Shown: one piece after another, positions 1 through 64,000 of the stretch | Numbering within the stretch: position 1 is the stretch's first letter | How the letters are laid out: every line of letters begins with the position of its first letter | Source of the DNA: Thraustochytrium sp. TN22 | Lineage: Eukaryota > Sar > Bigyra > Thraustochytrida > Thraustochytriidae | Length of the DNA: 64,000 nt | Assembly: GCA_013306675.1 (NCBI GenBank) | Contig: JABLUY010000120.1 | Span: 1-64,000, forward strand | Reading direction: 5' to 3' | Position numbers and translations under genes: made by a program | The notes under the pieces: model-generated | Told to the model about the DNA's origin: nothing | The model's input: the letters and a program-made list of their open reading frames with translations, nothing else | Databases searched by the model: none

Positions 1-1999
1 TGCCGTCCTTGCCGCCGTACTTGACCTTGAGTGCCGGGACTTGCTGGCTGACAGGGAAGCACATAAATACGAGCGGTCATTCCAGCCCCTCTCAAAGCTT
101 CTACGCCGTGATCATCCCGCCTCAGGGCCGCTGGCACATCCCAGCGCCTTTTCCCATCGCGTGGACCATGTCTGGGACCTCCCGGCGACCTCTGGCTCTG
201 GCCCGACTGCTGCAACCGTGGTGCGCTGCGCCGCTCTGGCCGAGCTTCCCTATCGCCGCCCGCCCACTACATCGGTCAGCATGGAAACAAGCCTCTTGCC
301 ACCTCATCCTGTCACTACGCGCAGAGCGGTGGCGCGTATCAGCGTGGCACGCTGGTCACCAGCGTGGCACGCACAGCTGAGCTTAGTTTTAGAGGTCCAC
401 CGGCGGCCTCGCCGCGGACAGCCGACCGCTGAGCACAGCCGCACAATGAATGAGGTGCCAGGCAAGTCAGCCCCAGCGCCTCACCGAAGTATCCTTCCGT
501 CACCGCGCAGATGGCCGGCCGCCTCGAGCCGCAGCGACCGGATATCGAGGGATAACGTGCGACCGGGTCAGAGGGCGGAAGATCAACAAGAGCGACGCCT
601 GGATGCCCGCCCCATCGGAAGCCTCGTGTGACGCGCCCAACTCGGGCGATCTCGGGGCGATACCGGGCGCGGGGCAAAAGTCTCAGCGACACCCGGCTCG
701 AACACTCAAAATACCTCGCGCGCTGCCGTCAATGCAACCCATGCACGATTGCGCAGCGCCACGAGCTGCCTCCAGCGCGGCTCTGCGCCAACCAAGGCGC
801 TCACCTCTTTGCATCCTGTACAAAGGCCCTAGGCAGCATTACTGCCCAGGCATCGCAACCTCTAGTCTGGCGCCAAGCCTCCCAGCGACCTCGGCAGACT
901 CGCAACTCCGGCTCGACCTGGCCTCCAGCTCTCGACCGTACCAACACCCTTTTCACCCCGTTCCTCGCCTGGCCCCTTCGGCTGGCGCGGGGGCGGGGCT
1001 TCGTTGCGTCTCTAAGACCTGTCCATCTTTTAGCTTTCGACTGGATCAGCGCTTCTTCACTTGTTACCGGACGACAGGTTCTGTACTGTACACCTGCTCC
1101 TCTCGTACAACTGAGAGGCCCCTGCAATTCAAGGGTGTGCTGGAAGGTCAATCCTAGGCTCATTATAATATAGAGCGGCGCAGGCTCATCCATGTCACAG
1201 GCTGGCGAGAACGATGCAAACCTCGCCCGCGAGGCAGCCTGCGCCAAGTCACTATACCGATAGCATCCAGGCGTCGCTCGTGTTCATCTTCCGCTCTTGA
1301 GCCCTGTTGCACGCCGTCCCTTGAGAGGTGCTGGCGTGGCAGGATTTGCATGCCGAGCCATGGATGATCCACATGCTCTGGCCATCGATGTTATTTTTCA
1401 AAACAAGAAAGCCAACAGACGTAGGTGGGCGAGCCAGCTGTCAACAACTCGGCGACGGAAAGGACGAAGCCTCCATGACGGCGACAACGTGGCGACTCCG
1501 TCGGCTGGTACGATGCGCCGCGCCGCCTTGTCGGCTCGTACAAGTGCGCGGCGCCACCTTCGTGCCGGCTGACCCAGAGTCGGTCTCGGGCCGGTGGGAC
1601 GAAGGAAACCCTGATCACGCCATCCCACGCGCGCTATACCACGGCCAAAAAAAAACTCAGGGCTTGACTCAGAGGATGATGTCTGGAAATGAAGAGATCT
1701 CTGGAATCGATCGCTGCCATCATAGAACTACACACAATTTCATGGGTCGAGGCTCCGTGGTACGCCCTGCCAAGGGTCTGCTGCCGTATCACCTCCGAGC
1801 CTAGCTAGCCGCTCGGAGAAGAGGGGGGTGCAGGCAGGGCACCCTTCCGGCGGCCCGCGCCAAAATGAGCTCAGCACAGCTCCGCTTTGCACCACCAGTC
1901 TGCACCGCCTGCCTGGTCCTTCCTTGTTCATGTCTCCTCGCGCCGTGATGGACGGACAACAGCAAGCACGCGCCGCAGGAGAGAAGAAGGCGAGGGCAT
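1..1999. other. No recognisable gene; spacer with inverted repeat
   Basis: Several open frames cross this stretch on both strands, but none has a recognisable domain or natural-looking composition. A 38-bp inverted repeat (569-606 versus 1263-1300, about four mismatches) is the clearest structure. A short palindrome flanked by a 13-bp direct repeat lies near 340-373. The complement of 1100-1112 contains a ten-base match to the large-subunit rRNA sarcin-ricin loop, but the flanks do not fit rRNA. Confidence 0.5.
569..1300. repeat. Inverted repeat arms of 38 bp, about 660 bp apart
   Basis: The arms are 569-606 and 1263-1300. The complement of the left arm matches the right arm at about 34 of 38 positions, beginning GCATCCAGGCGTCGCTC. 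Read in opposite directions the arms share the peptide pattern GxRAEDxxERRLDA. They could be ends of a small degenerate element or a foldback. I see no gene between them. Confidence 0.55.
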
Positions 2000-4570
2000 C
2001 TAGATGATGTCGACCTCCTTGGGTGGGGAGCTGGAGATGTCTCCGGTCTCCATGGAGACCCAGAAGGACTCACCGGTCTCGCGGTGGACGTACTCCTCCC
2101 ACTTGCCAACCTCGCCGATCTTGAAGCCATTGGCGATGATGGTGGCGGCCTTGGAGTTTGCCGGAGGGCGTGCTGGGCTTGGGGCAGCGCCCGCAGAGAG
2201 CTTGGGCGCTGCCGGGGGCGAGACAGGGACTGTGGCGGCCTTGGCGTGGGCGTCGAGCTCGGTGGTGCTGGGGAAGGCGAAGGAGCGCGCAGAGGCGCCC
2301 GAGGCAGCGCCGCCCGAGGCGCGCAAGCTGGGGTCACGCGAGAAGGACACGGAGGGCGCGTCGGTGGTCTCGCTGCGAGCGTGCGCAAAGGAGCCCGAGT
2401 TGTGGCGCGACATGGACTGCGGCGGGGAGTTGGAGGTGTTGGGCGCCGAGGAGCCGCCGGCGAAGCGGGCTCCGGCGGAGGACTGGCTGAGCGAGGTCGA
2501 GTCCGCGGTGTGCTCTGGGTCGTCGGGCGTGGGAGCGCCCCGGTGCGCGAAGGAGAGGTGAACGGCGCGCTGGTTGTCCGTGTAGGAGCGTGTGTTATAC
2601 GTGGCGGAGATGTCGCGCTCGTCGACGGCGGGCTCCTGCGTGGTGCGTGCGCCGCGGTAGCTGCCGCCCGTGCTGCCGGCAGATGCGTTGTAGGCAGCGC
2701 CGCCGTAGGCGAGGTCGGGCGGCGAGTAGGCGCCGTCGTAGTGGCCTTGCGGCGGGCTTTGCTGCGGGCGGCCGTAGCGCGGGTCCAGGTGCACGCGCGG
2801 CGCGTTGTTGGAGGAGACCTTGGCGAGCTCGCCCTTGGCGACGAAGCCGGTGTTGCCGGAGCGCGTGGTGTGGGTGTGCGTCTGCGCGGCGTAGTCGCTG
2901 GCGGCAGGGCCGCTGCCGGAGCCGCCGGAGCGGCCCGCCTTGCTCTCGGTGGCGGCGAGGAGGATCTCCTCGCGCGTCATGGAAAACTTCTCGTACTTGG
3001 CGAAGAGCAGCACAAAGAGGCCGACGGCGGTGCACCAAAACACGGTAAAGGTGAAGAGCAGCACGTGGAGCTCGTACGAGGTGGAGTTGGTGGCCGAGAC
3101 GATGACGTTAAAGAGGCCAAAGACGAGGATGTTGTTGACGATGAAAAGGATTTGCTTGGACTCGCCCAGCACGCTGCCGAGACTGCGCACGCGGAAGGCG
3201 AGCGCGACACTGGCGAGGACGAGCAGGCCGAGGTAGACGTAGGAGACGACCAGGATGGCAAAGCCGGCGCCATTGGACTCGCACGTGTAGGCGCCCATGG
3301 AGTCGTCGAAGACTGGGGTGGGCGGGTCCACGGCCGTGTAGAGCACGAGCAGCACAAGGTCGATGGCCACGATCACAGCAATGACCTTGATCATGAAGAA
3401 GTCCGTCACGTGCGAGGCATCGCCCTTGCCGTAGAAGACGCGCCAGACGCGCCAGACCTTGAGCAGGATGACGGCCATGGTGAAGGTGAAGGTGAGGTCG
3501 AACCACCACTTGCGCACGAGGCAGAGCGCCTCGGTCTCGGGCTCAAAGGCGCTGGGAAAGATGGACGAGTTCACCAGGATGGCGCCCACGCACAGCAGCT
3601 TGAGGAAGAGCAGCTGGCTGAGCTGAAGCACGGGCTTGTCGCGGTGGATGTGGATGAAGATGAGCGCCGTGATGCCCATAACGATGCCGATGATGGCCAC
3701 GTTGGTGGCCACGATGGCGACCCAGCCGAGGCCGTCCGAGTCTTGCCCCCCCTCGTCGCTCTGCGCCACCGGACCGGGTGTCTCCAGGCGCGAGCCGGCC
3801 ACCACGCAGGCACCGGAGTCCTGGTCCCAGAGGCAGGCGGTCCAGCCGCCGCAGGCCGTCACGTTCATCTGCATCGGGCAGACCGCCTCGGCGTCGATGG
3901 TGGGCGCCGCAGAGGGTGCCAGCGTGGGCGTCACGGGCGCACGCGTGGGCCTCGCCGTGGTGGGCGCCGCGCTCGTGGGGCTTTTGGTGGTGGGCCGCGC
4001 CGTCGGCTCGGGCGTCGGGTAGGTGACTGGGGGCGTGGTCGGCTCCGGCGTGGGCGGCGTGGTGGGGCCCTTGGTGGGGCTTCTGGTGGGCGTCCGGCTC
4101 GGCGCCTTGGTGGGTGTCCGGGTGGGCGCGTTCGTGGGGCGCTTGGTGGGCATCATGGACGGTGCCATGGTGGGCAGCTCCGTCGGGTATGCCGTGTCCT
4201 CGGGCTCCTCGGCGGCGCACGCCTTGCCGCCATGGTCTGGGTAGGGGTCGCTGCCGAAGGACGTGGAGTTGCACGAGAAGGTCGTGCCGGCGTCGAAGGA
4301 CTTGTACACGTACTGGCCGGCTACGCCGTACCGCACGTAGCCGTCGCGCTCCGTCGTGCAGACCATGTCCTCGAGACAGATCTCATAGCCGTACGAGAGG
4401 TCCGCCGGGTCCACGGTGTCGGCGCGCGCTCCAAGCGGCGCCGCCGCGACGGCCGCCAGCGCGGCAACGGCCAGCGCCAGCGCCTGCGCGCGCTGCGCCA
4501 GCGCGGTACGCCGCGGCCGCGGCCGCGCGCCGCCCGCAGCGCGCGTGACGCTGTCGCGGGGCCCGTCCAT
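2000..4570 (-). CDS. Family-3 (GABA-B-like) seven-transmembrane receptor with Pro-Thr stalk
   Basis: The 856-residue product is a probable plasma-membrane G-protein-coupled receptor. The ATG at 4570 is chosen because upstream in-frame starts are non-ATG. An Ala-rich hydrophobic segment at about residues 27-50 looks like a signal peptide or anchor. Residues about 130-225 form a Pro-Thr stalk of repeats such as PTRTPTKAPSRTPT. Seven hydrophobic segments follow at about 275-530, with the WWFDLTFTFTMAVILLKVWR pattern in TM3 typical of the GABA-B-like 7tm_3 family. The cytosolic tail is long and Ser/Gly/Ala-rich, and ends in a degenerate WW-like segment (WEEYVHRETGESFW). The Venus-flytrap ligand domain usual in this family is absent. 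Family assignment is firm; ligand and G-protein coupling are unknown. Confidence 0.85.
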   Translation of the reverse strand: MDGPRDSVTRAAGGARPRPRRTALAQRAQALALAVAALAAVAAAPLGARADTVDPADLSYGYEICLEDMVCTTERDGYVRYGVAGQYVYKSFDAGTTFSCNSTSFGSDPYPDHGGKACAAEEPEDTAYPTELPTMAPSMMPTKRPTNAPTRTPTKAPSRTPTRSPTKGPTTPPTPEPTTPPVTYPTPEPTARPTTKSPTSAAPTTARPTRAPVTPTLAPSAAPTIDAEAVCPMQMNVTACGGWTACLWDQDSGACVVAGSRLETPGPVAQSDEGGQDSDGLGWVAIVATNVAIIGIVMGITALIFIHIHRDKPVLQLSQLLFLKLLCVGAILVNSSIFPSAFEPETEALCLVRKWWFDLTFTFTMAVILLKVWRVWRVFYGKGDASHVTDFFMIKVIAVIVAIDLVLLVLYTAVDPPTPVFDDSMGAYTCESNGAGFAILVVSYVYLGLLVLASVALAFRVRSLGSVLGESKQILFIVNNILVFGLFNVIVSATNSTSYELHVLLFTFTVFWCTAVGLFVLLFAKYEKFSMTREEILLAATESKAGRSGGSGSGPAASDYAAQTHTHTTRSGNTGFVAKGELAKVSSNNAPRVHLDPRYGRPQQSPPQGHYDGAYSPPDLAYGGAAYNASAGSTGGSYRGARTTQEPAVDERDISATYNTRSYTDNQRAVHLSFAHRGAPTPDDPEHTADSTSLSQSSAGARFAGGSSAPNTSNSPPQSMSRHNSGSFAHARSETTDAPSVSFSRDPSLRASGGAASGASARSFAFPSTTELDAHAKAATVPVSPPAAPKLSAGAAPSPARPPANSKAATIIANGFKIGEVGKWEEYVHRETGESFWVSMETGDISSSPPKEVDII

Positions 4571-6638
4571 CCTCCCGTGCGCCCAGGCCTCGCCTCTGAC
4601 ACGGGCAGAGGCGGCCGTGCCTTCCTTTGGCCAGGGCGCTGCGCGCGGGGCGGCGCCTCGCACTGCCGCCGCTCCGCCGCCGCCGCCGCCGCTGCCGCCG
4701 CGCCGAGCTGCGCCGCGCCGCGCCGCGCCGCGTGCGGGCTAGCCCAGCCGGATGGGAGACTGGACGCCGGGAGCCGACGGGATGCGCGCGTGAGCGAGCG
4801 CTGCGCTTTATCACGCCGGCGCGTCCGCGGCCGCTGCGCAGCAGCCGAGGCAGGACCGCCGGCTCGGGACCGCCGCTCCGCGCCGCGCCGCGCCGCGCCG
4901 CGCCGCGCGCCGCACGCCCTCCTCGCGCTCTCCCCGGCTGCCTGCGCGCCTTGCCTTGCCTTGTCTGGCTGCCGCCTGCCTCGGCCTCGCCTCGCCAAAC
5001 GAGAGGCGAGTCGGAGGGCGCGTGCCAGCAGCGCAACTGGACCCGGCCTGCGAGTGGCGCGCCGCCACTTGACGCGCCCGGCTGAACGCGCGGGCTCTGA
5101 GTCAGACGCGCCGCGCCGACCGTGGCACGGCGTGGCCAGGGACCAGCGAGGCCCCGGGCTCGGGGAGGCAGAGGGACGCAGGCAGGCAGGCAGGGAGCGG
5201 CGTGGCGTGGCTGGATCCGGATTTGAATTCGAATTCGAGGATTCGAATTCGAATTCGAATTCGCAATTCAAATTCGAGGTCGAGGTCGAAGTCGAGCTCG
5301 AGGTCGGGTGCTTCGTCGTCGGCAGGACGACGAGCCGAGCCGCCGCGGCACGCTCGCCTCGGATGACGTGCAGTCACTGCGAGCCCGCCCCGTCGATTCT
5401 GCGAGAGGAAGAGAGGCAGCGCCGCGGTCTCGCGCGGTGATGTGCTGTGCTGTGAAGCGACGACAGACTCTCTCTCTCTCTCTCCCGCGCGCGCGCGGTC
5501 GACGCGGGCGCCCGTCACGGCCTCCTTGCGCCGCGCCGCGACGAAGGCAAAGGCTGACGGGGCGGGGCGGGGCGGGGCGCTCGGCGTGGCCGCTGCGCGC
5601 GCTGTTGCTGGCCCGTGACCGCGCGGCCGCCCGGCCGCCCGGCCGCCGACCTGTGACTGCCTGGCGCCGACCCCCGCGCCGCGGCGCCGAGCTCGCGCCA
5701 CGCAGCCCAGACCAGCGCAGGGTTTGCTCGCCGTCACGCACGCGAGCAGCTCGCCGCTGGGAGAGGCCGAGCTGACTTTGTCGCGCTCGCGCTCGCCGCG
5801 TGGCTCGCCGCGCCAGCGTGCTCGTCGGGGCGGCCAGATTGGTGCCGCGCCGCGGTTTCGTCAGACCGGGGACATGCGAAGAGAGAGCGCCTCGAAAAAA
5901 GGGAGAGAGAGAGAGGGAGCGATGTGCTGCTTGTTGCTCTGCTTTGCTCTGCCCAGCACAGCTCTGAGCGAGCAAGCAAGCAAGCAAGCAAGCGAGCACC
6001 TCAAGGAGCACGCGAGGGCATGACTGCTGCAAGCGCCACGAAGCGAACACATGCGCAAGCCCCGGGCGCCAGCGCCATTCTGTGAGAGAGCGCAGCCTGC
6101 TTGGCCAGCCTGCGGACAACGATGCATGGGGGACAAGAGGTGGGCCTGCGTGCGTGCCTTCGTGCTTGCGGCGGCCTAGCTCCGTTGCACCACTTGCCTG
6201 GGCCCCGCTGGCGGCCCCGCGCACTTGGAGGCACGCAACTGCGCTCAGACCAGCACGGTGCGACAGCGGCAGCGGCGCGCCATCTTTTTGCGAACCTCAC
6301 ACGGGCTGTTCGCACATAAGGGAATTGCGCCCCCCCCCCCGGGCCACTCCCTCGTCATGGTGCGCGCCGCTGGGCCTCTGCTCGCTCTGTCTGCGATTCT
6401 GCGAGACCGTGCTCGCCTTGCCGCTGGCCGCGCTCGACTTGTCAGCGTCCACACTTGGTTGGTTCGCAAGGCCGATGTTCTGCCACTGATGTGAGTGACA
6501 TTTTCTTCCTCGCTCCGGCGGCCCACTGGCACTGCACAGAATGGAATGGTCAGAACTTGATGAAGAGAAAAGTTGCAAGGTAATGTACAGCTAACTTAGC
6601 TAGCTCTGGCCGGCAAAGCTCGCCGACTTCGAGGACGA
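4571..6638. other. GC-rich spacer with many simple repeats
   Basis: No gene is recognised between the divergent myosin-like protein and the GPCR. The stretch holds GCC/GCG runs (4670-4740, 4870-4910), GAATTC-type hexamers (5221-5300), a CT run (5467-5484), GGGGC repeats (about 5558-5580), an AAGC run (5968-5992) and a ten-C run near 6332. The long overlapping open frames are explained by high GC content. It probably contains the promoter of the GPCR gene and 3-prime sequence of the myosin-like gene. Confidence 0.5.
5221..5300. repeat. GAATTC hexamer array grading into GAGGTC repeats
   Basis: GAATTCGAATTC units alternate with variants and then pass into GAGGTCGAGGTCGAAGTC. GAATTC is its own complement, so the array can fold into cruciform structures. 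It lies about 650 bp upstream of the GPCR start codon. Confidence 0.85.
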
Positions 6639-9600
6639 TCAGCCCGTGAGCGAATAGGACGGGCGGCGGCCGGCGTTGAGGCGCGCGGCCTCGCGAGCGC
6701 GAACCTGGATGGCTTGCTTGGCTCGTCTAACGCGGGCAGCGACGCGCAAATGGCGCAGGAGCTGGCGCGGGACGGCGCAGGCCTTGGCGCAGCGGAAGGC
6801 GCGTTGGATGGCAAGCGCGGCGCGGTGGCGGCGCGCGTGGCCGACCGCAGCGAGGAAGCGGCGCACGCAGCGCTGCGCAATGGCAGCGGCGGCACTGCGT
6901 GCGCGAGATTGACGCAGCAGCGCCTGCAGGCGCGACGCGGCGAAGGCGGCAGCCGCGCACCGGCGCCAGGCCACGCGGAAGCACGCGGCGCGCACGGTCT
7001 GCAGCTGACGCGGGGTCGGGCGGCGCAGGATCTCGACGAGCGCGATGGCGCGGCTGCTGAAGAGCGCGCCGCGATGCGAGACGCTCACGAGCGCGTCGCA
7101 AGCACCCAGCGCGCGCAAGATGGCGCGCGCCTGCTGCACCATGTCCTTGCGCTGCTCGACGAGCGGCAGCACGCCGCGGAACGGGAGCAGCACAGCCTGC
7201 AGCGAGACCTTGTTCAGGAAGCGGCCCTCGCGGAAGCGCTGCGCGAGCGCCGGGAGCTGGGCAGTGCCCACCTGCGCGGCAACCCAGTCCTCGCAGAAGC
7301 TCTTGCACGCGATGCCCTCGTCCGCGGCCCCGGTCGGCAGGGCCATCTCGGGCCCGCTCCACGTGCGCAGGCAGCGCGCAAAGTGGACGTTGGAGCCGGC
7401 GCTGAGGATCTCCGACAGGAACCGCCCGGCGCGATGCCGGTACAGCGTGACGAGCTGCGTGTCAGCTGGCATGGGCAGGTCGCGGTAGAACCAGTGCGCG
7501 CTGCGTGCCATGAGGTCACGCCAGGCACCACCTAGTAGGTTGAGCCGCGGGAAGTCGTCGCTCCAGGCCGCGTAGTACGCGCGGTCGTCATGTCGCGCAG
7601 CCTCGGCTTCGTCTCGGGGTTCGTCCCTGTCCTCGTCGCTGCTCGAGTACCCACCAGGGTCCTCCATTTTGCGCACCGTGGCGGCGGCGGCGGTGATGTC
7701 GTCAGCGTGAGCCTGCGGCGGGTCAAGCAGCTGGGTCTCCAGCTCCGCCAGGAGGCCAGCGCTCACGAGACGCCCGAAGAGCACCTCCTTGAAGTAGCAT
7801 GGCTGGCGAGCGCGCGTGTCCAGCATGACATCGTTGAAGATGTCATTCTCCACGGCGAGACCTAAGACATCCGCCAAGAGCCCCGTGAAGCTGCGAACCG
7901 GAAACTCGCGCGAGCATCCGGCGCCCGCGGTCTGCTGGATCGGCAGCGGCATGCAGTCCACTACAGTGACGGCCGCCATGTCATCGCCGTTCTGCGGCTC
8001 CAGCTCGCCCAGCGCCTCGTTCGCGTGCTGCTCGATCCACTGGAGCAGCCCCAGATAGAGCGCTTTGGCAAGGGCCTGGGCGTTCGCCTCGCCTTCCGCC
8101 GTTGTGCGCTTCCCGGAGCACAGCGCCAGCTCCAGGCGCGAGGACTCAACGCCCAGCATGGTGGCGGCCTTCTCCAGCGCCGACCCGGTCAGCGGCGCGC
8201 CGCCGCTCGCGCCAGCCAGCCCGCCCTGGTGGAAGGTGATTCCGTGGTGGCCGCTGTGCCCGAAGCCACTGAGCCCGGTCAGGTGGCTCAGCGTGGCCAG
8301 CCCGGCCAGGCTGCCGAAGCCGCCGGCGCCCCCAATTCCGCCACTCCCGCTGCTGTGGCGCTTCTTGCGCCAGTCCATCGGCGCAGGTTCCGGATAGGCG
8401 CTCGAGTGCCCCAGACGACTGTCGCCATGCAAGTATGCGTCCCCCATGATCGTGGCAGGGGCGGCCCCGTCATCGCCCTCGCGCCCAAGGACCAGCATTC
8501 CCCGGAGATGGTCAGCGCGACTCCCGCTGCCGCCCGCCATGCCGGGGAAACCCGGGTCCTGGCCCGCGCCGGCACCATCACCGCCGCCATGACCGCCACC
8601 GTTGCCGCGGCGTTGCGCACGCGCACGCGGCGGCGGATGACTCCGGGTGCTGCTGTCCGAGGACGACCCCTGCGCGTCCCCGTGCAACTCGCCCGACGAC
8701 AGCAGCGTCGACAGCGCCCAGGACCGCGCGAGCCGCGTCGCCACGTCCTCGCTCGCCTCCGACGCCGTAGCGGCCGCCGAGCTGTGGCGTCGCAGCAGAA
8801 AGCTATTGCCGCCGGACCGCGGCCGCACCCTGGACCGCACGCCGCGCCGTGTCGATGTTGCGGCGATGCGATGGTCGCCCTTTTGCACGAAGGTGATGCG
8901 GCTCAGGTGCACGATCGCGGCCAGCGTCGTGAACACGTAGTGCCGGTCCACCTCGTCCAGACCCAGCTGCCGCAGGTGCTCCACGAGCGCCGCCACGTCG
9001 TAGTCCGCGCACTGCGGCAGCGTGTAGTCGACGGCCTCGGCTTCGAGGCCCAGCTGGGCCAGCGTCGCAGGCTGCAGGCCCTGCAAGATGAGGCCCAGAA
9101 TCGCCAGGCGCTCGTTCGTCACGGCGCGCCACGGCTCGAAGAAGAGCGCCTCGATGCGGGCGCCGCACGCCTGCACATCTTGCGCCGCCTGAGCCGCCTT
9201 CTGCTGCTGCTGTGCGCCCTGCGCCTTGCCGAGGGCCGGCCCCGGTGCGGCCGCCGCCGCCCCGTGTTGGTGCTGCGACACTGCGCTGCGCGGCGAGAAG
9301 TGAACGCGGGTCGAGATGATCGCGCGCGACCGCAGGTGACCGCATTCGTCCACGTGCGAGGTCATCGCGCGCAGCACATGGGTAGCGGCTCCAGTCACCC
9401 GCCGCACGTGCGCGTTCGACGCCGTCAGCCTCTGCACCAGGTCGCGCGCCACCTTGGTCTTGCCGGACGCGCGCACGCCCGTCACAAAGATAATCTGGTC
9501 CGCCTCGCCCAGCTTCATGCGCGCCTTGGCTGCCTCCACAAACTCGTGCACCGCCTCGGTGGGCGCGCCGCACCCGCCGCTGCCGCTGGCGCCGGCACCG

Positions 9601-10322
9601 CTCTTGAACCGTGCACCGCCCGAGCTTTGCCGCTGCGACGCCGACAGCAGCGACGGGGGCACAGACGTTGACATAAAGGACGAGGACGACATGCGCGACG
9701 AGGACGACGACCGCAACGAGGTCGGGGAAGTCTTTCCCGACGCCGTTGGCGATGAGGCCGACGAGTCTGAGGACTGCTCCGAGGACGACCCGGTCGATCC
9801 CGAGGACCGCGCCGACGAGTACGAGGCAGAAGAGTACGAGTACGAGGCGAAGATCCCGGCCTTGGCCGCCGCCGGGAGCCCGCTCGGCGCACCCAGGTGC
9901 ACCAGCGTGTCGCCGACAAGGACGTTGCGGCGGCCGCTCGCGAAGACCTCGCGCAGCGCGCGCGCCAGTGCCGGCTGGTGTACCTGCGGCAGCACGGAGA
10001 GGTCCGTGCATCCGTACGCGTTGCGGGGACCGTTTGCCGGCAGCGTGTCCTCCTCCTTGGTGGCCACGACGTTGCCGTTCTCCAGTTTGAGCCAGAGCAT
10101 GCCGTGCTCCGTGGCGCTGGCATCCATCTCAAGCAAGCGCCCCAGCATCCAGCGTCGCTCTAGTTGGTGTGCCGCCCGTACGTTCTCGCGGTGGCTTCCG
10201 CTGCTCATGCTAATGCCCGCGCTCCTGCCGCTCGAGCTCGAGTTTGTCAAGCTCGCGGTCGTCTTCACGGGCCGCAGCACCCAGCGCGCGTCATTGCGCG
10301 ACGATGCGCTTCTCCGCGGCAT
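6639..10322 (-). CDS. Highly divergent myosin-like protein with IQ motifs
   Basis: The product has about 1227 residues; the ATG at 10322 is preferred over one 34 codons upstream, which remains possible. The order of features follows a myosin head. An N-terminal segment resembles the start of the motor. A P-loop at about residues 282-289 reads GVRASGKT and still fits GxxxxGKT, but lacks the myosin GESGAGKT sequence. Segments like the central head follow, then LSEILSAGSNVHFARCLR, comparable to the myosin region ending in HFVRCIKP. The C terminus carries three IQ-like motifs, for example AALAIQRAFRCAKA, which would bind calmodulin or light chains. Switch I (NxNSSR) and switch II (DIFGFE) are not recognisable. 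Long Ser/Gly-rich insertions interrupt the head. Actin-based motor activity is therefore doubtful; it may be a scaffold or pseudo-motor. Confidence 0.65.
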   Translation of the reverse strand: MPRRSASSRNDARWVLRPVKTTASLTNSSSSGRSAGISMSSGSHRENVRAAHQLERRWMLGRLLEMDASATEHGMLWLKLENGNVVATKEEDTLPANGPRNAYGCTDLSVLPQVHQPALARALREVFASGRRNVLVGDTLVHLGAPSGLPAAAKAGIFASYSYSSASYSSARSSGSTGSSSEQSSDSSASSPTASGKTSPTSLRSSSSSRMSSSSFMSTSVPPSLLSASQRQSSGGARFKSGAGASGSGGCGAPTEAVHEFVEAAKARMKLGEADQIIFVTGVRASGKTKVARDLVQRLTASNAHVRRVTGAATHVLRAMTSHVDECGHLRSRAIISTRVHFSPRSAVSQHQHGAAAAAPGPALGKAQGAQQQQKAAQAAQDVQACGARIEALFFEPWRAVTNERLAILGLILQGLQPATLAQLGLEAEAVDYTLPQCADYDVAALVEHLRQLGLDEVDRHYVFTTLAAIVHLSRITFVQKGDHRIAATSTRRGVRSRVRPRSGGNSFLLRRHSSAAATASEASEDVATRLARSWALSTLLSSGELHGDAQGSSSDSSTRSHPPPRARAQRRGNGGGHGGGDGAGAGQDPGFPGMAGGSGSRADHLRGMLVLGREGDDGAAPATIMGDAYLHGDSRLGHSSAYPEPAPMDWRKKRHSSGSGGIGGAGGFGSLAGLATLSHLTGLSGFGHSGHHGITFHQGGLAGASGGAPLTGSALEKAATMLGVESSRLELALCSGKRTTAEGEANAQALAKALYLGLLQWIEQHANEALGELEPQNGDDMAAVTVVDCMPLPIQQTAGAGCSREFPVRSFTGLLADVLGLAVENDIFNDVMLDTRARQPCYFKEVLFGRLVSAGLLAELETQLLDPPQAHADDITAAAATVRKMEDPGGYSSSDEDRDEPRDEAEAARHDDRAYYAAWSDDFPRLNLLGGAWRDLMARSAHWFYRDLPMPADTQLVTLYRHRAGRFLSEILSAGSNVHFARCLRTWSGPEMALPTGAADEGIACKSFCEDWVAAQVGTAQLPALAQRFREGRFLNKVSLQAVLLPFRGVLPLVEQRKDMVQQARAILRALGACDALVSVSHRGALFSSRAIALVEILRRPTPRQLQTVRAACFRVAWRRCAAAAFAASRLQALLRQSRARSAAAAIAQRCVRRFLAAVGHARRHRAALAIQRAFRCAKACAVPRQLLRHLRVAARVRRAKQAIQVRAREAARLNAGRRPSYSLTG

Positions 10323-11174
10323 CGTGCTGCGCCCGCGCGAAGCGACTGAATGAATAGATGGGTCTCTGCAGCCGTCGCGCTCCCTTGCTCGCGGGAGGAG
10401 CCTTCGATACCGATGCGGGTGCACAGCTTGTCCCGGGACTTGCCACGCTCTCGCCTCAGGCTGGCTTTTGCCGTGGCCTCGGGTTTGCTTCTTCGAGCGC
10501 GCACCACCTGCGCGAGCGAGCGAGCGAGCGAGCGAGCGAGCGAGCCTCTGTTGCGATTCGCGAGCGAGCGAGAGCTGCCTCCCTAGGTTAGCTGGCTCGA
10601 CACGGGCAGCGACGAGCTGCAGCTAGCGCAGCGCACTCGGTCGGTCCCGCGTCCCGTGCCGCCTGCACGAACGAAGCCCGAGCCGAGCAAAAACCGCACC
10701 GAGCCGCGAGCGCCGCGAGCGCCGCGAGCGTCGCGCCGCCCCGCCGAGCGCCGCGCCGCGTCGCGTCGCACGGAATCTCTCGCCCGCCGCGCGCGCGACC
10801 TCGCGTCGCGGCGGCTCCAGCGGCCACGGACGGGTCTGCTGCTGCTTGTTGTGCTGTGCTGCTGCTGCTGCAGTGCCCGCAAGGGCCAAGGGGAGCAGCT
10901 GCCGCAACCTGGGACAGGTGCCTTCGAAGGCACCTCGCCGCTCGCGCCGGGTCTTTTCCAAGAGCGTCGTGTCCACAGAGCGAGCGACGGAGCGCGAGAG
11001 GCGCGTTGAGCTCGAATCGAATCGAATCGAGGATGGGACGGTGGACCGATGGGTGGACTCCAAGTCGTCACGACGCTTGCTTGCTTTAGCCAGCCGCTGC
11101 ACCGCTGCAAGCAGGTGCCGATGCGGATGCGGATTGAGCCCCCGTGCGCGGCGAGCGGCGAACGGCTGGCGAGG

Positions 11175-11260
11175 CAAGGCAAGGCAAGGTAAGGCAAGGC
11201 AAGGCAAGGCAAGGCAAGGCAAGGCAAGGCAGGCAAGGCAGGCAGGCAGGCAGGCGGCCA
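11175..11260. repeat. AAGGC pentamer array
   Basis: Near-perfect AAGGC units run for about 85 bp, with one variant unit and a final stretch of GGCA tetramers. No coding role is apparent. Confidence 0.9.
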
Positions 11261-11289
11261 GCGCCATGCCCCCTTCGACATCCCTGCTG

Positions 11290-11347
11290 TTAGCCGTGCG
11301 GGACGGCGTGAACGAGTGTTAGCCGTGCGGGACGGCGTGAACGAGTG
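11290..11347. repeat. Exact 29-bp tandem duplication
   Basis: The unit beginning TTAGCCGTGCGGGACGGCGT occurs twice head to tail with no mismatch (11290-11318 and 11319-11347). Perfect identity suggests a recent event. Confidence 0.95.
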
Positions 11348-13554
11348 CTTCTCCACACACGCTCTAGCTCTAGCTAGCTAGCTAGGTAGCGAGGCTCGAC
11401 CCGTCCTGTTGGTGATGTTAGCAACAGCACCGACTAGGTAGAAGCGCCGTGCCGTCCGCCGGCCGAGCCTGCCAGCCAGCCTGCCAGCCAGGCAGGTGGA
11501 GAACATGGTGGTAGTCAAAGCAGCGCTCTAGGCTAGAAGTTTTCGCTCGCGCGGAAACCGTCCTTGACCGCTCCGGTTGCATCAGGTTCCGAGCGATCGC
11601 GACTCGCAGCCAAGAGCGCCCAAGGCGCGGGCCTTGCAAGCGCACATGCCCTGAGGAGGCAGGCAAATGCTAAGTGCCACGTGAGCGAGCTGACGCTGGA
11701 AGGAAGGAAGCAAGCGAGGAAGGTGGCCAATTGCGGCGGCAGCGCCGCGAGCGAGCTGAGGCCACCCACCGGGGCCGTCCGTCAAATGACAAGACGAGGA
11801 CGGCGGGATCAAGACGTCGCCGAGTCACGCCCTGGGGCCTGCGCCGTGCTTGTGCGTGTGCTTGAGCCTCCCGATCGCCCGACCACCCGGCCGCCGACCA
11901 GTCAGGCAGCGCCACTGGCAGCCTTCCTGCCCGCGCTGGCGCCAGCGAGAGCGGCGAGACTCTAAGCAGCCAAGAGCGGCAAGTGAGAGAGAGAGAGAGG
12001 GGGGGTGGGTGGGTAAGAGGGGGGAGGGGGGGTGGGACCGCCACAGTGTCGCAAGGAGCCGTGCTGGCCCTTCGCGCTGTCCCACCCCTTGCGTCGCCTC
12101 TCCTGACACGGTGCCTGGCAGACTCGGCCAGGGGCACCGGGCGGCGGCCGCCCCGCGCGCGCCCAGCTCGCGCATCGCGCGCCGGGGGCTCCGCGCGAGG
12201 CGCCCTAGCGCGGCTGCCAGGCTCGCGAAGCACCGTCATGCATCCTCGGGGGACAGGGTGCAGCAAGGAAGGAAGAGATCGTCAGAAAACGAACCTTCAC
12301 GCGCACCCCCCCCCCCCCTCCACCGGGCCCACCCCCACCCTCGCCAGGCGCGAGGCCCTGCACGAAGCAAGGCAGCACAGCGCAGCGCAGCGAAGCGAAG
12401 CAAGAGGCGCCATTTCGATGGTGCGGGGGGGATGGGTGAGTACCACAAAGCGAGCAAGAACTACAGCCGCTTGGCCTCGACGGGGACCACGTCCCACGCG
12501 CTGCGCAATAAATATCGGGGGCGGGGACATGCGCTCGCCGCACACAGCGCAAAGCACGCGGCGGAAGCGGGCCGGCCGGCGGCCTATTCATGCGAGCTTT
12601 CAGGGAAGCACGTGCAGTGGGCTAGCTCCAGAGGACAGGCCCGCCGCGCCTTGGTGCGCTGAGCCCGGCGTTGCGGCGTCCCGGACGTAGGTTGAGCTGC
12701 GAAGTATGCGTGACGACGACCGCGCTTGAGCCGGCGACGGGAACAAGGGCCCGGCGCTTGACCGGCCAGGGCCGCCTGCCAGTGGCCGGCCCTGACCGCC
12801 TGCCTGGCTGCCTGGCTGCCTTCCGCGAGAGACTCGCGAAGAAAGCAAGCACTTTGGGGTTCGAGATTTCCTCATCGCTCGCGTGAACTTCAACCGAGCG
12901 AGCGAGCGATCCGCTTCGTTCCGGGCTTAATCTCTTGCGAGCCGCGAGACGCGAAAATGACGATCACTGCACTGCACTACTGCCACGAACGCTGGCGCGC
13001 ACTGTGGCCGATCACGAAGGCGACTTCTCTTTGAGCCATGCTTCGAGGAAGTGTGCGTGTGCGTGCGGCGGCGGCCAGTCCGCGGCAATCTACGCACCTC
13101 GGACCGCCCCGCGTAGTAGAGTTCTCGATGTTGGGGCCGCTCCTTGCGAGCAAAGGAAGTTAACTCAAGGGCTCGTCTCGTCGTCCCATCGTGCGTCCGA
13201 AGCCGCCATACGTGGGACAATCCGCGGCTCGGACTCCGACTCCGACCGTCGGGATGCAAATTCTCCCTGAGCGCACGCGGGGGACGCGCCTCGGTCCTGC
13301 TTGCGAGCAAGCCCGCGATCCGATCCAGGTTGGGCCTAGCGAGTCATCGGAGGCCGGCGCTGGCCAGATTGATGGTTGAGGCCTTCCGCGACGCGCTCGG
13401 CGGTGGCCCGCTCGACTCGTTCGTGCAAACGCCGGTTGTAAAACGAAGTTAACAGGGGTGCATGAGCAGAGCATGAGCAGGCTCCCATCGCACTGGCTGT
13501 AACTTAGCTAAACTGTCTCCTCGTTCGCCTCGCTCCCTGCCAGGCCGCTTGCGT

Positions 13555-13682
13555 GCTTGCTCGCTCGCTCTGACTGTGAGTTGCTCACTCTGCGTTGCTC
13601 GCTCTGGCTGATATGAGTTGCTCGCTCGCCCGCTCGCTCGCTTTGCTCGTCCGCTCGCTCGCTCGTTCGCTCGCTCGCTTGC
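13555..13682. repeat. GCTC/CTCG tetramer-rich tract
   Basis: Tetramers of the type GCTCGCTCGCTC are interspersed with TTGCTC variants over about 130 bp. The tract begins roughly 680 bp upstream of the GUF1 start codon. Confidence 0.8.
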
Positions 13683-14237
13683 TCTACAAATCAGGCCGTG
13701 AATGCCATCACCATTCCGCAGCCAGCCAGCGGGTTTGGCTGGCTCCGCAACAACGTCAGCGTTAAAAAAAAGCCGGCGGGCATCGTCCTCACAGTCATCA
13801 GTGAAACCTGAGGACGCGATTTGCCGCGTCCGAGTCGCCGGAGGCGCGGCGAGGGCCTTGGCTTTGGGCTTATTCTCTTCATATTCTTCAAGCCCGCCTC
13901 TGCCGCGCCGTGCCGCCCCTCAAAAGGTGTTCCATGCGAGCCCGGGAAGGCTCTGATCAGCAGAGACACCATCGTGTCGGAGCATAACGTTAGGTGCAGT
14001 GCGCGGCGAGGGCGTTCCGAGTCATGCTTCTTTGACGCTCCTTTGACGCTCCTCTGACACTCTTGTAGCGGTGCTCTGATGCTCACCCTACCCTGGGCGC
14101 GCACTGACCTGCCACTGCACTTCGGCCCCGAGCGAGCGCTGAGCGCGCAGTGAACGGCCTGCGCAGCGCCGCCGCGCTACGTTGCTCTTGCTCATGAAGA
14201 TGAATGAATCAAATCGCGCTTCCTGTCGTCTCCTGCG

Positions 14238-16247
14238 ATGGCGCTGCGCGGGCTGCTGCGGCGCTGTGCGCCGGCGCCGGCGCGGCGCGGGCCTGATGCG
14301 CTCATGCGCACGATGGTACCCACGTCCTCACGCTCGTCGTCGTTGTCATCGTCGTCGTCTTCGCGGGGCCCGCCCACGTCGGTGGTGGAGCTCGCCGCGG
14401 ACGTGCCGCGCGAGCGAATGCGCAACTTCGTGATCGCGGCGCACGTGGACCACGGCAAGTCGTCGCTGGCCGACAAGCTGTTGGAGCTGGCCGGCAACCT
14501 GGAGCTGGCCGAGGGCGGCGAGCGCCAGGTGCTGGATGACCTCAAGGTGGAGCGCGAACGCGGCATTACGGTCAAGGCGCGCACGGCGTCCATGTTCTAT
14601 GACGGCCACCTGCTGAACCTGGTAGACACGCCGGGTCACGTCGACTTTGACTACGAGGTGAAACGCAGCCTGCAGGCGTGCCAGGGCGCGCTGCTGCTCG
14701 TCGACTCGACACAGGGCGTGCAGGCGCAGACGCTGGCCAATTACAACCTGGCGCGCGACGCCGGCCTGCACATCATCCCGGTGCTCACCAAGCTCGACCT
14801 TCCGCACTCAGACCCGGCGACCTCGCTCGAGCAGATCGAGCAGGTCTTCGGCATCCCGGAGGACCAGGTCATCTGGACCAGTGCCAAGACCGGCGAGGGC
14901 TGCGAGGAGGTTCTGCCGGCCGTCATCGCGCGTCTGCCGCCGCCGCCCGCGCGCGAGACCGCCGACCCGGCCGCCGCGCACACCTTTCGCGGGCTCGTCT
15001 TTGACTCTTGGTACGACCGCTACATGGGCGTGGTCTGCCTCGTCTACATGGAGCGCGGTTCGCTGCGTGCCGGCGTGGACCTCTATACGGACTCGCAGGT
15101 CCTGCTGCAGAAGCGACCCTCGCCCTTTCAGGTGCAGGAGGTTGGCATGCTCGTACCGCAGGGCGTGGCGGCGCCCGAGCTGCGCGCCGGCCAGGTCGGC
15201 TTCCTGTTCGGCAACATCAAGGAGAGCGCGCTGGCGCGCGTTGGCGACATGATCTCCGACCACCCGGATGGCCTCACGCGCGACCCGGCCGAGCTCGAGG
15301 CGCGCAAGGTGCGCTCCACGCCCAAGGTCTTCGCGAGCATCTTCCCGCTGGACGGCGGCGATTTTGACGAGCTGCGCAAGTCGCTCGAGCGCCTGCTACT
15401 CAACGACTCCAGCGTCACTCTGCGGCCCGAGTCCAGCACCGCGCTCGGCAATGGTTTCCTCATGGGCTTCCTCGGCAAGCTCCACATGGAGGTATTCTTT
15501 CAGCGCCTCGAAGACGAGTTTAGCACCGAAATCATCGCCACGGCGCCGGCCGTGCCGTACTGGGCCGACCTGCGCTCCGGCGAGCGCGTGCGTGCCGACC
15601 TCCCGGCGCAGCTGCCGCCCCGTGAGGACGTGGTGCAGTACCTGGAGCCCATGGCGCACACCACCGTCATCGCGCCTGTCGAGTACATGGGCGACATCTT
15701 CAGCGTCTTCAAGGAGCGCCGGGGCGTGCAGACCGGCGTTGAGCACATTGATGAGACGCGCGTCGTCATCCGCCATGACGTGCCCTGGCAGGAGGTCATT
15801 GTCGATCTGCACGACGTGATCAAGTCTGTCTCCAGCGGCTTCGCCTCACTCGAGTACGAGGAGGCGCCGCCGCAGGTCGCCGACATCACCAAGGTCGACA
15901 TTCTGCTCAACGGGGCCCCGGTCGACGCGCTCGCCTTCGTCGCGCACCGCTCCGTCGCTCAGCGCCGCGGTCGCGCCGTCGCGCAGAAGCTCAGGTCCGT
16001 CATCTCGCGTCAGCAGTTTGAGATCGTCATCCAGGCCGCCGCCGGCGGCAAGATTCTCGCGCGCGAGCGCATCCCCGCCTTCCGCAAGGACGTGCTTACC
16101 AAGTCCGGCAAGACCGTCGGCGGCGGCGACATGTCGCGCAAGCGCAAGCTGCTCGAGAAGCAAAAGGCCGGCAAGAAGCGCATGAAGTCTGTCGGTAACG
16201 TCGAGCTGCCGCAGTCCGCCTTTTATGCCATGCACACGCGCGACTGA
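14238..16247 (+). CDS. GUF1: Mitochondrial translation elongation factor 4 (LepA/GUF1)
   Basis: This 669-residue GTPase belongs to the LepA/EF4 family, which acts on the mitochondrial ribosome during elongation. The first 55 residues are Arg/Ser/Ala-rich and suit a mitochondrial presequence. G-motifs are intact and in order: AHVDHGKSS, RERGITVKA, DTPGHVDF, TKLD and SAKTG. The EF4-specific C-terminal domain is complete, including the FEIVIQAAAGGKILARERI stretch and the basic tail. The length matches fungal and animal GUF1, and the ATG at 14238 gives a full presequence. It converges on EMC7, whose stop codon lies about 300 bp away on the other strand; that gap shows only pyrimidine-rich sequence. 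Confidence 0.95.
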   Translation: MALRGLLRRCAPAPARRGPDALMRTMVPTSSRSSSLSSSSSSRGPPTSVVELAADVPRERMRNFVIAAHVDHGKSSLADKLLELAGNLELAEGGERQVLDDLKVERERGITVKARTASMFYDGHLLNLVDTPGHVDFDYEVKRSLQACQGALLLVDSTQGVQAQTLANYNLARDAGLHIIPVLTKLDLPHSDPATSLEQIEQVFGIPEDQVIWTSAKTGEGCEEVLPAVIARLPPPPARETADPAAAHTFRGLVFDSWYDRYMGVVCLVYMERGSLRAGVDLYTDSQVLLQKRPSPFQVQEVGMLVPQGVAAPELRAGQVGFLFGNIKESALARVGDMISDHPDGLTRDPAELEARKVRSTPKVFASIFPLDGGDFDELRKSLERLLLNDSSVTLRPESSTALGNGFLMGFLGKLHMEVFFQRLEDEFSTEIIATAPAVPYWADLRSGERVRADLPAQLPPREDVVQYLEPMAHTTVIAPVEYMGDIFSVFKERRGVQTGVEHIDETRVVIRHDVPWQEVIVDLHDVIKSVSSGFASLEYEEAPPQVADITKVDILLNGAPVDALAFVAHRSVAQRRGRAVAQKLRSVISRQQFEIVIQAAAGGKILARERIPAFRKDVLTKSGKTVGGGDMSRKRKLLEKQKAGKKRMKSVGNVELPQSAFYAMHTRD

Positions 16248-16548
16248 TCGACCCGTCGTCGGCCTGGCTCCCATGCTCACGCGCGAGGAGGGCATCGTGA
16301 AGATGCGCACACGCGCGCCACGCGAGACAAGCCAGGCCAGCTGAGGCCAGGTCAGGCCACGCCACGCCACGCCAGGCCACGCCAACCGCCACCCGTGTAA
16401 CCTACCTTCCTTTAGAATCTGCCGAGTCGTCCACGGCAAACATCCGAGTCATCGTCACGGTCTCCTTCTTTGCTTTCCTTCCTTCTTCTTTCATTCTCCC
16501 TCCTTCTCGTTTTTCTTTCCTCAGTTAAAGGCCTACCGCGCCGATCAA
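16248..16548. other. Convergent 3-prime spacer
   Basis: This separates the ends of GUF1 and EMC7. It includes a GGCCAC/GCCACG-rich stretch (about 16336-16385) and a T/C-rich tract (16462-16520). No gene is seen. Confidence 0.6.
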
Positions 16549-17157
16549 TTAGTCCGAGTCCGAGTCGTCGCCGCCGCCGCCGCCGCCAAACATGGAGCCC
16601 AGGAGCTTCTGCGGATCGGGCTGGTCGGCCTGCTGCTTGCGCATGTCCTCCTGCATCTTCTTGAGCTCCTCCGGGTCCATGCCCTCCTGCAACTTGGGCA
16701 GCACAAACATCATGAGCATCATGAAACCCATCATGAGCAGCATCGGGTTCATAAAGATGGACGAGATGTTCAGCGTCTTGCGCGGCTCAAAGTACTTGGT
16801 GTCCGTGAACGGCTGCAGCGCCAGCGGCGCCTGCACGTCGCGCCGCTTCTTGCCCGCCCAAAAGTGCGCCGCCACCTTGCCGCTTTCCGTCACCGTCACG
16901 TGATACAGCGGGAAGGTCCACTCCGTGCTGGCCACCTCCAGCGAGTAGGTGCCGGGCGCCACGTCGCGCAGCACGAAGCTGCCATCTCGCCTCGTCAGCG
17001 CCACCGCCTTGCCGTCCAGCACCAGCGACGTCTGCGCGTGCGGCACCGAGTCCACCACCAGCACACGCCCGCGCACCGTGAACGAGTCCTGCAGCGCGCG
17101 CGCCACGCCCGCGCAGCTCGCCGCGAGCAGCGCCAGGAGCACCGCCGCCGCCCGCAT
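16549..17157 (-). CDS. EMC7: ER membrane protein complex subunit 7
   Basis: The 202-residue product matches EMC7, part of the complex that inserts tail-anchored and multi-pass proteins into the ER membrane. It has an N-terminal signal peptide (AAAVLLALLAASCAGVARA), a lumenal beta-sandwich domain with GSFVLRDVAPGTYSLEV, then the motif RKTLNISSIFMNPMLLMM that enters the Met/Leu-rich transmembrane helix. The cytosolic tail ends in a Gly and Asp/Ser run. The start at 17157 is chosen because the signal peptide begins there; upstream in-frame sequence is poly-Ala/Ser from a GCC/GCT microsatellite in the probable 5-prime UTR. Confidence 0.93.
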   Translation of the reverse strand: MRAAAVLLALLAASCAGVARALQDSFTVRGRVLVVDSVPHAQTSLVLDGKAVALTRRDGSFVLRDVAPGTYSLEVASTEWTFPLYHVTVTESGKVAAHFWAGKKRRDVQAPLALQPFTDTKYFEPRKTLNISSIFMNPMLLMMGFMMLMMFVLPKLQEGMDPEELKKMQEDMRKQQADQPDPQKLLGSMFGGGGGGDDSDSD

Positions 17158-17715
17158 CTTCGGGCGCCGCACCGCTTCCGCCGCCGCCGCCGCCGCCGCG
17201 GCTACGCTGCTGCTGCTGCTGCTGCCGCTGCCGCCGCCGCCGCCGCTACGCCGCCGCCTGCCGCTGCTGCTGCCGCGCCGCGCCCGCTGCTGCGCCGCGC
17301 TGTGCCGCGCTGCGCAAAGTTGTTCTGCCCAACCTGGCCGGCCAGGCCGCCCGGCCGCCACGTGCCACGCCGTGTCGCCAGCAAAAGGCAAAGGTCAAAG
17401 TTAGAGCTAGCTAGCTAGTAGCTAGCTCGTCGCAGTGGACTGGCCTAGCTAGCTAGAGAGGCTAACTACTACAAGGAGGTTGCCCTCGGCCTTGTCATCG
17501 TCACCGCTTTGAGCCTGCCGACATGACCAGGAGCAAGGCGAGACCCATTTTCAGCTTGGCATGCAAGCGCACAGAATTGTCCTTGTCATTACTTGCCACC
17601 GCCTTTCTTTCTCACCGCGGCGCGACAGCCAGGCTTGGCGCTAGCTCATTCTTCTCTCCTCTTCCTCATTCGCGTGCTGTTTTCTCATCCTCATCGATCG
17701 GATGAGCTCGAGCGT
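17158..17715. other. Spacer: EMC7 5-prime region and MFS 3-prime end
   Basis: A GCC/GCT trinucleotide stretch (17164-17265) lies directly upstream of EMC7. Two GCTA arrays occur at 17405-17428 and 17443-17456. No further gene is recognised. Confidence 0.55.
17405..17456. repeat. GCTA palindromic arrays (representative locus)
   Basis: Two short arrays of GCTA units lie here. Similar arrays occur at about 11362-11386, 34376-34391, 35431-35448, 45855-45874, 51771-51784, 52809-52852, 61718-61738 and 63776-63798. All are in spacers except 45855-45874, which overlaps the DPH4 stop codon. The arrays are self-complementary and can form hairpins. Confidence 0.9.
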
Positions 17716-19260
17716 TCAAAGGTCGGGATCTTCCAGATGCTCGACGTTTCCCTCGGCACGGTCCAGGGCCGCCTTGGCCTGCAGGCCGCAACATGAGGCG
17801 ATGAGCATGAGCGGGAAGGCTACAATGAACGAGAGGCTGGGCAGCGCCGGGAAGGCGTGAAAGAGCACGCCAAAGAGCACGTTGCCGAGCGCGACGGCCG
17901 CCAACACGATCGCACCCATGCTGGACAAAAGCTGCCCCACCTCATGGGAGGCGGCGAGGCCTGAGATGATCTGCGTGAGCGACGGAAACGCACCGATACA
18001 CAGCTGGATGCAGCTCACACCGACGAAGAGAAAGACCTGGCCGCGGCCGGCAAGGCTGAGGAAAAACATGCCCAGGTTGAGCAGCACGAAACTCGCCATG
18101 AGCACGCGCGCCGAGCCGAGGCGCGGCGCGAGCGCCATGAAGCAGACCATGCCGATGACGAGAAAGGGTGCGAGGACGATGAAGTTCACCGTCGCCCGGG
18201 TCTGCGACCAGTGGTACACGGCGATGGTGTAGGCCTGCAGCACGCTCAGTGAGCTCAGCGAGAGCACCTCGAAGAAGAGCATGAAGGCGATCCAGCGCCG
18301 CACCGCGCCACCGCGGAAGAGGTCAAGCACGCTCAGGGGGCTCGCCTTGCGCCACTGCCAGTCCTGCGGCTTGAACATCGTCTCGGGAAAGAAGGCGTGC
18401 ACCGCGACAATCGAGATGCCGGAGAGCATCGTAAAGGCGGCCCAGACCTCCACGTACGACTCCAGGTTGCGCGAGATGATGGCCGCCGTGGCCACGCCAA
18501 TGGACGCCAGCGCGAACGCGCCCTGGCTCACCTGGAGCGCACCGTAGGCCTGGGACTCCTGGCCCTCGCTGAGCGCGCCGCCTCTGGACAGTTGCGCGTC
18601 GCGCACCGACGCTTGGGTGGCGCCCACGAAAATGCCCGTGGCGCCCTGGAGCACTGAGCCAGCGTACAGCAGCGCCTCCGTAGCGAAGCCCGTGCCGGCC
18701 ATCGCCGCGCCCAGGAAGCATGCTGACTGCAGCATGGTCCCCACCATGCCGACCACGGCGCCCCACCGCCGCCCGTAGCAGTCGATCGCGTGGCCCAGGA
18801 CGGGCAGCGCCAGGCAATGCACGATCTGGTCCAGGCCTTCGGCCCAGCCCTTGAAGAGCTGCGCCTCTCGCGCAACGAGCCCATGGTTGCCGCAGTACGC
18901 CGACCCGCTCCACTGCGAGCTGTCCTTGTCCGCCGCGTCGCCCGCGCCGTCCTCGCACGACACTGTGGTCCTGATGAACGGCAGGAAGAGCAACCCCTTG
19001 CCCACGGCCAAGAACGTGTACAGGCCGACGCACAAGAGCTGCACGCGGATGTCGCGGCACACCGCCAGCAGCTTGCCGCAGCCGCCGGCAGCGTTGCCGC
19101 CCGCGCTCACGCCCTGCGCCGCCTCGCCGATCTCCATCGCGGACAGGCCGCCATCCTCATCCTCGGGTTCACGCGCGCCCCGACCGCCCGCCGCGGCGCC
19201 GGCCCGCGCCAGCAGCACCTCGTGCTCGCCGCTCGCGCCGCGCGACTCGCGCCCCTCCAT
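17716..19260 (-). CDS. Major facilitator superfamily transporter
   Basis: The 514-residue product is a membrane transporter with about 12 predicted helices. The loop between TM2 and TM3 carries the MFS signature GHAIDCYGRRWGAVVG. An acidic N-terminal cytosolic tail of about 65 residues precedes TM1, and a long loop separates TM6 from TM7 as is usual for 12-TM MFS proteins. The overall pattern resembles the tetracycline-resistance/HIAT1-like branch, but the substrate cannot be told from sequence. The frame stays open to 20022 upstream; I take the ATG at 19260 (MEGRES) because the upstream extension is low complexity and crosses a 20-bp tandem repeat. The gene is divergent from the centrin-like gene. 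Confidence 0.85.
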   Translation of the reverse strand: MEGRESRGASGEHEVLLARAGAAAGGRGAREPEDEDGGLSAMEIGEAAQGVSAGGNAAGGCGKLLAVCRDIRVQLLCVGLYTFLAVGKGLLFLPFIRTTVSCEDGAGDAADKDSSQWSGSAYCGNHGLVAREAQLFKGWAEGLDQIVHCLALPVLGHAIDCYGRRWGAVVGMVGTMLQSACFLGAAMAGTGFATEALLYAGSVLQGATGIFVGATQASVRDAQLSRGGALSEGQESQAYGALQVSQGAFALASIGVATAAIISRNLESYVEVWAAFTMLSGISIVAVHAFFPETMFKPQDWQWRKASPLSVLDLFRGGAVRRWIAFMLFFEVLSLSSLSVLQAYTIAVYHWSQTRATVNFIVLAPFLVIGMVCFMALAPRLGSARVLMASFVLLNLGMFFLSLAGRGQVFLFVGVSCIQLCIGAFPSLTQIISGLAASHEVGQLLSSMGAIVLAAVALGNVLFGVLFHAFPALPSLSFIVAFPLMLIASCCGLQAKAALDRAEGNVEHLEDPDL

Positions 19261-20084
19261 GCCGCCCGTTGTCGCTCTGCGGCGCGCGCGCGCGCGCGAC
19301 CATGATGGCGTCACAGCCCGAGTCTTCAGCTGCCTGGCGGCCTGGCCCAGGCTGGAGAGCTGAGCTGAGACGAGGACAACTTGGACACGGAGCCTGACTT
19401 GAGGAGACCAAACACTGGCACCGGCACTCCGAGTCGGAGACCGCGCCGAGGCTGTTGCCGTGCAGTGCAGTGCCAGTGGTGACGAGCGTGACGAGGACGT
19501 GGCGAGCGTGACGAGGACGTGACGAGCGTGACGAGGACGTGACAAGCGAGACGACTCCGAGTCGGCCAGCGCGCCGGCGGGCGTCAAGCTGCGGGCTCGA
19601 GCAGACGACTTCGCTTCGCGCCGTTCGCGGAGAGAATACAAACAAACACAGCCTTGGCTCAGCGTGAGTTTCCTTGTGGGTAAGGTAGGCCGAGGGTTGG
19701 TTAGCAGCCAAAGCAGCAGCAGCCAGCAAACGCACAGCAAGGGCAGGAAAGGAGGCAGGAGCCACAGCCACAGCGGCCGCAGCAACGACGGAGCCATGCT
19801 GGTCAGCGCGCACATCCTCGAGGCCAAGGAGGATCGCCTGCCTGCCACCGGACGAGCCCAGGCGAGACAGTGGCTCTCCGTCCCGGCCTGCGCAACTTCG
19901 AAGTCATCCATCAGAAGGAAAAAGCCGTTCATGGCAAGTGACCCCAGGCTGGCGGGCCCGGGTGTGCGACATCGCGACACCTCAGCGGTCACGGAGGAAC
20001 CTGACTCACCTGAGTCAACCAATCACCGACTGTGTGGTTGCACGGCCCGGGACCGTGCCTGCACTTGCCAGGCCCGCCATCGCC
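19261..20084. other. Divergent promoter region, MFS / centrin-like
   Basis: This 0.8-kb gap holds the 5-prime regions of both genes. It contains a 20-bp tandem repeat at 19481-19550. An open frame runs in phase with the MFS gene but looks non-coding. Confidence 0.5.
19481..19550. repeat. 20-bp tandem repeat, three and a half units
   Basis: The unit GACGAGCGTGACGAGGACGT repeats three times with one change in unit 2, followed by a partial diverged unit. It sits about 220 bp upstream of the MFS start codon and could hold repeated CGT-type binding sites; that role is inferred only from position. Confidence 0.9.
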
Positions 20085-20730
20085 ATGGCGGAGGAAGGTG
20101 CTGACGAGCATGAGACGGCGCTGACGGCCGAGCTGAGCAAGGCCGGCTCGGCGGCACTGAGCAGCTCACCGTTCATGATCCGCAGCGCAGAGGACTTGAG
20201 CGAGGAGGAGCTGGCCGAGTACAGGGAGATCTTTCAGCTCGTCGACAGGGACGGCGGGGGGTCTATCAGCAACTCGGAGCTTGGTGACCTGCTTGAGACA
20301 TTGGGACTCAACACCTCGCAGGAGACCATCGACATGTGGATCGCGGAGATCGACGAGGACAGCAACGGCGGTGAGTTGGACCGGGGGCTGGTCCGGCCAG
20401 ATTGCGTGGCAACAGAGGGAGGTGCGCTGACGGCGAAGCGCTTGAACACACACAGAGATTGACTTTGAGGAGTTCGTGGCGGTCATGTCGCGACGCGTCA
20501 AGGCGGTGTACACGCCATCGCAGGTGCGGAGCGCGTTCCGCTTTTTTGAGGACCCGGAGAACCCGGGCGTCATTAAGCCGGCGCGCCTGGAGCAGGTGCT
20601 GGTAGATCACTGCGAGGATCGCGCGAGCAAGGACCAGATCCGGGAGCTCCTGCAGCAGCTCGAGGTGGACCACGAAGGTTTCTTTGACTACAAGAGTTAT
20701 ATCAGTATGATGATGGACGAGCGCTTGTGA
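20085..20730 (+). CDS. Centrin/calmodulin-like EF-hand protein, two exons
   Basis: The coding sequence is 20085-20370 joined to 20456-20730 (186 residues). Exon 1 holds an EF-hand with loop DRDGGGSISNSE; the next loop, DEDSNGEIDFEE, is rebuilt exactly across the intron (GTGAGT donor, CACAG acceptor, 85 nt). The second lobe (RSAFRFFEDPENPGVI and VDHEGFFDYKSY) has loops that lack several calcium ligands. Lobe spacing and the acidic N-terminal tail fit centrins and calmodulin-like proteins, which act in basal bodies or as calcium sensors. The ATG at 20085 sits in a good context (CGCCATGG). The gene converges on TFIIE-alpha with only about 90 bp between stop codons. Confidence 0.85.
20371..20455 (+). 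other. Spliceosomal intron (85 nt)
   Basis: The intron begins GTGAGT and ends CACACACAG. Removing it restores an uninterrupted EF-hand loop; without removal the frame stops inside the intron shortly before the acceptor. It is the only intron I can demonstrate in the window. Confidence 0.93.
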
Positions 20731-20819
20731 GTATGTCCGCACGCACGCATGCAAAAAGGCACGCATGAGCACATAAAACGTAAATTACTGTAGTGGCTTT
20801 GTGTGGTCAAAAGCCTACA

Positions 20820-22172
20820 TTAAAAGAATTCCATGACAAGCGTCTCATCGTCGTCATCCTTGGTGGCGTCGAGTTTGCTGCCCCACTGAATGATGCGATC
20901 CCACTTGGCAAGGTAGTCGGCGTACTCGGCGTCCGTCATGTTGTTCTCGTCGAGATTGGTGATCTCGCTCAGAGGCTTGGATACGCCCTGGACGGTGGCT
21001 TGCGTTTCGCGAAGCGTCTGCTCGCGGACCGAGTCGAGGTGCTGCTCGCTCTCGGTGCGCTGCAGCTTGGGGTGTGGCTCGAGTGTGACAGAGCCGCGGC
21101 GGTTCCCGGCCTGCCGCTCGAGGAGCGCTGCGGCTCCGCCCAGGCCGCCGGCCGTAACGCCTCCGAGGGCGACGCCGGCGGCGCGGCTGCGCTTCTGCTG
21201 GCGCTCCTTGGCGTCCTGGATGGCGCTCGACGAGACCTTGCCGGTGACGTCGGTCTGCATCCAGGCCGGCAGCTGGCCGCCGGAGGTCTCCTCGACGACG
21301 TCGTCCACGGCGTCGCCACCCTGCGCATCCGCGACATCGTCCGCGTCCGGGTACCTCACAATGTGCACGCGCACGATCTGGCCCGCCTCATTGTAGCTGG
21401 CGCCCAAGCGCGAGGCGCCACGCCCGCCCGCGCCGGGACCGTACTTCTCCTCCTCCAGCTTCTCGCGATGCGCATCCTCCGCGTTGTCGATGTGGTCGCT
21501 CGGGTGGTTGGCCGGTGGTGGCAGCGGAAAGTTCTCAATGCGAATCATGATGTCCTCGATGCCATCGCGCAGGCCAGGCTCCTCGCGCATTTGCTCCTCA
21601 CGCTTCTCGCGCAGCGTCTTTGCACCGCTCTGCTGTGTCCCGCCCGCCGACGCTATCTCCTCCAGCAGCACGAGCTCGTCCTTGTCCTCCTTGCAGCGCT
21701 TGCAGAAGAATTGCTCGCTCTCCTCGTCTTTGCATGCCACGGCAGTCATGACATCGTACTGCACGTTGCATGACGGGCACACGTACATGGACCCGGACGT
21801 GGTTTGCTCGCCCTCGCGCTGGTCGATCAGCTTGCGCATGTGGTGTAGTCGCCATTGTACGAGCTTCACCACAAATCGGTAGTTGATGTGCCAGAAGATC
21901 GTTTTGCGCCGTCGTGTACCTGGTGGCGCGTCGGGTGCTCGCCATATGCGCACGTACTTTTCGATCAGGCAGTCCTCGTACAGCGTCATGATGGAGCGGC
22001 GCACCTGCTTGGACTGCAGCCCGAACTTGTCCTCGAGCGGCGACCGTCCGGCCGTCTCGTGGTCGATCAAGAAGTTCTCGCGCGTCAGCGCGTCAAGAAT
22101 CATCACGCAGTCGTCGTCGTAGAACGCGCGCCCCACCGTGCGCACCAGCGCCTTGGCGTGCTGCAGCGCCAT
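20820..22172 (-). CDS. GTF2E1: Transcription initiation factor IIE, alpha subunit
   Basis: This 450-residue protein is the large TFIIE subunit, which recruits TFIIH to the RNA polymerase II preinitiation complex in the nucleus. Residues 1-110 form the winged-helix domain (VMILDALTRENFLIDHETAG, then LQSKQVRRSIMTLYEDCLIE). A C4 zinc ribbon follows at about 127-155, with CPSC and FFCKRC. The C-terminal half is acidic and low complexity, with a closing DDDDETLVMEFF element typical of TFIIE-alpha. The start at 22172 begins MALQHAKALVRTVGRAFYDD and needs no extension. The gene is divergent from the M1 aminopeptidase. Confidence 0.93.
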   Translation of the reverse strand: MALQHAKALVRTVGRAFYDDDCVMILDALTRENFLIDHETAGRSPLEDKFGLQSKQVRRSIMTLYEDCLIEKYVRIWRAPDAPPGTRRRKTIFWHINYRFVVKLVQWRLHHMRKLIDQREGEQTTSGSMYVCPSCNVQYDVMTAVACKDEESEQFFCKRCKEDKDELVLLEEIASAGGTQQSGAKTLREKREEQMREEPGLRDGIEDIMIRIENFPLPPPANHPSDHIDNAEDAHREKLEEEKYGPGAGGRGASRLGASYNEAGQIVRVHIVRYPDADDVADAQGGDAVDDVVEETSGGQLPAWMQTDVTGKVSSSAIQDAKERQQKRSRAAGVALGGVTAGGLGGAAALLERQAGNRRGSVTLEPHPKLQRTESEQHLDSVREQTLRETQATVQGVSKPLSEITNLDENNMTDAEYADYLAKWDRIIQWGSKLDATKDDDDETLVMEFF

Positions 22173-22748
22173 AGCGGTGGAGGCGGCGGCCTGACGACAG
22201 CGACGACGCCGGCGACAAGGACGAGCAAGCCCTCGTCGACTTCGTTGACTTTGCCCCCGGCGACGGTGACAGCGAGGTAGCTGGCTACTGTAGCGAGGCT
22301 GCGCGGCTGCGGCAGCGGCGTCGCTGGCGCTGGCGCTGGCGCTGGCGCTGGCGCCGGCGCTGGCGCTGGCTGCGTCGCGAGAGGTGCTGGTGGCGGCACG
22401 AACGGCGTCTCGCCTCGCCGACGCCTCGCCGCGCTCGCCTCCCCTCGCCTTTGGAGCATTGGTCTCTTTGGAGAAGGCGGCGCTGCAGATCCCGCGAGTT
22501 GCTTGCAGATGGCCGAGCCCAACAGCTTACCGGCCTGGCCAGTGGCCTGCACGGTATCTTCTTCTCTCAGTCAGTCGGATGAAAAAAAGAGAAGCAGTCA
22601 CTTACGGTAACTGGCAGGGCAGAGAAGCGCGAAGAACCCGGCCGTCCCGCGCCCGTCGTCGCCCTCCGGCGTGCAGACCGGCAAGCACAGCGTCCGTGTC
22701 TCGCTCGGCCAAGCGCAGGTCTTGGCGCTCAGGTCAGCCGGCGCCACC
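22173..22748. other. Divergent promoter region, TFIIE-alpha / aminopeptidase
   Basis: The gap holds a GCTGGC hexamer array at 22323-22371. No independent gene is recognised. The frame of the aminopeptidase is open into this region to a GTG at 22671. Confidence 0.5.
22323..22371. repeat. GCTGGC hexamer array
   Basis: About eight GCTGGC units with one GCCGGC variant lie 150 bp upstream of the TFIIE-alpha start codon. Confidence 0.9.
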
Positions 22749-25499
22749 ATGACGATGCGGCTCGACACGGACGAGCAGCGGTGGGCAACGCCGAGCAAGT
22801 ACGACCTGGACGTGGAGGTGGACTTGGAGAAGTATGAGTTCAAGGGGAGCGTGAGCATCTCGCTGGAGGTGCGTGAGGGCTTTACGGGCGACGGCAAGGC
22901 GCTCGTGCTGCACGCCAAGGAGCTGGAGTTCCCGGAGGGCGCTACGGTGGCTGGCGCTGACGGCGGTGAGTGGCGCTCCTCGCGGACTGAGACGGATACC
23001 AAGGCCGAGACGGTGACTTTCTGGTTTGACGAGCCCGTGCCGGCGCTCTCGCCGACGCGCGCCTCCATCCGGTTCGAAGGCAAGCTCACGGACTGCCTGG
23101 CAGGCCTGTACCGCTCGTTCTACTCCACGAGCACGGGCGAGCGGCGCGCGATGGCGGTGACCCAGTTCGAGGCCACGGACGCCCGCCGCGCCTTCCCCTG
23201 CTTCGACGACCCGTCGCTCAAGGCAGTCTTTGAGGTTGCTGTCACGGCCGCCGCCGACCGCCTCTGCATCAGCAACACGCCGGTCGTGGAGACGCGCACC
23301 ATTCAGGAGAGCGGACTCAAGCGCTGGCACTTCGCGCCGACGCCCAAGATGAGCACGTACTTGCTCGCCATCGTCGTGGGCGAGTTTGACGTGCTCACCG
23401 CTTACAGCGAGCGCGGCGTGCTGGGCTCCGTGTACACGCCGCTCGGCCGCTCCGAGGAGGGCAAGTTCGCACTCGACGTTGCCTGCAAGTGTCTGGACTT
23501 TTACGAGCGCGAGTACGGCGTCGACTACCCGCTGCGCAAGCAGGACCTCCTCGCTATCCCGGACTTTGCGGCTGGCGCCATGGAGAATTGGGGCTGCGTC
23601 ACCTATCGCGAGGCGCGCCTGCTCGTGGACGAGGCCAGGACGTCCATGAGCTCGCGCTTCTCCGTGGCGCGTGTCGTCTGCCACGAGCTCGCGCACCAGT
23701 GGTTTGGCAACCTCGTCACCATGCAGTGGTGGGAGGACCTCTTTCTGAACGAGGGCTTTGCGCGCTTCATGGAGTTTGCCGCCGTCTCGCACATCTTCCC
23801 AGAGTGGGACGCCTGGGCCGTATTCGTGCAGGATGTCCAGGCCCAAGCGCTGCACCTTGACTCGCTCGAGACCACGCACCCTGTGCGCGTGCACGTGGAG
23901 TCCGCGGCCGCCATCTCTGAGGCCTTCGACGCCATCTCGTACGCCAAGGGCGCCTCCATCATCCGTATGCTGGAATCCTTCCTCGGCCACGACACCTTCA
24001 TGCGCGGCATCCGCCTCTATCTGGATCGCTTTGCCTACGCCAACGCGGAGCTCAGCGACCTTCTCACCAGCATCGAGAAGGCCAACCCTGACCAGCTCGC
24101 CTCGGGCGAGGTCACCACGCTCATGCGCGACTGGACTGGCGCTGAAGGCTACCCGGTTGTCGTCTTGACCGATGGCGAGGACGGCCTCTCCGTGCACCAG
24201 GAGCGCTTCCTGTATAGCCCTTCCAAGCGCGCAGACGCCGCTGATGCGACCTGGGTCATTCCCGTCAAGCTCGCGACTCAGACGCAGCCCGAGATTATGC
24301 GCCGCACGCTCGACAGCGCCGACGCCTGGTCTGCGCTTACCCAGGAGCTCACAGTCTTTGACCAGGCTGACCAGTGGTTCAACCTCAACGCCGGCATGAG
24401 TGGCTTCTACCGCGTTTGCTACACGCCGGCGCAGTGGGCCCGGCTGCTCAAGGCCATGGCGGTCCGTGAGCCGGACTCGGACGCCCCCATTGGCGCCGCG
24501 GACCCGGAGGGCCTGTCCCTGACCAACGTCGACCGCCTTGGCCTTGTGCGCGACGCCTACGCGTGCGCTGTCTCCGGGTACGCGTCCATGGCCATCCCGC
24601 TCGACGTGCTGCGTGGCCTCATGCCAGCGAAGCTCGAGCGGGACCCGATTGTGCTGCGTGAGATGACGCAGCGTCTGAACGTGCTGGCGCAGCGCTACCG
24701 CGAAGAGCCCTGGTACCAGGACTTCGCGCGCCACGTGCTCGTGCCCTGCCTCAACCCGCTCATGCAGGAGCTCACGCTGGTTGACGACCCGAGCAAGCAA
24801 GAGTCCATGGCCCGCATCAACCTGCGCGTGTCGGTGCTGCGCGCGCTCGCGCTCGCGCCTGCCTCCGCGCTGCCGGACGGTGACGAGCCGCTCTTCCAGC
24901 GCGCGCTCAAGCTCACACGCGCGCACTACGGCGACGCCGCCGGCGACCGCATCCCGGCCAACGTGCGCCTGGCCATCTTCCAGCTCGCTGCCAAGGATGA
25001 GACCGCGCCGTCCGACCTCTTTGAGATGCTCCTGGAGCGCTACACCCAGGGCGAGGGCTCGCTCCCGGCCGAAGAGAAGCGCGACCTGCTCGCCACGCTC
25101 GCCGGCTTTGCGCAACATGCCGACCTGCACGAGCGCGTCGTCGACTTCGCGTTGGGCCCCCAGGTCCGTGCGCAGGACATCGCTCTGGTCGTCACCACGG
25201 TCTGCGCCTCGTCCCACGGCGCCGCCAAGCTCATGTGGAAGCGCTTCACGAGCGACTACGATGAGATCTTCGCGCGCTACGCATCTATCGGCTTCCAGTG
25301 GGGCGCGCTCGTCGCCGGGATTGTGCGCGGTCTTCGCACGCGCGCCGAGCTCGACGAGGTCGCTGCATTCTTCGAAACGCACGACAAGGGCGCCGCGGCG
25401 CAGTCCCTCGGCACGGCCGTCGAGACCGTCGAGGCGCGCATCGACCAGCTCGAGAGGGAGAGCCCGCAGGTCTCCGACTACCTCAGCAAGCTGCAGTGA
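22749..25499 (+). CDS. M1-family zinc aminopeptidase (puromycin-sensitive type)
   Basis: The 916-residue protein is an M1 metallopeptidase that trims N-terminal residues from peptides. The exopeptidase motif GAMENWG lies near residue 275. The zinc site HELAHQW is near 311, with the third ligand in NEGFARF about 18 residues later. The catalytic tyrosine lies in the SYAKGASIIRML stretch near residue 397. A C-terminal ERAP1-like helical domain fills the rest. Size and the lack of a signal peptide fit cytosolic puromycin-sensitive aminopeptidase or yeast Aap1/Ape2. The ATG at 22749 sits in a strong context (GCCACCATGA); a second in-frame ATG is two codons downstream. It converges on GCP6 with about 100 bp between stop codons. 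Confidence 0.96.
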   Translation: MTMRLDTDEQRWATPSKYDLDVEVDLEKYEFKGSVSISLEVREGFTGDGKALVLHAKELEFPEGATVAGADGGEWRSSRTETDTKAETVTFWFDEPVPALSPTRASIRFEGKLTDCLAGLYRSFYSTSTGERRAMAVTQFEATDARRAFPCFDDPSLKAVFEVAVTAAADRLCISNTPVVETRTIQESGLKRWHFAPTPKMSTYLLAIVVGEFDVLTAYSERGVLGSVYTPLGRSEEGKFALDVACKCLDFYEREYGVDYPLRKQDLLAIPDFAAGAMENWGCVTYREARLLVDEARTSMSSRFSVARVVCHELAHQWFGNLVTMQWWEDLFLNEGFARFMEFAAVSHIFPEWDAWAVFVQDVQAQALHLDSLETTHPVRVHVESAAAISEAFDAISYAKGASIIRMLESFLGHDTFMRGIRLYLDRFAYANAELSDLLTSIEKANPDQLASGEVTTLMRDWTGAEGYPVVVLTDGEDGLSVHQERFLYSPSKRADAADATWVIPVKLATQTQPEIMRRTLDSADAWSALTQELTVFDQADQWFNLNAGMSGFYRVCYTPAQWARLLKAMAVREPDSDAPIGAADPEGLSLTNVDRLGLVRDAYACAVSGYASMAIPLDVLRGLMPAKLERDPIVLREMTQRLNVLAQRYREEPWYQDFARHVLVPCLNPLMQELTLVDDPSKQESMARINLRVSVLRALALAPASALPDGDEPLFQRALKLTRAHYGDAAGDRIPANVRLAIFQLAAKDETAPSDLFEMLLERYTQGEGSLPAEEKRDLLATLAGFAQHADLHERVVDFALGPQVRAQDIALVVTTVCASSHGAAKLMWKRFTSDYDEIFARYASIGFQWGALVAGIVRGLRTRAELDEVAAFFETHDKGAAAQSLGTAVETVEARIDQLERESPQVSDYLSKLQ

Positions 25500-25600
25500 A
25501 TTTCTTGGCGCTCAAATGAATGACGAGAATTCCTCCCCCTTCACGAACACAAGAACGGCAATCAGAACTAACTGTAAACGGTTTTGGCTATTCAGTCATC

Positions 25601-28600
25601 TTATCGGAACGAGGCGCTTGACCCAAAGTACTGGTTGTAATTGACATGCATGAGGATGCGCTGCGCCGCACTGTCCGCGGAGAGCGAATTCCGCGCGTAC
25701 GACGTCATCGTGCGCAGCAGGAACGCCTGCGTCTTGTGAAAGTCGCCCCATGCGCGCTCCAGCTCGCGAGGAACGGCGATCACGACATCCGGGCTCGCGT
25801 CCTCGCCCAAAATTACGTCCAGAAACTTATCACTCTCCTGCGCCAGCACGTCCGCCTTCTCCAGCGCCCGTTGGATGCAGTCTGCCAGCACCTTGGACAC
25901 CGGCGTGCCGTCCAAGAAGCACGAGCGCAGGGCCGCCTGCGTGAAGCCGTGGTGAATGTCCTGTAGGACCTTGGGGTGCGAGCGCAGCACATCGGGCGCC
26001 GCGAAGGCTGACTCCATCGCGGTCCAGTGTTCTGCCAGGAGCCGCGTCATGAGGTAGTCCTCCAGATTGCAAAGCAGGTTGCGTACCTGCTGCCATCGCA
26101 CATAGAGCCACGTCAGCACGCGCAGCCGGCTGTGCCGCCGTGAAGCGCACAACCGTTGCCACACGCGCCGCACGAGCGCCGTCGCGTACTTGAGCCGCAG
26201 AAGGAAGCGGTGCACGCGCGGATACGCCGCCCTGTCCTCCTCTCGAACAATGTACGAGAGCGGCCACCCCAGCTCGTAGTCTGCCTGCACGAAGCCAAAC
26301 TCCACGAACTTGGCGTGGCCGCCGCGTGCCTCTTCCGTTGCTTCCACCGCGTACTTGAAGCAGCGAGCGAAGCCGCGCTCGCTCAGCTGCAGCGCGTCCA
26401 TCTCCGCGTCCAGCGCTTCCTGCAGGCCCCGCCCTTTGCCATGCCGGAGGTCCACGTCCCGGAGGCGCATCTCATGCAGGCGATCCACCAGACCATTGAA
26501 CAGGTCGCCCTGCGCCATAAAGACCGTGCTACGGATGCCCTCCAGCGCCCCGCGCAGATCTGATTGGCGCACCACCAGCGCCACAAATGCGGACTCCACC
26601 AGCTCGCACTGCTGCAACAGCGGTTCAACCACCGCCAGCTCCAGCGCCGCGTCCAAAGACCCGCACGGGGCCTCGTCACACTCGAGAAGCGCCAGCGAGG
26701 CCGCAATCACAGCGTTCTTCGCGCCGCCAGGCGCCTCCCGGCACTCCGCAAGGTCCGTGGAGATGCCTTCGCCATAGCTCAGTGGCCTGGTATCCAGCAT
26801 TGCCTGCCGCATGCGCCGCACCGCCTCGCGCCGCGCCTGCCCATCAGGCGCGGCGCGCTCCACCTCAAGCTTCGACCCGCCGCCCAAGAGCCGCGAGATG
26901 GTGCTCGTCCCGCCCGACGGCTGGCTCACATGAACAGATGCTCGTTGCATCTGAGGGCGCGCCCCGGCAACCGGAGAAAGCGCCTCCCGCGCGGCGCTCC
27001 CATCCCCACCCGGAGCTTGCTGCACTCTCACTGCGGCGCGCTGCGGTCGAAGTGGGCTAGAGTCGGAGAGCGCCTCCCGTGCGGCGCTTCCATCCCCACC
27101 CGGAGCCTGCTGCACCTTGACGGCAGCACGCTGCGGACTATGCGTGGTCGAGTCCGACATTGCTTCACGAGCAGCACTGCCGTCGCCACCTGGCACTTGT
27201 TGCACCTTCACGGCAGCGCGCTGCGGACTATACGTGGTCGATTCCGACATTGCTTCTCGAGCCGCACTGCCGTCGCCACCGGGCACTTGTTGCACCTTGA
27301 CGGCAGCACGCTGCGGTCGTGGTGGGCTAGAGTCCGACATTGCTTCTCGAGCAGCACTGCCGTCGCCACCGGGCACTTGCTGCACCTTGACGGCAGCACG
27401 CTGCGGCCTTGGTGGGCTAGAGTCCGACATTGCTTCTCGAGCAGCACTGCCGTCGCCACCGGGCACTTGTTGCACCTTGACGGCAGCGCGCTGCGGCCTT
27501 GGTGGGCTGGAGTCCGACATTGCTTCGCGAGCAGCACTGCCGTCACCACCAGGCGCTTGCTGTACCTTGACGGCAGCACGCTGCGGCCTAGGTGGGCTAG
27601 AGTCCGACATTGCTTCTCGAGCAGCACTGCCGTCGCCACCAGGCACTTGCTGTACCTTGACGGAAGCACGCTGCGTATGGATGGGACTTGCGCCCGACAT
27701 GGCCTCACGAGCAGCGCTCGCGTCCCCTCCAGGTGCCTGTTGCACCTTCACCGCAGCGCGCTGCGGACTCACGGGACTTGCGTCAGACATCGCGTCGCGT
27801 GCAGCTTTACCGTCGCCACCGGGCGCCTGCTGCACCCTGACTGCGGCGCGACCGGGCTGTGCAGCTGACGACCCGTACAGCAGGTCGCCTGCGACATCAT
27901 GGCCGCCTGGAGGCTGATGCACAACGACAGAGGTGGGCTCGGCGATACCAAGCCCCTTCTGCATCGCGTCCCTGGCGGCAACGAGATCGGGCGGGAGGTT
28001 GAAACCGTCCTCCTCGAGGCGCTGTATCTGCTCCATGATGTGGCGCTCGGCGAGCTGGCGCTCGGCGTCCGATACGGGCGAGGTGAAGTCTCGAGGCTGA
28101 CTCTCGCGCTCCACGCGCTGCTTCTCGAGACGCTCGCGGATCTTCTGCGCGCGCGCGTCCTCGGCGGCCTCGCGAAAGGCGTCAAGCTGGAGCTTGCGCT
28201 CGGCCTCAATGCGGGCCTGCTCCTCCTTGGAGCGCGCCAGGTAGCGAGCGTTGACGGCCTCGGCCTCGGTACGCGCGGATTCGAGCTTGCGCCAGACGAG
28301 CAGGCGGGCCTGCTCGGCCTGCTCGGCGCGTTGGCGCGCTGCGGCCTCGCAAAGTTTCTGGACCTCGGCGCCGAGACGGCGGCGGCGGCGCTGCGCGAGG
28401 TCCGCGATGGTTTGCAGGCCGATAGCATCGCAGTCGCGGCCGGCGCGGAGCGCGCTGGCGCGATAGGCGGCCTCTGCCTCCTTTTGCGCGCAGAGCGCAA
28501 ACAAGGAGGCCTCGCCGCCTTGCGCGAGGCCTTCCCCGTGCATATCCCGTAGCAGGCGCAGCAGGCAGCCGCAGAGCGCAAGGCGGCGCGCGAATGCCGC

Positions 28601-30739
28601 GCTGGAGACGTTGCGAAGCGAGGAGCGCAAAAAGCGGGGCAGGCGCAGCTCGAAGGGCAGGTCGTCGGCCGTGATGGCCTGCAGCAGCGCGCCCCGGGAG
28701 AGGGCGCCCGGGCGGCGCTGGGGGTCGACACGATGTAAAAAGGCGCCTTCGAAGTGTTCCATGGCGTCGGACCCGCTAAAGGCCCACGTAGCTAGGACCT
28801 GGAGAATGCGCTCCAGGCAGCGCCAAAGCATGTCACGCTCCACGGAGGCGACCGAGGCGCCGTTGCGGCGCGTCGTTTCGTACATTCGCTCCAGGAGGGC
28901 GTTGGAGGAGCGGAGGAGCGGCGCATCGGGACCTGCGCCAAGGAAGAGGGTCCCGAGGCGGCGCAGGACCGGCACGAGGTCGGCCTCGACGCGCAGCGCG
29001 ATCTCGAGCAGGGACGTCGCATCATCCTCGGCGCCGAGATCGCGGAGCAGCGCCCCGACGCGGCGCTGGTGCGCGAGCAGGTGTGCGTCGACGCGCTCGA
29101 CGACGACGTCGCCAATTTCCATGGCGGCCAGCTCGCCGTCCCACAGGCAGCGGCGCATGAGCCGCAGGTAGAGGGAGCCGCAGGCGGCGGCGGCGCCCAT
29201 GAGCGCCTGGCAGCCCTCGGTGGTGCTCGCGCGGAGCCTCGCCTCGCTCGGGCGGAGCGAGTCAGGACACTCCGCGTCTAGCTCGAAGGAGGTGCTGGTC
29301 ACGCCCAAGAGCGCGTAGACGATGTCGCGGCGGAGCTCGCGGTCTGTGAGAAGGTGCGCCAAACGCGAGCGCTCAAAGCAGGCGCTCTCTTGGATGAGAT
29401 GCTCGAGCCAACGTGGCCCGCGTTCTGAGGAAAGCACGGCGTGACGCGCGAAGTGCGTGGCGCGTGCTGCTGCCCCTAGGGGCACCGGGCGGTCAAAGCT
29501 GGCCTCAACCTCCTCCTCCCAGCCCAGCAGGAGGCGCGGCGCGGGCTCCATCGTCGCGGCGTGCAGCCACAGGTCCAGGCCCTCATGGGCCTCCGGTTGC
29601 TCTCGCGCAGCACCCCCCTTGATAACCTCTTCCTCCTCGTCTTGGAGCCAAGGCAGCTCCCGAAAGCTCAGGGCTTTGGTGCTCTCGTCGACCTCGCGCG
29701 GTCGGATCGGCGCGGGCTCGGCCGGGCGGCGCTTGGCGATGAGCTCGCCGAGCGGGTCCGGCGCGAAGCCGTCGTAGGCCTCGTCGAGCTCGGGCATGGA
29801 CAGCGTGAGGCGCAGTGAGGCTGGCGCGCCGGCGGTGCGCGTACCGCGCACGAGCGCGCCGAGCAAGGGCGGCCCGGTGGGCGGCGGCGCCTCGACCTTG
29901 GGCTCCTCGGTGAGCGCCTTGATGCCGGCCCACGGCTCGAGGCGCGGGACACCGGCGGGGGGCGCCGCGAAGAGCGCTTGGCTGTTGAGCGCCGCGTCGG
30001 CCCAGTTCTCCTTGTCGGGCCCGGCAACAGGGCGCGAATCGTGCGGCGCTGCGCGCACGTGCACGCGCACGGGCGCCTCGGGGCCCTCAGTGGTCGTGCC
30101 GAGGAGCCGCGCTGCGGAGGGTGCCTCGCAGAGAGCGCGCGCCGCCGGGTCCGTCGTCTGCGCCAGGAGCATCTCGGCCTTGGCAGGCGCCAGGCTCCGC
30201 GTGAGGTCGGTCACGCGCGTGAGCTTGTTGCGCGCTTGGCTGGCGTGCTGCGCGGCCAAGAGGCCGTCGGCGACGCCGGAGAGCGCGCGCGGCGCCAGCT
30301 GTTCCTCGCGCTCTCTGGCGAGCGCGGCCAGCAGCACGAGCACCCCGTCGAGCGCGTCGCCGGCGTATGAGGTCCTCAAGTAGCGGAGGCTTGCGTCGAG
30401 CGTGTCGGCCGCGCGCGCATCGCCCTCTGCGCGCAGCTGGATCTCCACGCCACGCAGAACCTCCCCGGCGGCGCGCTGCGTCCTCCTCCTCCGCCGATCC
30501 GCGCGCGAGCCCTCTTTGCTGCCATCGCCTCCCTCCTCGCCGTCAGGCCCGCGTTGCTGCTGCTGCAGCTGCTGCTGCCGCTGCCGCTGCTGCTGCTGCT
30601 GCGCGCAGGCGGTTGCGCGGCGCGGTCGTTGGGCCCAGAGCCGCCCGAAGAAGGCGCGCTCCGCCGCGTCCTCGCGGCCGCCCAGCCTCCGGCCGACGGC
30701 GCGCACGGCCTCGCGCACGTCCGCCTCGCCGCCCGCCAT
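25601..30739 (-). CDS. TUBGCP6: Gamma-tubulin complex component 6-like protein with 30-residue tandem repeats
   Basis: At 1712 residues this is a large gamma-tubulin complex protein, part of the ring that nucleates microtubules. The N-terminal region has a polyQ/R tract. The conserved GCP N-terminal (GRIP1) part lies at roughly 400-800. A charged coiled coil follows at about 820-930. Residues about 956-1260 consist of ten 30-residue repeats of the form RAAVKVQQVPGGDGSAAREA with degenerate end units. The gamma-tubulin-binding GRIP2 region lies at about 1330-1712 (FGFVQADYELGWPLSYIV, then VRWQQVRNLLCNLEDYLMTR). A very long insert carrying tandem repeats is also a feature of animal GCP6, though the repeat sequence differs; this favours GCP6 over GCP5. 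The start at 30739 is an ATG. Confidence 0.88.
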   Translation of the reverse strand: MAGGEADVREAVRAVGRRLGGREDAAERAFFGRLWAQRPRRATACAQQQQQRQRQQQLQQQQRGPDGEEGGDGSKEGSRADRRRRRTQRAAGEVLRGVEIQLRAEGDARAADTLDASLRYLRTSYAGDALDGVLVLLAALAREREEQLAPRALSGVADGLLAAQHASQARNKLTRVTDLTRSLAPAKAEMLLAQTTDPAARALCEAPSAARLLGTTTEGPEAPVRVHVRAAPHDSRPVAGPDKENWADAALNSQALFAAPPAGVPRLEPWAGIKALTEEPKVEAPPPTGPPLLGALVRGTRTAGAPASLRLTLSMPELDEAYDGFAPDPLGELIAKRRPAEPAPIRPREVDESTKALSFRELPWLQDEEEEVIKGGAAREQPEAHEGLDLWLHAATMEPAPRLLLGWEEEVEASFDRPVPLGAAARATHFARHAVLSSERGPRWLEHLIQESACFERSRLAHLLTDRELRRDIVYALLGVTSTSFELDAECPDSLRPSEARLRASTTEGCQALMGAAAACGSLYLRLMRRCLWDGELAAMEIGDVVVERVDAHLLAHQRRVGALLRDLGAEDDATSLLEIALRVEADLVPVLRRLGTLFLGAGPDAPLLRSSNALLERMYETTRRNGASVASVERDMLWRCLERILQVLATWAFSGSDAMEHFEGAFLHRVDPQRRPGALSRGALLQAITADDLPFELRLPRFLRSSLRNVSSAAFARRLALCGCLLRLLRDMHGEGLAQGGEASLFALCAQKEAEAAYRASALRAGRDCDAIGLQTIADLAQRRRRRLGAEVQKLCEAAARQRAEQAEQARLLVWRKLESARTEAEAVNARYLARSKEEQARIEAERKLQLDAFREAAEDARAQKIRERLEKQRVERESQPRDFTSPVSDAERQLAERHIMEQIQRLEEDGFNLPPDLVAARDAMQKGLGIAEPTSVVVHQPPGGHDVAGDLLYGSSAAQPGRAAVRVQQAPGGDGKAARDAMSDASPVSPQRAAVKVQQAPGGDASAAREAMSGASPIHTQRASVKVQQVPGGDGSAAREAMSDSSPPRPQRAAVKVQQAPGGDGSAAREAMSDSSPPRPQRAAVKVQQVPGGDGSAAREAMSDSSPPRPQRAAVKVQQVPGGDGSAAREAMSDSSPPRPQRAAVKVQQVPGGDGSAAREAMSESTTYSPQRAAVKVQQVPGGDGSAAREAMSDSTTHSPQRAAVKVQQAPGGDGSAAREALSDSSPLRPQRAAVRVQQAPGGDGSAAREALSPVAGARPQMQRASVHVSQPSGGTSTISRLLGGGSKLEVERAAPDGQARREAVRRMRQAMLDTRPLSYGEGISTDLAECREAPGGAKNAVIAASLALLECDEAPCGSLDAALELAVVEPLLQQCELVESAFVALVVRQSDLRGALEGIRSTVFMAQGDLFNGLVDRLHEMRLRDVDLRHGKGRGLQEALDAEMDALQLSERGFARCFKYAVEATEEARGGHAKFVEFGFVQADYELGWPLSYIVREEDRAAYPRVHRFLLRLKYATALVRRVWQRLCASRRHSRLRVLTWLYVRWQQVRNLLCNLEDYLMTRLLAEHWTAMESAFAAPDVLRSHPKVLQDIHHGFTQAALRSCFLDGTPVSKVLADCIQRALEKADVLAQESDKFLDVILGEDASPDVVIAVPRELERAWGDFHKTQAFLLRTMTSYARNSLSADSAAQRILMHVNYNQYFGSSASFR
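26960..27880 (-). repeat. In-frame 90-bp tandem repeats inside GCP6
   Basis: Ten units of 90 bp encode 30-residue repeats with consensus RAAVKVQQ(A/V)PGGDGSAARE followed by a variable Ser/Pro segment. Central units are nearly identical at DNA level while outer units are diverged, as expected for expansion by unequal exchange. The period and lack of spacers rule out a CRISPR array. Confidence 0.95.
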
Positions 30740-31637
30740 GCCTGCCGGCCGCGCGCTCCGGGTCGGGTCTGCGCGCGGCGCGCGCGCCCGCGCCTCCTCG
30801 TCCCTCCGCTCAGCTCATCCATGCGCTCGCCCTCTCGTCATGATGAGTCGTGATGCAGAGACTGCCGCCCGTTCAAAATTCGAAAAGCTCGTCAAATTCT
30901 CCACGCGGCCTCAGGGCCTGCCGCCGCCCGCCGCCGCGCCCGCCGCCGCGCCCGGAGGTACGCGCGGCTGGCTGCTCGCGACGCCTCGCGCGCCGCCCCG
31001 GCACGGGCTGGGCGCCCGACCGTGTGCGCGGCGTGCAAGCACGAGCGTCTCGACTTCCGCGCACTCCGGTGCGACGTACCGGGTATGGGCTTGCAGCTTG
31101 AGCTGGCAGCTGCTTGCTTGCGGTGGCGGGCGCTTAGATCCTCACGGCTCAGTGACGGCTGGCGGCTGGCGGCCTTGGCCAAGCCTTCGGCTCAGGCTTC
31201 CAGGACTACGAGCGCCGGCCATGTCCTCCCCAGCGCGCTCCGGCCCGGGTGCAGGCAGCGTGACGGTGACGCAACTTACCGGGTATGCTGCGCCCAGCCT
31301 GAGCTGGCTGGTGCGGCTGCTGTGCGGCTGCCGCCTGCTTGGCGGCCCTCAGAGGCTCAGCCTGCGCCCCACGAATACATAACTTAGATACCTGCCTCGC
31401 GACGTCGCGACGTCGCGACGTGGCGACGATTAGGCTGCCTGGCTTGGTGGAGTGCAGCGCCGCAGCTGCGGCGGATGTGGTGCCAGTGAGATCAGGCTTC
31501 TTTCTATCAGGACTGCCTGCGTGGACAGGGCGAGGCGAGCGGCGCGAGCAGCTCAGCAGCGGCAGCAGACCCGGTGAGCGCGCGCGGGCACGCGAGGCGG
31601 CGGCGGCGGCGGCGGCGGCGGGCGGCGGCGCGGCGCG
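30740..31637. other. Divergent promoter region, GCP6 / methyltransferase fusion
   Basis: A 0.9-kb gap with CGACGT-type repeats at 31397-31423 and a GGC run at 31598-31632 just before the downstream start codon. No gene is recognised. Confidence 0.5.
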
Positions 31638-34364
31638 ATGCGGCGGCGCGGCGGCGCGGAGGGCACGCCGGGCGGCAGCTTCGTGTCGACGGGGGACTCG
31701 TCCGTGGCGGACGCCTCGGACGATGCGCGGCTGTACGCGTTCGAGCCTGAGGAGGATGACAGGGACGATGCAGGCGCCGCGCGGCGCGCGCGGCTGGTGG
31801 CGCGCGCGCGCGGCGCCGGCCTCAGGCTGTCGGCGTCCGGCAGGGAGGACGACGAGGAAGATGACGAGGGCATGACGTCGGCGACCAGCGACGCGAGGCC
31901 CGCCAGCGTGCCGCGCGCCAAGCGGATCGCCGCCCGCAGGAAGCAGCAGGAGCAGGCCGGACAGCAGCATCCGCACCAGCCAAAGGCCGGCGCCGGGGGG
32001 AGCGCGCCGGACGTGGGCGTGACGCTGGACGGCCAGCGCGCCTTCGAGGTGCCGGCCACGTACTCGCTGTCGCAGAGCCTGCTGCAGCGCTGGAGCTCGC
32101 CCGGCTCGCTCGTGGCGTACTTGGGTTTCGTGCTTTCGCTCGCCACGGCGTTGTCGTTTCGCGCGACGCCCAGCGTCTCGCTGGCGCTCGCCTGCGCATG
32201 GCGCCTTGGCAACAACGGCGGTGTGGGCTGGCTGCTGCGGCACCAGAGCCGCGAGGGCCTGCTCACGGCCTGGGCGCGGCGACTGCGCGAGCGGCCGTTC
32301 TCGCGTGAGAACACCTTTTGGAGCTGGGTTCTGCGCCGTTCCATGCCGGGAGCCCGGGAGGTGGTCAACGACAGCAGGCTGCCGCCCTCGTTCCCGGCCT
32401 GGGTGGCCTTCCGCTGCCTCGTCATCATTGTCGAGAGCAACGACGTCTTCGCCTTTACGCTCATGGCCGTGCTCTACGGGCTGCAGGAGCGCCCCACCTT
32501 TGAGTGGCCGCTGCTCAACCCGCTCATTGACGTCATCGGCGTCTTGCTGATCGCCGTCAGCCTGGCGAGCAAGATGTCTGCCATGACGCACGCCGGCGAA
32601 CCGGCTTGGTTCTGGTTCGACTTTTTCTTTTTGCGCACCGGAACCACCGAGCTCACCTACGCTGGCGTTTTCGCCATCTTTCCGCACCCCATGTACACCG
32701 TGGGCTATACCTGGACCTACGGCTGCGCGCTGCTCTCGCGCAGCTACCAGGTGCTGGCCTGCGCGCTGGCCTTTCACGTCTCGCAGCTCCTCTTCCTTGT
32801 CTTCGTCGAGGCGCCGCACGTCGACGAGCTCTATGGCACGGGCCGCGAGCGGGACCACCACCCGGATAGCGTCGCGGAGAGCTTCATGGGCGAAATGTCC
32901 CTTGTCGGCACCTCCTACATTTACCTGGCGCGCCACTTTGACTTTTTTCGCGCGGCCGACGTGCTCCTGCTGCTCGCCGTCTCGCTCTTCGTGAGCACCA
33001 TCTGGGTCGGCTCCTTTCCGGGCGGGCCCTTTGACGGGACGGCGCCACTCGTTCTGCTAGCCATCGGCGTGCGCCTCCTCGCGGCGCTCGTCAAGGGCGC
33101 CATCCTCGTGGGCCAGGAACGCTTCAAGATGTGGACGAGGCACTACGCCAATCTGGGTCGCTCGCGCGTGGAGGCCTTCGAGAACTGGAAGCGTATCTAC
33201 CTGCTGCTGCAGGGACTGGAGACGACCAGCTTCGCCTTCTGCACTTCGCGGCTCGTCAGCGCGCCGGAGAGCCTCGTGGACCCCATCACGGTCTGCCGCC
33301 TGCTCCTGGGCGTCATCCTCGTGCTCGTATCGCTCTGGTCTCACGGCGCGTGCTACCAGGCTCTGGGCGACTTTGGCACCTTCTACGGCGACTTCTTTTT
33401 GCCGCCCGCGCGACTCAAGGCAGGCGCAAGCCCGACCGGGCCGGTGCCCGGGCCCTCACCCACCTACGACGGCCTCTACCGCTACCTCAACAACCCGGAC
33501 ACATACCTCGGCCACCTGTGGATGTACGGGCTGGCTGCGCTGGCGCACTCGGGCGAGGTGCTGGCCGTGGCCATTCTCGGGCACAGCATCAAGATTGCTT
33601 TTCTGAACGTCATCGAGAAGCCGCACCTGCGCGCCGTCTACAAGCAGCAGGTGCGCGCACACTCGACGGCCCTGGGCCGCGCCATCCAGAGCCGCGTGTC
33701 GGAGATCCGCCGCAGCGAGACCGCGCTCTTCCTCGCGAACTGGGCCAAGCACCCGCTTGAGACCGGCGCTCTGGCACCCAGCTCCGAGCAGCTCGCCGAG
33801 GCCATGTGCGACACCATGTACCTGGGCGACGGCGCCGTGGTCGTGGAGCTTGGCCCCGGCACGGGCCCCTTCTCTGCCATGCTCATCGAGCGCCTCTCCA
33901 AGGCCAAGAACACCCACTATTTCGCCTTTGAGCTCTCGCAAGAGTTTATCGATCGCCTGCGCGACCGCTTCCCGGACCACCGCGACTGCTTCCTGCTCGA
34001 GTCCGCGGAGCGCATCGTCTCTGTGCTCGAGGAGCGCGGCATCCACCAGGTCGACACCATCGTCTCCGGCCTGCCATGGGCCATCTTCCCGCGCGCGCTT
34101 CAGGAGAGCATCCTCCAGCAGGTGTACGCCGCGCTACGTCCCGGCGGCCGCTTCTGCACCTTTGCCTACCTCCAGGGCCTCGTGCTGCCGGCCGGCCAGA
34201 GCTTCAAGGCGCTCCTGCAGTCCACCTTCGGTAATGTTGAGCGCTCCTCCACCGTCTGGAACAACCTCCCGCCCGCCTTTGTCTACCGCTGTGAGAAGCC
34301 CAAGGACGCCAAAGTCGACGACGCCAGGCTCACCAAGAAGGACAGTCTCGAGTCGAAGAGTTGA
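31638..34364 (+). CDS. Fusion of PE N-methyltransferase (CHO2-like) and PmtA-type phospholipid methyltransferase
   Basis: This 908-residue protein probably methylates phosphatidylethanolamine toward phosphatidylcholine in the ER. Residues 1-110 are acidic and disordered. Residues about 150-690 are a multi-span membrane region with CHO2/PEMT features: FAIFPHPMYTVGYTWTYG, then EAPHVDELYG, and a second similar module (YRYLNNPDTYLGHLWMYG). Residues about 700-908 form a soluble SAM-dependent methyltransferase with motif I VVELGPGTGPF near 735, then SGLPWAIFP and VWNNLPPAFVYR. Those motifs match bacterial PmtA-type phospholipid N-methyltransferases, which normally stand alone. The frame is continuous, so the fusion is not an assembly of separate frames. 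Transfer of the second domain from bacteria is an inference. Confidence 0.85.
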   Translation: MRRRGGAEGTPGGSFVSTGDSSVADASDDARLYAFEPEEDDRDDAGAARRARLVARARGAGLRLSASGREDDEEDDEGMTSATSDARPASVPRAKRIAARRKQQEQAGQQHPHQPKAGAGGSAPDVGVTLDGQRAFEVPATYSLSQSLLQRWSSPGSLVAYLGFVLSLATALSFRATPSVSLALACAWRLGNNGGVGWLLRHQSREGLLTAWARRLRERPFSRENTFWSWVLRRSMPGAREVVNDSRLPPSFPAWVAFRCLVIIVESNDVFAFTLMAVLYGLQERPTFEWPLLNPLIDVIGVLLIAVSLASKMSAMTHAGEPAWFWFDFFFLRTGTTELTYAGVFAIFPHPMYTVGYTWTYGCALLSRSYQVLACALAFHVSQLLFLVFVEAPHVDELYGTGRERDHHPDSVAESFMGEMSLVGTSYIYLARHFDFFRAADVLLLLAVSLFVSTIWVGSFPGGPFDGTAPLVLLAIGVRLLAALVKGAILVGQERFKMWTRHYANLGRSRVEAFENWKRIYLLLQGLETTSFAFCTSRLVSAPESLVDPITVCRLLLGVILVLVSLWSHGACYQALGDFGTFYGDFFLPPARLKAGASPTGPVPGPSPTYDGLYRYLNNPDTYLGHLWMYGLAALAHSGEVLAVAILGHSIKIAFLNVIEKPHLRAVYKQQVRAHSTALGRAIQSRVSEIRRSETALFLANWAKHPLETGALAPSSEQLAEAMCDTMYLGDGAVVVELGPGTGPFSAMLIERLSKAKNTHYFAFELSQEFIDRLRDRFPDHRDCFLLESAERIVSVLEERGIHQVDTIVSGLPWAIFPRALQESILQQVYAALRPGGRFCTFAYLQGLVLPAGQSFKALLQSTFGNVERSSTVWNNLPPAFVYRCEKPKDAKVDDARLTKKDSLESKS

Positions 34365-35589
34365 CGACTCTACTCCAGCTAGCTAGCTAGAGCCAAACGA
34401 AAGGAATGATGACGCTGAAAGCCCAACTCATGAGCCGTACCGGTACGAGCTTGTTTGCGAGTGCAAGCAAGCAAATTGAGTGCGACCTGGTGCGACTGTT
34501 GCCTGTTGCCTGCCTGTGCGCGTGTGTCAGTTCGTCTGCCTGTCGCGCGTTCCGTGTGCAAGACGGTCTGCGTTGCATCCGCGCGCGCCGACGATTTGGA
34601 TTGGAGGTCCGCGCAGGCTGAGGTAGGTCCTCTGGCGACGACTTGGCTCGTCGGCGAAGCGAGCTGCAAGCTCACACGCGAGGCGTTCCTGGGGCTCTCG
34701 AGGTGCAGCAGCCAGGCGACCTGGTAACACTCGATCCGGACCTTGCCACTGGTCCCACCGCGATGGCGACCGCGAGCGCGAGCGCCCTCGGCCGATCATC
34801 ACAGCTAGCGTCACTATTCTTCGCCCGAAAAGGGCAGCGCCGCAGGGGACCTGCGCCTCTTCGGCTGCTGGCACGAGCCCCAGATCGCGCGCGAGCCTCA
34901 TCCCTCCGCCCGCGCCCACCTCCTCGTCGCGCGCGCGGCGCAGGCCGCCGTCACGGCGCCGCGCCTCTCGCTCTCGCAGCTTCCTTCTCGTCTGCGGCCC
35001 AGCCGTGGCACTCGAGGCTGGACCGCTGGTCGGTCGCCGACTCGCTGCTGTCTCCCGCCCTGCCCCTGCCCTGCCGCGCGCGCCGCCACTCGCGCGCGCG
35101 CGCCGCCCGAGCGCGACCTACCTTGTGGGTCTGCCGCGAGCGCCTTCGTCCATCGTCCATCCATCCATCAACCATCCATCGAGAGCGCCGCGCGCGACCC
35201 GTTACGAGTTGGCGGCGCCGTAGCGCCTGCCCGGCCGCAGTCTGCGCGTCCAGATCCGCTCCGCTCCGCTCCGCTTCGCTCGGCGGTGGCGCGAGACGCT
35301 GAGCGAGGCGGGCCCTCCGCGGTCTCCTTCGCTCTCCCGTTCGCTCGCGCGGCCCGCGTGGCTGTCGCTTTGCGCCGCAGCGCGGTCGTGGGGGTGGGCG
35401 TGGGCTCCAAGTTAGGCCTAAGTCCGAGTCTCTAGCTAGAGCTAGAGCTGCAGCTTGCCTTGCGAGAGAGAAGCAAACCCTTCCCTGCCAGCGAGCGCGA
35501 GCAAAGCAGCAGCTTCGAAAAGAAAAGAGCAAGGCAGCTGCAGCTCGCTCGCGGGCAAAGCAAGTGCAGCGACTGAGCAGCCAGGAAGG
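34365..35589. other. Spacer between co-directional genes
   Basis: A GCTA array lies just after the methyltransferase stop codon (34376-34391) and a CTAGAG-type array at 35431-35448. The remainder is Arg/Ser/Ala-rich in all frames and shows no recognisable gene. It should include the bestrophin-like promoter. Confidence 0.5.
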
Positions 35590-37047
35590 ATGGCCTCGCT
35601 GAGCAGCAACACGAGGAACTCGCGGGCGGGCAACAAGACGTACCACAAGAACAGGACAGTGTCGTCGGCCGTGAGCCCCATGGCGGGCGTCATCATGGAG
35701 CGCGCGGACACGGCGACGTTCTCGCGAGAGCTGGGCACGGCCAAGGCGGCCTTCCAGGCCGTGGACAGGAAGCTGCTCAAGGCGAGCGACCAAAAACCGT
35801 CCTTCGCGCTGTCCATGAAGGGCGTGTGGGACCTCTTCGCACAGAAGCGTGTGCTCGCGTTTGCGATCTATCACATCGGCGTCTCGGTGATTACGGCCCT
35901 GGACGCGACCGGGGCCGAGCGCCTGCTAGGCACCATGGGCTACGTGGACATTCTAGGCTGGGTCGTCGGCCTTCTGGTCGCCTTCCGGCAACGTGAGGGC
36001 ATGCTTCGATGGTGGGAAGGCAGATCGGCATGGGGCACGCTGACCACAACTTCGCGCGACCTTGTGCGCGCCGTGCTGGCCTACAACCGGGACAAGGACC
36101 TCTCCATGTCCTTCGCCATGTACACGTGCGCCTTCCCGGTGGCCATGAAGAACTGTCTGCGACGCGAGTTTGACCGTGACCCGGTGGAGCTCAAATTTCT
36201 CTTGAGCGAGTCTGACTTGAAGTACGTACTGGAGCAGTCCGGTCCGGACCGCGCGCTGGCAATCCTGGACCTCATGTCCGGCACGGTGCTCATGATGATC
36301 AACGACGACTCCATCAGCTCGTCCACGGTGAATCTGGTGCTGGAGCCCAAGATCAGAGCGCTGAACGAGTGCTTTGGCAACTGCCTTCGCATCCGAGACA
36401 CGCCCATCCCCGACATGTACCGCGTCTTCTTGGACCTCGTCATCTTCTGCTTCCTGGCGTCCCTGCCGTTCTCGTTGCTTAGCAACGCGTGGTCGCCCAT
36501 CGCCGTGGCGCTCGTCTGCACCGTGGTCAGCTGTGTCCTGAACGGCCTGGCGCGCCTGGCCGCACAGATGGAGAACCCATTTGACGACGATCCGAACGAC
36601 CTCCCGCTTGGTAGCTACACGTCCGCCATCGTGGACGCCGTCACGCATGCCTCGGACCGCTGGTTCAAGGAGAACTCCATCCTTCTCACCACCAAAGTGC
36701 AACAGCAGCGTCTGCATCAGCTCGAACGGAAACTCAAGCGTGCGCAGCTCAAGGCAATGGTTGTCGCTTCCTTCGCCCCACAGCATGAGGAGCATGCTAG
36801 CGGGATCGACCCGGAGGACAGCCTCGCCAACGTCACCGCAGCCTTGCTGGCTACGAGAACTTCAGGAGACGGTGGCCTTGGTCCAGTCAACGAGGCAGTT
36901 GCAGAGGAGGCGAGCGAGGAGGATGAGGCTTCCTTGCACACGGACATTGGAGCGCCCAATGTGCGCGAAGAAGCGACGGTCCCGGCGGCCACTCTGCGCG
37001 AGGGCGAGGCGGCCATGGAGGCCGCTGCGCGCTCAGTGCTGGAGTGA
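35590..37047 (+). CDS. Bestrophin-family anion channel
   Basis: The 485-residue product is a bestrophin/RFP-TM-type chloride channel subunit, in the branch shared by bacteria, plants and algae. Features include a first hydrophobic segment (VLAFAIYHIGVSVITALDA), the FRQREGMLRWWEGRSAWG stretch typical of the family, and two close transmembrane helices at about 280-320. The diagnostic NPFDDDPNDLPL follows at about 328, corresponding to the calcium-clasp/ENPFG-type signature. The C-terminal tail is acidic. The ATG at 35590 starts a Ser/Asn-rich N terminus; an upstream in-frame extension is low complexity. Such proteins form pentamers in plasma, thylakoid or organelle membranes; localisation here is unknown. 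Confidence 0.87.
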   Translation: MASLSSNTRNSRAGNKTYHKNRTVSSAVSPMAGVIMERADTATFSRELGTAKAAFQAVDRKLLKASDQKPSFALSMKGVWDLFAQKRVLAFAIYHIGVSVITALDATGAERLLGTMGYVDILGWVVGLLVAFRQREGMLRWWEGRSAWGTLTTTSRDLVRAVLAYNRDKDLSMSFAMYTCAFPVAMKNCLRREFDRDPVELKFLLSESDLKYVLEQSGPDRALAILDLMSGTVLMMINDDSISSSTVNLVLEPKIRALNECFGNCLRIRDTPIPDMYRVFLDLVIFCFLASLPFSLLSNAWSPIAVALVCTVVSCVLNGLARLAAQMENPFDDDPNDLPLGSYTSAIVDAVTHASDRWFKENSILLTTKVQQQRLHQLERKLKRAQLKAMVVASFAPQHEEHASGIDPEDSLANVTAALLATRTSGDGGLGPVNEAVAEEASEEDEASLHTDIGAPNVREEATVPAATLREGEAAMEAAARSVLE

Positions 37048-37400
37048 GCGGGGTCATGAGGCCAACGAAAGTGGTTTGATCCCCTTGGGGGGGGGGGGGG
37101 GGCGCCGGGTGACCCCCTATCCCAAAAAGAGGTGGCAATGCGCACTGCTACGAGGGCCGTCCATGCCAAGGCTCCTACAGGCTTCACTCTCAGGGTGCCA
37201 CTTCGGCACACCTGCCAGAGAGGTGAAGCTCGTCATGCGAGGCAAAAAAGATAAGGTTGGCAACGCAACGGAAATGCTTGGGTTTGTGTCTGTGTTTGGT
37301 TTGTGACTGGTACGAGACGGACCCAATCTCCATTTCAAGGAAGGATGAATAGATAGCGAAAAAGACGAACTGACGAAAAGTGCGTGGCGTGGCAGTGGTC
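37048..37400. other. Convergent 3-prime spacer with G16 run
   Basis: The gap between the ends of the bestrophin-like and Mpo1-like genes includes a run of 16 G at 37087-37102. No gene is seen. Confidence 0.6.
37087..37102. repeat. G16 homopolymer
   Basis: Sixteen G lie 40 bp after the bestrophin-like stop codon, in the gap before the convergent Mpo1-like gene's end. Confidence 0.97.
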
Positions 37401-38054
37401 TCACTTGCCAAGGCGGAAGGCGGCCAAGTTCTGCTGCACGATGACGTCGACCTCGCGGAAGAAGGCCGGATCATAGCCCAGCTGCGCCGCCCCCTCGTAA
37501 ACCACGAAGAGAGGCGCCATGAGGAGGGCCTGCGAGAGGTTGTCAAAGAGCGCAGGGGCGCGGCCCTCGAAAAAGCGGTGGCCAGCGAACTGGCCAAGCC
37601 AGGCGAGCACCTTGATGTACAGCGCGAGGCGCGAGTTGCGCTTCGGGTCGCGCTGCACCCAGCGGCCGGTGCCGTAATAGCAGAGGCCGACCAGACCGGC
37701 CGCCACGCCGCCGATCTTGGGATCCATGGCCACGTAGTACCCCGCGTAGCCCACGGCCGTCAAGGAGGCCCAGCTCACGCGCATGAGGCGGTCGTCCTGC
37801 TTGCCCGTCTTCTTCTCCTCGTCCGTCAGAAAAAACGGCGTCGTGCGATGCAAGAGCGCAAAGGTCATGGCCAGGATGGGCCAGATGCAGCCGAAGTGCA
37901 CCAGCTGGTTCTTGTGGTCCGCATGGTAGCTCGCGTAGAAGGCGAACTGCTTCTTGACGTCGAAGAGGCCTTCCGTCGCGGCGGCGGACGCCACGATTGC
38001 GCCGAAGAAGCCCGCCGCGACCTTATCGCCCGTCGTCGAGAGCCCGTTGCCCAT
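37401..38054 (-). CDS. Mpo1-like (DUF962) 2-hydroxy fatty acid dioxygenase
   Basis: The 217-residue membrane protein matches the Mpo1/YGL010w family, iron(II)-dependent dioxygenases that shorten 2-hydroxy fatty acids by one carbon in the ER, as in phytosphingosine breakdown. The family's conserved histidines are seen in FYASYHADHKNQLVHFGC near the N terminus and in LGQFAGHRFFEGRAPALFDN near residue 165. Several hydrophobic segments lie between and after. The length matches yeast Mpo1. The ATG at 38054 starts MGNGLSTTG, which could be N-myristoylated (Gly2 with Ser/Thr nearby); that is an inference. Confidence 0.88.
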   Translation of the reverse strand: MGNGLSTTGDKVAAGFFGAIVASAAATEGLFDVKKQFAFYASYHADHKNQLVHFGCIWPILAMTFALLHRTTPFFLTDEEKKTGKQDDRLMRVSWASLTAVGYAGYYVAMDPKIGGVAAGLVGLCYYGTGRWVQRDPKRNSRLALYIKVLAWLGQFAGHRFFEGRAPALFDNLSQALLMAPLFVVYEGAAQLGYDPAFFREVDVIVQQNLAAFRLGK

Positions 38055-39171
38055 GCTGCCCGCCTCCTGCCTGTCTACGCCGCGCGCCCCTGCGCTCGCT
38101 CCGCTGCACTGCGCTTGAGGGAGCGGAGGCTTTCTCCGTCGATGGCGATTTGGCCCGCTCTGCGCCAGCTCAGCTTGCTGATGCCGTCCTTCGCTCTTTC
38201 ACTCGGCGGCTCAGCCGCGGCCCGTCCCACTCTAGCACTCTGCAGGCAGCAGCAGGAAGGAGGAAGGCGCACCGCGCGCACCTGCACGCGGCGCAGCCTG
38301 CTGCTGGCAGAGGAGAAGGTAAGTTTTTGGCGCAAACGAGCACTGGCAGGTAGCAGCTCAAGGCTTTCCTCAGGCCGTCGCGAGGCTTTTGGTTGAAGCA
38401 GGCCTCGGCGACATAGTGCGCCATCATTTGCCAAGTGGTGATACGGGAGCGGAAACTCGGGAAATGCCCCTATTTGATAGGGGTGGGTGTGTTTAGGATT
38501 CTAGATTGTGGGGGTCTCTCTGCACGTTATGGGCGCACCAAGCTCATTAGGCTGCACCTGGCTGCTGTCAGGCTGCTGTCACTGCCCACCAAACTTCCTG
38601 ATGCGGGGTCTCCCGCAAGCAGTGTCTGAAGATAGGTTTATTAATTTTAAAATCTTCTTCAGAGTGTCGGCAGCGTCGGCAACGTCAGAAGTTGACGAGC
38701 ATCTTCTGGCTCCAAAGAACTCTGGGCGCCTCGTCGTGCGCGAGCGCGGGACCCTCCTTGATCTTGACTCACAGCAGCTCACAGCAGCTCTTGCGCAACC
38801 AGTCGTCGCAATGCCGTAAGTTAGTAAGCTGACGACGCAGCCAGGCAAAAACATCTGGTCCTGCGGCGACACAAGAGTGACTTTTGGCTTGGGTGTCCAC
38901 TGCAGGCAGACAAACTTTGTTTTCTTTCCATCAGCCAGCTTGGCCGAGCAAGTTGAGCCTACTTGCAATGCGGGTTTGGAGCCGTGGTCTGATGAACATG
39001 ACTTGGAGTCATGAGGACAGCAGCCCGCGACCCCCGCTTTGGGGGGCCCGGTACGAGTCTTGCACGCACAGTTGCCGTTACATACATCATGACATGGAGG
39101 TGCCCACGCGGGTCTGCTGCAACAGGAAAGGAATCGCGGGCAGCGCAGACACACAAGCGGGAGAGGTGGCA
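38055..39171. other. Spacer of lower GC with coding-like fragments
   Basis: The part from about 38430 to 39120 is less GC-rich than the rest of the window. The minus strand at about 38820-39090 encodes a Cys-rich peptide (for example GSTCSAKLADGKKTKFVC). The plus strand at about 38645-38817 encodes a charged segment flanked by a possible acceptor (TCTTCTTCAG) and donor (CCGTAAGT). Either could be an exon of an unrecognised gene, but neither is supported by a domain. Confidence 0.4.
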
Positions 39172-39426
39172 ATGGAGACCAAGGACGCGGAGGCTGGCTC
39201 CAACCCGGCGCTGGCCGCGGCACGAGCCACGGCGCCCGGCGGCGGCGTTGTGGAGGCGACGCAGGCGGCGCTCGACAAGATGCAGGCGTACGTGAAGAGC
39301 AGCGGATGCAACAAGGTGCTGCAGGATCTGTACGAGCGCGTGGTGGTGGAGCAGCCGGAGGACCCTGTCGCCTTCTTGATTCATGCCGTGCAGGAGCATA
39401 AGGCGCAGCAGGAGCAGTACTCCTGA
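39172..39426 (+). CDS. Small RIIa/DPY30-like dimerization-domain protein
   Basis: This 84-residue protein has an Ala-rich start and then a helix-turn-helix segment (KVLQDLYERVVVEQPEDPVA followed by FLIHAVQEH). The EQPEDP-x-x-FL pattern is typical of the RIIa/DPY30-like four-helix dimerization fold found in PKA regulatory subunits, flagellar radial-spoke proteins and several adenylate-kinase-like axonemal proteins. Function is inferred: a small docking subunit, possibly flagellar. The ATG at 39172 is the first that leaves a compact domain; the frame is open further upstream without recognisable content. It converges on the SelD fusion, about 140 bp between stop codons. Confidence 0.65.
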   Translation: METKDAEAGSNPALAAARATAPGGGVVEATQAALDKMQAYVKSSGCNKVLQDLYERVVVEQPEDPVAFLIHAVQEHKAQQEQYS

Positions 39427-39564
39427 GTTCATGCTGCCCAGAGTCAATCAATTCTGATGTTCTAAATTAGCTTGCTTTCTCTGTTTGTCTGTCTGCCTGC
39501 CTACCTGCCTGTCTGTCTGTCTGTCTACACTTGCTTGAACTAAAACGAGAAGGAGCAGGACAGC

Positions 39565-42513
39565 CTACTCCACGAGGACATGGTGCTCAGGCCCGGCGTC
39601 CTCCCGAGTCGCGACGACGCCCACGGCGGAGGCGCGGGCATAGCCCGCAGCATGGAGGTCATTGAGCAGGGCGTCGACCTTGTCGGCCGGCACGGCGATG
39701 AGGAGACCGCCAGAGGTCTGCGGGTCGTAGAGGAGCGGGTAGCGAATGGCGTGCGCCGCGGCGGCGGCAGCGTGGTTGACGACGGCGCGGCGCAGGCGCG
39801 TGTTCTGCGGCTGCAGCGAGGAGAAGACGCCGCCCTCAACGCAGGCCTCGGCGCCGGCGAGAATGGGCACGTCGGCGGCGCGCAGGTGCGCGAGGAGGTC
39901 GCCCTCACTGGCCTGCATCATCTCGATCAGGTGGCCCATGAGGCCGAAGCCAGTGATGTCGGTGCAGGCAGTGGCGCCATGGTCGCGCGCGAGCAGCGCG
40001 GCCTCGCGATTGGACACCACCATGCTGTCGATGGCCTCGCGGACCCAGGCGCCCTTGGCGAGCACGCGCATATTGGCGGCGAAGAGCGTGCCCGTACCGA
40101 TGGCCTTGGTGACAACGAGGACATCGCCCTTTCGCAGGCCGCCCTTGGTGAGGATGCGGTCCAGAGGCCCGACGACGCCGCTGACCGAGAGGCCGAGCGC
40201 CAGGTCCTTGCCCTCGCACGAGTGGCCGCCGACGAGTGCGCAATTGGACTCGCGCAAGGCGGCGCAGGCGCCGGCCATGAGCTGGCCGAGCACGCCCTCG
40301 ACGACGGGCTCGGCCGCGAAAGGTACGACGGCGATGGCCATGGCAGAGACGGCCTCTGCGCACATGGCGTGGCAGTCGCTGAGCGCGTGGTTGGCGGCGA
40401 TCTGGCCGAAGACAAAGGGGTCGTCGACGAAGGAGCGGAAGTAGTCCACCGTCTGCACGACTCGCGGGCCGCGCGCGTCCTTGCCGCCGAAGCGCACAAC
40501 GGCGCAGTCGTCCGGCGCGTCCAGACCGAGCTCCACCTCGGGCCGCGTGGGCGGCTCGAGCGTCTGCATGACGCGGTCCAGCACGGACTTGCCCACCTTG
40601 GCGCCGCAGCCGCCGCAGCGCATGAGCGAGGCCTTGGTGAGCGCCTCGAGGCTCGAGGCGCCGTCCGCGTCGCCGCTCGCCGCCTCGTCGCCGGGCGCGT
40701 GCAGGTCATCCGCCATGACCGGCAGGAGCGTCGTGAAGCCGGACATCCACTTGCGGTCAATATAGTCCTTCATCTCCCAGAGCCACTTGCCCTCGAGCGC
40801 CACCTCGCCGCGCGACGCCACGCAATAGGGGCGGCCCGTGCCGATGATGCCGAGAAAGTTCTTCTGCGGCACGTAGGTCTCGAGCGCCTCGGCAGCCTGC
40901 GCGACGGGCCGGTCCAGATTGCGGATAGCGCGCCGCAGATTGGCGGCCAGCGGCGGGCCCTGACGCACGGCAAAGACACCGGCCTTGGGGCGCGGGTGCT
41001 CGAGCATGTTGGCACAGTCGCCCGCGGCGAAGACGTTGGGTGTCGACTCGCTCTCCAGCGTCTGCCGCACGCGCACAAAGCCACCGCGGTCCACGGCCAG
41101 GCCCGAGGCCGCCATCCAGTCCTGCGTCTGCGCGCTCGTGCACCAGATGCACTCGTCCGCCTGCACGATGCGGCCGTCGCGCGCGCGTAGACGGCCCTCC
41201 TCGAGACCCACCACCTCGAAGTCGTACACGACGCTCACGCCACGCTCCTTGAGAATACGCGCGAACTTGGTCTGGACGCCCTTGCTATGTGATGGGCAAA
41301 CCACCTTCTTGTTGCTCACGAGCACGAACTGCACGCGCACGCGGCCGGCCGCCACCTGAACGAGGCGCTCCTGCATTGACAGCGCCAGCTCTACGCCGCC
41401 GGCGCCGGCGCCCACAACCGCGATCGTCAGCGGCTCGTCCGTGTCCGAATCCTCCTGCGCAGAGGCCTCGACGCCGTCTTCCGCAGCCGAGCCGCCTGCG
41501 CCGGCCCGTGCCATTTTCCCTGCGGCCGCAGCCCGCTCCTCGACGCTGTCCACGAGCGCCTGCCAGCGCTCCGAGAACTTCCAGATGGGCTTGACGGGCG
41601 TGGCGCGCACAGCGGCCGCCGTGTCGCTGCCGCTCGGCAGCATCTGCGGAGACGAGCCGATGTCGATGGACAGCACGTCGTAGCGGATGGGCGGTCGCCG
41701 CGGGTCGTCCGTGTGCACGAGCTTGCGATCCAGGTCGATGCCCGTCGCTGAGGCCAGCACGAGCCGCACGCCACCGAACTGGCACAAGCGAACCAAGTCG
41801 ATGTGGCACTCCTCGCGCGTGTACGCGCCGGCCACGTGGCCAGGCAGCATACCCGAGTACGGCGTGTCCACCTCGGGCGTGATGAGCGTCACGCGGAGCC
41901 CTGCCTCCGGCTTCATGCCAATGTTTTTAACCACGAACGCGTGCGAGTGCCCGCCGCCGATGAGCACAAGGTCGCGGCCTACCGGCGTCTGCGCCGCCAT
42001 CATCTTGCTTTCGGCCATTTTCTTGCTGCTGCTGCTACTGCTGCTGCCGCTGCCGCTGCTGCTGCTGCCACCGCCGAAAAGAAAGCTACCGAGACCACCA
42101 CCGCTGCTCCTGCCAGCGCTGCGCTCGCCCCCCAAAATGAGCCCCACCACGCCGGGCGGCCATCCGAAGCGCGACCTGTCGCCGTGCGTCATGGCGGCCC
42201 AGTCCACGTGCGGCAGCGCGAGTGCCCTCGCCTGCGCAAGCTTGGCCTCTCTGCCTTCGCCGCCCTTCGCGAGCCTCCCCTGCAGCGCCTGGTCCATGCA
42301 CCGCTGCAGCTCCGGTCCCCAGAGCACCTCGTACGCCGCGCGCTGCGCGAGCGCCACCTGCGCCACGGACTCCCACGGCGTCTGCACGAGCGCCAGCGCC
42401 TGCCGCGCCGCCAGCTGCGCCACCACGCGCGCCCAGTCCACCCAGAACAGGCTCGCCGGCGCGCGCCACGCCCCGTGCGCCAGCCACCACGCGCAACTGC
42501 ACGCCGCGCCCAT
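39565..42513 (-). CDS. NADH-dehydrogenase-like oxidoreductase fused to selenide, water dikinase (SelD)
   Basis: The 982-residue fusion has three parts. Residues 1-170 are an Ala/Trp-rich and Ser-rich extension of unknown role. Residues about 175-590 form an FAD/NAD(P) disulphide-oxidoreductase-type domain, with the dinucleotide motif LVLIGGGHSHAF near 179, a second at VVGAGAGGVELA, and the FAD-binding end VFAAGDCANM. Residues about 630-982 are selenophosphate synthetase, which makes selenophosphate for Sec-tRNA. The active-site region reads RCGGCGAKVG with Cys, not Sec, followed by GLDAPDDCAVVRF, VGGHSCEGKDLALG and TDITGFGLMGHL. Oxidoreductase-SelD fusions are known from some bacteria and protists. 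The ATG at 42513 is used because the next upstream start is GTG. The gene is divergent from TELO2. Confidence 0.93.
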   Translation of the reverse strand: MGAACSCAWWLAHGAWRAPASLFWVDWARVVAQLAARQALALVQTPWESVAQVALAQRAAYEVLWGPELQRCMDQALQGRLAKGGEGREAKLAQARALALPHVDWAAMTHGDRSRFGWPPGVVGLILGGERSAGRSSGGGLGSFLFGGGSSSSGSGSSSSSSSKKMAESKMMAAQTPVGRDLVLIGGGHSHAFVVKNIGMKPEAGLRVTLITPEVDTPYSGMLPGHVAGAYTREECHIDLVRLCQFGGVRLVLASATGIDLDRKLVHTDDPRRPPIRYDVLSIDIGSSPQMLPSGSDTAAAVRATPVKPIWKFSERWQALVDSVEERAAAAGKMARAGAGGSAAEDGVEASAQEDSDTDEPLTIAVVGAGAGGVELALSMQERLVQVAAGRVRVQFVLVSNKKVVCPSHSKGVQTKFARILKERGVSVVYDFEVVGLEEGRLRARDGRIVQADECIWCTSAQTQDWMAASGLAVDRGGFVRVRQTLESESTPNVFAAGDCANMLEHPRPKAGVFAVRQGPPLAANLRRAIRNLDRPVAQAAEALETYVPQKNFLGIIGTGRPYCVASRGEVALEGKWLWEMKDYIDRKWMSGFTTLLPVMADDLHAPGDEAASGDADGASSLEALTKASLMRCGGCGAKVGKSVLDRVMQTLEPPTRPEVELGLDAPDDCAVVRFGGKDARGPRVVQTVDYFRSFVDDPFVFGQIAANHALSDCHAMCAEAVSAMAIAVVPFAAEPVVEGVLGQLMAGACAALRESNCALVGGHSCEGKDLALGLSVSGVVGPLDRILTKGGLRKGDVLVVTKAIGTGTLFAANMRVLAKGAWVREAIDSMVVSNREAALLARDHGATACTDITGFGLMGHLIEMMQASEGDLLAHLRAADVPILAGAEACVEGGVFSSLQPQNTRLRRAVVNHAAAAAAHAIRYPLLYDPQTSGGLLIAVPADKVDALLNDLHAAGYARASAVGVVATREDAGPEHHVLVE

Positions 42514-43127
42514 CCACCGCGCCACGCGCGCGACGCCCCGGCCGGCCGGATGGGAAGGAAGCCTGGATGGATAGCTTTCTGCCGAGCTGTGCGGGCCCGA
42601 CGCCTGTTCGCTCGCCTCTCACGCACAGTCACTGACAGGCCCGCCTCGCCTCGCCTCGCCTCGCCTCGCCTCGCCTCGGCCGCTCGCCTCGGCTGCCGCG
42701 CTCGAGCGTCTGGACACGGCGGGGCGCGGCCGCTGCTGGCGGCCCTGCCAGCCCTGACCCGCGCGCGCGCGCGCAGACTGCGGCTGCGAACGAGGTCTGC
42801 CGCTGCCGCCGCAAGGCTGCGTTGCACTGCTGCATGCAGCCGCGTTTTCGAATTTTCAAAATTCGTTCATCCAAAAGCGGAGTGACGCCGCGAGGCGAGG
42901 CGAGGCGACGCGAGGCGAGGCGAGGCGAGGCGAGGCGACGCGAGGCGAGGCGAGGCTGGCGACGCGGCGAACGCAAGCAAGCGAAGGTCAGTCGGCGAGC
43001 ACCAGGGCGGCGACGCGCCGCCGAAAAGGCAGCCTCGGAGCCGCATCAGGAGGATGCGGCGGTGGTCCTGGCCTCTGTGAGAGCAGACTCTCATCGACGC
43101 CACGGCGTGTCCACGCCGGCCGCGAAG
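42514..43127. other. Divergent promoter region, SelD fusion / TELO2
   Basis: The gap holds two complementary pentamer arrays: CTCGC units at 42642-42680 and GAGGC/GCGAG units at 42889-42957. No gene is recognised. Confidence 0.55.
42642..42957. repeat. Complementary CTCGC and GCGAG pentamer arrays
   Basis: About seven CTCGC units on the left face about thirteen GCGAG-type units on the right, 210 bp apart. Because one is the complement of the other, single-stranded DNA or RNA spanning both could fold into a long hairpin. Confidence 0.85.
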
Positions 43128-45788
43128 ATGGAGGCGGCGCGCGGGCTCGTGGGCGAGCTGGAGCGCGCGGCCGCCGCGCGGTCGGAGGACGGGCCGCGGC
43201 TCGCCGCCGTCATGGCAGCGGCGAGGGCTGTGGCGGCGCGCGCCCGGCCGAGCGCGTCGAGACGGGAGACGCTGGCCTGGGCCGCCCTCGTGAGCAGACT
43301 GCTGCCGTTCGTGGCCGCCTTCAGCGCCGTCCTGACGGCGAGGGACCGCGACGACGTGCAAAAGGCCCTGGCCGTGGTCCGGCCGGCTCAAGAGGCCCCA
43401 GACCTGACCGCCTTCTTGGGCAGCCACGGCGCTCTCGCGGAGCTGCACCGCCTCGTGCAGTCCGACGACGCGCGCGAGGCGTCGGGCTTCGGCCTCGGAG
43501 CCGGCACGGGCAGTAGCGACGTGGCTGCGCGCCGGCAGACGCTGGCGCTCGCGCAGGAGCTGCTTGAACCGCCGCTGACCGACGAGCGCGCGCTGCGGCG
43601 CCTGGCGAGGGACGCCGAGGCGCAGGGGCTCGTGGACGTCCTTGTGCGGGCCCTTGGCAACCTCCCGGACTACTGCTGCGGCCCGCTCGCAGCGCCCTCG
43701 TCGTCATTGTCGTTGGCGTCGGCGCCAGCGTCGACGGCAACCTCCCTGCCCTGGGCGCGGCAGCCCAAACAGTACTTCGCCGCGCTCGCCGCAGCGATGG
43801 TGCGCGCGGGCTCAGGCGAGCTGGGCTCGGCTTTCGCCGCCAAGCTCGTAGCCATCGGTCAGGTCGATGCACTGGTGCAGACGGTGGTGGCACGGACGGC
43901 TGATCCGCTGCCGCAACTCGTGCTGCCGCCGCGCCTGCTGGACGCCCTGCCCGCGACCTCGCGGGAAACCCTGTGGAAGGCTCTCCTGCGCGCAGGCGAG
44001 GCGCGCCTCGGCCGAGACGCAACTCCGGAGCACATGGCAGCCTGGGCGGCGCTCGTGCTCCCCACGGAGCTGGTGCAGGACCCAGAGAGCCACGCCCACG
44101 ACTTTGCCTTCCGCAAGCTTCTCCTGCGGCCGCGCACCATCTCGCGTTGCGTCCTGTGGGGGCTTGTGCGGCACCTGACGCGCGTCAGCGAGGCTGCGGG
44201 TGGCCGCGACGCGCTCATCGACAGGACGCGGCACGTGGCGAGCATCTGGGGCGACCGCGCCTTTGTGGGGGGCAGCGATGTGGACACTCTCCACTTCGTG
44301 AGCGGCTCCCTGTACAACCTGCTGACGCAGCTGGAGGCCGCCGAGATTTCGCGCGGCGGCATCATGACGCGCGTCATCACGGGCGTGCCGCTCTATTTTG
44401 ACCTCGCAGACCCAGGCGTACGCAGGCTCGGCATGCTCATGGCCGTGCAAGTTGCGCGCTGCTCGGGGCAGGGCGACGACGCGGTCCACTTTGAGGATTT
44501 GGACAGCGCGGTCTACGCTGGCTTTCTTTTCGCGCCGCCGGGCGATCGCTTCTATTTCGCAACTGAGGACGACGGCCAGAGCAAGAACGAGTCGGCTGGC
44601 GAGGATCTTGTCCCGGCAGCGCCAGCGGCGCCAGCAGAGCCATCAGAGCCATCAGAGCCATCAGGCCCTCAAGCATCAGAGCAGCCTTCAGAAGCGAGAA
44701 AATCGTACAGTATCTGGGACGACAGCAGCGACGAGGAGGACGAGGAGGACGACCCAGCGGGCGCGGACAGCGACGACGAGAGCGTTCATGGGGGAGCTGC
44801 CGCAGCCGCCGAGAAGCTCCCTGGGCTCCGCGCACAGGACGCAGACACGGACGAGGGCGAGAAGGCGGCGGCGGCTGCTCTCATGCCGGCGTACCTGCAC
44901 GACGCTGTGGCAGTGCTGCAGGAGGCCAAGGACTACGCAAGCTTCTGCGGCTGCCTGCACGGGCTGGCAACACTGGTGAGGCGGCGGCCTGCGGACCTGG
45001 ACACTGGCGCCGCGGACCTGACCCGCGTCGTCCTGCACCTGGAGAACAAGTTTAATGACGACCGTTTCCTGGGCGCGCGCGCGGCCGCGCTCGTGGCGCT
45101 CGTGGAGACGGCACCGGCCGCCAGTGCGGCGGTCCTGGTGACCGAGGCGACCCAGGAGCGGCCGACGTTCTTGAGCCTTCGCACGGGCGCCATGGAGGCG
45201 CTTGTAGAGGGTGCGCAGCAGCTGCAAAAGGGGCCCGCGGTGAAGGCGGACGAGGGCCCTCCTGCTGCTGCTGCTGCGGCCGGCGCGGTGGACGAGAGCC
45301 AGCGCGTGGGGCGCGTGACGCGCAGGTGGGGCCAGCGACGCACGCCGCTGCCGCGCGAGCACCGCAGCCGGTTCGCCGGGCTCGCGGGCCCTGTGTTCTT
45401 TTACCCTCTGCTCAACGGCGGCCTCGCCGCGATGCACGCGCCCGGCATGCAAGAGCCGCTGGTCCTGTCCAAATTCGTCTATGCGCTGGCGTCCATCCTG
45501 GCGGCGGCGCGCAACGCGCCCGACACGAGCCGCATGGGGCTGGCACTCTTCCGCCTGCTGTGGACGTTGCGCCGCAGCGAGGACGCGCAAGTCAGACGCG
45601 CTGTCCTCTTCGCGCTGGCGCAGGTTCTTTACGCCGTGCCGGTCTCGGTGCTATCCAGCGACGAGGACTGGCTGACGCACCTCGAGGAGGCGCGCGCGTG
45701 GGTGGCCTGGGTGATCGAGGGCGACGCGGACGGGCCGTGCCGCGAGCAGGCCAGCCTCTTGCTCCGAATTCTATCGCCCGCCTCGTAA
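43128..45788 (+). CDS. TELO2: TELO2/Tel2-like PIKK maturation factor
   Basis: The 886-residue helical-repeat protein resembles Tel2/TELO2, which with TTI1 and TTI2 forms the TTT complex that stabilises ATM, ATR, mTOR and other PI3K-like kinases through HSP90. Recognisable parts include LPDYCCGPL near residue 180 and the QYFAALAAAMV helix. The C-terminal domain starts at PAYLHDAVAVLQEAKDYASF (about 585) and runs through VLHLENKFNDDRFLGARAAA, and the closing segment FFYPLLNGGLAAM precedes the last helical block. A Ser/Glu/Asp-rich acidic linker at about 490-560 matches the linker that CK2 phosphorylates in TELO2. Similarity is by overall pattern. The ATG at 43128 gives the usual length; the open frame continues upstream through simple repeats. 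Confidence 0.8.
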   Translation: MEAARGLVGELERAAAARSEDGPRLAAVMAAARAVAARARPSASRRETLAWAALVSRLLPFVAAFSAVLTARDRDDVQKALAVVRPAQEAPDLTAFLGSHGALAELHRLVQSDDAREASGFGLGAGTGSSDVAARRQTLALAQELLEPPLTDERALRRLARDAEAQGLVDVLVRALGNLPDYCCGPLAAPSSSLSLASAPASTATSLPWARQPKQYFAALAAAMVRAGSGELGSAFAAKLVAIGQVDALVQTVVARTADPLPQLVLPPRLLDALPATSRETLWKALLRAGEARLGRDATPEHMAAWAALVLPTELVQDPESHAHDFAFRKLLLRPRTISRCVLWGLVRHLTRVSEAAGGRDALIDRTRHVASIWGDRAFVGGSDVDTLHFVSGSLYNLLTQLEAAEISRGGIMTRVITGVPLYFDLADPGVRRLGMLMAVQVARCSGQGDDAVHFEDLDSAVYAGFLFAPPGDRFYFATEDDGQSKNESAGEDLVPAAPAAPAEPSEPSEPSGPQASEQPSEARKSYSIWDDSSDEEDEEDDPAGADSDDESVHGGAAAAAEKLPGLRAQDADTDEGEKAAAAALMPAYLHDAVAVLQEAKDYASFCGCLHGLATLVRRRPADLDTGAADLTRVVLHLENKFNDDRFLGARAAALVALVETAPAASAAVLVTEATQERPTFLSLRTGAMEALVEGAQQLQKGPAVKADEGPPAAAAAAGAVDESQRVGRVTRRWGQRRTPLPREHRSRFAGLAGPVFFYPLLNGGLAAMHAPGMQEPLVLSKFVYALASILAAARNAPDTSRMGLALFRLLWTLRRSEDAQVRRAVLFALAQVLYAVPVSVLSSDEDWLTHLEEARAWVAWVIEGDADGPCREQASLLLRILSPAS

Positions 45789-45859
45789 ATAAGTAAGTAC
45801 GCGAGGCGAGAAGCACCCCGCTTCAGCGCCTAGGCTACGATGCGCTGCTTGGCCTCTAG

Positions 45860-46408
45860 CTAGCTAGCTAGAGGCTCTTGGTCGTCTTCCTCTTGCTGAT
45901 CACCAACCTGAAAGGCGACGCGGATGCGCAACGAGCACGAGGGACACTCGAAGAGGTCGCGGCCGGCGTCGAGGTCGTCCTCAGCGACGGCGACCTTGTC
46001 GCCACAGCGGCAGACATGCAGGAAGCGGCGCTGCTCGCCGTCCCAGGCGAGGTCGTCTAGGTCCACGTCGGCGGCGGCCAGCTCTGACGCCTGGCGCGCG
46101 TCGAGGCGCGCGTCGTAGTCCTTGCGTTGCACTGGGTCGCCTAGCACGGCCCAGGCCTCCTGCACGGCGTGGAAGCGCTGCTGCAGGTCTTCGTCGTCCT
46201 CGCCGGGCTTGGCGTTGGTGGCGTTAGTGGTGGTGGTGGTGGTGGTGGTGGTGGTGGTGGTGGTGGTGGAAGCGTTGGTGGTGGCGGCGGTGGCCGGCCG
46301 CGCCTTGTCCGGGTGCAGCGCGAGCGCGAGCGCCAGGTAGCAGCGGCGCAGGTCGGCGTGTGAGGCGCTGGGCGTTGCGCCCAGCACCGCGTACAAGTCG
46401 CGCTCCAT
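45860..46408 (-). CDS. DPH4: Diphthamide biosynthesis protein 4 (DPH4/DNAJC24)
   Basis: The product is a J-domain protein with a CSL zinc finger, which supplies electrons and iron to the Dph1-Dph2 step of diphthamide synthesis on elongation factor 2. The J-domain begins DLYAVLGATPSASHADLRRC and has the HPD motif (ALHPDKAR). A poly-Thr run of 14 from a GGT microsatellite sits between the HPD loop and helix III. The CSL-type zinc ligands are CRCGD and ECPSC. The ATG at 46408 puts the J-domain at the N terminus; another in-frame ATG lies at 46465. The stop codon TAG is part of a GCTA array, so the array also encodes the last residues. The end is only 71 bp from the end of TELO2. Confidence 0.9.
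   Translation of the reverse strand: MERDLYAVLGATPSASHADLRRCYLALALALHPDKARPATAATTNASTTTTTTTTTTTTTTNATNAKPGEDDEDLQQRFHAVQEAWAVLGDPVQRKDYDARLDARQASELAAADVDLDDLAWDGEQRRFLHVCRCGDKVAVAEDDLDAGRDLFECPSCSLRIRVAFQVGDQQEEDDQEPLAS
46227..46268. repeat. GGT microsatellite coding for poly-Thr in DPH4
   Basis: Fourteen GGT units on the plus strand read as ACC (Thr) codons on the minus strand. The run lies inside the J-domain of DPH4. Confidence 0.95.
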
Positions 46409-46723
46409 TCTTTTGTCGGTCAGGTTGTTCGAATGGCCGCGGCGCGGCGCGTGCGTCCGCGTCATGCCAACCTTCGGCGCAACGAGTCAGAGACAGAAGC
46501 AGAAGCGATAGCAAACCTCCGCTGCTCTCACAGTCAGTGCCGCCGCGCGAGACGACGGCGCGAGCGGACGGGCAGCAGAGCCGAGCGGAGCCGAGCCGAG
46601 CCGAGCCGAGCCGCGCAGAGCGGAGCACAGCCGCACGCGAGCTTCGGTCACGGTGCGAGCAGGCGCAGCGAGGCGCACCCGCTTAGCTAGCTCGCAAGGG
46701 ACGAGACAAGCCGGTAGGACAAG
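46409..46723. other. Divergent promoter region, DPH4 / sideroflexin
   Basis: A 315-bp gap containing CCGAG pentamers (46580-46613) and a short GCTAG element at 46684-46692. It is short enough to be a shared bidirectional promoter. Confidence 0.6.
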
Positions 46724-47710
46724 ATGCAGGCGGCCGTGGAGCGGCTGCGCGCGAAGCGCTTCTCGCTGGATGCCGAGGAGTTCGACCAGGAAGAGCTGGG
46801 CGGGCGCGTGCTCAAGTTCGTGAACCAGGTGGACCCGCGCACATTGGCGCCAGGCTACTTTTTCGGCGTGCCGCTGGAGGAGGCCAAGGCGCGGCTGCAG
46901 GCATACAAGGAGGGCGGCGCGGCCGCCGCGGGGCTCTCGGACGATGACCTGTGGACGGCGAAGAAGATCGTGTCGAGCGCCGTGCACCCGCAGTCCGGCG
47001 AGACGATCCTGCCGCCGTTCCGCATGTCGGGCTTTGTGCCGTTCGGCACGCCCATCGTGGTGGGTATGCTGCTGGCGTCGAGCCCGGCGCAGAACGTGTT
47101 CTGGCAGTGGGCGAACCAGTCGCACAACGCCGCCATCAACTACTGCAATCGCAACATGTCGGCGCCGGTCAGCAGTCAGGATATGGCTTTCAGCTACGGC
47201 GTGGCGGTCTCGTCGGCGATCGGCGTGGTGCTGGCCATGGACCGCGTGGTGTCGCGCATGCGCGCGCCGGTGCTGCAGCGCTTCGTGCCTTTCATCGCCG
47301 TGGCGTCGGCGAACCTGCTGAACGTGACGCTAATGCGTCGCATGGAGCTCTCGAGCGGTATTACAGTCTTCGACGAGACTGGCAAGGAGCTAGGCGCGTC
47401 CCAGGTGGCCGCCAAGAAGGCGCTGGCCGAGACGGCGCTCACGCGCGTTGTGCTGCCGGTGCCCATCCTCGTGCTGTCGCCGCTGCTGCTCATGGCCACG
47501 GAGAAGCTCATCCCGGCCGTGCGGAGCCGGCCGGGCCTGCGCGTTGTGGCGCAGGCCACCTTTGTCTCTCTTACCTTCATGCTTGGCCTGCCGTTGTCGC
47601 TGAGCATCTTTCGCGAGCGCGGTGAGCTTCCGGCATCCTCGCTCGAGGAGGGCCTGCGCGCCAAGCTCTCGTCCCCGGACGCCAAGGTGTTTTACAGCAA
47701 GGGCCTGTAG
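46724..47710 (+). CDS. Sideroflexin-family mitochondrial carrier
   Basis: The 328-residue protein is a sideroflexin, an inner-mitochondrial-membrane carrier; animal SFXN1 imports serine for one-carbon metabolism. The length matches the family. Conserved segments are AVHPQSGETILPPFRMSGFV (the usual HPDTGE is HPQSGE here), the family signature WANQSHNAAINYCNRN, and FDETGKELGASQVAAKKALA. About five hydrophobic segments follow the soluble N terminus. The start at 46724 is the first ATG and lies 315 bp from the divergent DPH4 start. Which sideroflexin subtype it is cannot be told. Confidence 0.95.
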   Translation: MQAAVERLRAKRFSLDAEEFDQEELGGRVLKFVNQVDPRTLAPGYFFGVPLEEAKARLQAYKEGGAAAAGLSDDDLWTAKKIVSSAVHPQSGETILPPFRMSGFVPFGTPIVVGMLLASSPAQNVFWQWANQSHNAAINYCNRNMSAPVSSQDMAFSYGVAVSSAIGVVLAMDRVVSRMRAPVLQRFVPFIAVASANLLNVTLMRRMELSSGITVFDETGKELGASQVAAKKALAETALTRVVLPVPILVLSPLLLMATEKLIPAVRSRPGLRVVAQATFVSLTFMLGLPLSLSIFRERGELPASSLEEGLRAKLSSPDAKVFYSKGL

Positions 47711-47881
47711 GCTCCCCTCCTGAGCATAGACGACGGCCGCGCGAAGACGGCAAGATCGACGCCAGGCAAAAGCCAAATGGTAGAGTCATTCATGAGTTCC
47801 ATTGCATATGTACGTGGCATGGTGGAGCCGAGACGGGGTTCGCGCGCGTATCTTCGTGACGCTTTCCTTCGGGGCGCTGAC

Positions 47882-49360
47882 TTAGGCGGAGGCGACCTGG
47901 TCCTCCTTGAGCGAGGGCGCCGCCTGGAGGCGCGCGAGCTGAGCCGGGGACATGTACTTCTTGGCCTCCTCGAGCTCGCGGTCGAGCCACCACAGCTTGC
48001 CCTTGCCGGCGCCGGAGCACTCACGCTTGACCTGCTCGAGGTAGACCTGGGCGGCCTGGAAGGACTCTACGGACTTCTGGAGCGCCGTGTTGGCGTCCTC
48101 GCGGGCGGTTTCGGCCTGCTGGCGGGCCTGCTCGGCGCTCTCGCGCGCCTCGGACGCCTTCTGCGCATCGCTCTCCGCATGCGCGCGCGCCTCGGAAGCC
48201 TGTGCCGCATCGCTCTCGGCGCTGCGGCGGCGCGAGGTGGCGGCGCCCGCGGCGTCCTCCGCCTGCTCGCGCGAAACCACGGCCTCCTTGCGGCTCTCCT
48301 CCGCCTGGACGCGCGCCGACTCGGCGGCGGCGCGGGCCTGGGCCGCGGACCGCGTGGCGCGCTCCTGGCGGCGCACAACGGCCTCCTGGCTGATCTTGGC
48401 GCGCTGCAGCGGGATCGGGTCGGTCTGCTGCAGCTGGGCGAGCTCGTTCTTGGCCTTGTTGCGGGCGACGATGCCCTTGGACTCGTCGTTGGAGGTGGCC
48501 TCGAGCGAGGCGCACTCGTCGTTGAAGGCCTTCTCCTCGCGCTTGACGGCCTCGAGCGCCTCCTCGACCTGCTTCTGCACGGCGACCTGCTCCTCGGCCA
48601 GCTGCACGGCCTTGACCTCGGCCTCGCGCGACTTCTCCTCCTCGAGGAAGGCCTTGGACTCCTGGTCCTTGGCGGTATCGGCGGCGGCGGTGGCCTTGGC
48701 CTCGGCGTCCTTGGCCTGCGCCTCGGACTCGCGCGCCTCGGCCTCCTTGCCCTTGGCCTCGGCCTCGGACGCCTTGGCCTCCTCCTCGTCCTTCTTGGCG
48801 CGCGCCTCGGACGCGACGGCCTCACGCTCGGCAGCCTTGGCCTCCTTGGCGCGCGTCTCGCAGTCCGCGATATCCTGCTTGGCCGCCTCGACCTTCTCCT
48901 GCGCCAACGCCAGCTTGGCCTCGTCGACCTGGCCCTGCGGCGCGTGCACCAGCTCGCGCCAGTCCACGCCGTACGTGGTCACCAGGTACTCGGTGAGGCT
49001 AACGTACTTGTTGAAGTCCAGATCGATGGACTTGAGGCGCTCGCGCAGCTCGCGCACCGTGAGGGCGCCCTCAGTGCGCTCCAGCAGAATGTGCGCCTTC
49101 ATCTCGTCGAGCTCGTTGCCCTCCTCGCTCTTGGGGTCCAGCTCCACGCAGGAGTTGTGGAAGGTCCAGACCTTCTCGGCCTCGGCGGCGTTGTCGCCGA
49201 AGCACGGGCCCTTCTTCCAGTACGCGTTGAGGAACCACACGGCCTGCGCCTTGTACGGCTTGTTGTTGAGCTCCTTGAGCAGCTTCGTGTCGTCCTCCAG
49301 GCTCATGGCCGGCACGGCCTCCGCGAGCTCCTCCACGGGGGCCGCAATCTCGGTCGCCAT
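47882..49360 (-). CDS. F-actin-bundling-type coiled-coil protein, copy 1
   Basis: The 492-residue product has a globular N-terminal domain (about 15-130) with AVWFLNAYWKKG, GNELDEMKAHILLERTEG and DLDFNKYVSLTEYLV. These resemble the C-terminal domain of the calcium-regulated actin-bundling protein family, best known from Dictyostelium. A long, highly charged Ala/Glu/Lys/Arg coiled coil follows (about 140-440). The end is a short conserved segment (LWWLDRELEEAKKYMSPAQL). It probably organises actin; the exact role is unknown. It is the first of two tandem copies. Against copy 2 it carries extra EAKA/ESDA coiled-coil units. The ATG at 49360 begins MATEIAAP, parallel to MATEVMAS of copy 2. Confidence 0.7.
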   Translation of the reverse strand: MATEIAAPVEELAEAVPAMSLEDDTKLLKELNNKPYKAQAVWFLNAYWKKGPCFGDNAAEAEKVWTFHNSCVELDPKSEEGNELDEMKAHILLERTEGALTVRELRERLKSIDLDFNKYVSLTEYLVTTYGVDWRELVHAPQGQVDEAKLALAQEKVEAAKQDIADCETRAKEAKAAEREAVASEARAKKDEEEAKASEAEAKGKEAEARESEAQAKDAEAKATAAADTAKDQESKAFLEEEKSREAEVKAVQLAEEQVAVQKQVEEALEAVKREEKAFNDECASLEATSNDESKGIVARNKAKNELAQLQQTDPIPLQRAKISQEAVVRRQERATRSAAQARAAAESARVQAEESRKEAVVSREQAEDAAGAATSRRRSAESDAAQASEARAHAESDAQKASEARESAEQARQQAETAREDANTALQKSVESFQAAQVYLEQVKRECSGAGKGKLWWLDRELEEAKKYMSPAQLARLQAAPSLKEDQVASA

Positions 49361-50290
49361 TCTCCCTTCTAAAAAGCTCTTCAAAGAAAATGAAGAAGAC
49401 GCCTGGTGTTGCTGCCGCCTGCCCTTCTTCTTTATAGATAGATAGAGAGGAGATTGCCGATCTGCACGTCCTCCCGAGCCGCTCCGTCTTGCGCCACCTC
49501 GCACCGCCTCGCGCCGCGCCGAGACGGTTGCAGCAGCCAAGGAGCAGATCCACAGCGCCCGACGCGCCTGCTGTGCTGCGAGGCGAGCAGAGGACGGCGC
49601 CGTCACGGGCAGTGGGGATGGACGGGGTGCCGCTTTGACCGACCCTGGGCAGAAGGCGCGGGCGGACCATCGTGCGAGTGCGAGGTTCGCTTTCGCATGT
49701 CGCGCTTCCAAGTCGGCTCCGAGGGACGTGGGACACGCCAAGGCGGCAACTTCAAGCCCTGGCAACGAGACCTAGCCGCAGCTGACGGTGAGTGCGCAGG
49801 CGGTTGGCGGTAGGTGCAGAGTGAAGGAGATGATACAGGGGAGACGGAGAGAGGTTGGCTGGCTGTTTTGCGACGCAGTGAGGCGAGGCGCAAAAGATGA
49901 GGTGAAGCAAAGCAAAGCAAAGCAAAGCAAATCAATGCAATGCAATGCAATGCAATGCAATGCAAGGACGAGCCAGGCGTGGCGAGTGAGTACCCACGCT
50001 CTCAAGTCGAGACAAAACGATGCGAGGCTGATACAGAGCGTGTGGCATCCTCAGAGGCCGTGAAGATGAACTGACGCTGCTCCCGGACACAGTGCAATCG
50101 ACTTGCGCGCCGGGAACGAGCTCAGCTCTCACAATCACTGAGCTTCGCAACAAATACACACACACACAAAGAGAGAGAGAAAGATAGAGAGAAAGAGTCA
50201 TGGGCAAGATTGTCATTGGAAAAGAGGGAGAAAAGAGAAAAAACAGGGCGTCTGCATCTGGCAGCGCGCGTAAAGTGGTCGCTCTCTTGC
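49361..50290. other. Spacer between the tandem paralogues
   Basis: It contains TAGA tetramers near 49436-49449, an AGCAA-to-TGCAA pentamer array (49904-49965) and CA/GA dinucleotide runs (50155-50195). No gene is recognised, and it shows no similarity to the spacer upstream of copy 2. Confidence 0.5.
49904..49965. repeat. AGCAA pentamer array switching to TGCAA
   Basis: About five AGCAA units pass through an ATCAA unit into about six TGCAA units, a visible record of a point change spreading along the array. Confidence 0.9.
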
Positions 50291-51682
50291 TCACGCAGAA
50301 GCAACCTGATCCTCCTTGAGGGGCGGGCGGGCCTGAAGGCGAGCGAGCTGGGCCGGGGACATGTACTTCTTGGCCTCCTCGAGCTCGCGGTCGAGCCACC
50401 ACAGCTTGCCCTTGCCGGCACCGGCGCACTCGCGCTTGACCTTCTCGAGGTAGGCCTCGGCAGCCTGGAAGGACTCGACGGACTTCTGCAGCGCCGCGTT
50501 GGCCTCCTCGCGCTTCTCGACGGCCTGGGCGCGGGCCTGCTCGGCGCTCTCGCGCGCCTCGACGGCCTTCTGCGCGTCGCTCTCGGCGCTGCGGCGGCGC
50601 GAGGTGGCGGCGCCCGCGGCGTCCTCCGCCTGCTCGCGCGAAACCACGGCCTCCTTGCGGCTCTCCTCCGCCTGGGCGCGCGCCGACTCGGCGGCGGCGC
50701 GGGCCTGGGCCGCGGACCGCGTGGCGCGCTCCTGGCGGCGCACAACGGCCTCCTGACTGATCTTGGCGCGCTGCAGCGGGATCGGGTCGGTCTGCTGCAG
50801 CTGGGCGAGCTCGTTCTTGGCCTTGTTGCGGGCGACGATGCCCTTGGACTCGTCGTTGGAGGTGGCCTCGAGCGAGGCGCACTCGTCGTTGAAGGCCTTC
50901 TCCTCGCGCTTGACGGCCTCGAGCGCCTCCTCGACCTGCTTCTGCACGGCGACCTGCTCCTCGGCCAGCTGCACAGCCTTGACCTCGGCCTCGCGCGACT
51001 TCTCCTCCTCCAGGAAGGCCTTGGACTCCTGGTCCTTGGCCGCCTCAGCGGCCTTGGTGGCCTTGGCCTCGGCCTCCTTGGCCTTGGCCTCGGACGCCTT
51101 GGCGTCGTCCTCGTTCGCCTTGGCGCGCGCCTCGGACGCGACGGCCTCGGCCTCGGCGACGCGCGCCGCCGAGGCCTGCTTCTCGCAGTCCGCGATATCT
51201 TGCTTGGCCTCCTCGACCTTCTCCTGCGCCAGCGCCAGCTTGGCCTCGTCGATCTCGCCCTGCGGCGCGTGGACCAGCTCGCGCCAGTCCACGCCGTACG
51301 TGGTCACCAGGTACTCGGTGAGGCTGACGTACTTGTTGAAGTCCAGGTCGATGGACTTGAGGCGCTCGCGCAGCTCGCGCACCGTGAGGGCGCCCTCAGT
51401 GCGCTCCAGCAGAATGTGCGCCTTCATCTCGTCGAGCTCGTTGCCCTCCTCGCTCTTGGGGTCCAGCTCCACGCAGGAGTTGTGGAAGGTCCAGACCTTC
51501 TCGGCCTCGGCGGCGTTGTCGCCGAAGCACGGGCCCTTCTTCCAGTACGCGTTGAGGAACCACACGGCCTGCGCCTTGTACGGCTTGCCGTTGAGCTCCT
51601 TGAGCAGCTTCGTGTCGTCCTCCAGAGAGAACGTCGAGGAGGACGTCGTCTCCGCCGCGCTAGCCATCACCTCGGTCGCCAT
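50291..51682 (-). CDS. F-actin-bundling-type coiled-coil protein, copy 2
   Basis: This 463-residue paralogue has the same three-part layout as copy 1: N-terminal domain (VWFLNAYWKKGPCFGDNAAE), long charged coiled coil, and closing LWWLDRELEEAKKYMSPAQL. Over about 440 bp of the coiled coil (50591-51040 versus 48231-48680) I count only about four base differences, and the N-terminal domain is similarly close. Low-complexity parts between these blocks differ by substitutions and indels. That points to a recent tandem duplication or continuing gene conversion. The ATG at 51682 aligns with that of copy 1. Confidence 0.7.
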   Translation of the reverse strand: MATEVMASAAETTSSSTFSLEDDTKLLKELNGKPYKAQAVWFLNAYWKKGPCFGDNAAEAEKVWTFHNSCVELDPKSEEGNELDEMKAHILLERTEGALTVRELRERLKSIDLDFNKYVSLTEYLVTTYGVDWRELVHAPQGEIDEAKLALAQEKVEEAKQDIADCEKQASAARVAEAEAVASEARAKANEDDAKASEAKAKEAEAKATKAAEAAKDQESKAFLEEEKSREAEVKAVQLAEEQVAVQKQVEEALEAVKREEKAFNDECASLEATSNDESKGIVARNKAKNELAQLQQTDPIPLQRAKISQEAVVRRQERATRSAAQARAAAESARAQAEESRKEAVVSREQAEDAAGAATSRRRSAESDAQKAVEARESAEQARAQAVEKREEANAALQKSVESFQAAEAYLEKVKRECAGAGKGKLWWLDRELEEAKKYMSPAQLARLQARPPLKEDQVASA

Positions 51683-53336
51683 CGTCTGCCTCCTTCTCTC
51701 CTGCTCGTCTGTCCTTCGTTGCCTCTAGTAGCTCCAGCGAGCGAGCAAGTCCTGATCTTGGATTGGGTCTCTAGCTAGCTAGAGGGTTTTCGGGACTGCT
51801 CGGCATGCAGATTGCGAGCCTCGCTCTCAGGGCGTCGTAGGTCGAGCGAGCTGGCTGCCGTTGGCAACAACACAAAGCCGGCCGAGCCGAGCCGGGCGGA
51901 GCCGAGCTGACTCACGAATAAGACGACCGGGCCGCCGGCCTGCCTCCTCGCTCGCTCGCTCCGAGTCCGTGACTCGCTCACTCCCACTTTCTATCATGGA
52001 AAGATACAAAAGGCGCAGTTGTGAACCAATGGTCCGCCTCAAGCTTGATCGTTTGGCCGCCTCCAAAGGGGCCTCTCCGAGTCTTCTTGCCCAACGGCTG
52101 GACCTGCTCCTCGAACAAGATCAACTCTGGCCAGCTAGCCAGAGAGTCTCGAGCGAGGCGAGGTGCCACCGGACGCGAGCGGCACAGCACAGCAGCGTCG
52201 GGCTCTTCCCCGCCCGCCTGTCACTGGCTGATGCGCATCGCGCGGCGCTGGTGCTAGCTACGAAGAGATGGCAGTTGCCAGCCAGCTCCGAGGAAATGTC
52301 GCCCGCCGCGCCCGCCGCGAGCAGTTGCTGCCGGAGCCGATGCGCCGCTCGGCGAGAGGGCGCGCAATGGGCAGCCCCTCCAACGGCGACTGCTTCTTCG
52401 CTTGCCCGGCTACTACTTGCTTGGTTCCTACAGAGGGCCTGGAGCTCGCTCTTGACAGCTTTGCTCCGGCCGCTCTGCCTGCAGCGCGTCCCGTGCGTGC
52501 TTGCCGTCCAGCGGCCCGGCTCGTCGCGGCGTGGGGCACGACGCAGCGACGCGACGCCAGCACTCCTTCGCCTGCCCGCCTGCGTGCCCCGCCCCGGGGC
52601 AGCTGCAGAGCGCCGGCCATGGTGGCTGGCACTGTTGGAATCGGCGAACCCCGCGGGGAGGTGGGACGCGCGTGCTGTGCTGCCAGTGGGACGCATTTGG
52701 ACACAGAGAGTGCCAGTCTGGGGAAGTGGAAGCAGGAGCGGGGCGAATGCGAGCGAGCGAGGCATGCGAGGGGGCTGGAAGGAAGCGAGCTCTGGAGTTA
52801 ATAAGGAGCTTGCTAGCTAGTAGTTAGCTAAAGAGCTAGCTAGCTAGCTAGAGAAAGCGAGCGAGCAAGGAGACATTTTCGCTGTCGAAGGCAAGCTGGT
52901 CTGGGGGAGCGAGGAATGTAAGAGAACGCGAGGCGAGCGAGAGAGCGCGAGGCAAGGGCAAGCAGGCAAATGCGAGTAACGTTAGGCCTGGTTCGTTCAA
53001 GTTAGGTTGAGGATCCGTCGAGCTGGCGCAGGCAATTCCTTCAGAATTGGCGCGGCTCGACTGTGCCTGAGATTGCCAACTCAGTCGAGCGTGACTTCGT
53101 TGCTGGCGGACCGTGTCTTGAACTCGAAGGGGGGATAGCCATTCGCTCTCGCTGTTTCGTTTGAGCTCGCTCTTTGTTTGTTTACTGCTAGTCGCTCAAG
53201 ATCGCTCACAAGGTCACTAAAGGTCTTGTTTGCGCGATGTTGCGCTCTGGCACGTCGGTCCTTTGCTCTTTGCACCTGCAAGCTTGCATTCGTGTACTAC
53301 GTTCAGGTCTCAAAGGACGGTCCTTAATTCAGTGTC
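51683..53336. other. Spacer with GCTA arrays, no recognised gene
   Basis: This 1.65-kb interval holds GCTA arrays at 51771-51784 and 52809-52852 and a CCGAG-type stretch at 51878-51907. Open frames are Arg/Ser/Ala-rich without a domain. It must hold the copy 2 promoter and the 3-prime region of the next gene. Base composition drops in GC near 53080-53330. Confidence 0.45.
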
Positions 53337-55460
53337 CTACATCAAAAGCTCAGTCTTGTACTTGTCGATGCGGCGTGGCTTGTGACGGTGATTGAACTCC
53401 ACGGCCTTCTTGAGCGCGGCGGCGAGGGCGTCACGCTGGATGACGGAACAGGCCTGCAGGTCGAGGGTACGCGCCTGGGTCTCAAGGCTGAAGCAGAGGC
53501 TGCGCACCCTGCGCGAGTCCTTGGTGCTGCGGCGGATGGTTGGCGTCATCTCGCCGATGCGGATGCCGACGACCTGCTTGAGCTCGAGACCGCGATGCGA
53601 CCCGTCGTACTGCGAACTCTCCCAGGCGAGATGCGTGAGAGCGCTGTTGATCCACATCTTGCGCTGGTGCGGGCGGCCCTCGCGGCCGTACTTGGTCACG
53701 GAGAAGCCAGCGAGGATCCTGATGTTGTCCTTGCCAATCTCCTCCTCGGCCAGCTCGCGCACTTGAACGTGCGTGAGCGCCACACGCTTGTTGCCGGCCG
53801 GAGCGGTAGAAATGGCGCCCGACGTGAGGTTCGAAGTGGGGGCGCTCGAGGAAGCACGCGCTCCAGACGTGTCGCCGCCGGCGTTGCTGGCGGCAGCGGC
53901 GGCGCGCGCGTCCTCCTCCTCCTGCAGACGGCGCGCAAAGGCCTCGTCCTCGGACTCCTGCTTCTTCTTGCGGCGTTCCTCCTTCTTGGCCGCCTTGCGT
54001 GCCTTGCGCTCCTCCTCCTCCTTGGCAGCGGCAGCGGCGTCGCCGCTGCTGGTGAAGGCGGCCAGCGGGTCCTCCTCCTTGCTCGTGCCCCAGTTGAAGT
54101 CGTCCGCGAAGGCCGGCGTGCCGAAAGGGTTCGCAATAGGCGCGTTCAGGTCTGAATCGTTGTCGAAGAGAACCCAGCCATCGTCCAGGCCGGACGTCGG
54201 CCGCGGCGCGGACGCGCCGTAGTCCTGGTACCCGTACGGCTGCTGCTGCGGGGGCGGGGCCTGGTGAGAGTAGCCCTGCAGAGGCGACGTGTGGCCGTAC
54301 GAGGCGCTCGCATGCGGGTTGTAGTCGTACGGGTTGGAGTTGTACGCAGGCTGCTGCTGCTGCTGCTGCTGCGCGAACGGGTCCTGCGAATAGTAGCTGG
54401 AGGCGCCGTACTGCTGGTCCATGGGCGGCTGCTGCTGGTACTGCTGGTCCATGAACGGCTGCTGTTGCTGCGGCTGCGGCTGCTGGTATTGTTGATACTC
54501 CTGCTGCGGCTGCTGCATCATGTTGAGCGGCACGGTGCTCCACGTGCTGCCAAAGCGCGAACGGGCCTCCGCCTCGTGCTCCCTGAGCACAACGTAGTTG
54601 TTGTCAATCATCACCAGGCACTCCGGATGCCGCATGACAAAGTCCAGCGCGGAGCCGTGCACCTGCTGCCAATGCGTGGGCCATGCGAAGCCGGTAAGTG
54701 CCTTGACGTGGTTCTCCAGGTCCAACACGGTCGCGGGCGGCGCGCCCGTGTTGACCGTGTGGTCATGCTGGCGGCGCAGAAAACCGATGGTGATGCCCAG
54801 CAGCTGCGGATCCTCCTCCTGCTGCGAGCGCGCCGGCGGCTGAGGCTGCTGCGGCACCGGTGCCGGTGCCGGCGCCGTGTACTGCTGCATGGCGGGCGTG
54901 TGAGCCAGCGGCTGTGCCGGCTGCTGCGCTGGCGTGGGAACCGCCTCAACCTGGTCGAACGGGTTGCTCGTGGCCGCGGCCTTCTCTTCGGCGAAGGGCT
55001 TCATGCGTTGCATGCGCGCGATGTTGCGCTCGTTGAACTCCTTCAGCATGCTATCTGACATAGTGGGCACCACGATGGCTTGTTCCTTTTGGATCGACGC
55101 ATGCACATTGGCGCGTACCTGGTCCGACGAGTACTTGGACTGGTCCCAGCCGCCGCCACCGCCGGCCCCGTTCCCGTTCGTCGGCGGCGCCGGCGGCGCG
55201 CCGCGCGTCGACGGCGCCCGTTGCTGCTGCTGTTGTTGCGGCTGCTGCGGCTGCTGCTGCTGCGGCTGCTGCGGCTGCTGCGGCTGCTGCGGCGCGTACG
55301 AGGCGCTCTGAGGTGGCGCCATGCCAGGCGGCCCGCGCTGCTGCTGCGGCTGCTGCTGCGCCGGCGGCTCCACGTCGAACGGGTTGGCCATGTGCTGTTG
55401 CTGTTGCTGTTGCTGGTGCTGGTGCTGCTGGCCCTGCGGCGCGTACGCCTGGTAGCTCAT
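53337..55460 (-). CDS. Gln-rich adaptor with NPF motifs and PH-like C-terminal domain
   Basis: The 707-residue protein is likely a cytosolic endocytic or trafficking adaptor. The N-terminal 150 residues are Gln/Pro-rich, encoded by CTG/GCTGCG repeats. Three NPF motifs (ANPFDVE, SNPFDQVE, ANPFGTPAF) would bind EH-domain proteins, as in epsins. A folded segment at about 230-310 (LGITIGFLRRQHDHTV, then PTHWQQVHGSALDFVMRHPE) is not assigned. A Lys/Glu coiled coil lies at about 500-530. The C-terminal 110 residues look like a pleckstrin-homology domain (RKMWINSALTHLAWESS, then SLCFSLETQARTLDLQA). No ENTH or ANTH domain is visible. The ATG at 55460 begins MSYQAYAPQG. The gene is divergent from the EGF-like gene. 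Confidence 0.65.
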   Translation of the reverse strand: MSYQAYAPQGQQHQHQQQQQQQHMANPFDVEPPAQQQPQQQRGPPGMAPPQSASYAPQQPQQPQQPQQQQPQQPQQQQQQRAPSTRGAPPAPPTNGNGAGGGGGWDQSKYSSDQVRANVHASIQKEQAIVVPTMSDSMLKEFNERNIARMQRMKPFAEEKAAATSNPFDQVEAVPTPAQQPAQPLAHTPAMQQYTAPAPAPVPQQPQPPARSQQEEDPQLLGITIGFLRRQHDHTVNTGAPPATVLDLENHVKALTGFAWPTHWQQVHGSALDFVMRHPECLVMIDNNYVVLREHEAEARSRFGSTWSTVPLNMMQQPQQEYQQYQQPQPQQQQPFMDQQYQQQPPMDQQYGASSYYSQDPFAQQQQQQQPAYNSNPYDYNPHASASYGHTSPLQGYSHQAPPPQQQPYGYQDYGASAPRPTSGLDDGWVLFDNDSDLNAPIANPFGTPAFADDFNWGTSKEEDPLAAFTSSGDAAAAAKEEEERKARKAAKKEERRKKKQESEDEAFARRLQEEEDARAAAAASNAGGDTSGARASSSAPTSNLTSGAISTAPAGNKRVALTHVQVRELAEEEIGKDNIRILAGFSVTKYGREGRPHQRKMWINSALTHLAWESSQYDGSHRGLELKQVVGIRIGEMTPTIRRSTKDSRRVRSLCFSLETQARTLDLQACSVIQRDALAAALKKAVEFNHRHKPRRIDKYKTELLM

Positions 55461-55983
55461 GGTGCCAGCGCCGCGCTCCGCCGCACTGCGCCGCGGAAGA
55501 AGACCTGTGCAACGCCGGAGTCGGCCGCCGACGCCCCGAGCGCCGCGCTACGTCGCGCAGGCTATGCCGCTTCGCCGCGCAGCGTCGCAGCCGCCGCCTT
55601 CGCAGGGCCCGCTCCGCCGCCCGCCGCCGCCCTCGCGCTGCGCCGCCGCCGCCGCCCCGCCGCGCGCGCGCGAGACCCGCCCGTGCCGCGCTCGGATTCT
55701 GCGCCTTCACCCGGAGCGCGCGAAGCCGCGCCGCGGCGGCCGGGTGGCGGCCGCGACCCGTGCACGGGGCGGCGGTTTCGGCGTTGCGAAACCGCGGCGG
55801 TTGGCCCCAACGGCCGGCGGCTGGGACGAGCACAGCGCCACGCCGCGCTGGTGGGACTCGGACTCGGACTCGGACTCGGACTTGGACTTGGACTCGGACT
55901 CGGGCTCGGGCTCGGTCGTAGACTCGGACCTGAGCTCGGACGTGGACGTGGACTCGGGCTCGGAGCTCGCGCGCGGCGGCGCG
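55461..55983. other. Divergent promoter region with GGACTC hexamers
   Basis: The gap includes a GGACTC hexamer array (55854-55965) right before the EGF-like start codon. The array is in frame with that gene and would read Asp-Ser, but it lies upstream of the signal peptide, so I treat it as 5-prime UTR. Confidence 0.5.
55854..55965. repeat. GGACTC/GGACTT hexamer array
   Basis: Units GGACTC, GGACTT and GGGCTC alternate over about 110 bp and decay into GGACGT variants. The array ends about 20 bp before the EGF-like gene's ATG. Confidence 0.85.
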
Positions 55984-56886
55984 ATGGGGCGCGGGCTGGC
56001 GGCGGCGCTGGCGGCAGCCGTGGGCGTGAGCGCGGCGACGCTGGGCGCGGCGTCGAACGAGTGCTCGGTGTTCCAGAAGGTGGTGGACGGCGTGACGGTG
56101 ACGTGCAGCGGACACGGGCTGTGCTCGTCGAGGACGAAGCACTGCGAGTGCTACGAAGGCTGGGGGTCGGCGACGGAGCTGGGGCTCAAGCTGCAGCCGC
56201 CGCACCCGGCGCCGGACTGCTCGGAGCGCGTGTGCCCCTTCGGCAAGTCGTGGGCGGATATCCCGACGAGCGCGACGCAGGCGCACAAGGAGGTGGAGTG
56301 CTCGGATGCGGGCTTCTGCGACCGCACGCTCGGCGTGTGCTCGTGCTTTGACGGTTTTGACGGCAGTGGCTGCGAGCGCCGCTCCTGCAAGATGACCCAG
56401 GACGAGGACGCGCTCACGTGCAACGGGCACGGCCAGTGCCTGACGCTCGCGGAACTGGCTACCAAGACCGACGCGCAGCCGCTCACGCCGGCCACCTCGT
56501 ACGGCGGCTACCCGACCACGACGACCTGGGACGAGGACATGATCACGTCCTGCTACTGCGACTCCAGCTGGACCGTGGGCCTCGCCTCGGGCGAGACGCA
56601 GCTGCCCGAGTACTTTGGGCCCTTTTGCGAGAAGCGTCACTGCCCGAGCGGCGACGACCCAATGACGGACGATGACGAGACGGACTGCGAGAATAAGCTG
56701 CAGGACTTCGTCACGGGCGAGATCACCACCGATTTTGTTGACGGTGGTGCCGCGGGCAACCTCTGTCATGTAGACTGCTCGAACCGCGGCATCTGCGACT
56801 ACGAGACGGGCGTCTGCAACTGCTTCACCGGCTATGCCGGCGAGAACTGCCACACGCAGGACGTCTTGGCCGTGCAGAACTCGTGA
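55984..56886 (+). CDS. Secreted EGF-like-repeat protein
   Basis: The 300-residue product has an N-terminal signal peptide (GLAAALAAAVGVSAATLGAA) and several Cys-rich EGF/tenascin-like modules: CSGHGLCSSRTKHCECYEGW, CSDAGFCDRTLGVCSCFDGF, CNGHGQCL, and CSNRGICDYETGVCNCFTGY. Only short spacers separate the modules, and there is no transmembrane segment or anchor at the C terminus. It is probably an extracellular or cell-surface adhesion or matrix protein. The ATG at 55984 is selected because it starts the signal peptide; the frame is open upstream through a hexamer repeat. Its end is about 100 bp from the end of the convergent SAM-domain gene. Confidence 0.8.
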   Translation: MGRGLAAALAAAVGVSAATLGAASNECSVFQKVVDGVTVTCSGHGLCSSRTKHCECYEGWGSATELGLKLQPPHPAPDCSERVCPFGKSWADIPTSATQAHKEVECSDAGFCDRTLGVCSCFDGFDGSGCERRSCKMTQDEDALTCNGHGQCLTLAELATKTDAQPLTPATSYGGYPTTTTWDEDMITSCYCDSSWTVGLASGETQLPEYFGPFCEKRHCPSGDDPMTDDDETDCENKLQDFVTGEITTDFVDGGAAGNLCHVDCSNRGICDYETGVCNCFTGYAGENCHTQDVLAVQNS

Positions 56887-56988
56887 GACTGTACGTCCCC
56901 GCCGAGCTGCCGAACAATCGGGAGACGCGCGCGCACTGCCTTGGAGGCGCTGGGTGCGCAGAGCATGGAAGATTCACTTTTACACATT

Positions 56989-57514
56989 TCAGAAAGCAGC
57001 GTCAAAATCCCAGCCGGACACATCCACATTCATCAGGGCCTGGGATTGAACCGGGGACTGAACTTGCGCCCGCGCCGGAGGCTTGGACTTGAGATTGGCC
57101 TCGTAGGCGGCCAGCATGGCCTCAGTCTGCTGCGCGCGCTTGGAGCGCACGTCGCTGCGGTGCGAGCTGTAGTCCACAATATCGATCTTGGTTTCTGCGC
57201 TGCCGTCGCTGACGGCCATCTGGCGCCACTGCGCAACGGCGTCTTGGAACAGGCGGCGCTCGGCCTCCTCGTCCAGGTCAGCGCGCCCGTCATGGCTGCC
57301 CTCACCACCCTGACGCGCGCTCTGCACAGAAACCTCTCGCACAGCGGCGCCGCCCGCCGCGCCCCCGGTACTGCCGTCCTTGGAGGAAACGGAGCCCGAG
57401 GCGCGCGCGCTCCCGGCGGCCCCAGCGGCCCCACTACGCCACTCCTCGACGGCTCGCTTAAAGGCCTCGTGCTCCGCGGCCTCGTCCAGAGGGCTTCCCT
57501 GGTAGCCCGCCGTG

Positions 57515-57547
<33 letters not shown>

Positions 57548-58165
57548 GCGGCGGCGGCGAAGGCCTGCGCCACGGGCCGTGGCGAGGCGGCGACAGATGG
57601 GCCGTCGCGCAGCGGCTGTAGCTGGCGCGAGGCGGGGCGCGAGCCGGAGGTCTCGGGCTGCAGGCTCCGCTTGAGGCGCGCCACCTCCTTGAGCAGCGTC
57701 TTGCGATGCGCGAGCGCGGTGATGCCCATGTAGTCCAGATCGTCGACGCCGAGTTCGAGCAGCACCTCGCCGTCGATCTCGTTCTCCGCGAAGGCGGATG
57801 TGTACCTGTCGAGGCCGAGGTCCAGCAGCCAGGCCTGCACGTCCGCCTTGGACCAGGTCGCGCAGGCGTCTGGGCGCAGGCTCTTACGCCTGGGCGCCTG
57901 TTTCGCCTTTGCCGGCGGCGTGCGCCTGCGCGCCTTGCCGGAGCTCGCCTTGTCCTCGGCGTTCAGGACGCCGCCGCGCACGTCACTCGCGTAGCCGCGC
58001 AGCGAGCCGCGCTTCGTGGACGCGCTTTGCCAGATGGGTGCCGCGCCGCCGCTGCCCTGGCGCGCCGCGGGTCTCGCCTTGGCGCGCTCGCGCTCCAGCG
58101 TGCTGCGCAGCTTGTGCAGGTTCCACTCCATCTGCATGCTCTCGGCCTGCAGGCGGTCCGACGTG

Positions 58166-58200
<35 letters not shown>

Positions 58201-58212
58201 GCCGCGCACCAT
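56989..58212 (-). CDS. SAM-domain protein with polyQ and coiled coil
   Basis: The 407-residue form starting at 58212 begins MVRGEQQQ, in the best ATG context of the candidates; in-frame ATGs at 58314 and 58488 are possible and would add an Arg/Ala-rich hydrophobic stretch. A polyQ run is followed by a short helix (MEWNLHKLRSTLERERAKAR). A sterile-alpha-motif domain follows at about 118-182 (TWSKADVQAWLLDLGLDRYT, then DGEVLLELGVDDLDYMGI). Two related short segments lie toward the C terminus, AFKRAVEEWRSG and LFQDAVAQWRQM, an internal duplication. SAM domains mediate protein or RNA binding; the partner is unknown. Confidence 0.75.
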
Positions 58213-58595
58213 GATGCCGGGCGCCAGGTCGGCGCCGACGCGCGCGCGCGCGCGGACGACACAAGCGAGTGTATGAGCGAATGCGCAGAGAACTGCAGCG
58301 ACCGAGCGCCACATTGTCGCTGCCCTGCACGCGCCGCGAGCAGAGCCGTTGGGATTTTGCTCTGTCCTCGGGAGCGCAGGGCGAAAGGGGTAAATCCCGG
58401 AGCCTGTGGTCTCGGACCGGGCGCGGTCTCGGGGCGGTCCCGTCAAGGCCGAGCGAGACCTCGAGCGCGGCGGCTTGCAGACCGACATCGCGAGCGGGAA
58501 GGCAGGCAGCAGCAGCAGCGGCAGCAGCAGCAGCAGACCAGCGCGGAGAGTTCCCTGCCCCTCGTGTCGCCTCGCGGTTCACCGCCGAGGCCGCC
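58213..58595. other. Divergent promoter region, SAM protein / ankyrin protein
   Basis: A 383-bp gap with a GCA-rich run at 58505-58540. If the SAM gene starts at 58488, the shared promoter would be only about 107 bp. Confidence 0.5.
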
Positions 58596-59381
58596 ATGGA
58601 GGACGAGATGAAGGGCGGCGAGCAGCAGCTGCAGGCCGCAGCCGAGCCGCCGCAGGACGCGCACGAGGAGGGCGAGACCGTGCAGGTGGACGGCGAGGAG
58701 GTGGAGGTGACGCGGCTGACGCTGGAGGAGTTCGGCGCGCTCACCAAGAGCATGGTCGAGGACACCGAGGCCGAGGAGCAGCAGCAGCAGCAGCTGCTGC
58801 AGGGGGCGCGAGAGGCCCAGGCGCAGGTCCAGCTTGGGGCGGCTGGCGAGGCGACGGGCGAGGGCGAGGGCGAGGGCGCGCCCCGCACGACGGGCGGGTC
58901 GCTGGCCGCGTTCTTGCAGAACGCCAGCGGGGGGCTCGAGGAGGCGCTCCTGTCGGACGCCGCGCTGAATGACGACCACCCGGTGCTGCTGGCCACGAAC
59001 GGCCAGCTGGAAGTGCTCAAGGTGCTCATCATGACGGGGAAGGTGAGCGTGAACGAGGCGGATGACAACGGATACACGCTGCTCATGGCGGCGGCCTCGT
59101 ACGCTCAGAGGGACGTGCTGAGCTTTCTGGTGGAGCAGGAGACCATTGACATTAACAAGCGCGACGAGGAGAACGACACGGCGCTGCACTACTGCACGGA
59201 CGTGGAGTGCATGAAGATGCTACTGGAGCACGGCGGCGACCTGACCATGACCAACGACGAGGGCCAGACGCCGCTGGACTCGATCCGCGAGCAGGTCGAC
59301 GACGACGACATGCTGACCTCAGGCAAGGAGGGCGAGCGCCTTCGGGAGCTGCTCGCGTTTCTGGAGGCCCGGGAAGCCTGA
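58596..59381 (+). CDS. Ankyrin-repeat protein
   Basis: The 261-residue acidic protein has a Glu/Gln-rich N-terminal half (residues 1-110) and a compact ankyrin block at about 120-240: HPVLLATNGQLEVLKVLIMT, NGYTLLMAAASYAQRDVLSF, NDTALHYCTDVECMKMLLEH and EGQTPLDSIREQ. It resembles small single-block cytosolic ankyrin proteins of fungi and protists of unknown function. The ATG at 58596 sits in a good context (GCCATGG). It converges on the kinase gene with about 125 bp between stop codons. Confidence 0.82.
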   Translation: MEDEMKGGEQQLQAAAEPPQDAHEEGETVQVDGEEVEVTRLTLEEFGALTKSMVEDTEAEEQQQQQLLQGAREAQAQVQLGAAGEATGEGEGEGAPRTTGGSLAAFLQNASGGLEEALLSDAALNDDHPVLLATNGQLEVLKVLIMTGKVSVNEADDNGYTLLMAAASYAQRDVLSFLVEQETIDINKRDEENDTALHYCTDVECMKMLLEHGGDLTMTNDEGQTPLDSIREQVDDDDMLTSGKEGERLRELLAFLEAREA

Positions 59382-59507
59382 GAACAAGTGAGGAGCGAAG
59401 CGTGTTGGTTGTGCCTGTGAACTGATCTTCAATGTTTTTGGGTTGCAGGTTGATTGCAGTGCTCAGCTTCTCACGGTCAATCAATCAGAGAGTTGGGGAG
59501 GACTAAC

Positions 59508-61247
59508 TTAGGACTTGGTGAGCTTGGAGGCTGGCCGCGAGAGCGGCGGTAGCGTGGCGGCATTGCGGAGCGACTGTCGCGAGCGCGCGCTGCCGCTCGT
59601 GGACGGGCGGCGCTCGAGCATGTGAACGGTGGACAGCCGGCGTTGGCTACCCTGGCCCGAGCCGGAGGAGCTGGGCCGCGAGCGGTCTTCCCTGGGCGAG
59701 TCCGCGCCGGCGGCGAGCAGGCGTCGGTGCGACTGGTGGCCGCTCCCGGCGCCGGCGGCCCCTCCCGGCGCCTTGGGCGTCGAGGCATTGGCCTCGACCG
59801 AGGTCTCTGCTTGCTCGGACGCTGTGCTTGCGGTGGCGACGAGCGCGGGTGTCGTTGCGGCGGGCGCGCCGAGGGATGGCTCGGCACCACGCGTGTGTGG
59901 GAGGCCGCGGTCGATCCAGGACATGAGACGGACCTCGGAGACGTTCATCCTCTCCTGCGGGTCGGGGTTGAGCATGCCAGCGATGAGCTGCTTGAATGAC
60001 TCGGACACGTCTGGGTCGGATGCCTCCCAGGTGTAGGAGCCGCGGCGGATCTTGTCGGACACCTCCTGGAAGGTGGAGCCAGAGAATGGCAGGCGGCCGC
60101 AGACCATGGCGAAGAGGATGACGCCGAGCGCCCAGACATCTCGCGGCGGGCCTGCCGTCTCGCCGGCGCTGAAGACCTCGGGCGCAATGTACGCCAGGCT
60201 GCCGGCCGCATAGTCGGAGGTTTGGCCTGGGTTGCAGAGCTGCGAGAGGCCAAAGTCGGTGATTTTCACCTGCAGGCCGAGCAGGCGCCGGCGCCGCGCG
60301 AACGCCGCGGCGTCCTGGCTTGGCATGGGCTCGAGGTCTGGCTCGTGGCCCAATGCGTCGGGCGAGACGATGGACCGCGCCGTGGGGCTGGCCAATGAGG
60401 CGTGGCTTCCGCGCGTGGAGGCGGGCGACTCGGCCGCGTGCCGCGTGTCGTGCGTCTCGGCCAGCAAGATGTTTTCCAGCTTGAGGTCGTAGTGGATGAC
60501 GTGGTGGCGGTGGCAGTAGGTGACGCCCTCAAGAATCTGAATGAAGATGCGCGAGGCGAGGTCCTCGTCGAGCGGGCCGTCCTCCACGACGTCCTTGAGG
60601 TCGCCGCCACTGGCAAACTCGAGCGCGAGCACCATGTCGTTGGGCGTCTGGATGACCTGCAGCAGCTTGATGACGTTGGGGTGGTCGAGCGAGTTCAGGC
60701 ACTGTATCTCCGTGAAGACGCGCTCCGCATCGTGCGTGCTGCCCATCTGGTTCTTGCTCAGGAACTTGAGCGCCACGCATTCGTGCGTCATCACGTGCGT
60801 CCCAATGTGCACCTTGCCGAAGGACCCACTTCCGAGAAAACTGCCCATGATGTAGCTTCCGACGCGTTCGCTGCCGCCTGCCGCGGCCTGACCATCGAGC
60901 TCCAAGCCAGCGTCGGCCAGTAGGGAGTCCTCGCGCGTTACGGTGTCGCTTCGCGGCCGTCCGAGCGCCTCGTCCTCGTCCGTGACAACGTACAAAACCT
61001 CGCGGTTACCGACGAGCACGAAGTCGCTGACAACGTCGCCGTCAACATTGAGCACCTGGAGCGCCTCGTTGACGTTCAGTCTCTCCGCGGCCTTCTTCAA
61101 GAAAGTCTGCAGCGAAACCTCGGGGTCGATGTAGAGCGCCACGCCCAGGCTGGGTTCTGGCTTTTGGCCCACGCGTAGTAGCGTGACGTGAATGTCCATG
61201 CTCATCTCGCCGTCGCACTCGCCAAAGAAGTCCTGTTCGTCCATCAT
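59508..61247 (-). CDS. CAMK/SNF1-like Ser/Thr kinase with unusual HYD catalytic loop
   Basis: The 579-residue kinase has an N-terminal domain (about 15-85) with a ubiquitin-like or doublecortin-like pattern (VLNVDGDVVSDFVLVGNREV). The kinase domain spans about 135-430: glycine loop GSGSFGKV, VALKF with the ATP-binding Lys, catalytic loop HYDLKLENIL at about 249, DFG in KITDFGLS at about 331, and SLAYIAPEVF. The HRD arginine is replaced by Tyr, and the usual KPEN is KLEN; the catalytic Asp, Lys and Asn remain, so activity is likely. A Ser/Pro-rich insert of about 60 residues lies between catalytic loop and DFG. The APE and activation-segment style match CAMK/AMPK-like kinases. Two adjacent ATGs (61247, 61244) mark the start. 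Confidence 0.85.
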   Translation of the reverse strand: MMDEQDFFGECDGEMSMDIHVTLLRVGQKPEPSLGVALYIDPEVSLQTFLKKAAERLNVNEALQVLNVDGDVVSDFVLVGNREVLYVVTDEDEALGRPRSDTVTREDSLLADAGLELDGQAAAGGSERVGSYIMGSFLGSGSFGKVHIGTHVMTHECVALKFLSKNQMGSTHDAERVFTEIQCLNSLDHPNVIKLLQVIQTPNDMVLALEFASGGDLKDVVEDGPLDEDLASRIFIQILEGVTYCHRHHVIHYDLKLENILLAETHDTRHAAESPASTRGSHASLASPTARSIVSPDALGHEPDLEPMPSQDAAAFARRRRLLGLQVKITDFGLSQLCNPGQTSDYAAGSLAYIAPEVFSAGETAGPPRDVWALGVILFAMVCGRLPFSGSTFQEVSDKIRRGSYTWEASDPDVSESFKQLIAGMLNPDPQERMNVSEVRLMSWIDRGLPHTRGAEPSLGAPAATTPALVATASTASEQAETSVEANASTPKAPGGAAGAGSGHQSHRRLLAAGADSPREDRSRPSSSGSGQGSQRRLSTVHMLERRPSTSGSARSRQSLRNAATLPPLSRPASKLTKS

Positions 61248-61736
61248 CCTGGCTCCCGAGCGAGAGCCTGAGGGCGCGCGCAAGGCGAGCCAGGGCGAGG
61301 CGAGGTGAAGCGAAAGGCAAGCCTACTACTCACATGCACTACCTCACTGCGCTGCGCTACCCTTTTTTTTCGGCGGGCGCAGCGACCCGGTGCACCGACC
61401 GCCTGCCGCGCAGCCGGCGCACCGCACCCGAGCTTGGCCCGAGCGCGCCGGCCTGACGAAGCGAACGAACCTGGTGCGCGAGCGAGCCGCGAGCAGACCC
61501 CGGCCCCGCGCGTCAACCCGGCCTAGGCCAGAATCGCCACATGCGCGCGGAATGATTATTGCGCGGTCCGCGCCGGATAGGACCGCCGCGGTGCTGCCAT
61601 GACGATGGCGAGACTCAGGTGTGCACCTCGAGTCAAGTTCAAGTTGACCGTGGCTCCGAAAAAAAAAAAGAACTTGAACGAAGAGAAGAAAATTTGTTTA
61701 GCTCTCTACCATGGTACCAGCTAGCTCTCTAGCTAG

Positions 61737-61777
<41 letters not shown>

Positions 61778-61958
61778 ACTGGAGGCAAGGGGAGCTCAGT
61801 GGCCCTGCGCGCGGCGCGGCGCGGCGCGGCGCGGCGCAACTGGTCGAAAGTGGCGCGGGCAAGCGAGAGGCTCTGGCGCGGGCAAGAAGCAAAGGCCAGG
61901 ATGGAGCAAGCAAGCAATGTCCTCGGAACTGGAAGACGTCACGGCAGACCCAAAAAGT
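61248..61958. other. Spacer with GA microsatellite
   Basis: It contains an A-run (61659-61670), GCTA elements (61718-61738), an AG dinucleotide run (61738-61776) and a GCGCG array (61807-61835). No gene is recognised; it holds the kinase promoter and the beta-hydroxylase 3-prime end. Confidence 0.55.
61738..61776. repeat. AG dinucleotide microsatellite
   Basis: About 19 uninterrupted AG units. Confidence 0.97.
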
Positions 61959-63221
61959 TCAGGTAAGAATGCATTTCGAGGCGCTTTTCCTGGTCCCCAG
62001 CGGCGGCTGTGGCTGCTGTGGCGGGTCCTGCTCGGACTTGGACGACATACGCAAAGGCTTGCGCATTTGCTTGGTGCGCTCCAGGAGCGCGTAAAAGTTC
62101 TCGTTCTCCGGCAAGACCGGCGCGGGCAGGTCCGCGGCTTCGTCACGGGCGTCGCTAGCGCCGTCCGACGGCGAGACTGCCTCGCAGAGGCGCTTGGCGC
62201 GGTGCATCTTGCCCTTTTCCAAGAAGCGCAGCAGATTTACCTCCTGGTCGCTCAGGTCAGGGTGCCAAATGTCGAAGATGAGGCATATGCGCGCGCGCGT
62301 CGGATGGCGGTTCCACGCTTCGTGCTGGAAAGAGTCGTCAAAGACCAGGCAGCGGCCCTGCTCGAAGGCGCGCTCTTCGTCGCCGACGCGGATGCCACTC
62401 TGGCCTCCTGGCGGTACGACAAGCGGCAGGTGCACGCGCAGCTTCTTGTTGGTCGGCCCGTGGTGCGGCGCGATATGTGTGTCGGGCGCCAGCACCGAGA
62501 TGAAGGCGTGCTGGTACCAGCCGGGGAAGCCGCGGATGAGCGCCGACGTGTGCGGGAAGAGCGCCAGATTGTCCTTGAAGTCCACGTTGTGCAGGTACAA
62601 GTAGCAGACGTCCCACTCGCCGGAGGAGTGGCCGAGACTGCCGACGCCGTCGGGCGCCTGACGCGCCGGGTTGGCCCACGCCGGTGCGCGGTACGGCTGG
62701 AAGGCCTCCTTGCTGCGCGCGCGCAGCAGCTCATCAAGAATCTTGTCCGCGTTCGCCTCCAGCTCCTCTAGGAACGCAAGCGTACCGCGCTCGCCCTCCC
62801 AGAACGGCCGCGCGCGCAACCCCGGCACCAAGTCAGGGCAACCCCACTGCCAGCGCGACACGGTCTCGGGCCGCGGCCGCTTGCCGCTCAGCAGCTGCAA
62901 GAACCAGCCGCGCACGTGCTCCAGCCCGCGCGGGTCCTCGGCCATCTTGCGCAACCACTTGCGCACGATCACCTTGCCGAACGCCGCGAGCCCGAACTCC
63001 TCCGCCAGCACCTCCTCTAGTCGCTCCTCCGCCTGCGTCTGCGTCTGTGTATCTGCATGCGTGGAGTCCGTGGCAAAGGTCGGCGTCGTAGAGCTGCTCA
63101 TCGTGACGCGGCTCGTCGTAGAGGAGGTCGTTGCGGAGCAGCTCGTCGAGCTGACGGAGTCCGCGAGCCACCGCACGAGCGCCATGGACCTGCTCCACGC
63201 CTCGTCGCTTTCGAGCGCCAT
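61959..63221 (-). CDS. Aspartyl/asparaginyl beta-hydroxylase family protein
   Basis: The 420-residue protein carries an ASPH-type 2-oxoglutarate and Fe(II)-dependent dioxygenase domain. The core is at about 225-320: PGWYQHAFISVLAPDTHIAP, then HHGPTNKKLRVHLPLVVP with the first iron ligand, GIRVGDEERAFEQGRCLVFD, and DDSFQHEAWNRHPTRARICL with the second His. As usual in this family the third carboxylate ligand is missing. The N-terminal 200 residues include a Ser/Thr-rich stretch and a helical segment. There is no transmembrane anchor or TPR of animal ASPH; this short form resembles bacterial and protist members. Substrate is unknown. The start at 63221 is an ATG. It is divergent from the tRNA-Sec gene, 195 bp away. 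Confidence 0.9.
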   Translation of the reverse strand: MALESDEAWSRSMALVRWLADSVSSTSCSATTSSTTSRVTMSSSTTPTFATDSTHADTQTQTQAEERLEEVLAEEFGLAAFGKVIVRKWLRKMAEDPRGLEHVRGWFLQLLSGKRPRPETVSRWQWGCPDLVPGLRARPFWEGERGTLAFLEELEANADKILDELLRARSKEAFQPYRAPAWANPARQAPDGVGSLGHSSGEWDVCYLYLHNVDFKDNLALFPHTSALIRGFPGWYQHAFISVLAPDTHIAPHHGPTNKKLRVHLPLVVPPGGQSGIRVGDEERAFEQGRCLVFDDSFQHEAWNRHPTRARICLIFDIWHPDLSDQEVNLLRFLEKGKMHRAKRLCEAVSPSDGASDARDEAADLPAPVLPENENFYALLERTKQMRKPLRMSSKSEQDPPQQPQPPLGTRKSASKCILT

Positions 63222-63335
63222 GGCGGCCAGCGCGTTGCCGACACTGCGCTAGCCTGGCGCCGGTGCGTCCGGGTCGTGCCACCTCGAGGGTTTGCCTGAG
63301 GCCGCCGTCGCGACGGTTTGGGTTCAAGTTGCAGT

Positions 63336-63345
63336 GCTTATAAGC
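63336..63345. promoter_or_regulatory. TATA-like palindrome between beta-hydroxylase and tRNA-Sec
   Basis: GCTTATAAGC is a perfect 10-bp palindrome in otherwise GC-rich sequence, about 70-80 bp before the tRNA-Sec gene and 115 bp before the beta-hydroxylase start. Eukaryotic tRNA-Sec genes often use upstream TATA elements, but usually nearer, at about -30. Assignment is tentative. Confidence 0.3.
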
Positions 63346-63415
63346 AAACATGTCGGCACTGCAGGTGCTGCCCGAGTCTGGTGCGGTAAGCACGGCTTCT
63401 AAACGTAGCGTGCGT

Positions 63416-63502
63416 GGGAGCGTGATCTTCCTCGGTAGGGAGGCTAGGCTTCAAACCTAGTGGACGTTCGCGCGTCAGAGGTTCGACTCCTCCTCGGTCC
63501 CG
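63416..63502 (+). tRNA. trnSec: Selenocysteine tRNA (anticodon UCA)
   Basis: The 87-nt gene folds as eukaryotic tRNA-Sec: 9-bp acceptor stem (GGGAGCGTG with CTCGGTCCC), 6-bp D-stem (CTTCCT with AGGGAG) closed by a four-base CGGT loop, and anticodon arm CTAGG-CTTCAAA-CCTAG with TCA at 63451-63453. A variable arm with GACG paired to CGTC follows, then a 4-bp T-stem (GAGG with CCTC). The 9+4 acceptor/T arrangement and length match animal tRNA-Sec, including the U-U opposition at the eighth acceptor pair and G73; one extra G-G mismatch is present at pair 5. The B-box is GGTTCGACTCC. Translation of UGA as selenocysteine is therefore expected in this organism. Confidence 0.95.
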
Positions 63503-63512
63503 TTTTTTTTTT
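63503..63512 (+). terminator. RNA polymerase III terminator of tRNA-Sec
   Basis: A run of ten T starts directly after the discriminator base, as expected for Pol III termination. Confidence 0.9.
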
Positions 63513-64000
63513 CGCTCTCAGCGCTTCACGACGTTCACGTGTAGCCCATCACCAGAGCGAGCGCCCAGAGCTGAGAAGTGAGAGCTCGCGCGCGTGAGCG
63601 ATTCGGCCCGGGAGAGTCAAAGCAGCAGGGACGATGAAGGCCGTGAAGACTTCGAGGACACTGTCAGGCGAGGGAGGCCACATTGGAGAGTTGTGTCACG
63701 ATCGCGACGCAAGAAGCAGCGCAAAAAGCGGATGAGATGAGGGCCTTTGCAGCACTGTCAATGATTCCAGCCTCTACTAGCTAGCAAGCTAGCTAGAGGC
63801 ATCCAGCTAAGGTTTTGTACGTTGATTGGCATGTGATCATCACGCAGCTTTCGCTCGCACCGTGCCGAGCCGGGTCCGCTCGCTGGAGCAGCTGTACGCA
63901 CGCACCAGCACCGCTCCACCACTGGCCTCTACGACGACCACCAGATGATCTATCTTTTCAGATTGCTGCCTCCCGCACTGCACAACGGGAGCAATGGCGG
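63513..64000. other. Window end, no gene recognised
   Basis: The stretch holds a GCTA-type array (63776-63798) and no recognisable coding or RNA gene on either strand. Confidence 0.5.

Follow-up and report, generated by a model that had tools for sequence, protein, structure and literature searches.

A single Thraustochytrium reading frame joins a Cho2-like PEMT region to a bacterial-type lipid N-methyltransferase domain

A 64-kb stretch of contig JABLUY010000120.1 from Thraustochytrium sp. TN22 (positions 1 to 64,000; here, the window) contains a gene at 31638..34364 (+) whose 908 codons, followed by a stop, run uninterrupted through a Cho2-like half bearing PEMT domains and into a bacterial-type (Pmt-type) lipid N-methyltransferase domain. 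The open frame and the domain matches bear out the union proposed by the first-pass annotation, and the motifs that it quoted, VVELGPGTG, SGLPWAIFP, and VWNNLPPAFVYR, are all present in the translation. Both parts belong to known families, and the novelty lies in their union; among the matches listed for the open-licence literature, no title or abstract opening describes a fusion of the PEMT and Pmt folds.

Our favored reading, to which we give a probability of roughly 0.55, is that this is one membrane-anchored protein with two unrelated phosphatidylethanolamine (PE) N-methyltransferase heads, both of which would perform, or at least favor, the step that commits PE to the methylation route, its conversion to monomethyl-PE. 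The N-terminal half, with its two PEMT domains, would be a Cho2-like integral membrane enzyme, presumably residing in the endoplasmic reticulum (ER), and the C-terminal head would be a bacterial-type Rossmann-fold lipid N-methyltransferase attached to it by a helical linker. Separate PEMT/Opi3-like proteins encoded elsewhere in the genome would then finish the conversion to phosphatidylcholine (PC). A bacterium was the probable source of the soluble head, which would have been fused afterwards, and the fusion would tether to the membrane an enzyme that is bound only peripherally in bacteria.

The evidence for the N-terminal half comes from the PEMT profile (PF04191; cut-off, 25 bits), which the whole protein matched with 143.2 bits in two stretches. 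Each of these passes the cut-off when scored separately: residues 299 to 400 (32532..32837, +, or up to 32840 in a second placement) with 69.0 bits and residues 554 to 670 (33297..33647, +) with 78.1 bits. Two PEMT domains within one chain is the architecture of Cho2, and by its motifs, too, we take this half to be Cho2-like. In the full-length structural model, the membrane half is of low quality (mean pLDDT, 55.9 overall), and a helical linker is predicted at residues 662 to 691 (33621..33710, +), with pLDDT block means of 74 to 82. After the linker comes a short helix of moderate confidence at residues 694 to 704, which may be the counterpart of the membrane-binding alpha-A helix of PmtA. 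The top 18-residue hydrophobic moment of the linker stretch starts at residue 681 and lies at the 94th percentile within the protein.

The C-terminal domain (residues 694 to 889; 33717..34304, +) was best matched by the OlsG model NF041658, with 95.4 bits (E 3e-27) over residues 694 to 889, followed by the PmtA model NF045881, with 47.7 bits (E 1e-12) over residues 693 to 844. Profile searches of the two parts thus support the earlier assignment of two methyltransferase families to the protein. Strict PmtA or OlsG membership is rejected, as both curated cut-offs (250 and 350 bits, respectively) are far from reached; all 10 other family proteins that were scanned (proteobacterial, actinobacterial, and one planctomycete) also fall below the PmtA cut-off, at 50.5 to 111.7 bits. 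By its sequence, the domain belongs to the PmtA/OlsG lipid N-methyltransferase family as a divergent member and is no textbook PmtA. Its AlphaFold model (pLDDT 90.2) has a predicted PmtA fold, with Agrobacterium PmtA as the first Foldseek match in the PDB (E 8e-12; next protein, 5e-10). The rRNA dimethyladenosine methyltransferases, named by the first-pass annotation as the alternative, gain no hold here: the RrnaAD profile scores 16.9 bits against a cut-off of 24 and aligns at positions 17 to 76 of 263 only, which rejects a KsgA/Dim1 identity. A separate Dim1/KsgA gene is present elsewhere in the genome, and the domain aligns to it with 28 bits (25% identity over 126 alignment columns).

Relatives of the domain were sought in prokaryotes. 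A tblastn search of plasmid records matched 206 of 72,556, the best being from Nonomuraea gerenzanensis (43.5%), and a scan of prokaryote genomes confirmed at least 493 stretches of 598 candidates. The best 80 of these 493 loci share 38 to 48% identity with the domain and come from Streptosporangiaceae and other actinomycetes, Planctomycetota, Verrucomicrobiota, Lentisphaerota, Acidobacteriota, and a few other groups; the best bacterial match has an E value of 8e-56 (45% over 194 aa). After the removal of 12 duplicates, residues were counted over 135 rows (the query and loci L001 and L010 excluded), and the counts are biased towards close relatives by this best-of-list sampling. The SAM-binding motif VVELGPGTG (33840..33866, +), in which E737, G739, and G741 align with E58, G60, and G62 of Agrobacterium tumefaciens PmtA (AtPmtA), keeps its Glu and both Gly residues in 135/135 relatives. 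In the SGLPW motif (34065..34079, +), G811 aligns with A128 of AtPmtA and G130 of Bradyrhizobium diazoefficiens PmtA (BdPmtA), and Gly is found in 120 of the 135. The F842-A-Y844 motif (34161..34169, +), holding the putative specificity Phe and catalytic Tyr, aligns with I159/Y161 of AtPmtA and F161/Y163 of BdPmtA; the Phe is shared by 119 and the Tyr by 124 of 135 relatives. The family signature NLPPAFVY (34263..34286, +) keeps its N in 134/135 relatives, its first P in 134/135, and its second P in 135/135. E765 is also kept in the fusion domain, and from the AtPmtA set E58/G60/G62/E84/D106/A107 plus Tyr161, every residue is retained except D106, which is Ser here and in 47/135 relatives.

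A tree was built from 87 of 138 rows left by a 66% identity filter, with L010 omitted; AtPmtA itself is not among the rows, and no row is known to exceed the PmtA cut-off. OlsG-equivalog scores above 350 bits were found in 0/199 genomes of one phylum and 0/201 of one order, so the tree likewise contains no curated OlsG. The domain falls within a 61-row group of actinobacterial, PVC, and acidobacterial proteins (support, 80/92) and, inside it, within a 28-row group (82/88) that gives it no resolved sister; this phylogenetic support is modest, and that for joining an actinomycete clade is 61/0. An approximately unbiased (AU) test rejected its grouping with the eight proteobacterial PmtA-like rows (p 0.000747), a group that was picked after the tree had been seen. 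Holding the domain with the seven OlsG-nearest rows was not rejected (p 0.289), nor was holding it with the single outgroup row, the genome's own Dim1 (p 0.248), a result that mostly reflects re-rooting and is uninformative. The bacterial source proposed earlier for this domain is therefore likely in a comparison that covered prokaryotes. "PmtA-type" in the strict sense, at 47.7 of 250 bits and with the proteobacterial PmtA-like grouping rejected, is not supported. In viral contigs, the C-terminal part picked out 13 stretches and the PEMT part 4, none of which was confirmed.

The step performed by the C-terminal head can be approached through its pocket residues. AtPmtA (Ala128/Ile159) takes PE all the way to PC in three steps, BdPmtA (Gly130/Phe161) makes mainly monomethyl-PE, and exchanging Ile and Phe changed the products of both enzymes (PMC12139422). 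The fusion carries Gly811/Phe842/Tyr844, the BdPmtA set, from which monomethylation, not the three-step chemistry of AtPmtA, is predicted. The Phe rule is established only in S-type Pmts, and Phe also occurs in most of the listed Pseudonocardiaceae copies; with Phe in so many of the 135 relatives, the rule may not discriminate within their family. Phosphatidylmethylethanolamine is recorded for Nonomuraea and Microbispora, genera that contain relatives (PMC11091084, PMC8049491). The introduction of the latter also credits Microbispora with PC, so the recorded lipids do not point to monomethylation specifically.

The remainder of the PC pathway was surveyed in the same genome. In yeast, Cho2 performs the first methylation step and Opi3 the later ones, while mammalian PEMT, an Opi3 homologue, performs all three (PMC12139422). 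The Thraustochytrium genome has three matches to PS decarboxylase, a source of PE, two over the cut-off to choline/ethanolamine kinase, none to the OlsB family or to the betaine-lipid synthase family PF11899, and two further single-domain PEMT proteins, L006 (G000:C138) and L007 (G000:C199), which share 31% identity over 176 alignment columns. These two score 43.3 bits (profile positions 2 to 72 of 105) and 39.3 bits (3 to 95 of 105), covering the PEMT profile only partially, and are candidates for the later methylation steps. Another PEMT-matching protein fits ICMT better (103.5 versus 43.5 bits). PC is given as the most abundant thraustochytrid phospholipid in an Aurantiochytrium study, which also describes thraustochytrid PE as low and reports that its strain yielded no identified PEMT gene (PMC10523756); another paper invokes PEMT expression (PMC9530390).

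The strongest alternative to two committed-step heads is the one put forward by the first-pass annotation, in which a single polypeptide takes PE to PC, its heads preferring different methylation states and passing intermediates on. Three-step enzymes are known in the family of the C-terminal head, namely AtPmtA (PMC12139422) and OlsG, which trimethylates its own lipid, and mammalian PEMT likewise completes all three steps (PMC12139422). Saccharopolyspora rosea has three matches to the OlsG model (L070, L115, and L118), two of them starting ~0.7 kb apart. In L115, the specificity position (Phe/Ile elsewhere) is occupied by Val, which suggests from sequence that the methylation steps may be divided in a bacterium. 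Against this stand the predictions for the two heads, both of which are first-step (Cho2 from the literature, Phe842 from the residues), and the two other PEMT-like genes. It is this combination of the first-step role of Cho2, the Phe842 pocket, and the two additional genes that leads us to favor a two-headed committed-step enzyme, and we consider a complete, state-specialized route within the one protein doubtful. In the evolutionary version of that scheme, a eukaryote took up a lipid methyltransferase from bacteria and joined it to its own Cho2-like enzyme; two unrelated sites at a shared membrane would then work on the same headgroup and hand on intermediates, so that the polypeptide converts PE to PC alone. 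As a whole, this version seems to us equally doubtful.

The C-terminal head might instead act on another amine lipid, such as ornithine or another amino lipid or ceramide phosphoethanolamine, the fusion then linking two pathways. The higher score of the OlsG model (95.4 versus 47.7 bits) speaks for this, as do the unrejected grouping with OlsG-nearest planctomycete rows (p 0.289) and a partial GH3-family match of 38.8 bits (L167, G000:C180:9934-10194, inside a 1961-residue frame), by which one ornithine-lipid route is not fully excluded. Nevertheless, the score misses the OlsG cut-off of 350, and the genome gave no match to the OlsB family. Ornithine lipids are, moreover, reported absent in eukaryotes. 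The site itself also argues otherwise: the Tyr and Phe of the fusion are of the Pmt kind, unlike those of 9/9 OlsG-nearest rows, and the catalytic Tyr is present in 8/8 rows of the proteobacterial PmtA-like clade and 0/9 OlsG-nearest planctomycete rows, a pattern that favors a PE-type over an OlsG-type site. We therefore regard a different lipid substrate as unlikely. Among the ten neighbor genes of six bacterial copies, there were no phospholipid-headgroup or ornithine-lipid genes. In the Lentisphaerota loci L029 and L034, the Pmt-like gene is preceded by a PF02366 glycosyltransferase gene and followed by an Hsp70 gene, and L058, too, has a PF02366 gene upstream.

An idle or regulatory C-terminal head, binding SAM/SAH or an anionic curved membrane and so tuning the Cho2-like half, would accommodate the Ser at D106, a residue required for AtPmtA activity (PMC12139422). 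It would also suit the helix that precedes the domain, given that PmtA uses its alpha-A helix to bind and remodel membranes. The remaining SAM residues that were compared and the catalytic Tyr are retained, however, and Ser is common at this position among relatives, which makes such a role improbable.

Several observations count against the favored reading of two committed-step heads as well: the Ser in place of D106 and the OlsG model outscoring the PmtA model; the near-universal Phe, the PC credited to Microbispora, the partial GH3 match, the partial-profile PEMT proteins, and the modest tree support; and the Aurantiochytrium report cited above, with its low thraustochytrid PE and no PEMT gene identified in its strain (PMC10523756).

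The continuity of the frame itself was examined in the DNA. Translation of 31638-34364 begins at the first ATG of the frame, 21 codons after an in-frame TGA at 31575, and ends at the TGA at 34362-34364. The N-terminal ~155 residues (31638..32102, +) are of low complexity and rich in Ala, Arg, and acidic residues (pLDDT block means, 30 to 55), a GGC-rich tandem repeat spans the gene start (31591-31658), and the true start of the protein may be Met1 or Met79. Third-position GC (GC3) is 0.83 to 0.95 in all 15 full 60-codon blocks, with no dip at the PEMT/Pmt junction (residues 661 to 720), and 0.75 in the final 8 codons. No GTRNGT-like splice donor was found in 33600-33800. The only Met residues flanking the junction are 629 and 723, so the Pmt domain, which begins at about residue 694, lacks a separate start codon. 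GC content is 62 to 74% across the window, and a long open frame is by itself weak evidence; three strong domain matches sharing one frame, on the other hand, are far beyond chance. The gene is flanked on both sides by eukaryote-type genes, for a gamma-tubulin complex component and a bestrophin. The former (PF04130; 25601-30739, -) carries at 27016-27841 a 90-bp tandem repeat, 30 residues long in translation, in ~9 in-frame copies. Elsewhere, the 37.9-Mb assembly contains a frame for a PfaA-like polyunsaturated fatty acid synthase (2539.7 bits with its in-frame neighbors), which together with the flanking genes suggests a thraustochytrid-like protist. A pair of separate genes, or a false join in the assembly of 453 contigs, might mimic one protein, but the absence of an in-frame stop and of any Met between 629 and 723, the even GC3, and the eukaryote-type flanks make this very improbable.

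No bacterial PEMT-Pmt fusion was found among the loci examined. With the PEMT half as query, tblastn against a set of fetched loci gave a best E of 2.8, and a further search of 135 bacterial loci gave no hit at E ≤ 1, in a test that is insensitive: the genome's own other PEMT gene was recovered only at E 0.17 (0.09 reversed). Long frames at some bacterial copies (880 codons at L156; L033) look like high-GC read-through rather than fusions, L156 being judged by eye, and 10 upstream long-frame stretches, when profiled, contained no Pfam family at E ≤ 0.01.

PE methylation has been solved separately by PEMT/Cho2 enzymes, which are integral to the membrane, and by Pmts, which are soluble. With the two joined in nature, it becomes possible to test whether tethering or pairing both kinds of enzyme brings control or a kinetic gain. 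The protein is also a possible tool for producing methylated phospholipids, and it bears on PC synthesis in thraustochytrid-like oil producers.

Compared with fungal Cho2, the fusion has the same two PEMT domains in a long membrane protein, and its genome encodes separate single-domain PEMT-like proteins, as the fungal pairing of Cho2 with Opi3 does. It differs in adding a bacterial-type soluble methyltransferase after the second PEMT domain; we know of no fungal Cho2 that carries one. With A. tumefaciens PmtA, an S-type Pmt (PDB 9ko3), the C-terminal domain shares the predicted fold, the Glu and Gly residues of the SAM site, and the catalytic Tyr, but identity is 24%, Phe/Gly replace Ile/Ala, Ser stands in place of D106, and the domain is attached to a membrane protein. 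B. diazoefficiens PmtA, compared through its published residues (PMC12139422), has the same Gly/Phe/Tyr pocket and is described as a stand-alone Pmt rather than a fusion. The planctomycete ornithine-lipid N-methyltransferase OlsG (Sinac_1600) provides the best NCBIfam model, at 95.4 bits, yet this score is far below 350, and the Tyr is absent from all nine of the OlsG-nearest rows through which the comparison was made. The Pmt-like proteins of Nonomuraea, Phycisphaerae, Vicinamibacteria, and Lentisphaerota share 38 to 48% identity with the domain among the best 80 of at least 493 loci, and SGLPW, FxY, and NxPP are nearly invariant in 45 that were aligned. What sets the Thraustochytrium protein apart from them is the adjoining PEMT region, no counterpart of which was found beside the bacterial genes by an insensitive BLAST search and the profiling of 10 long frames.
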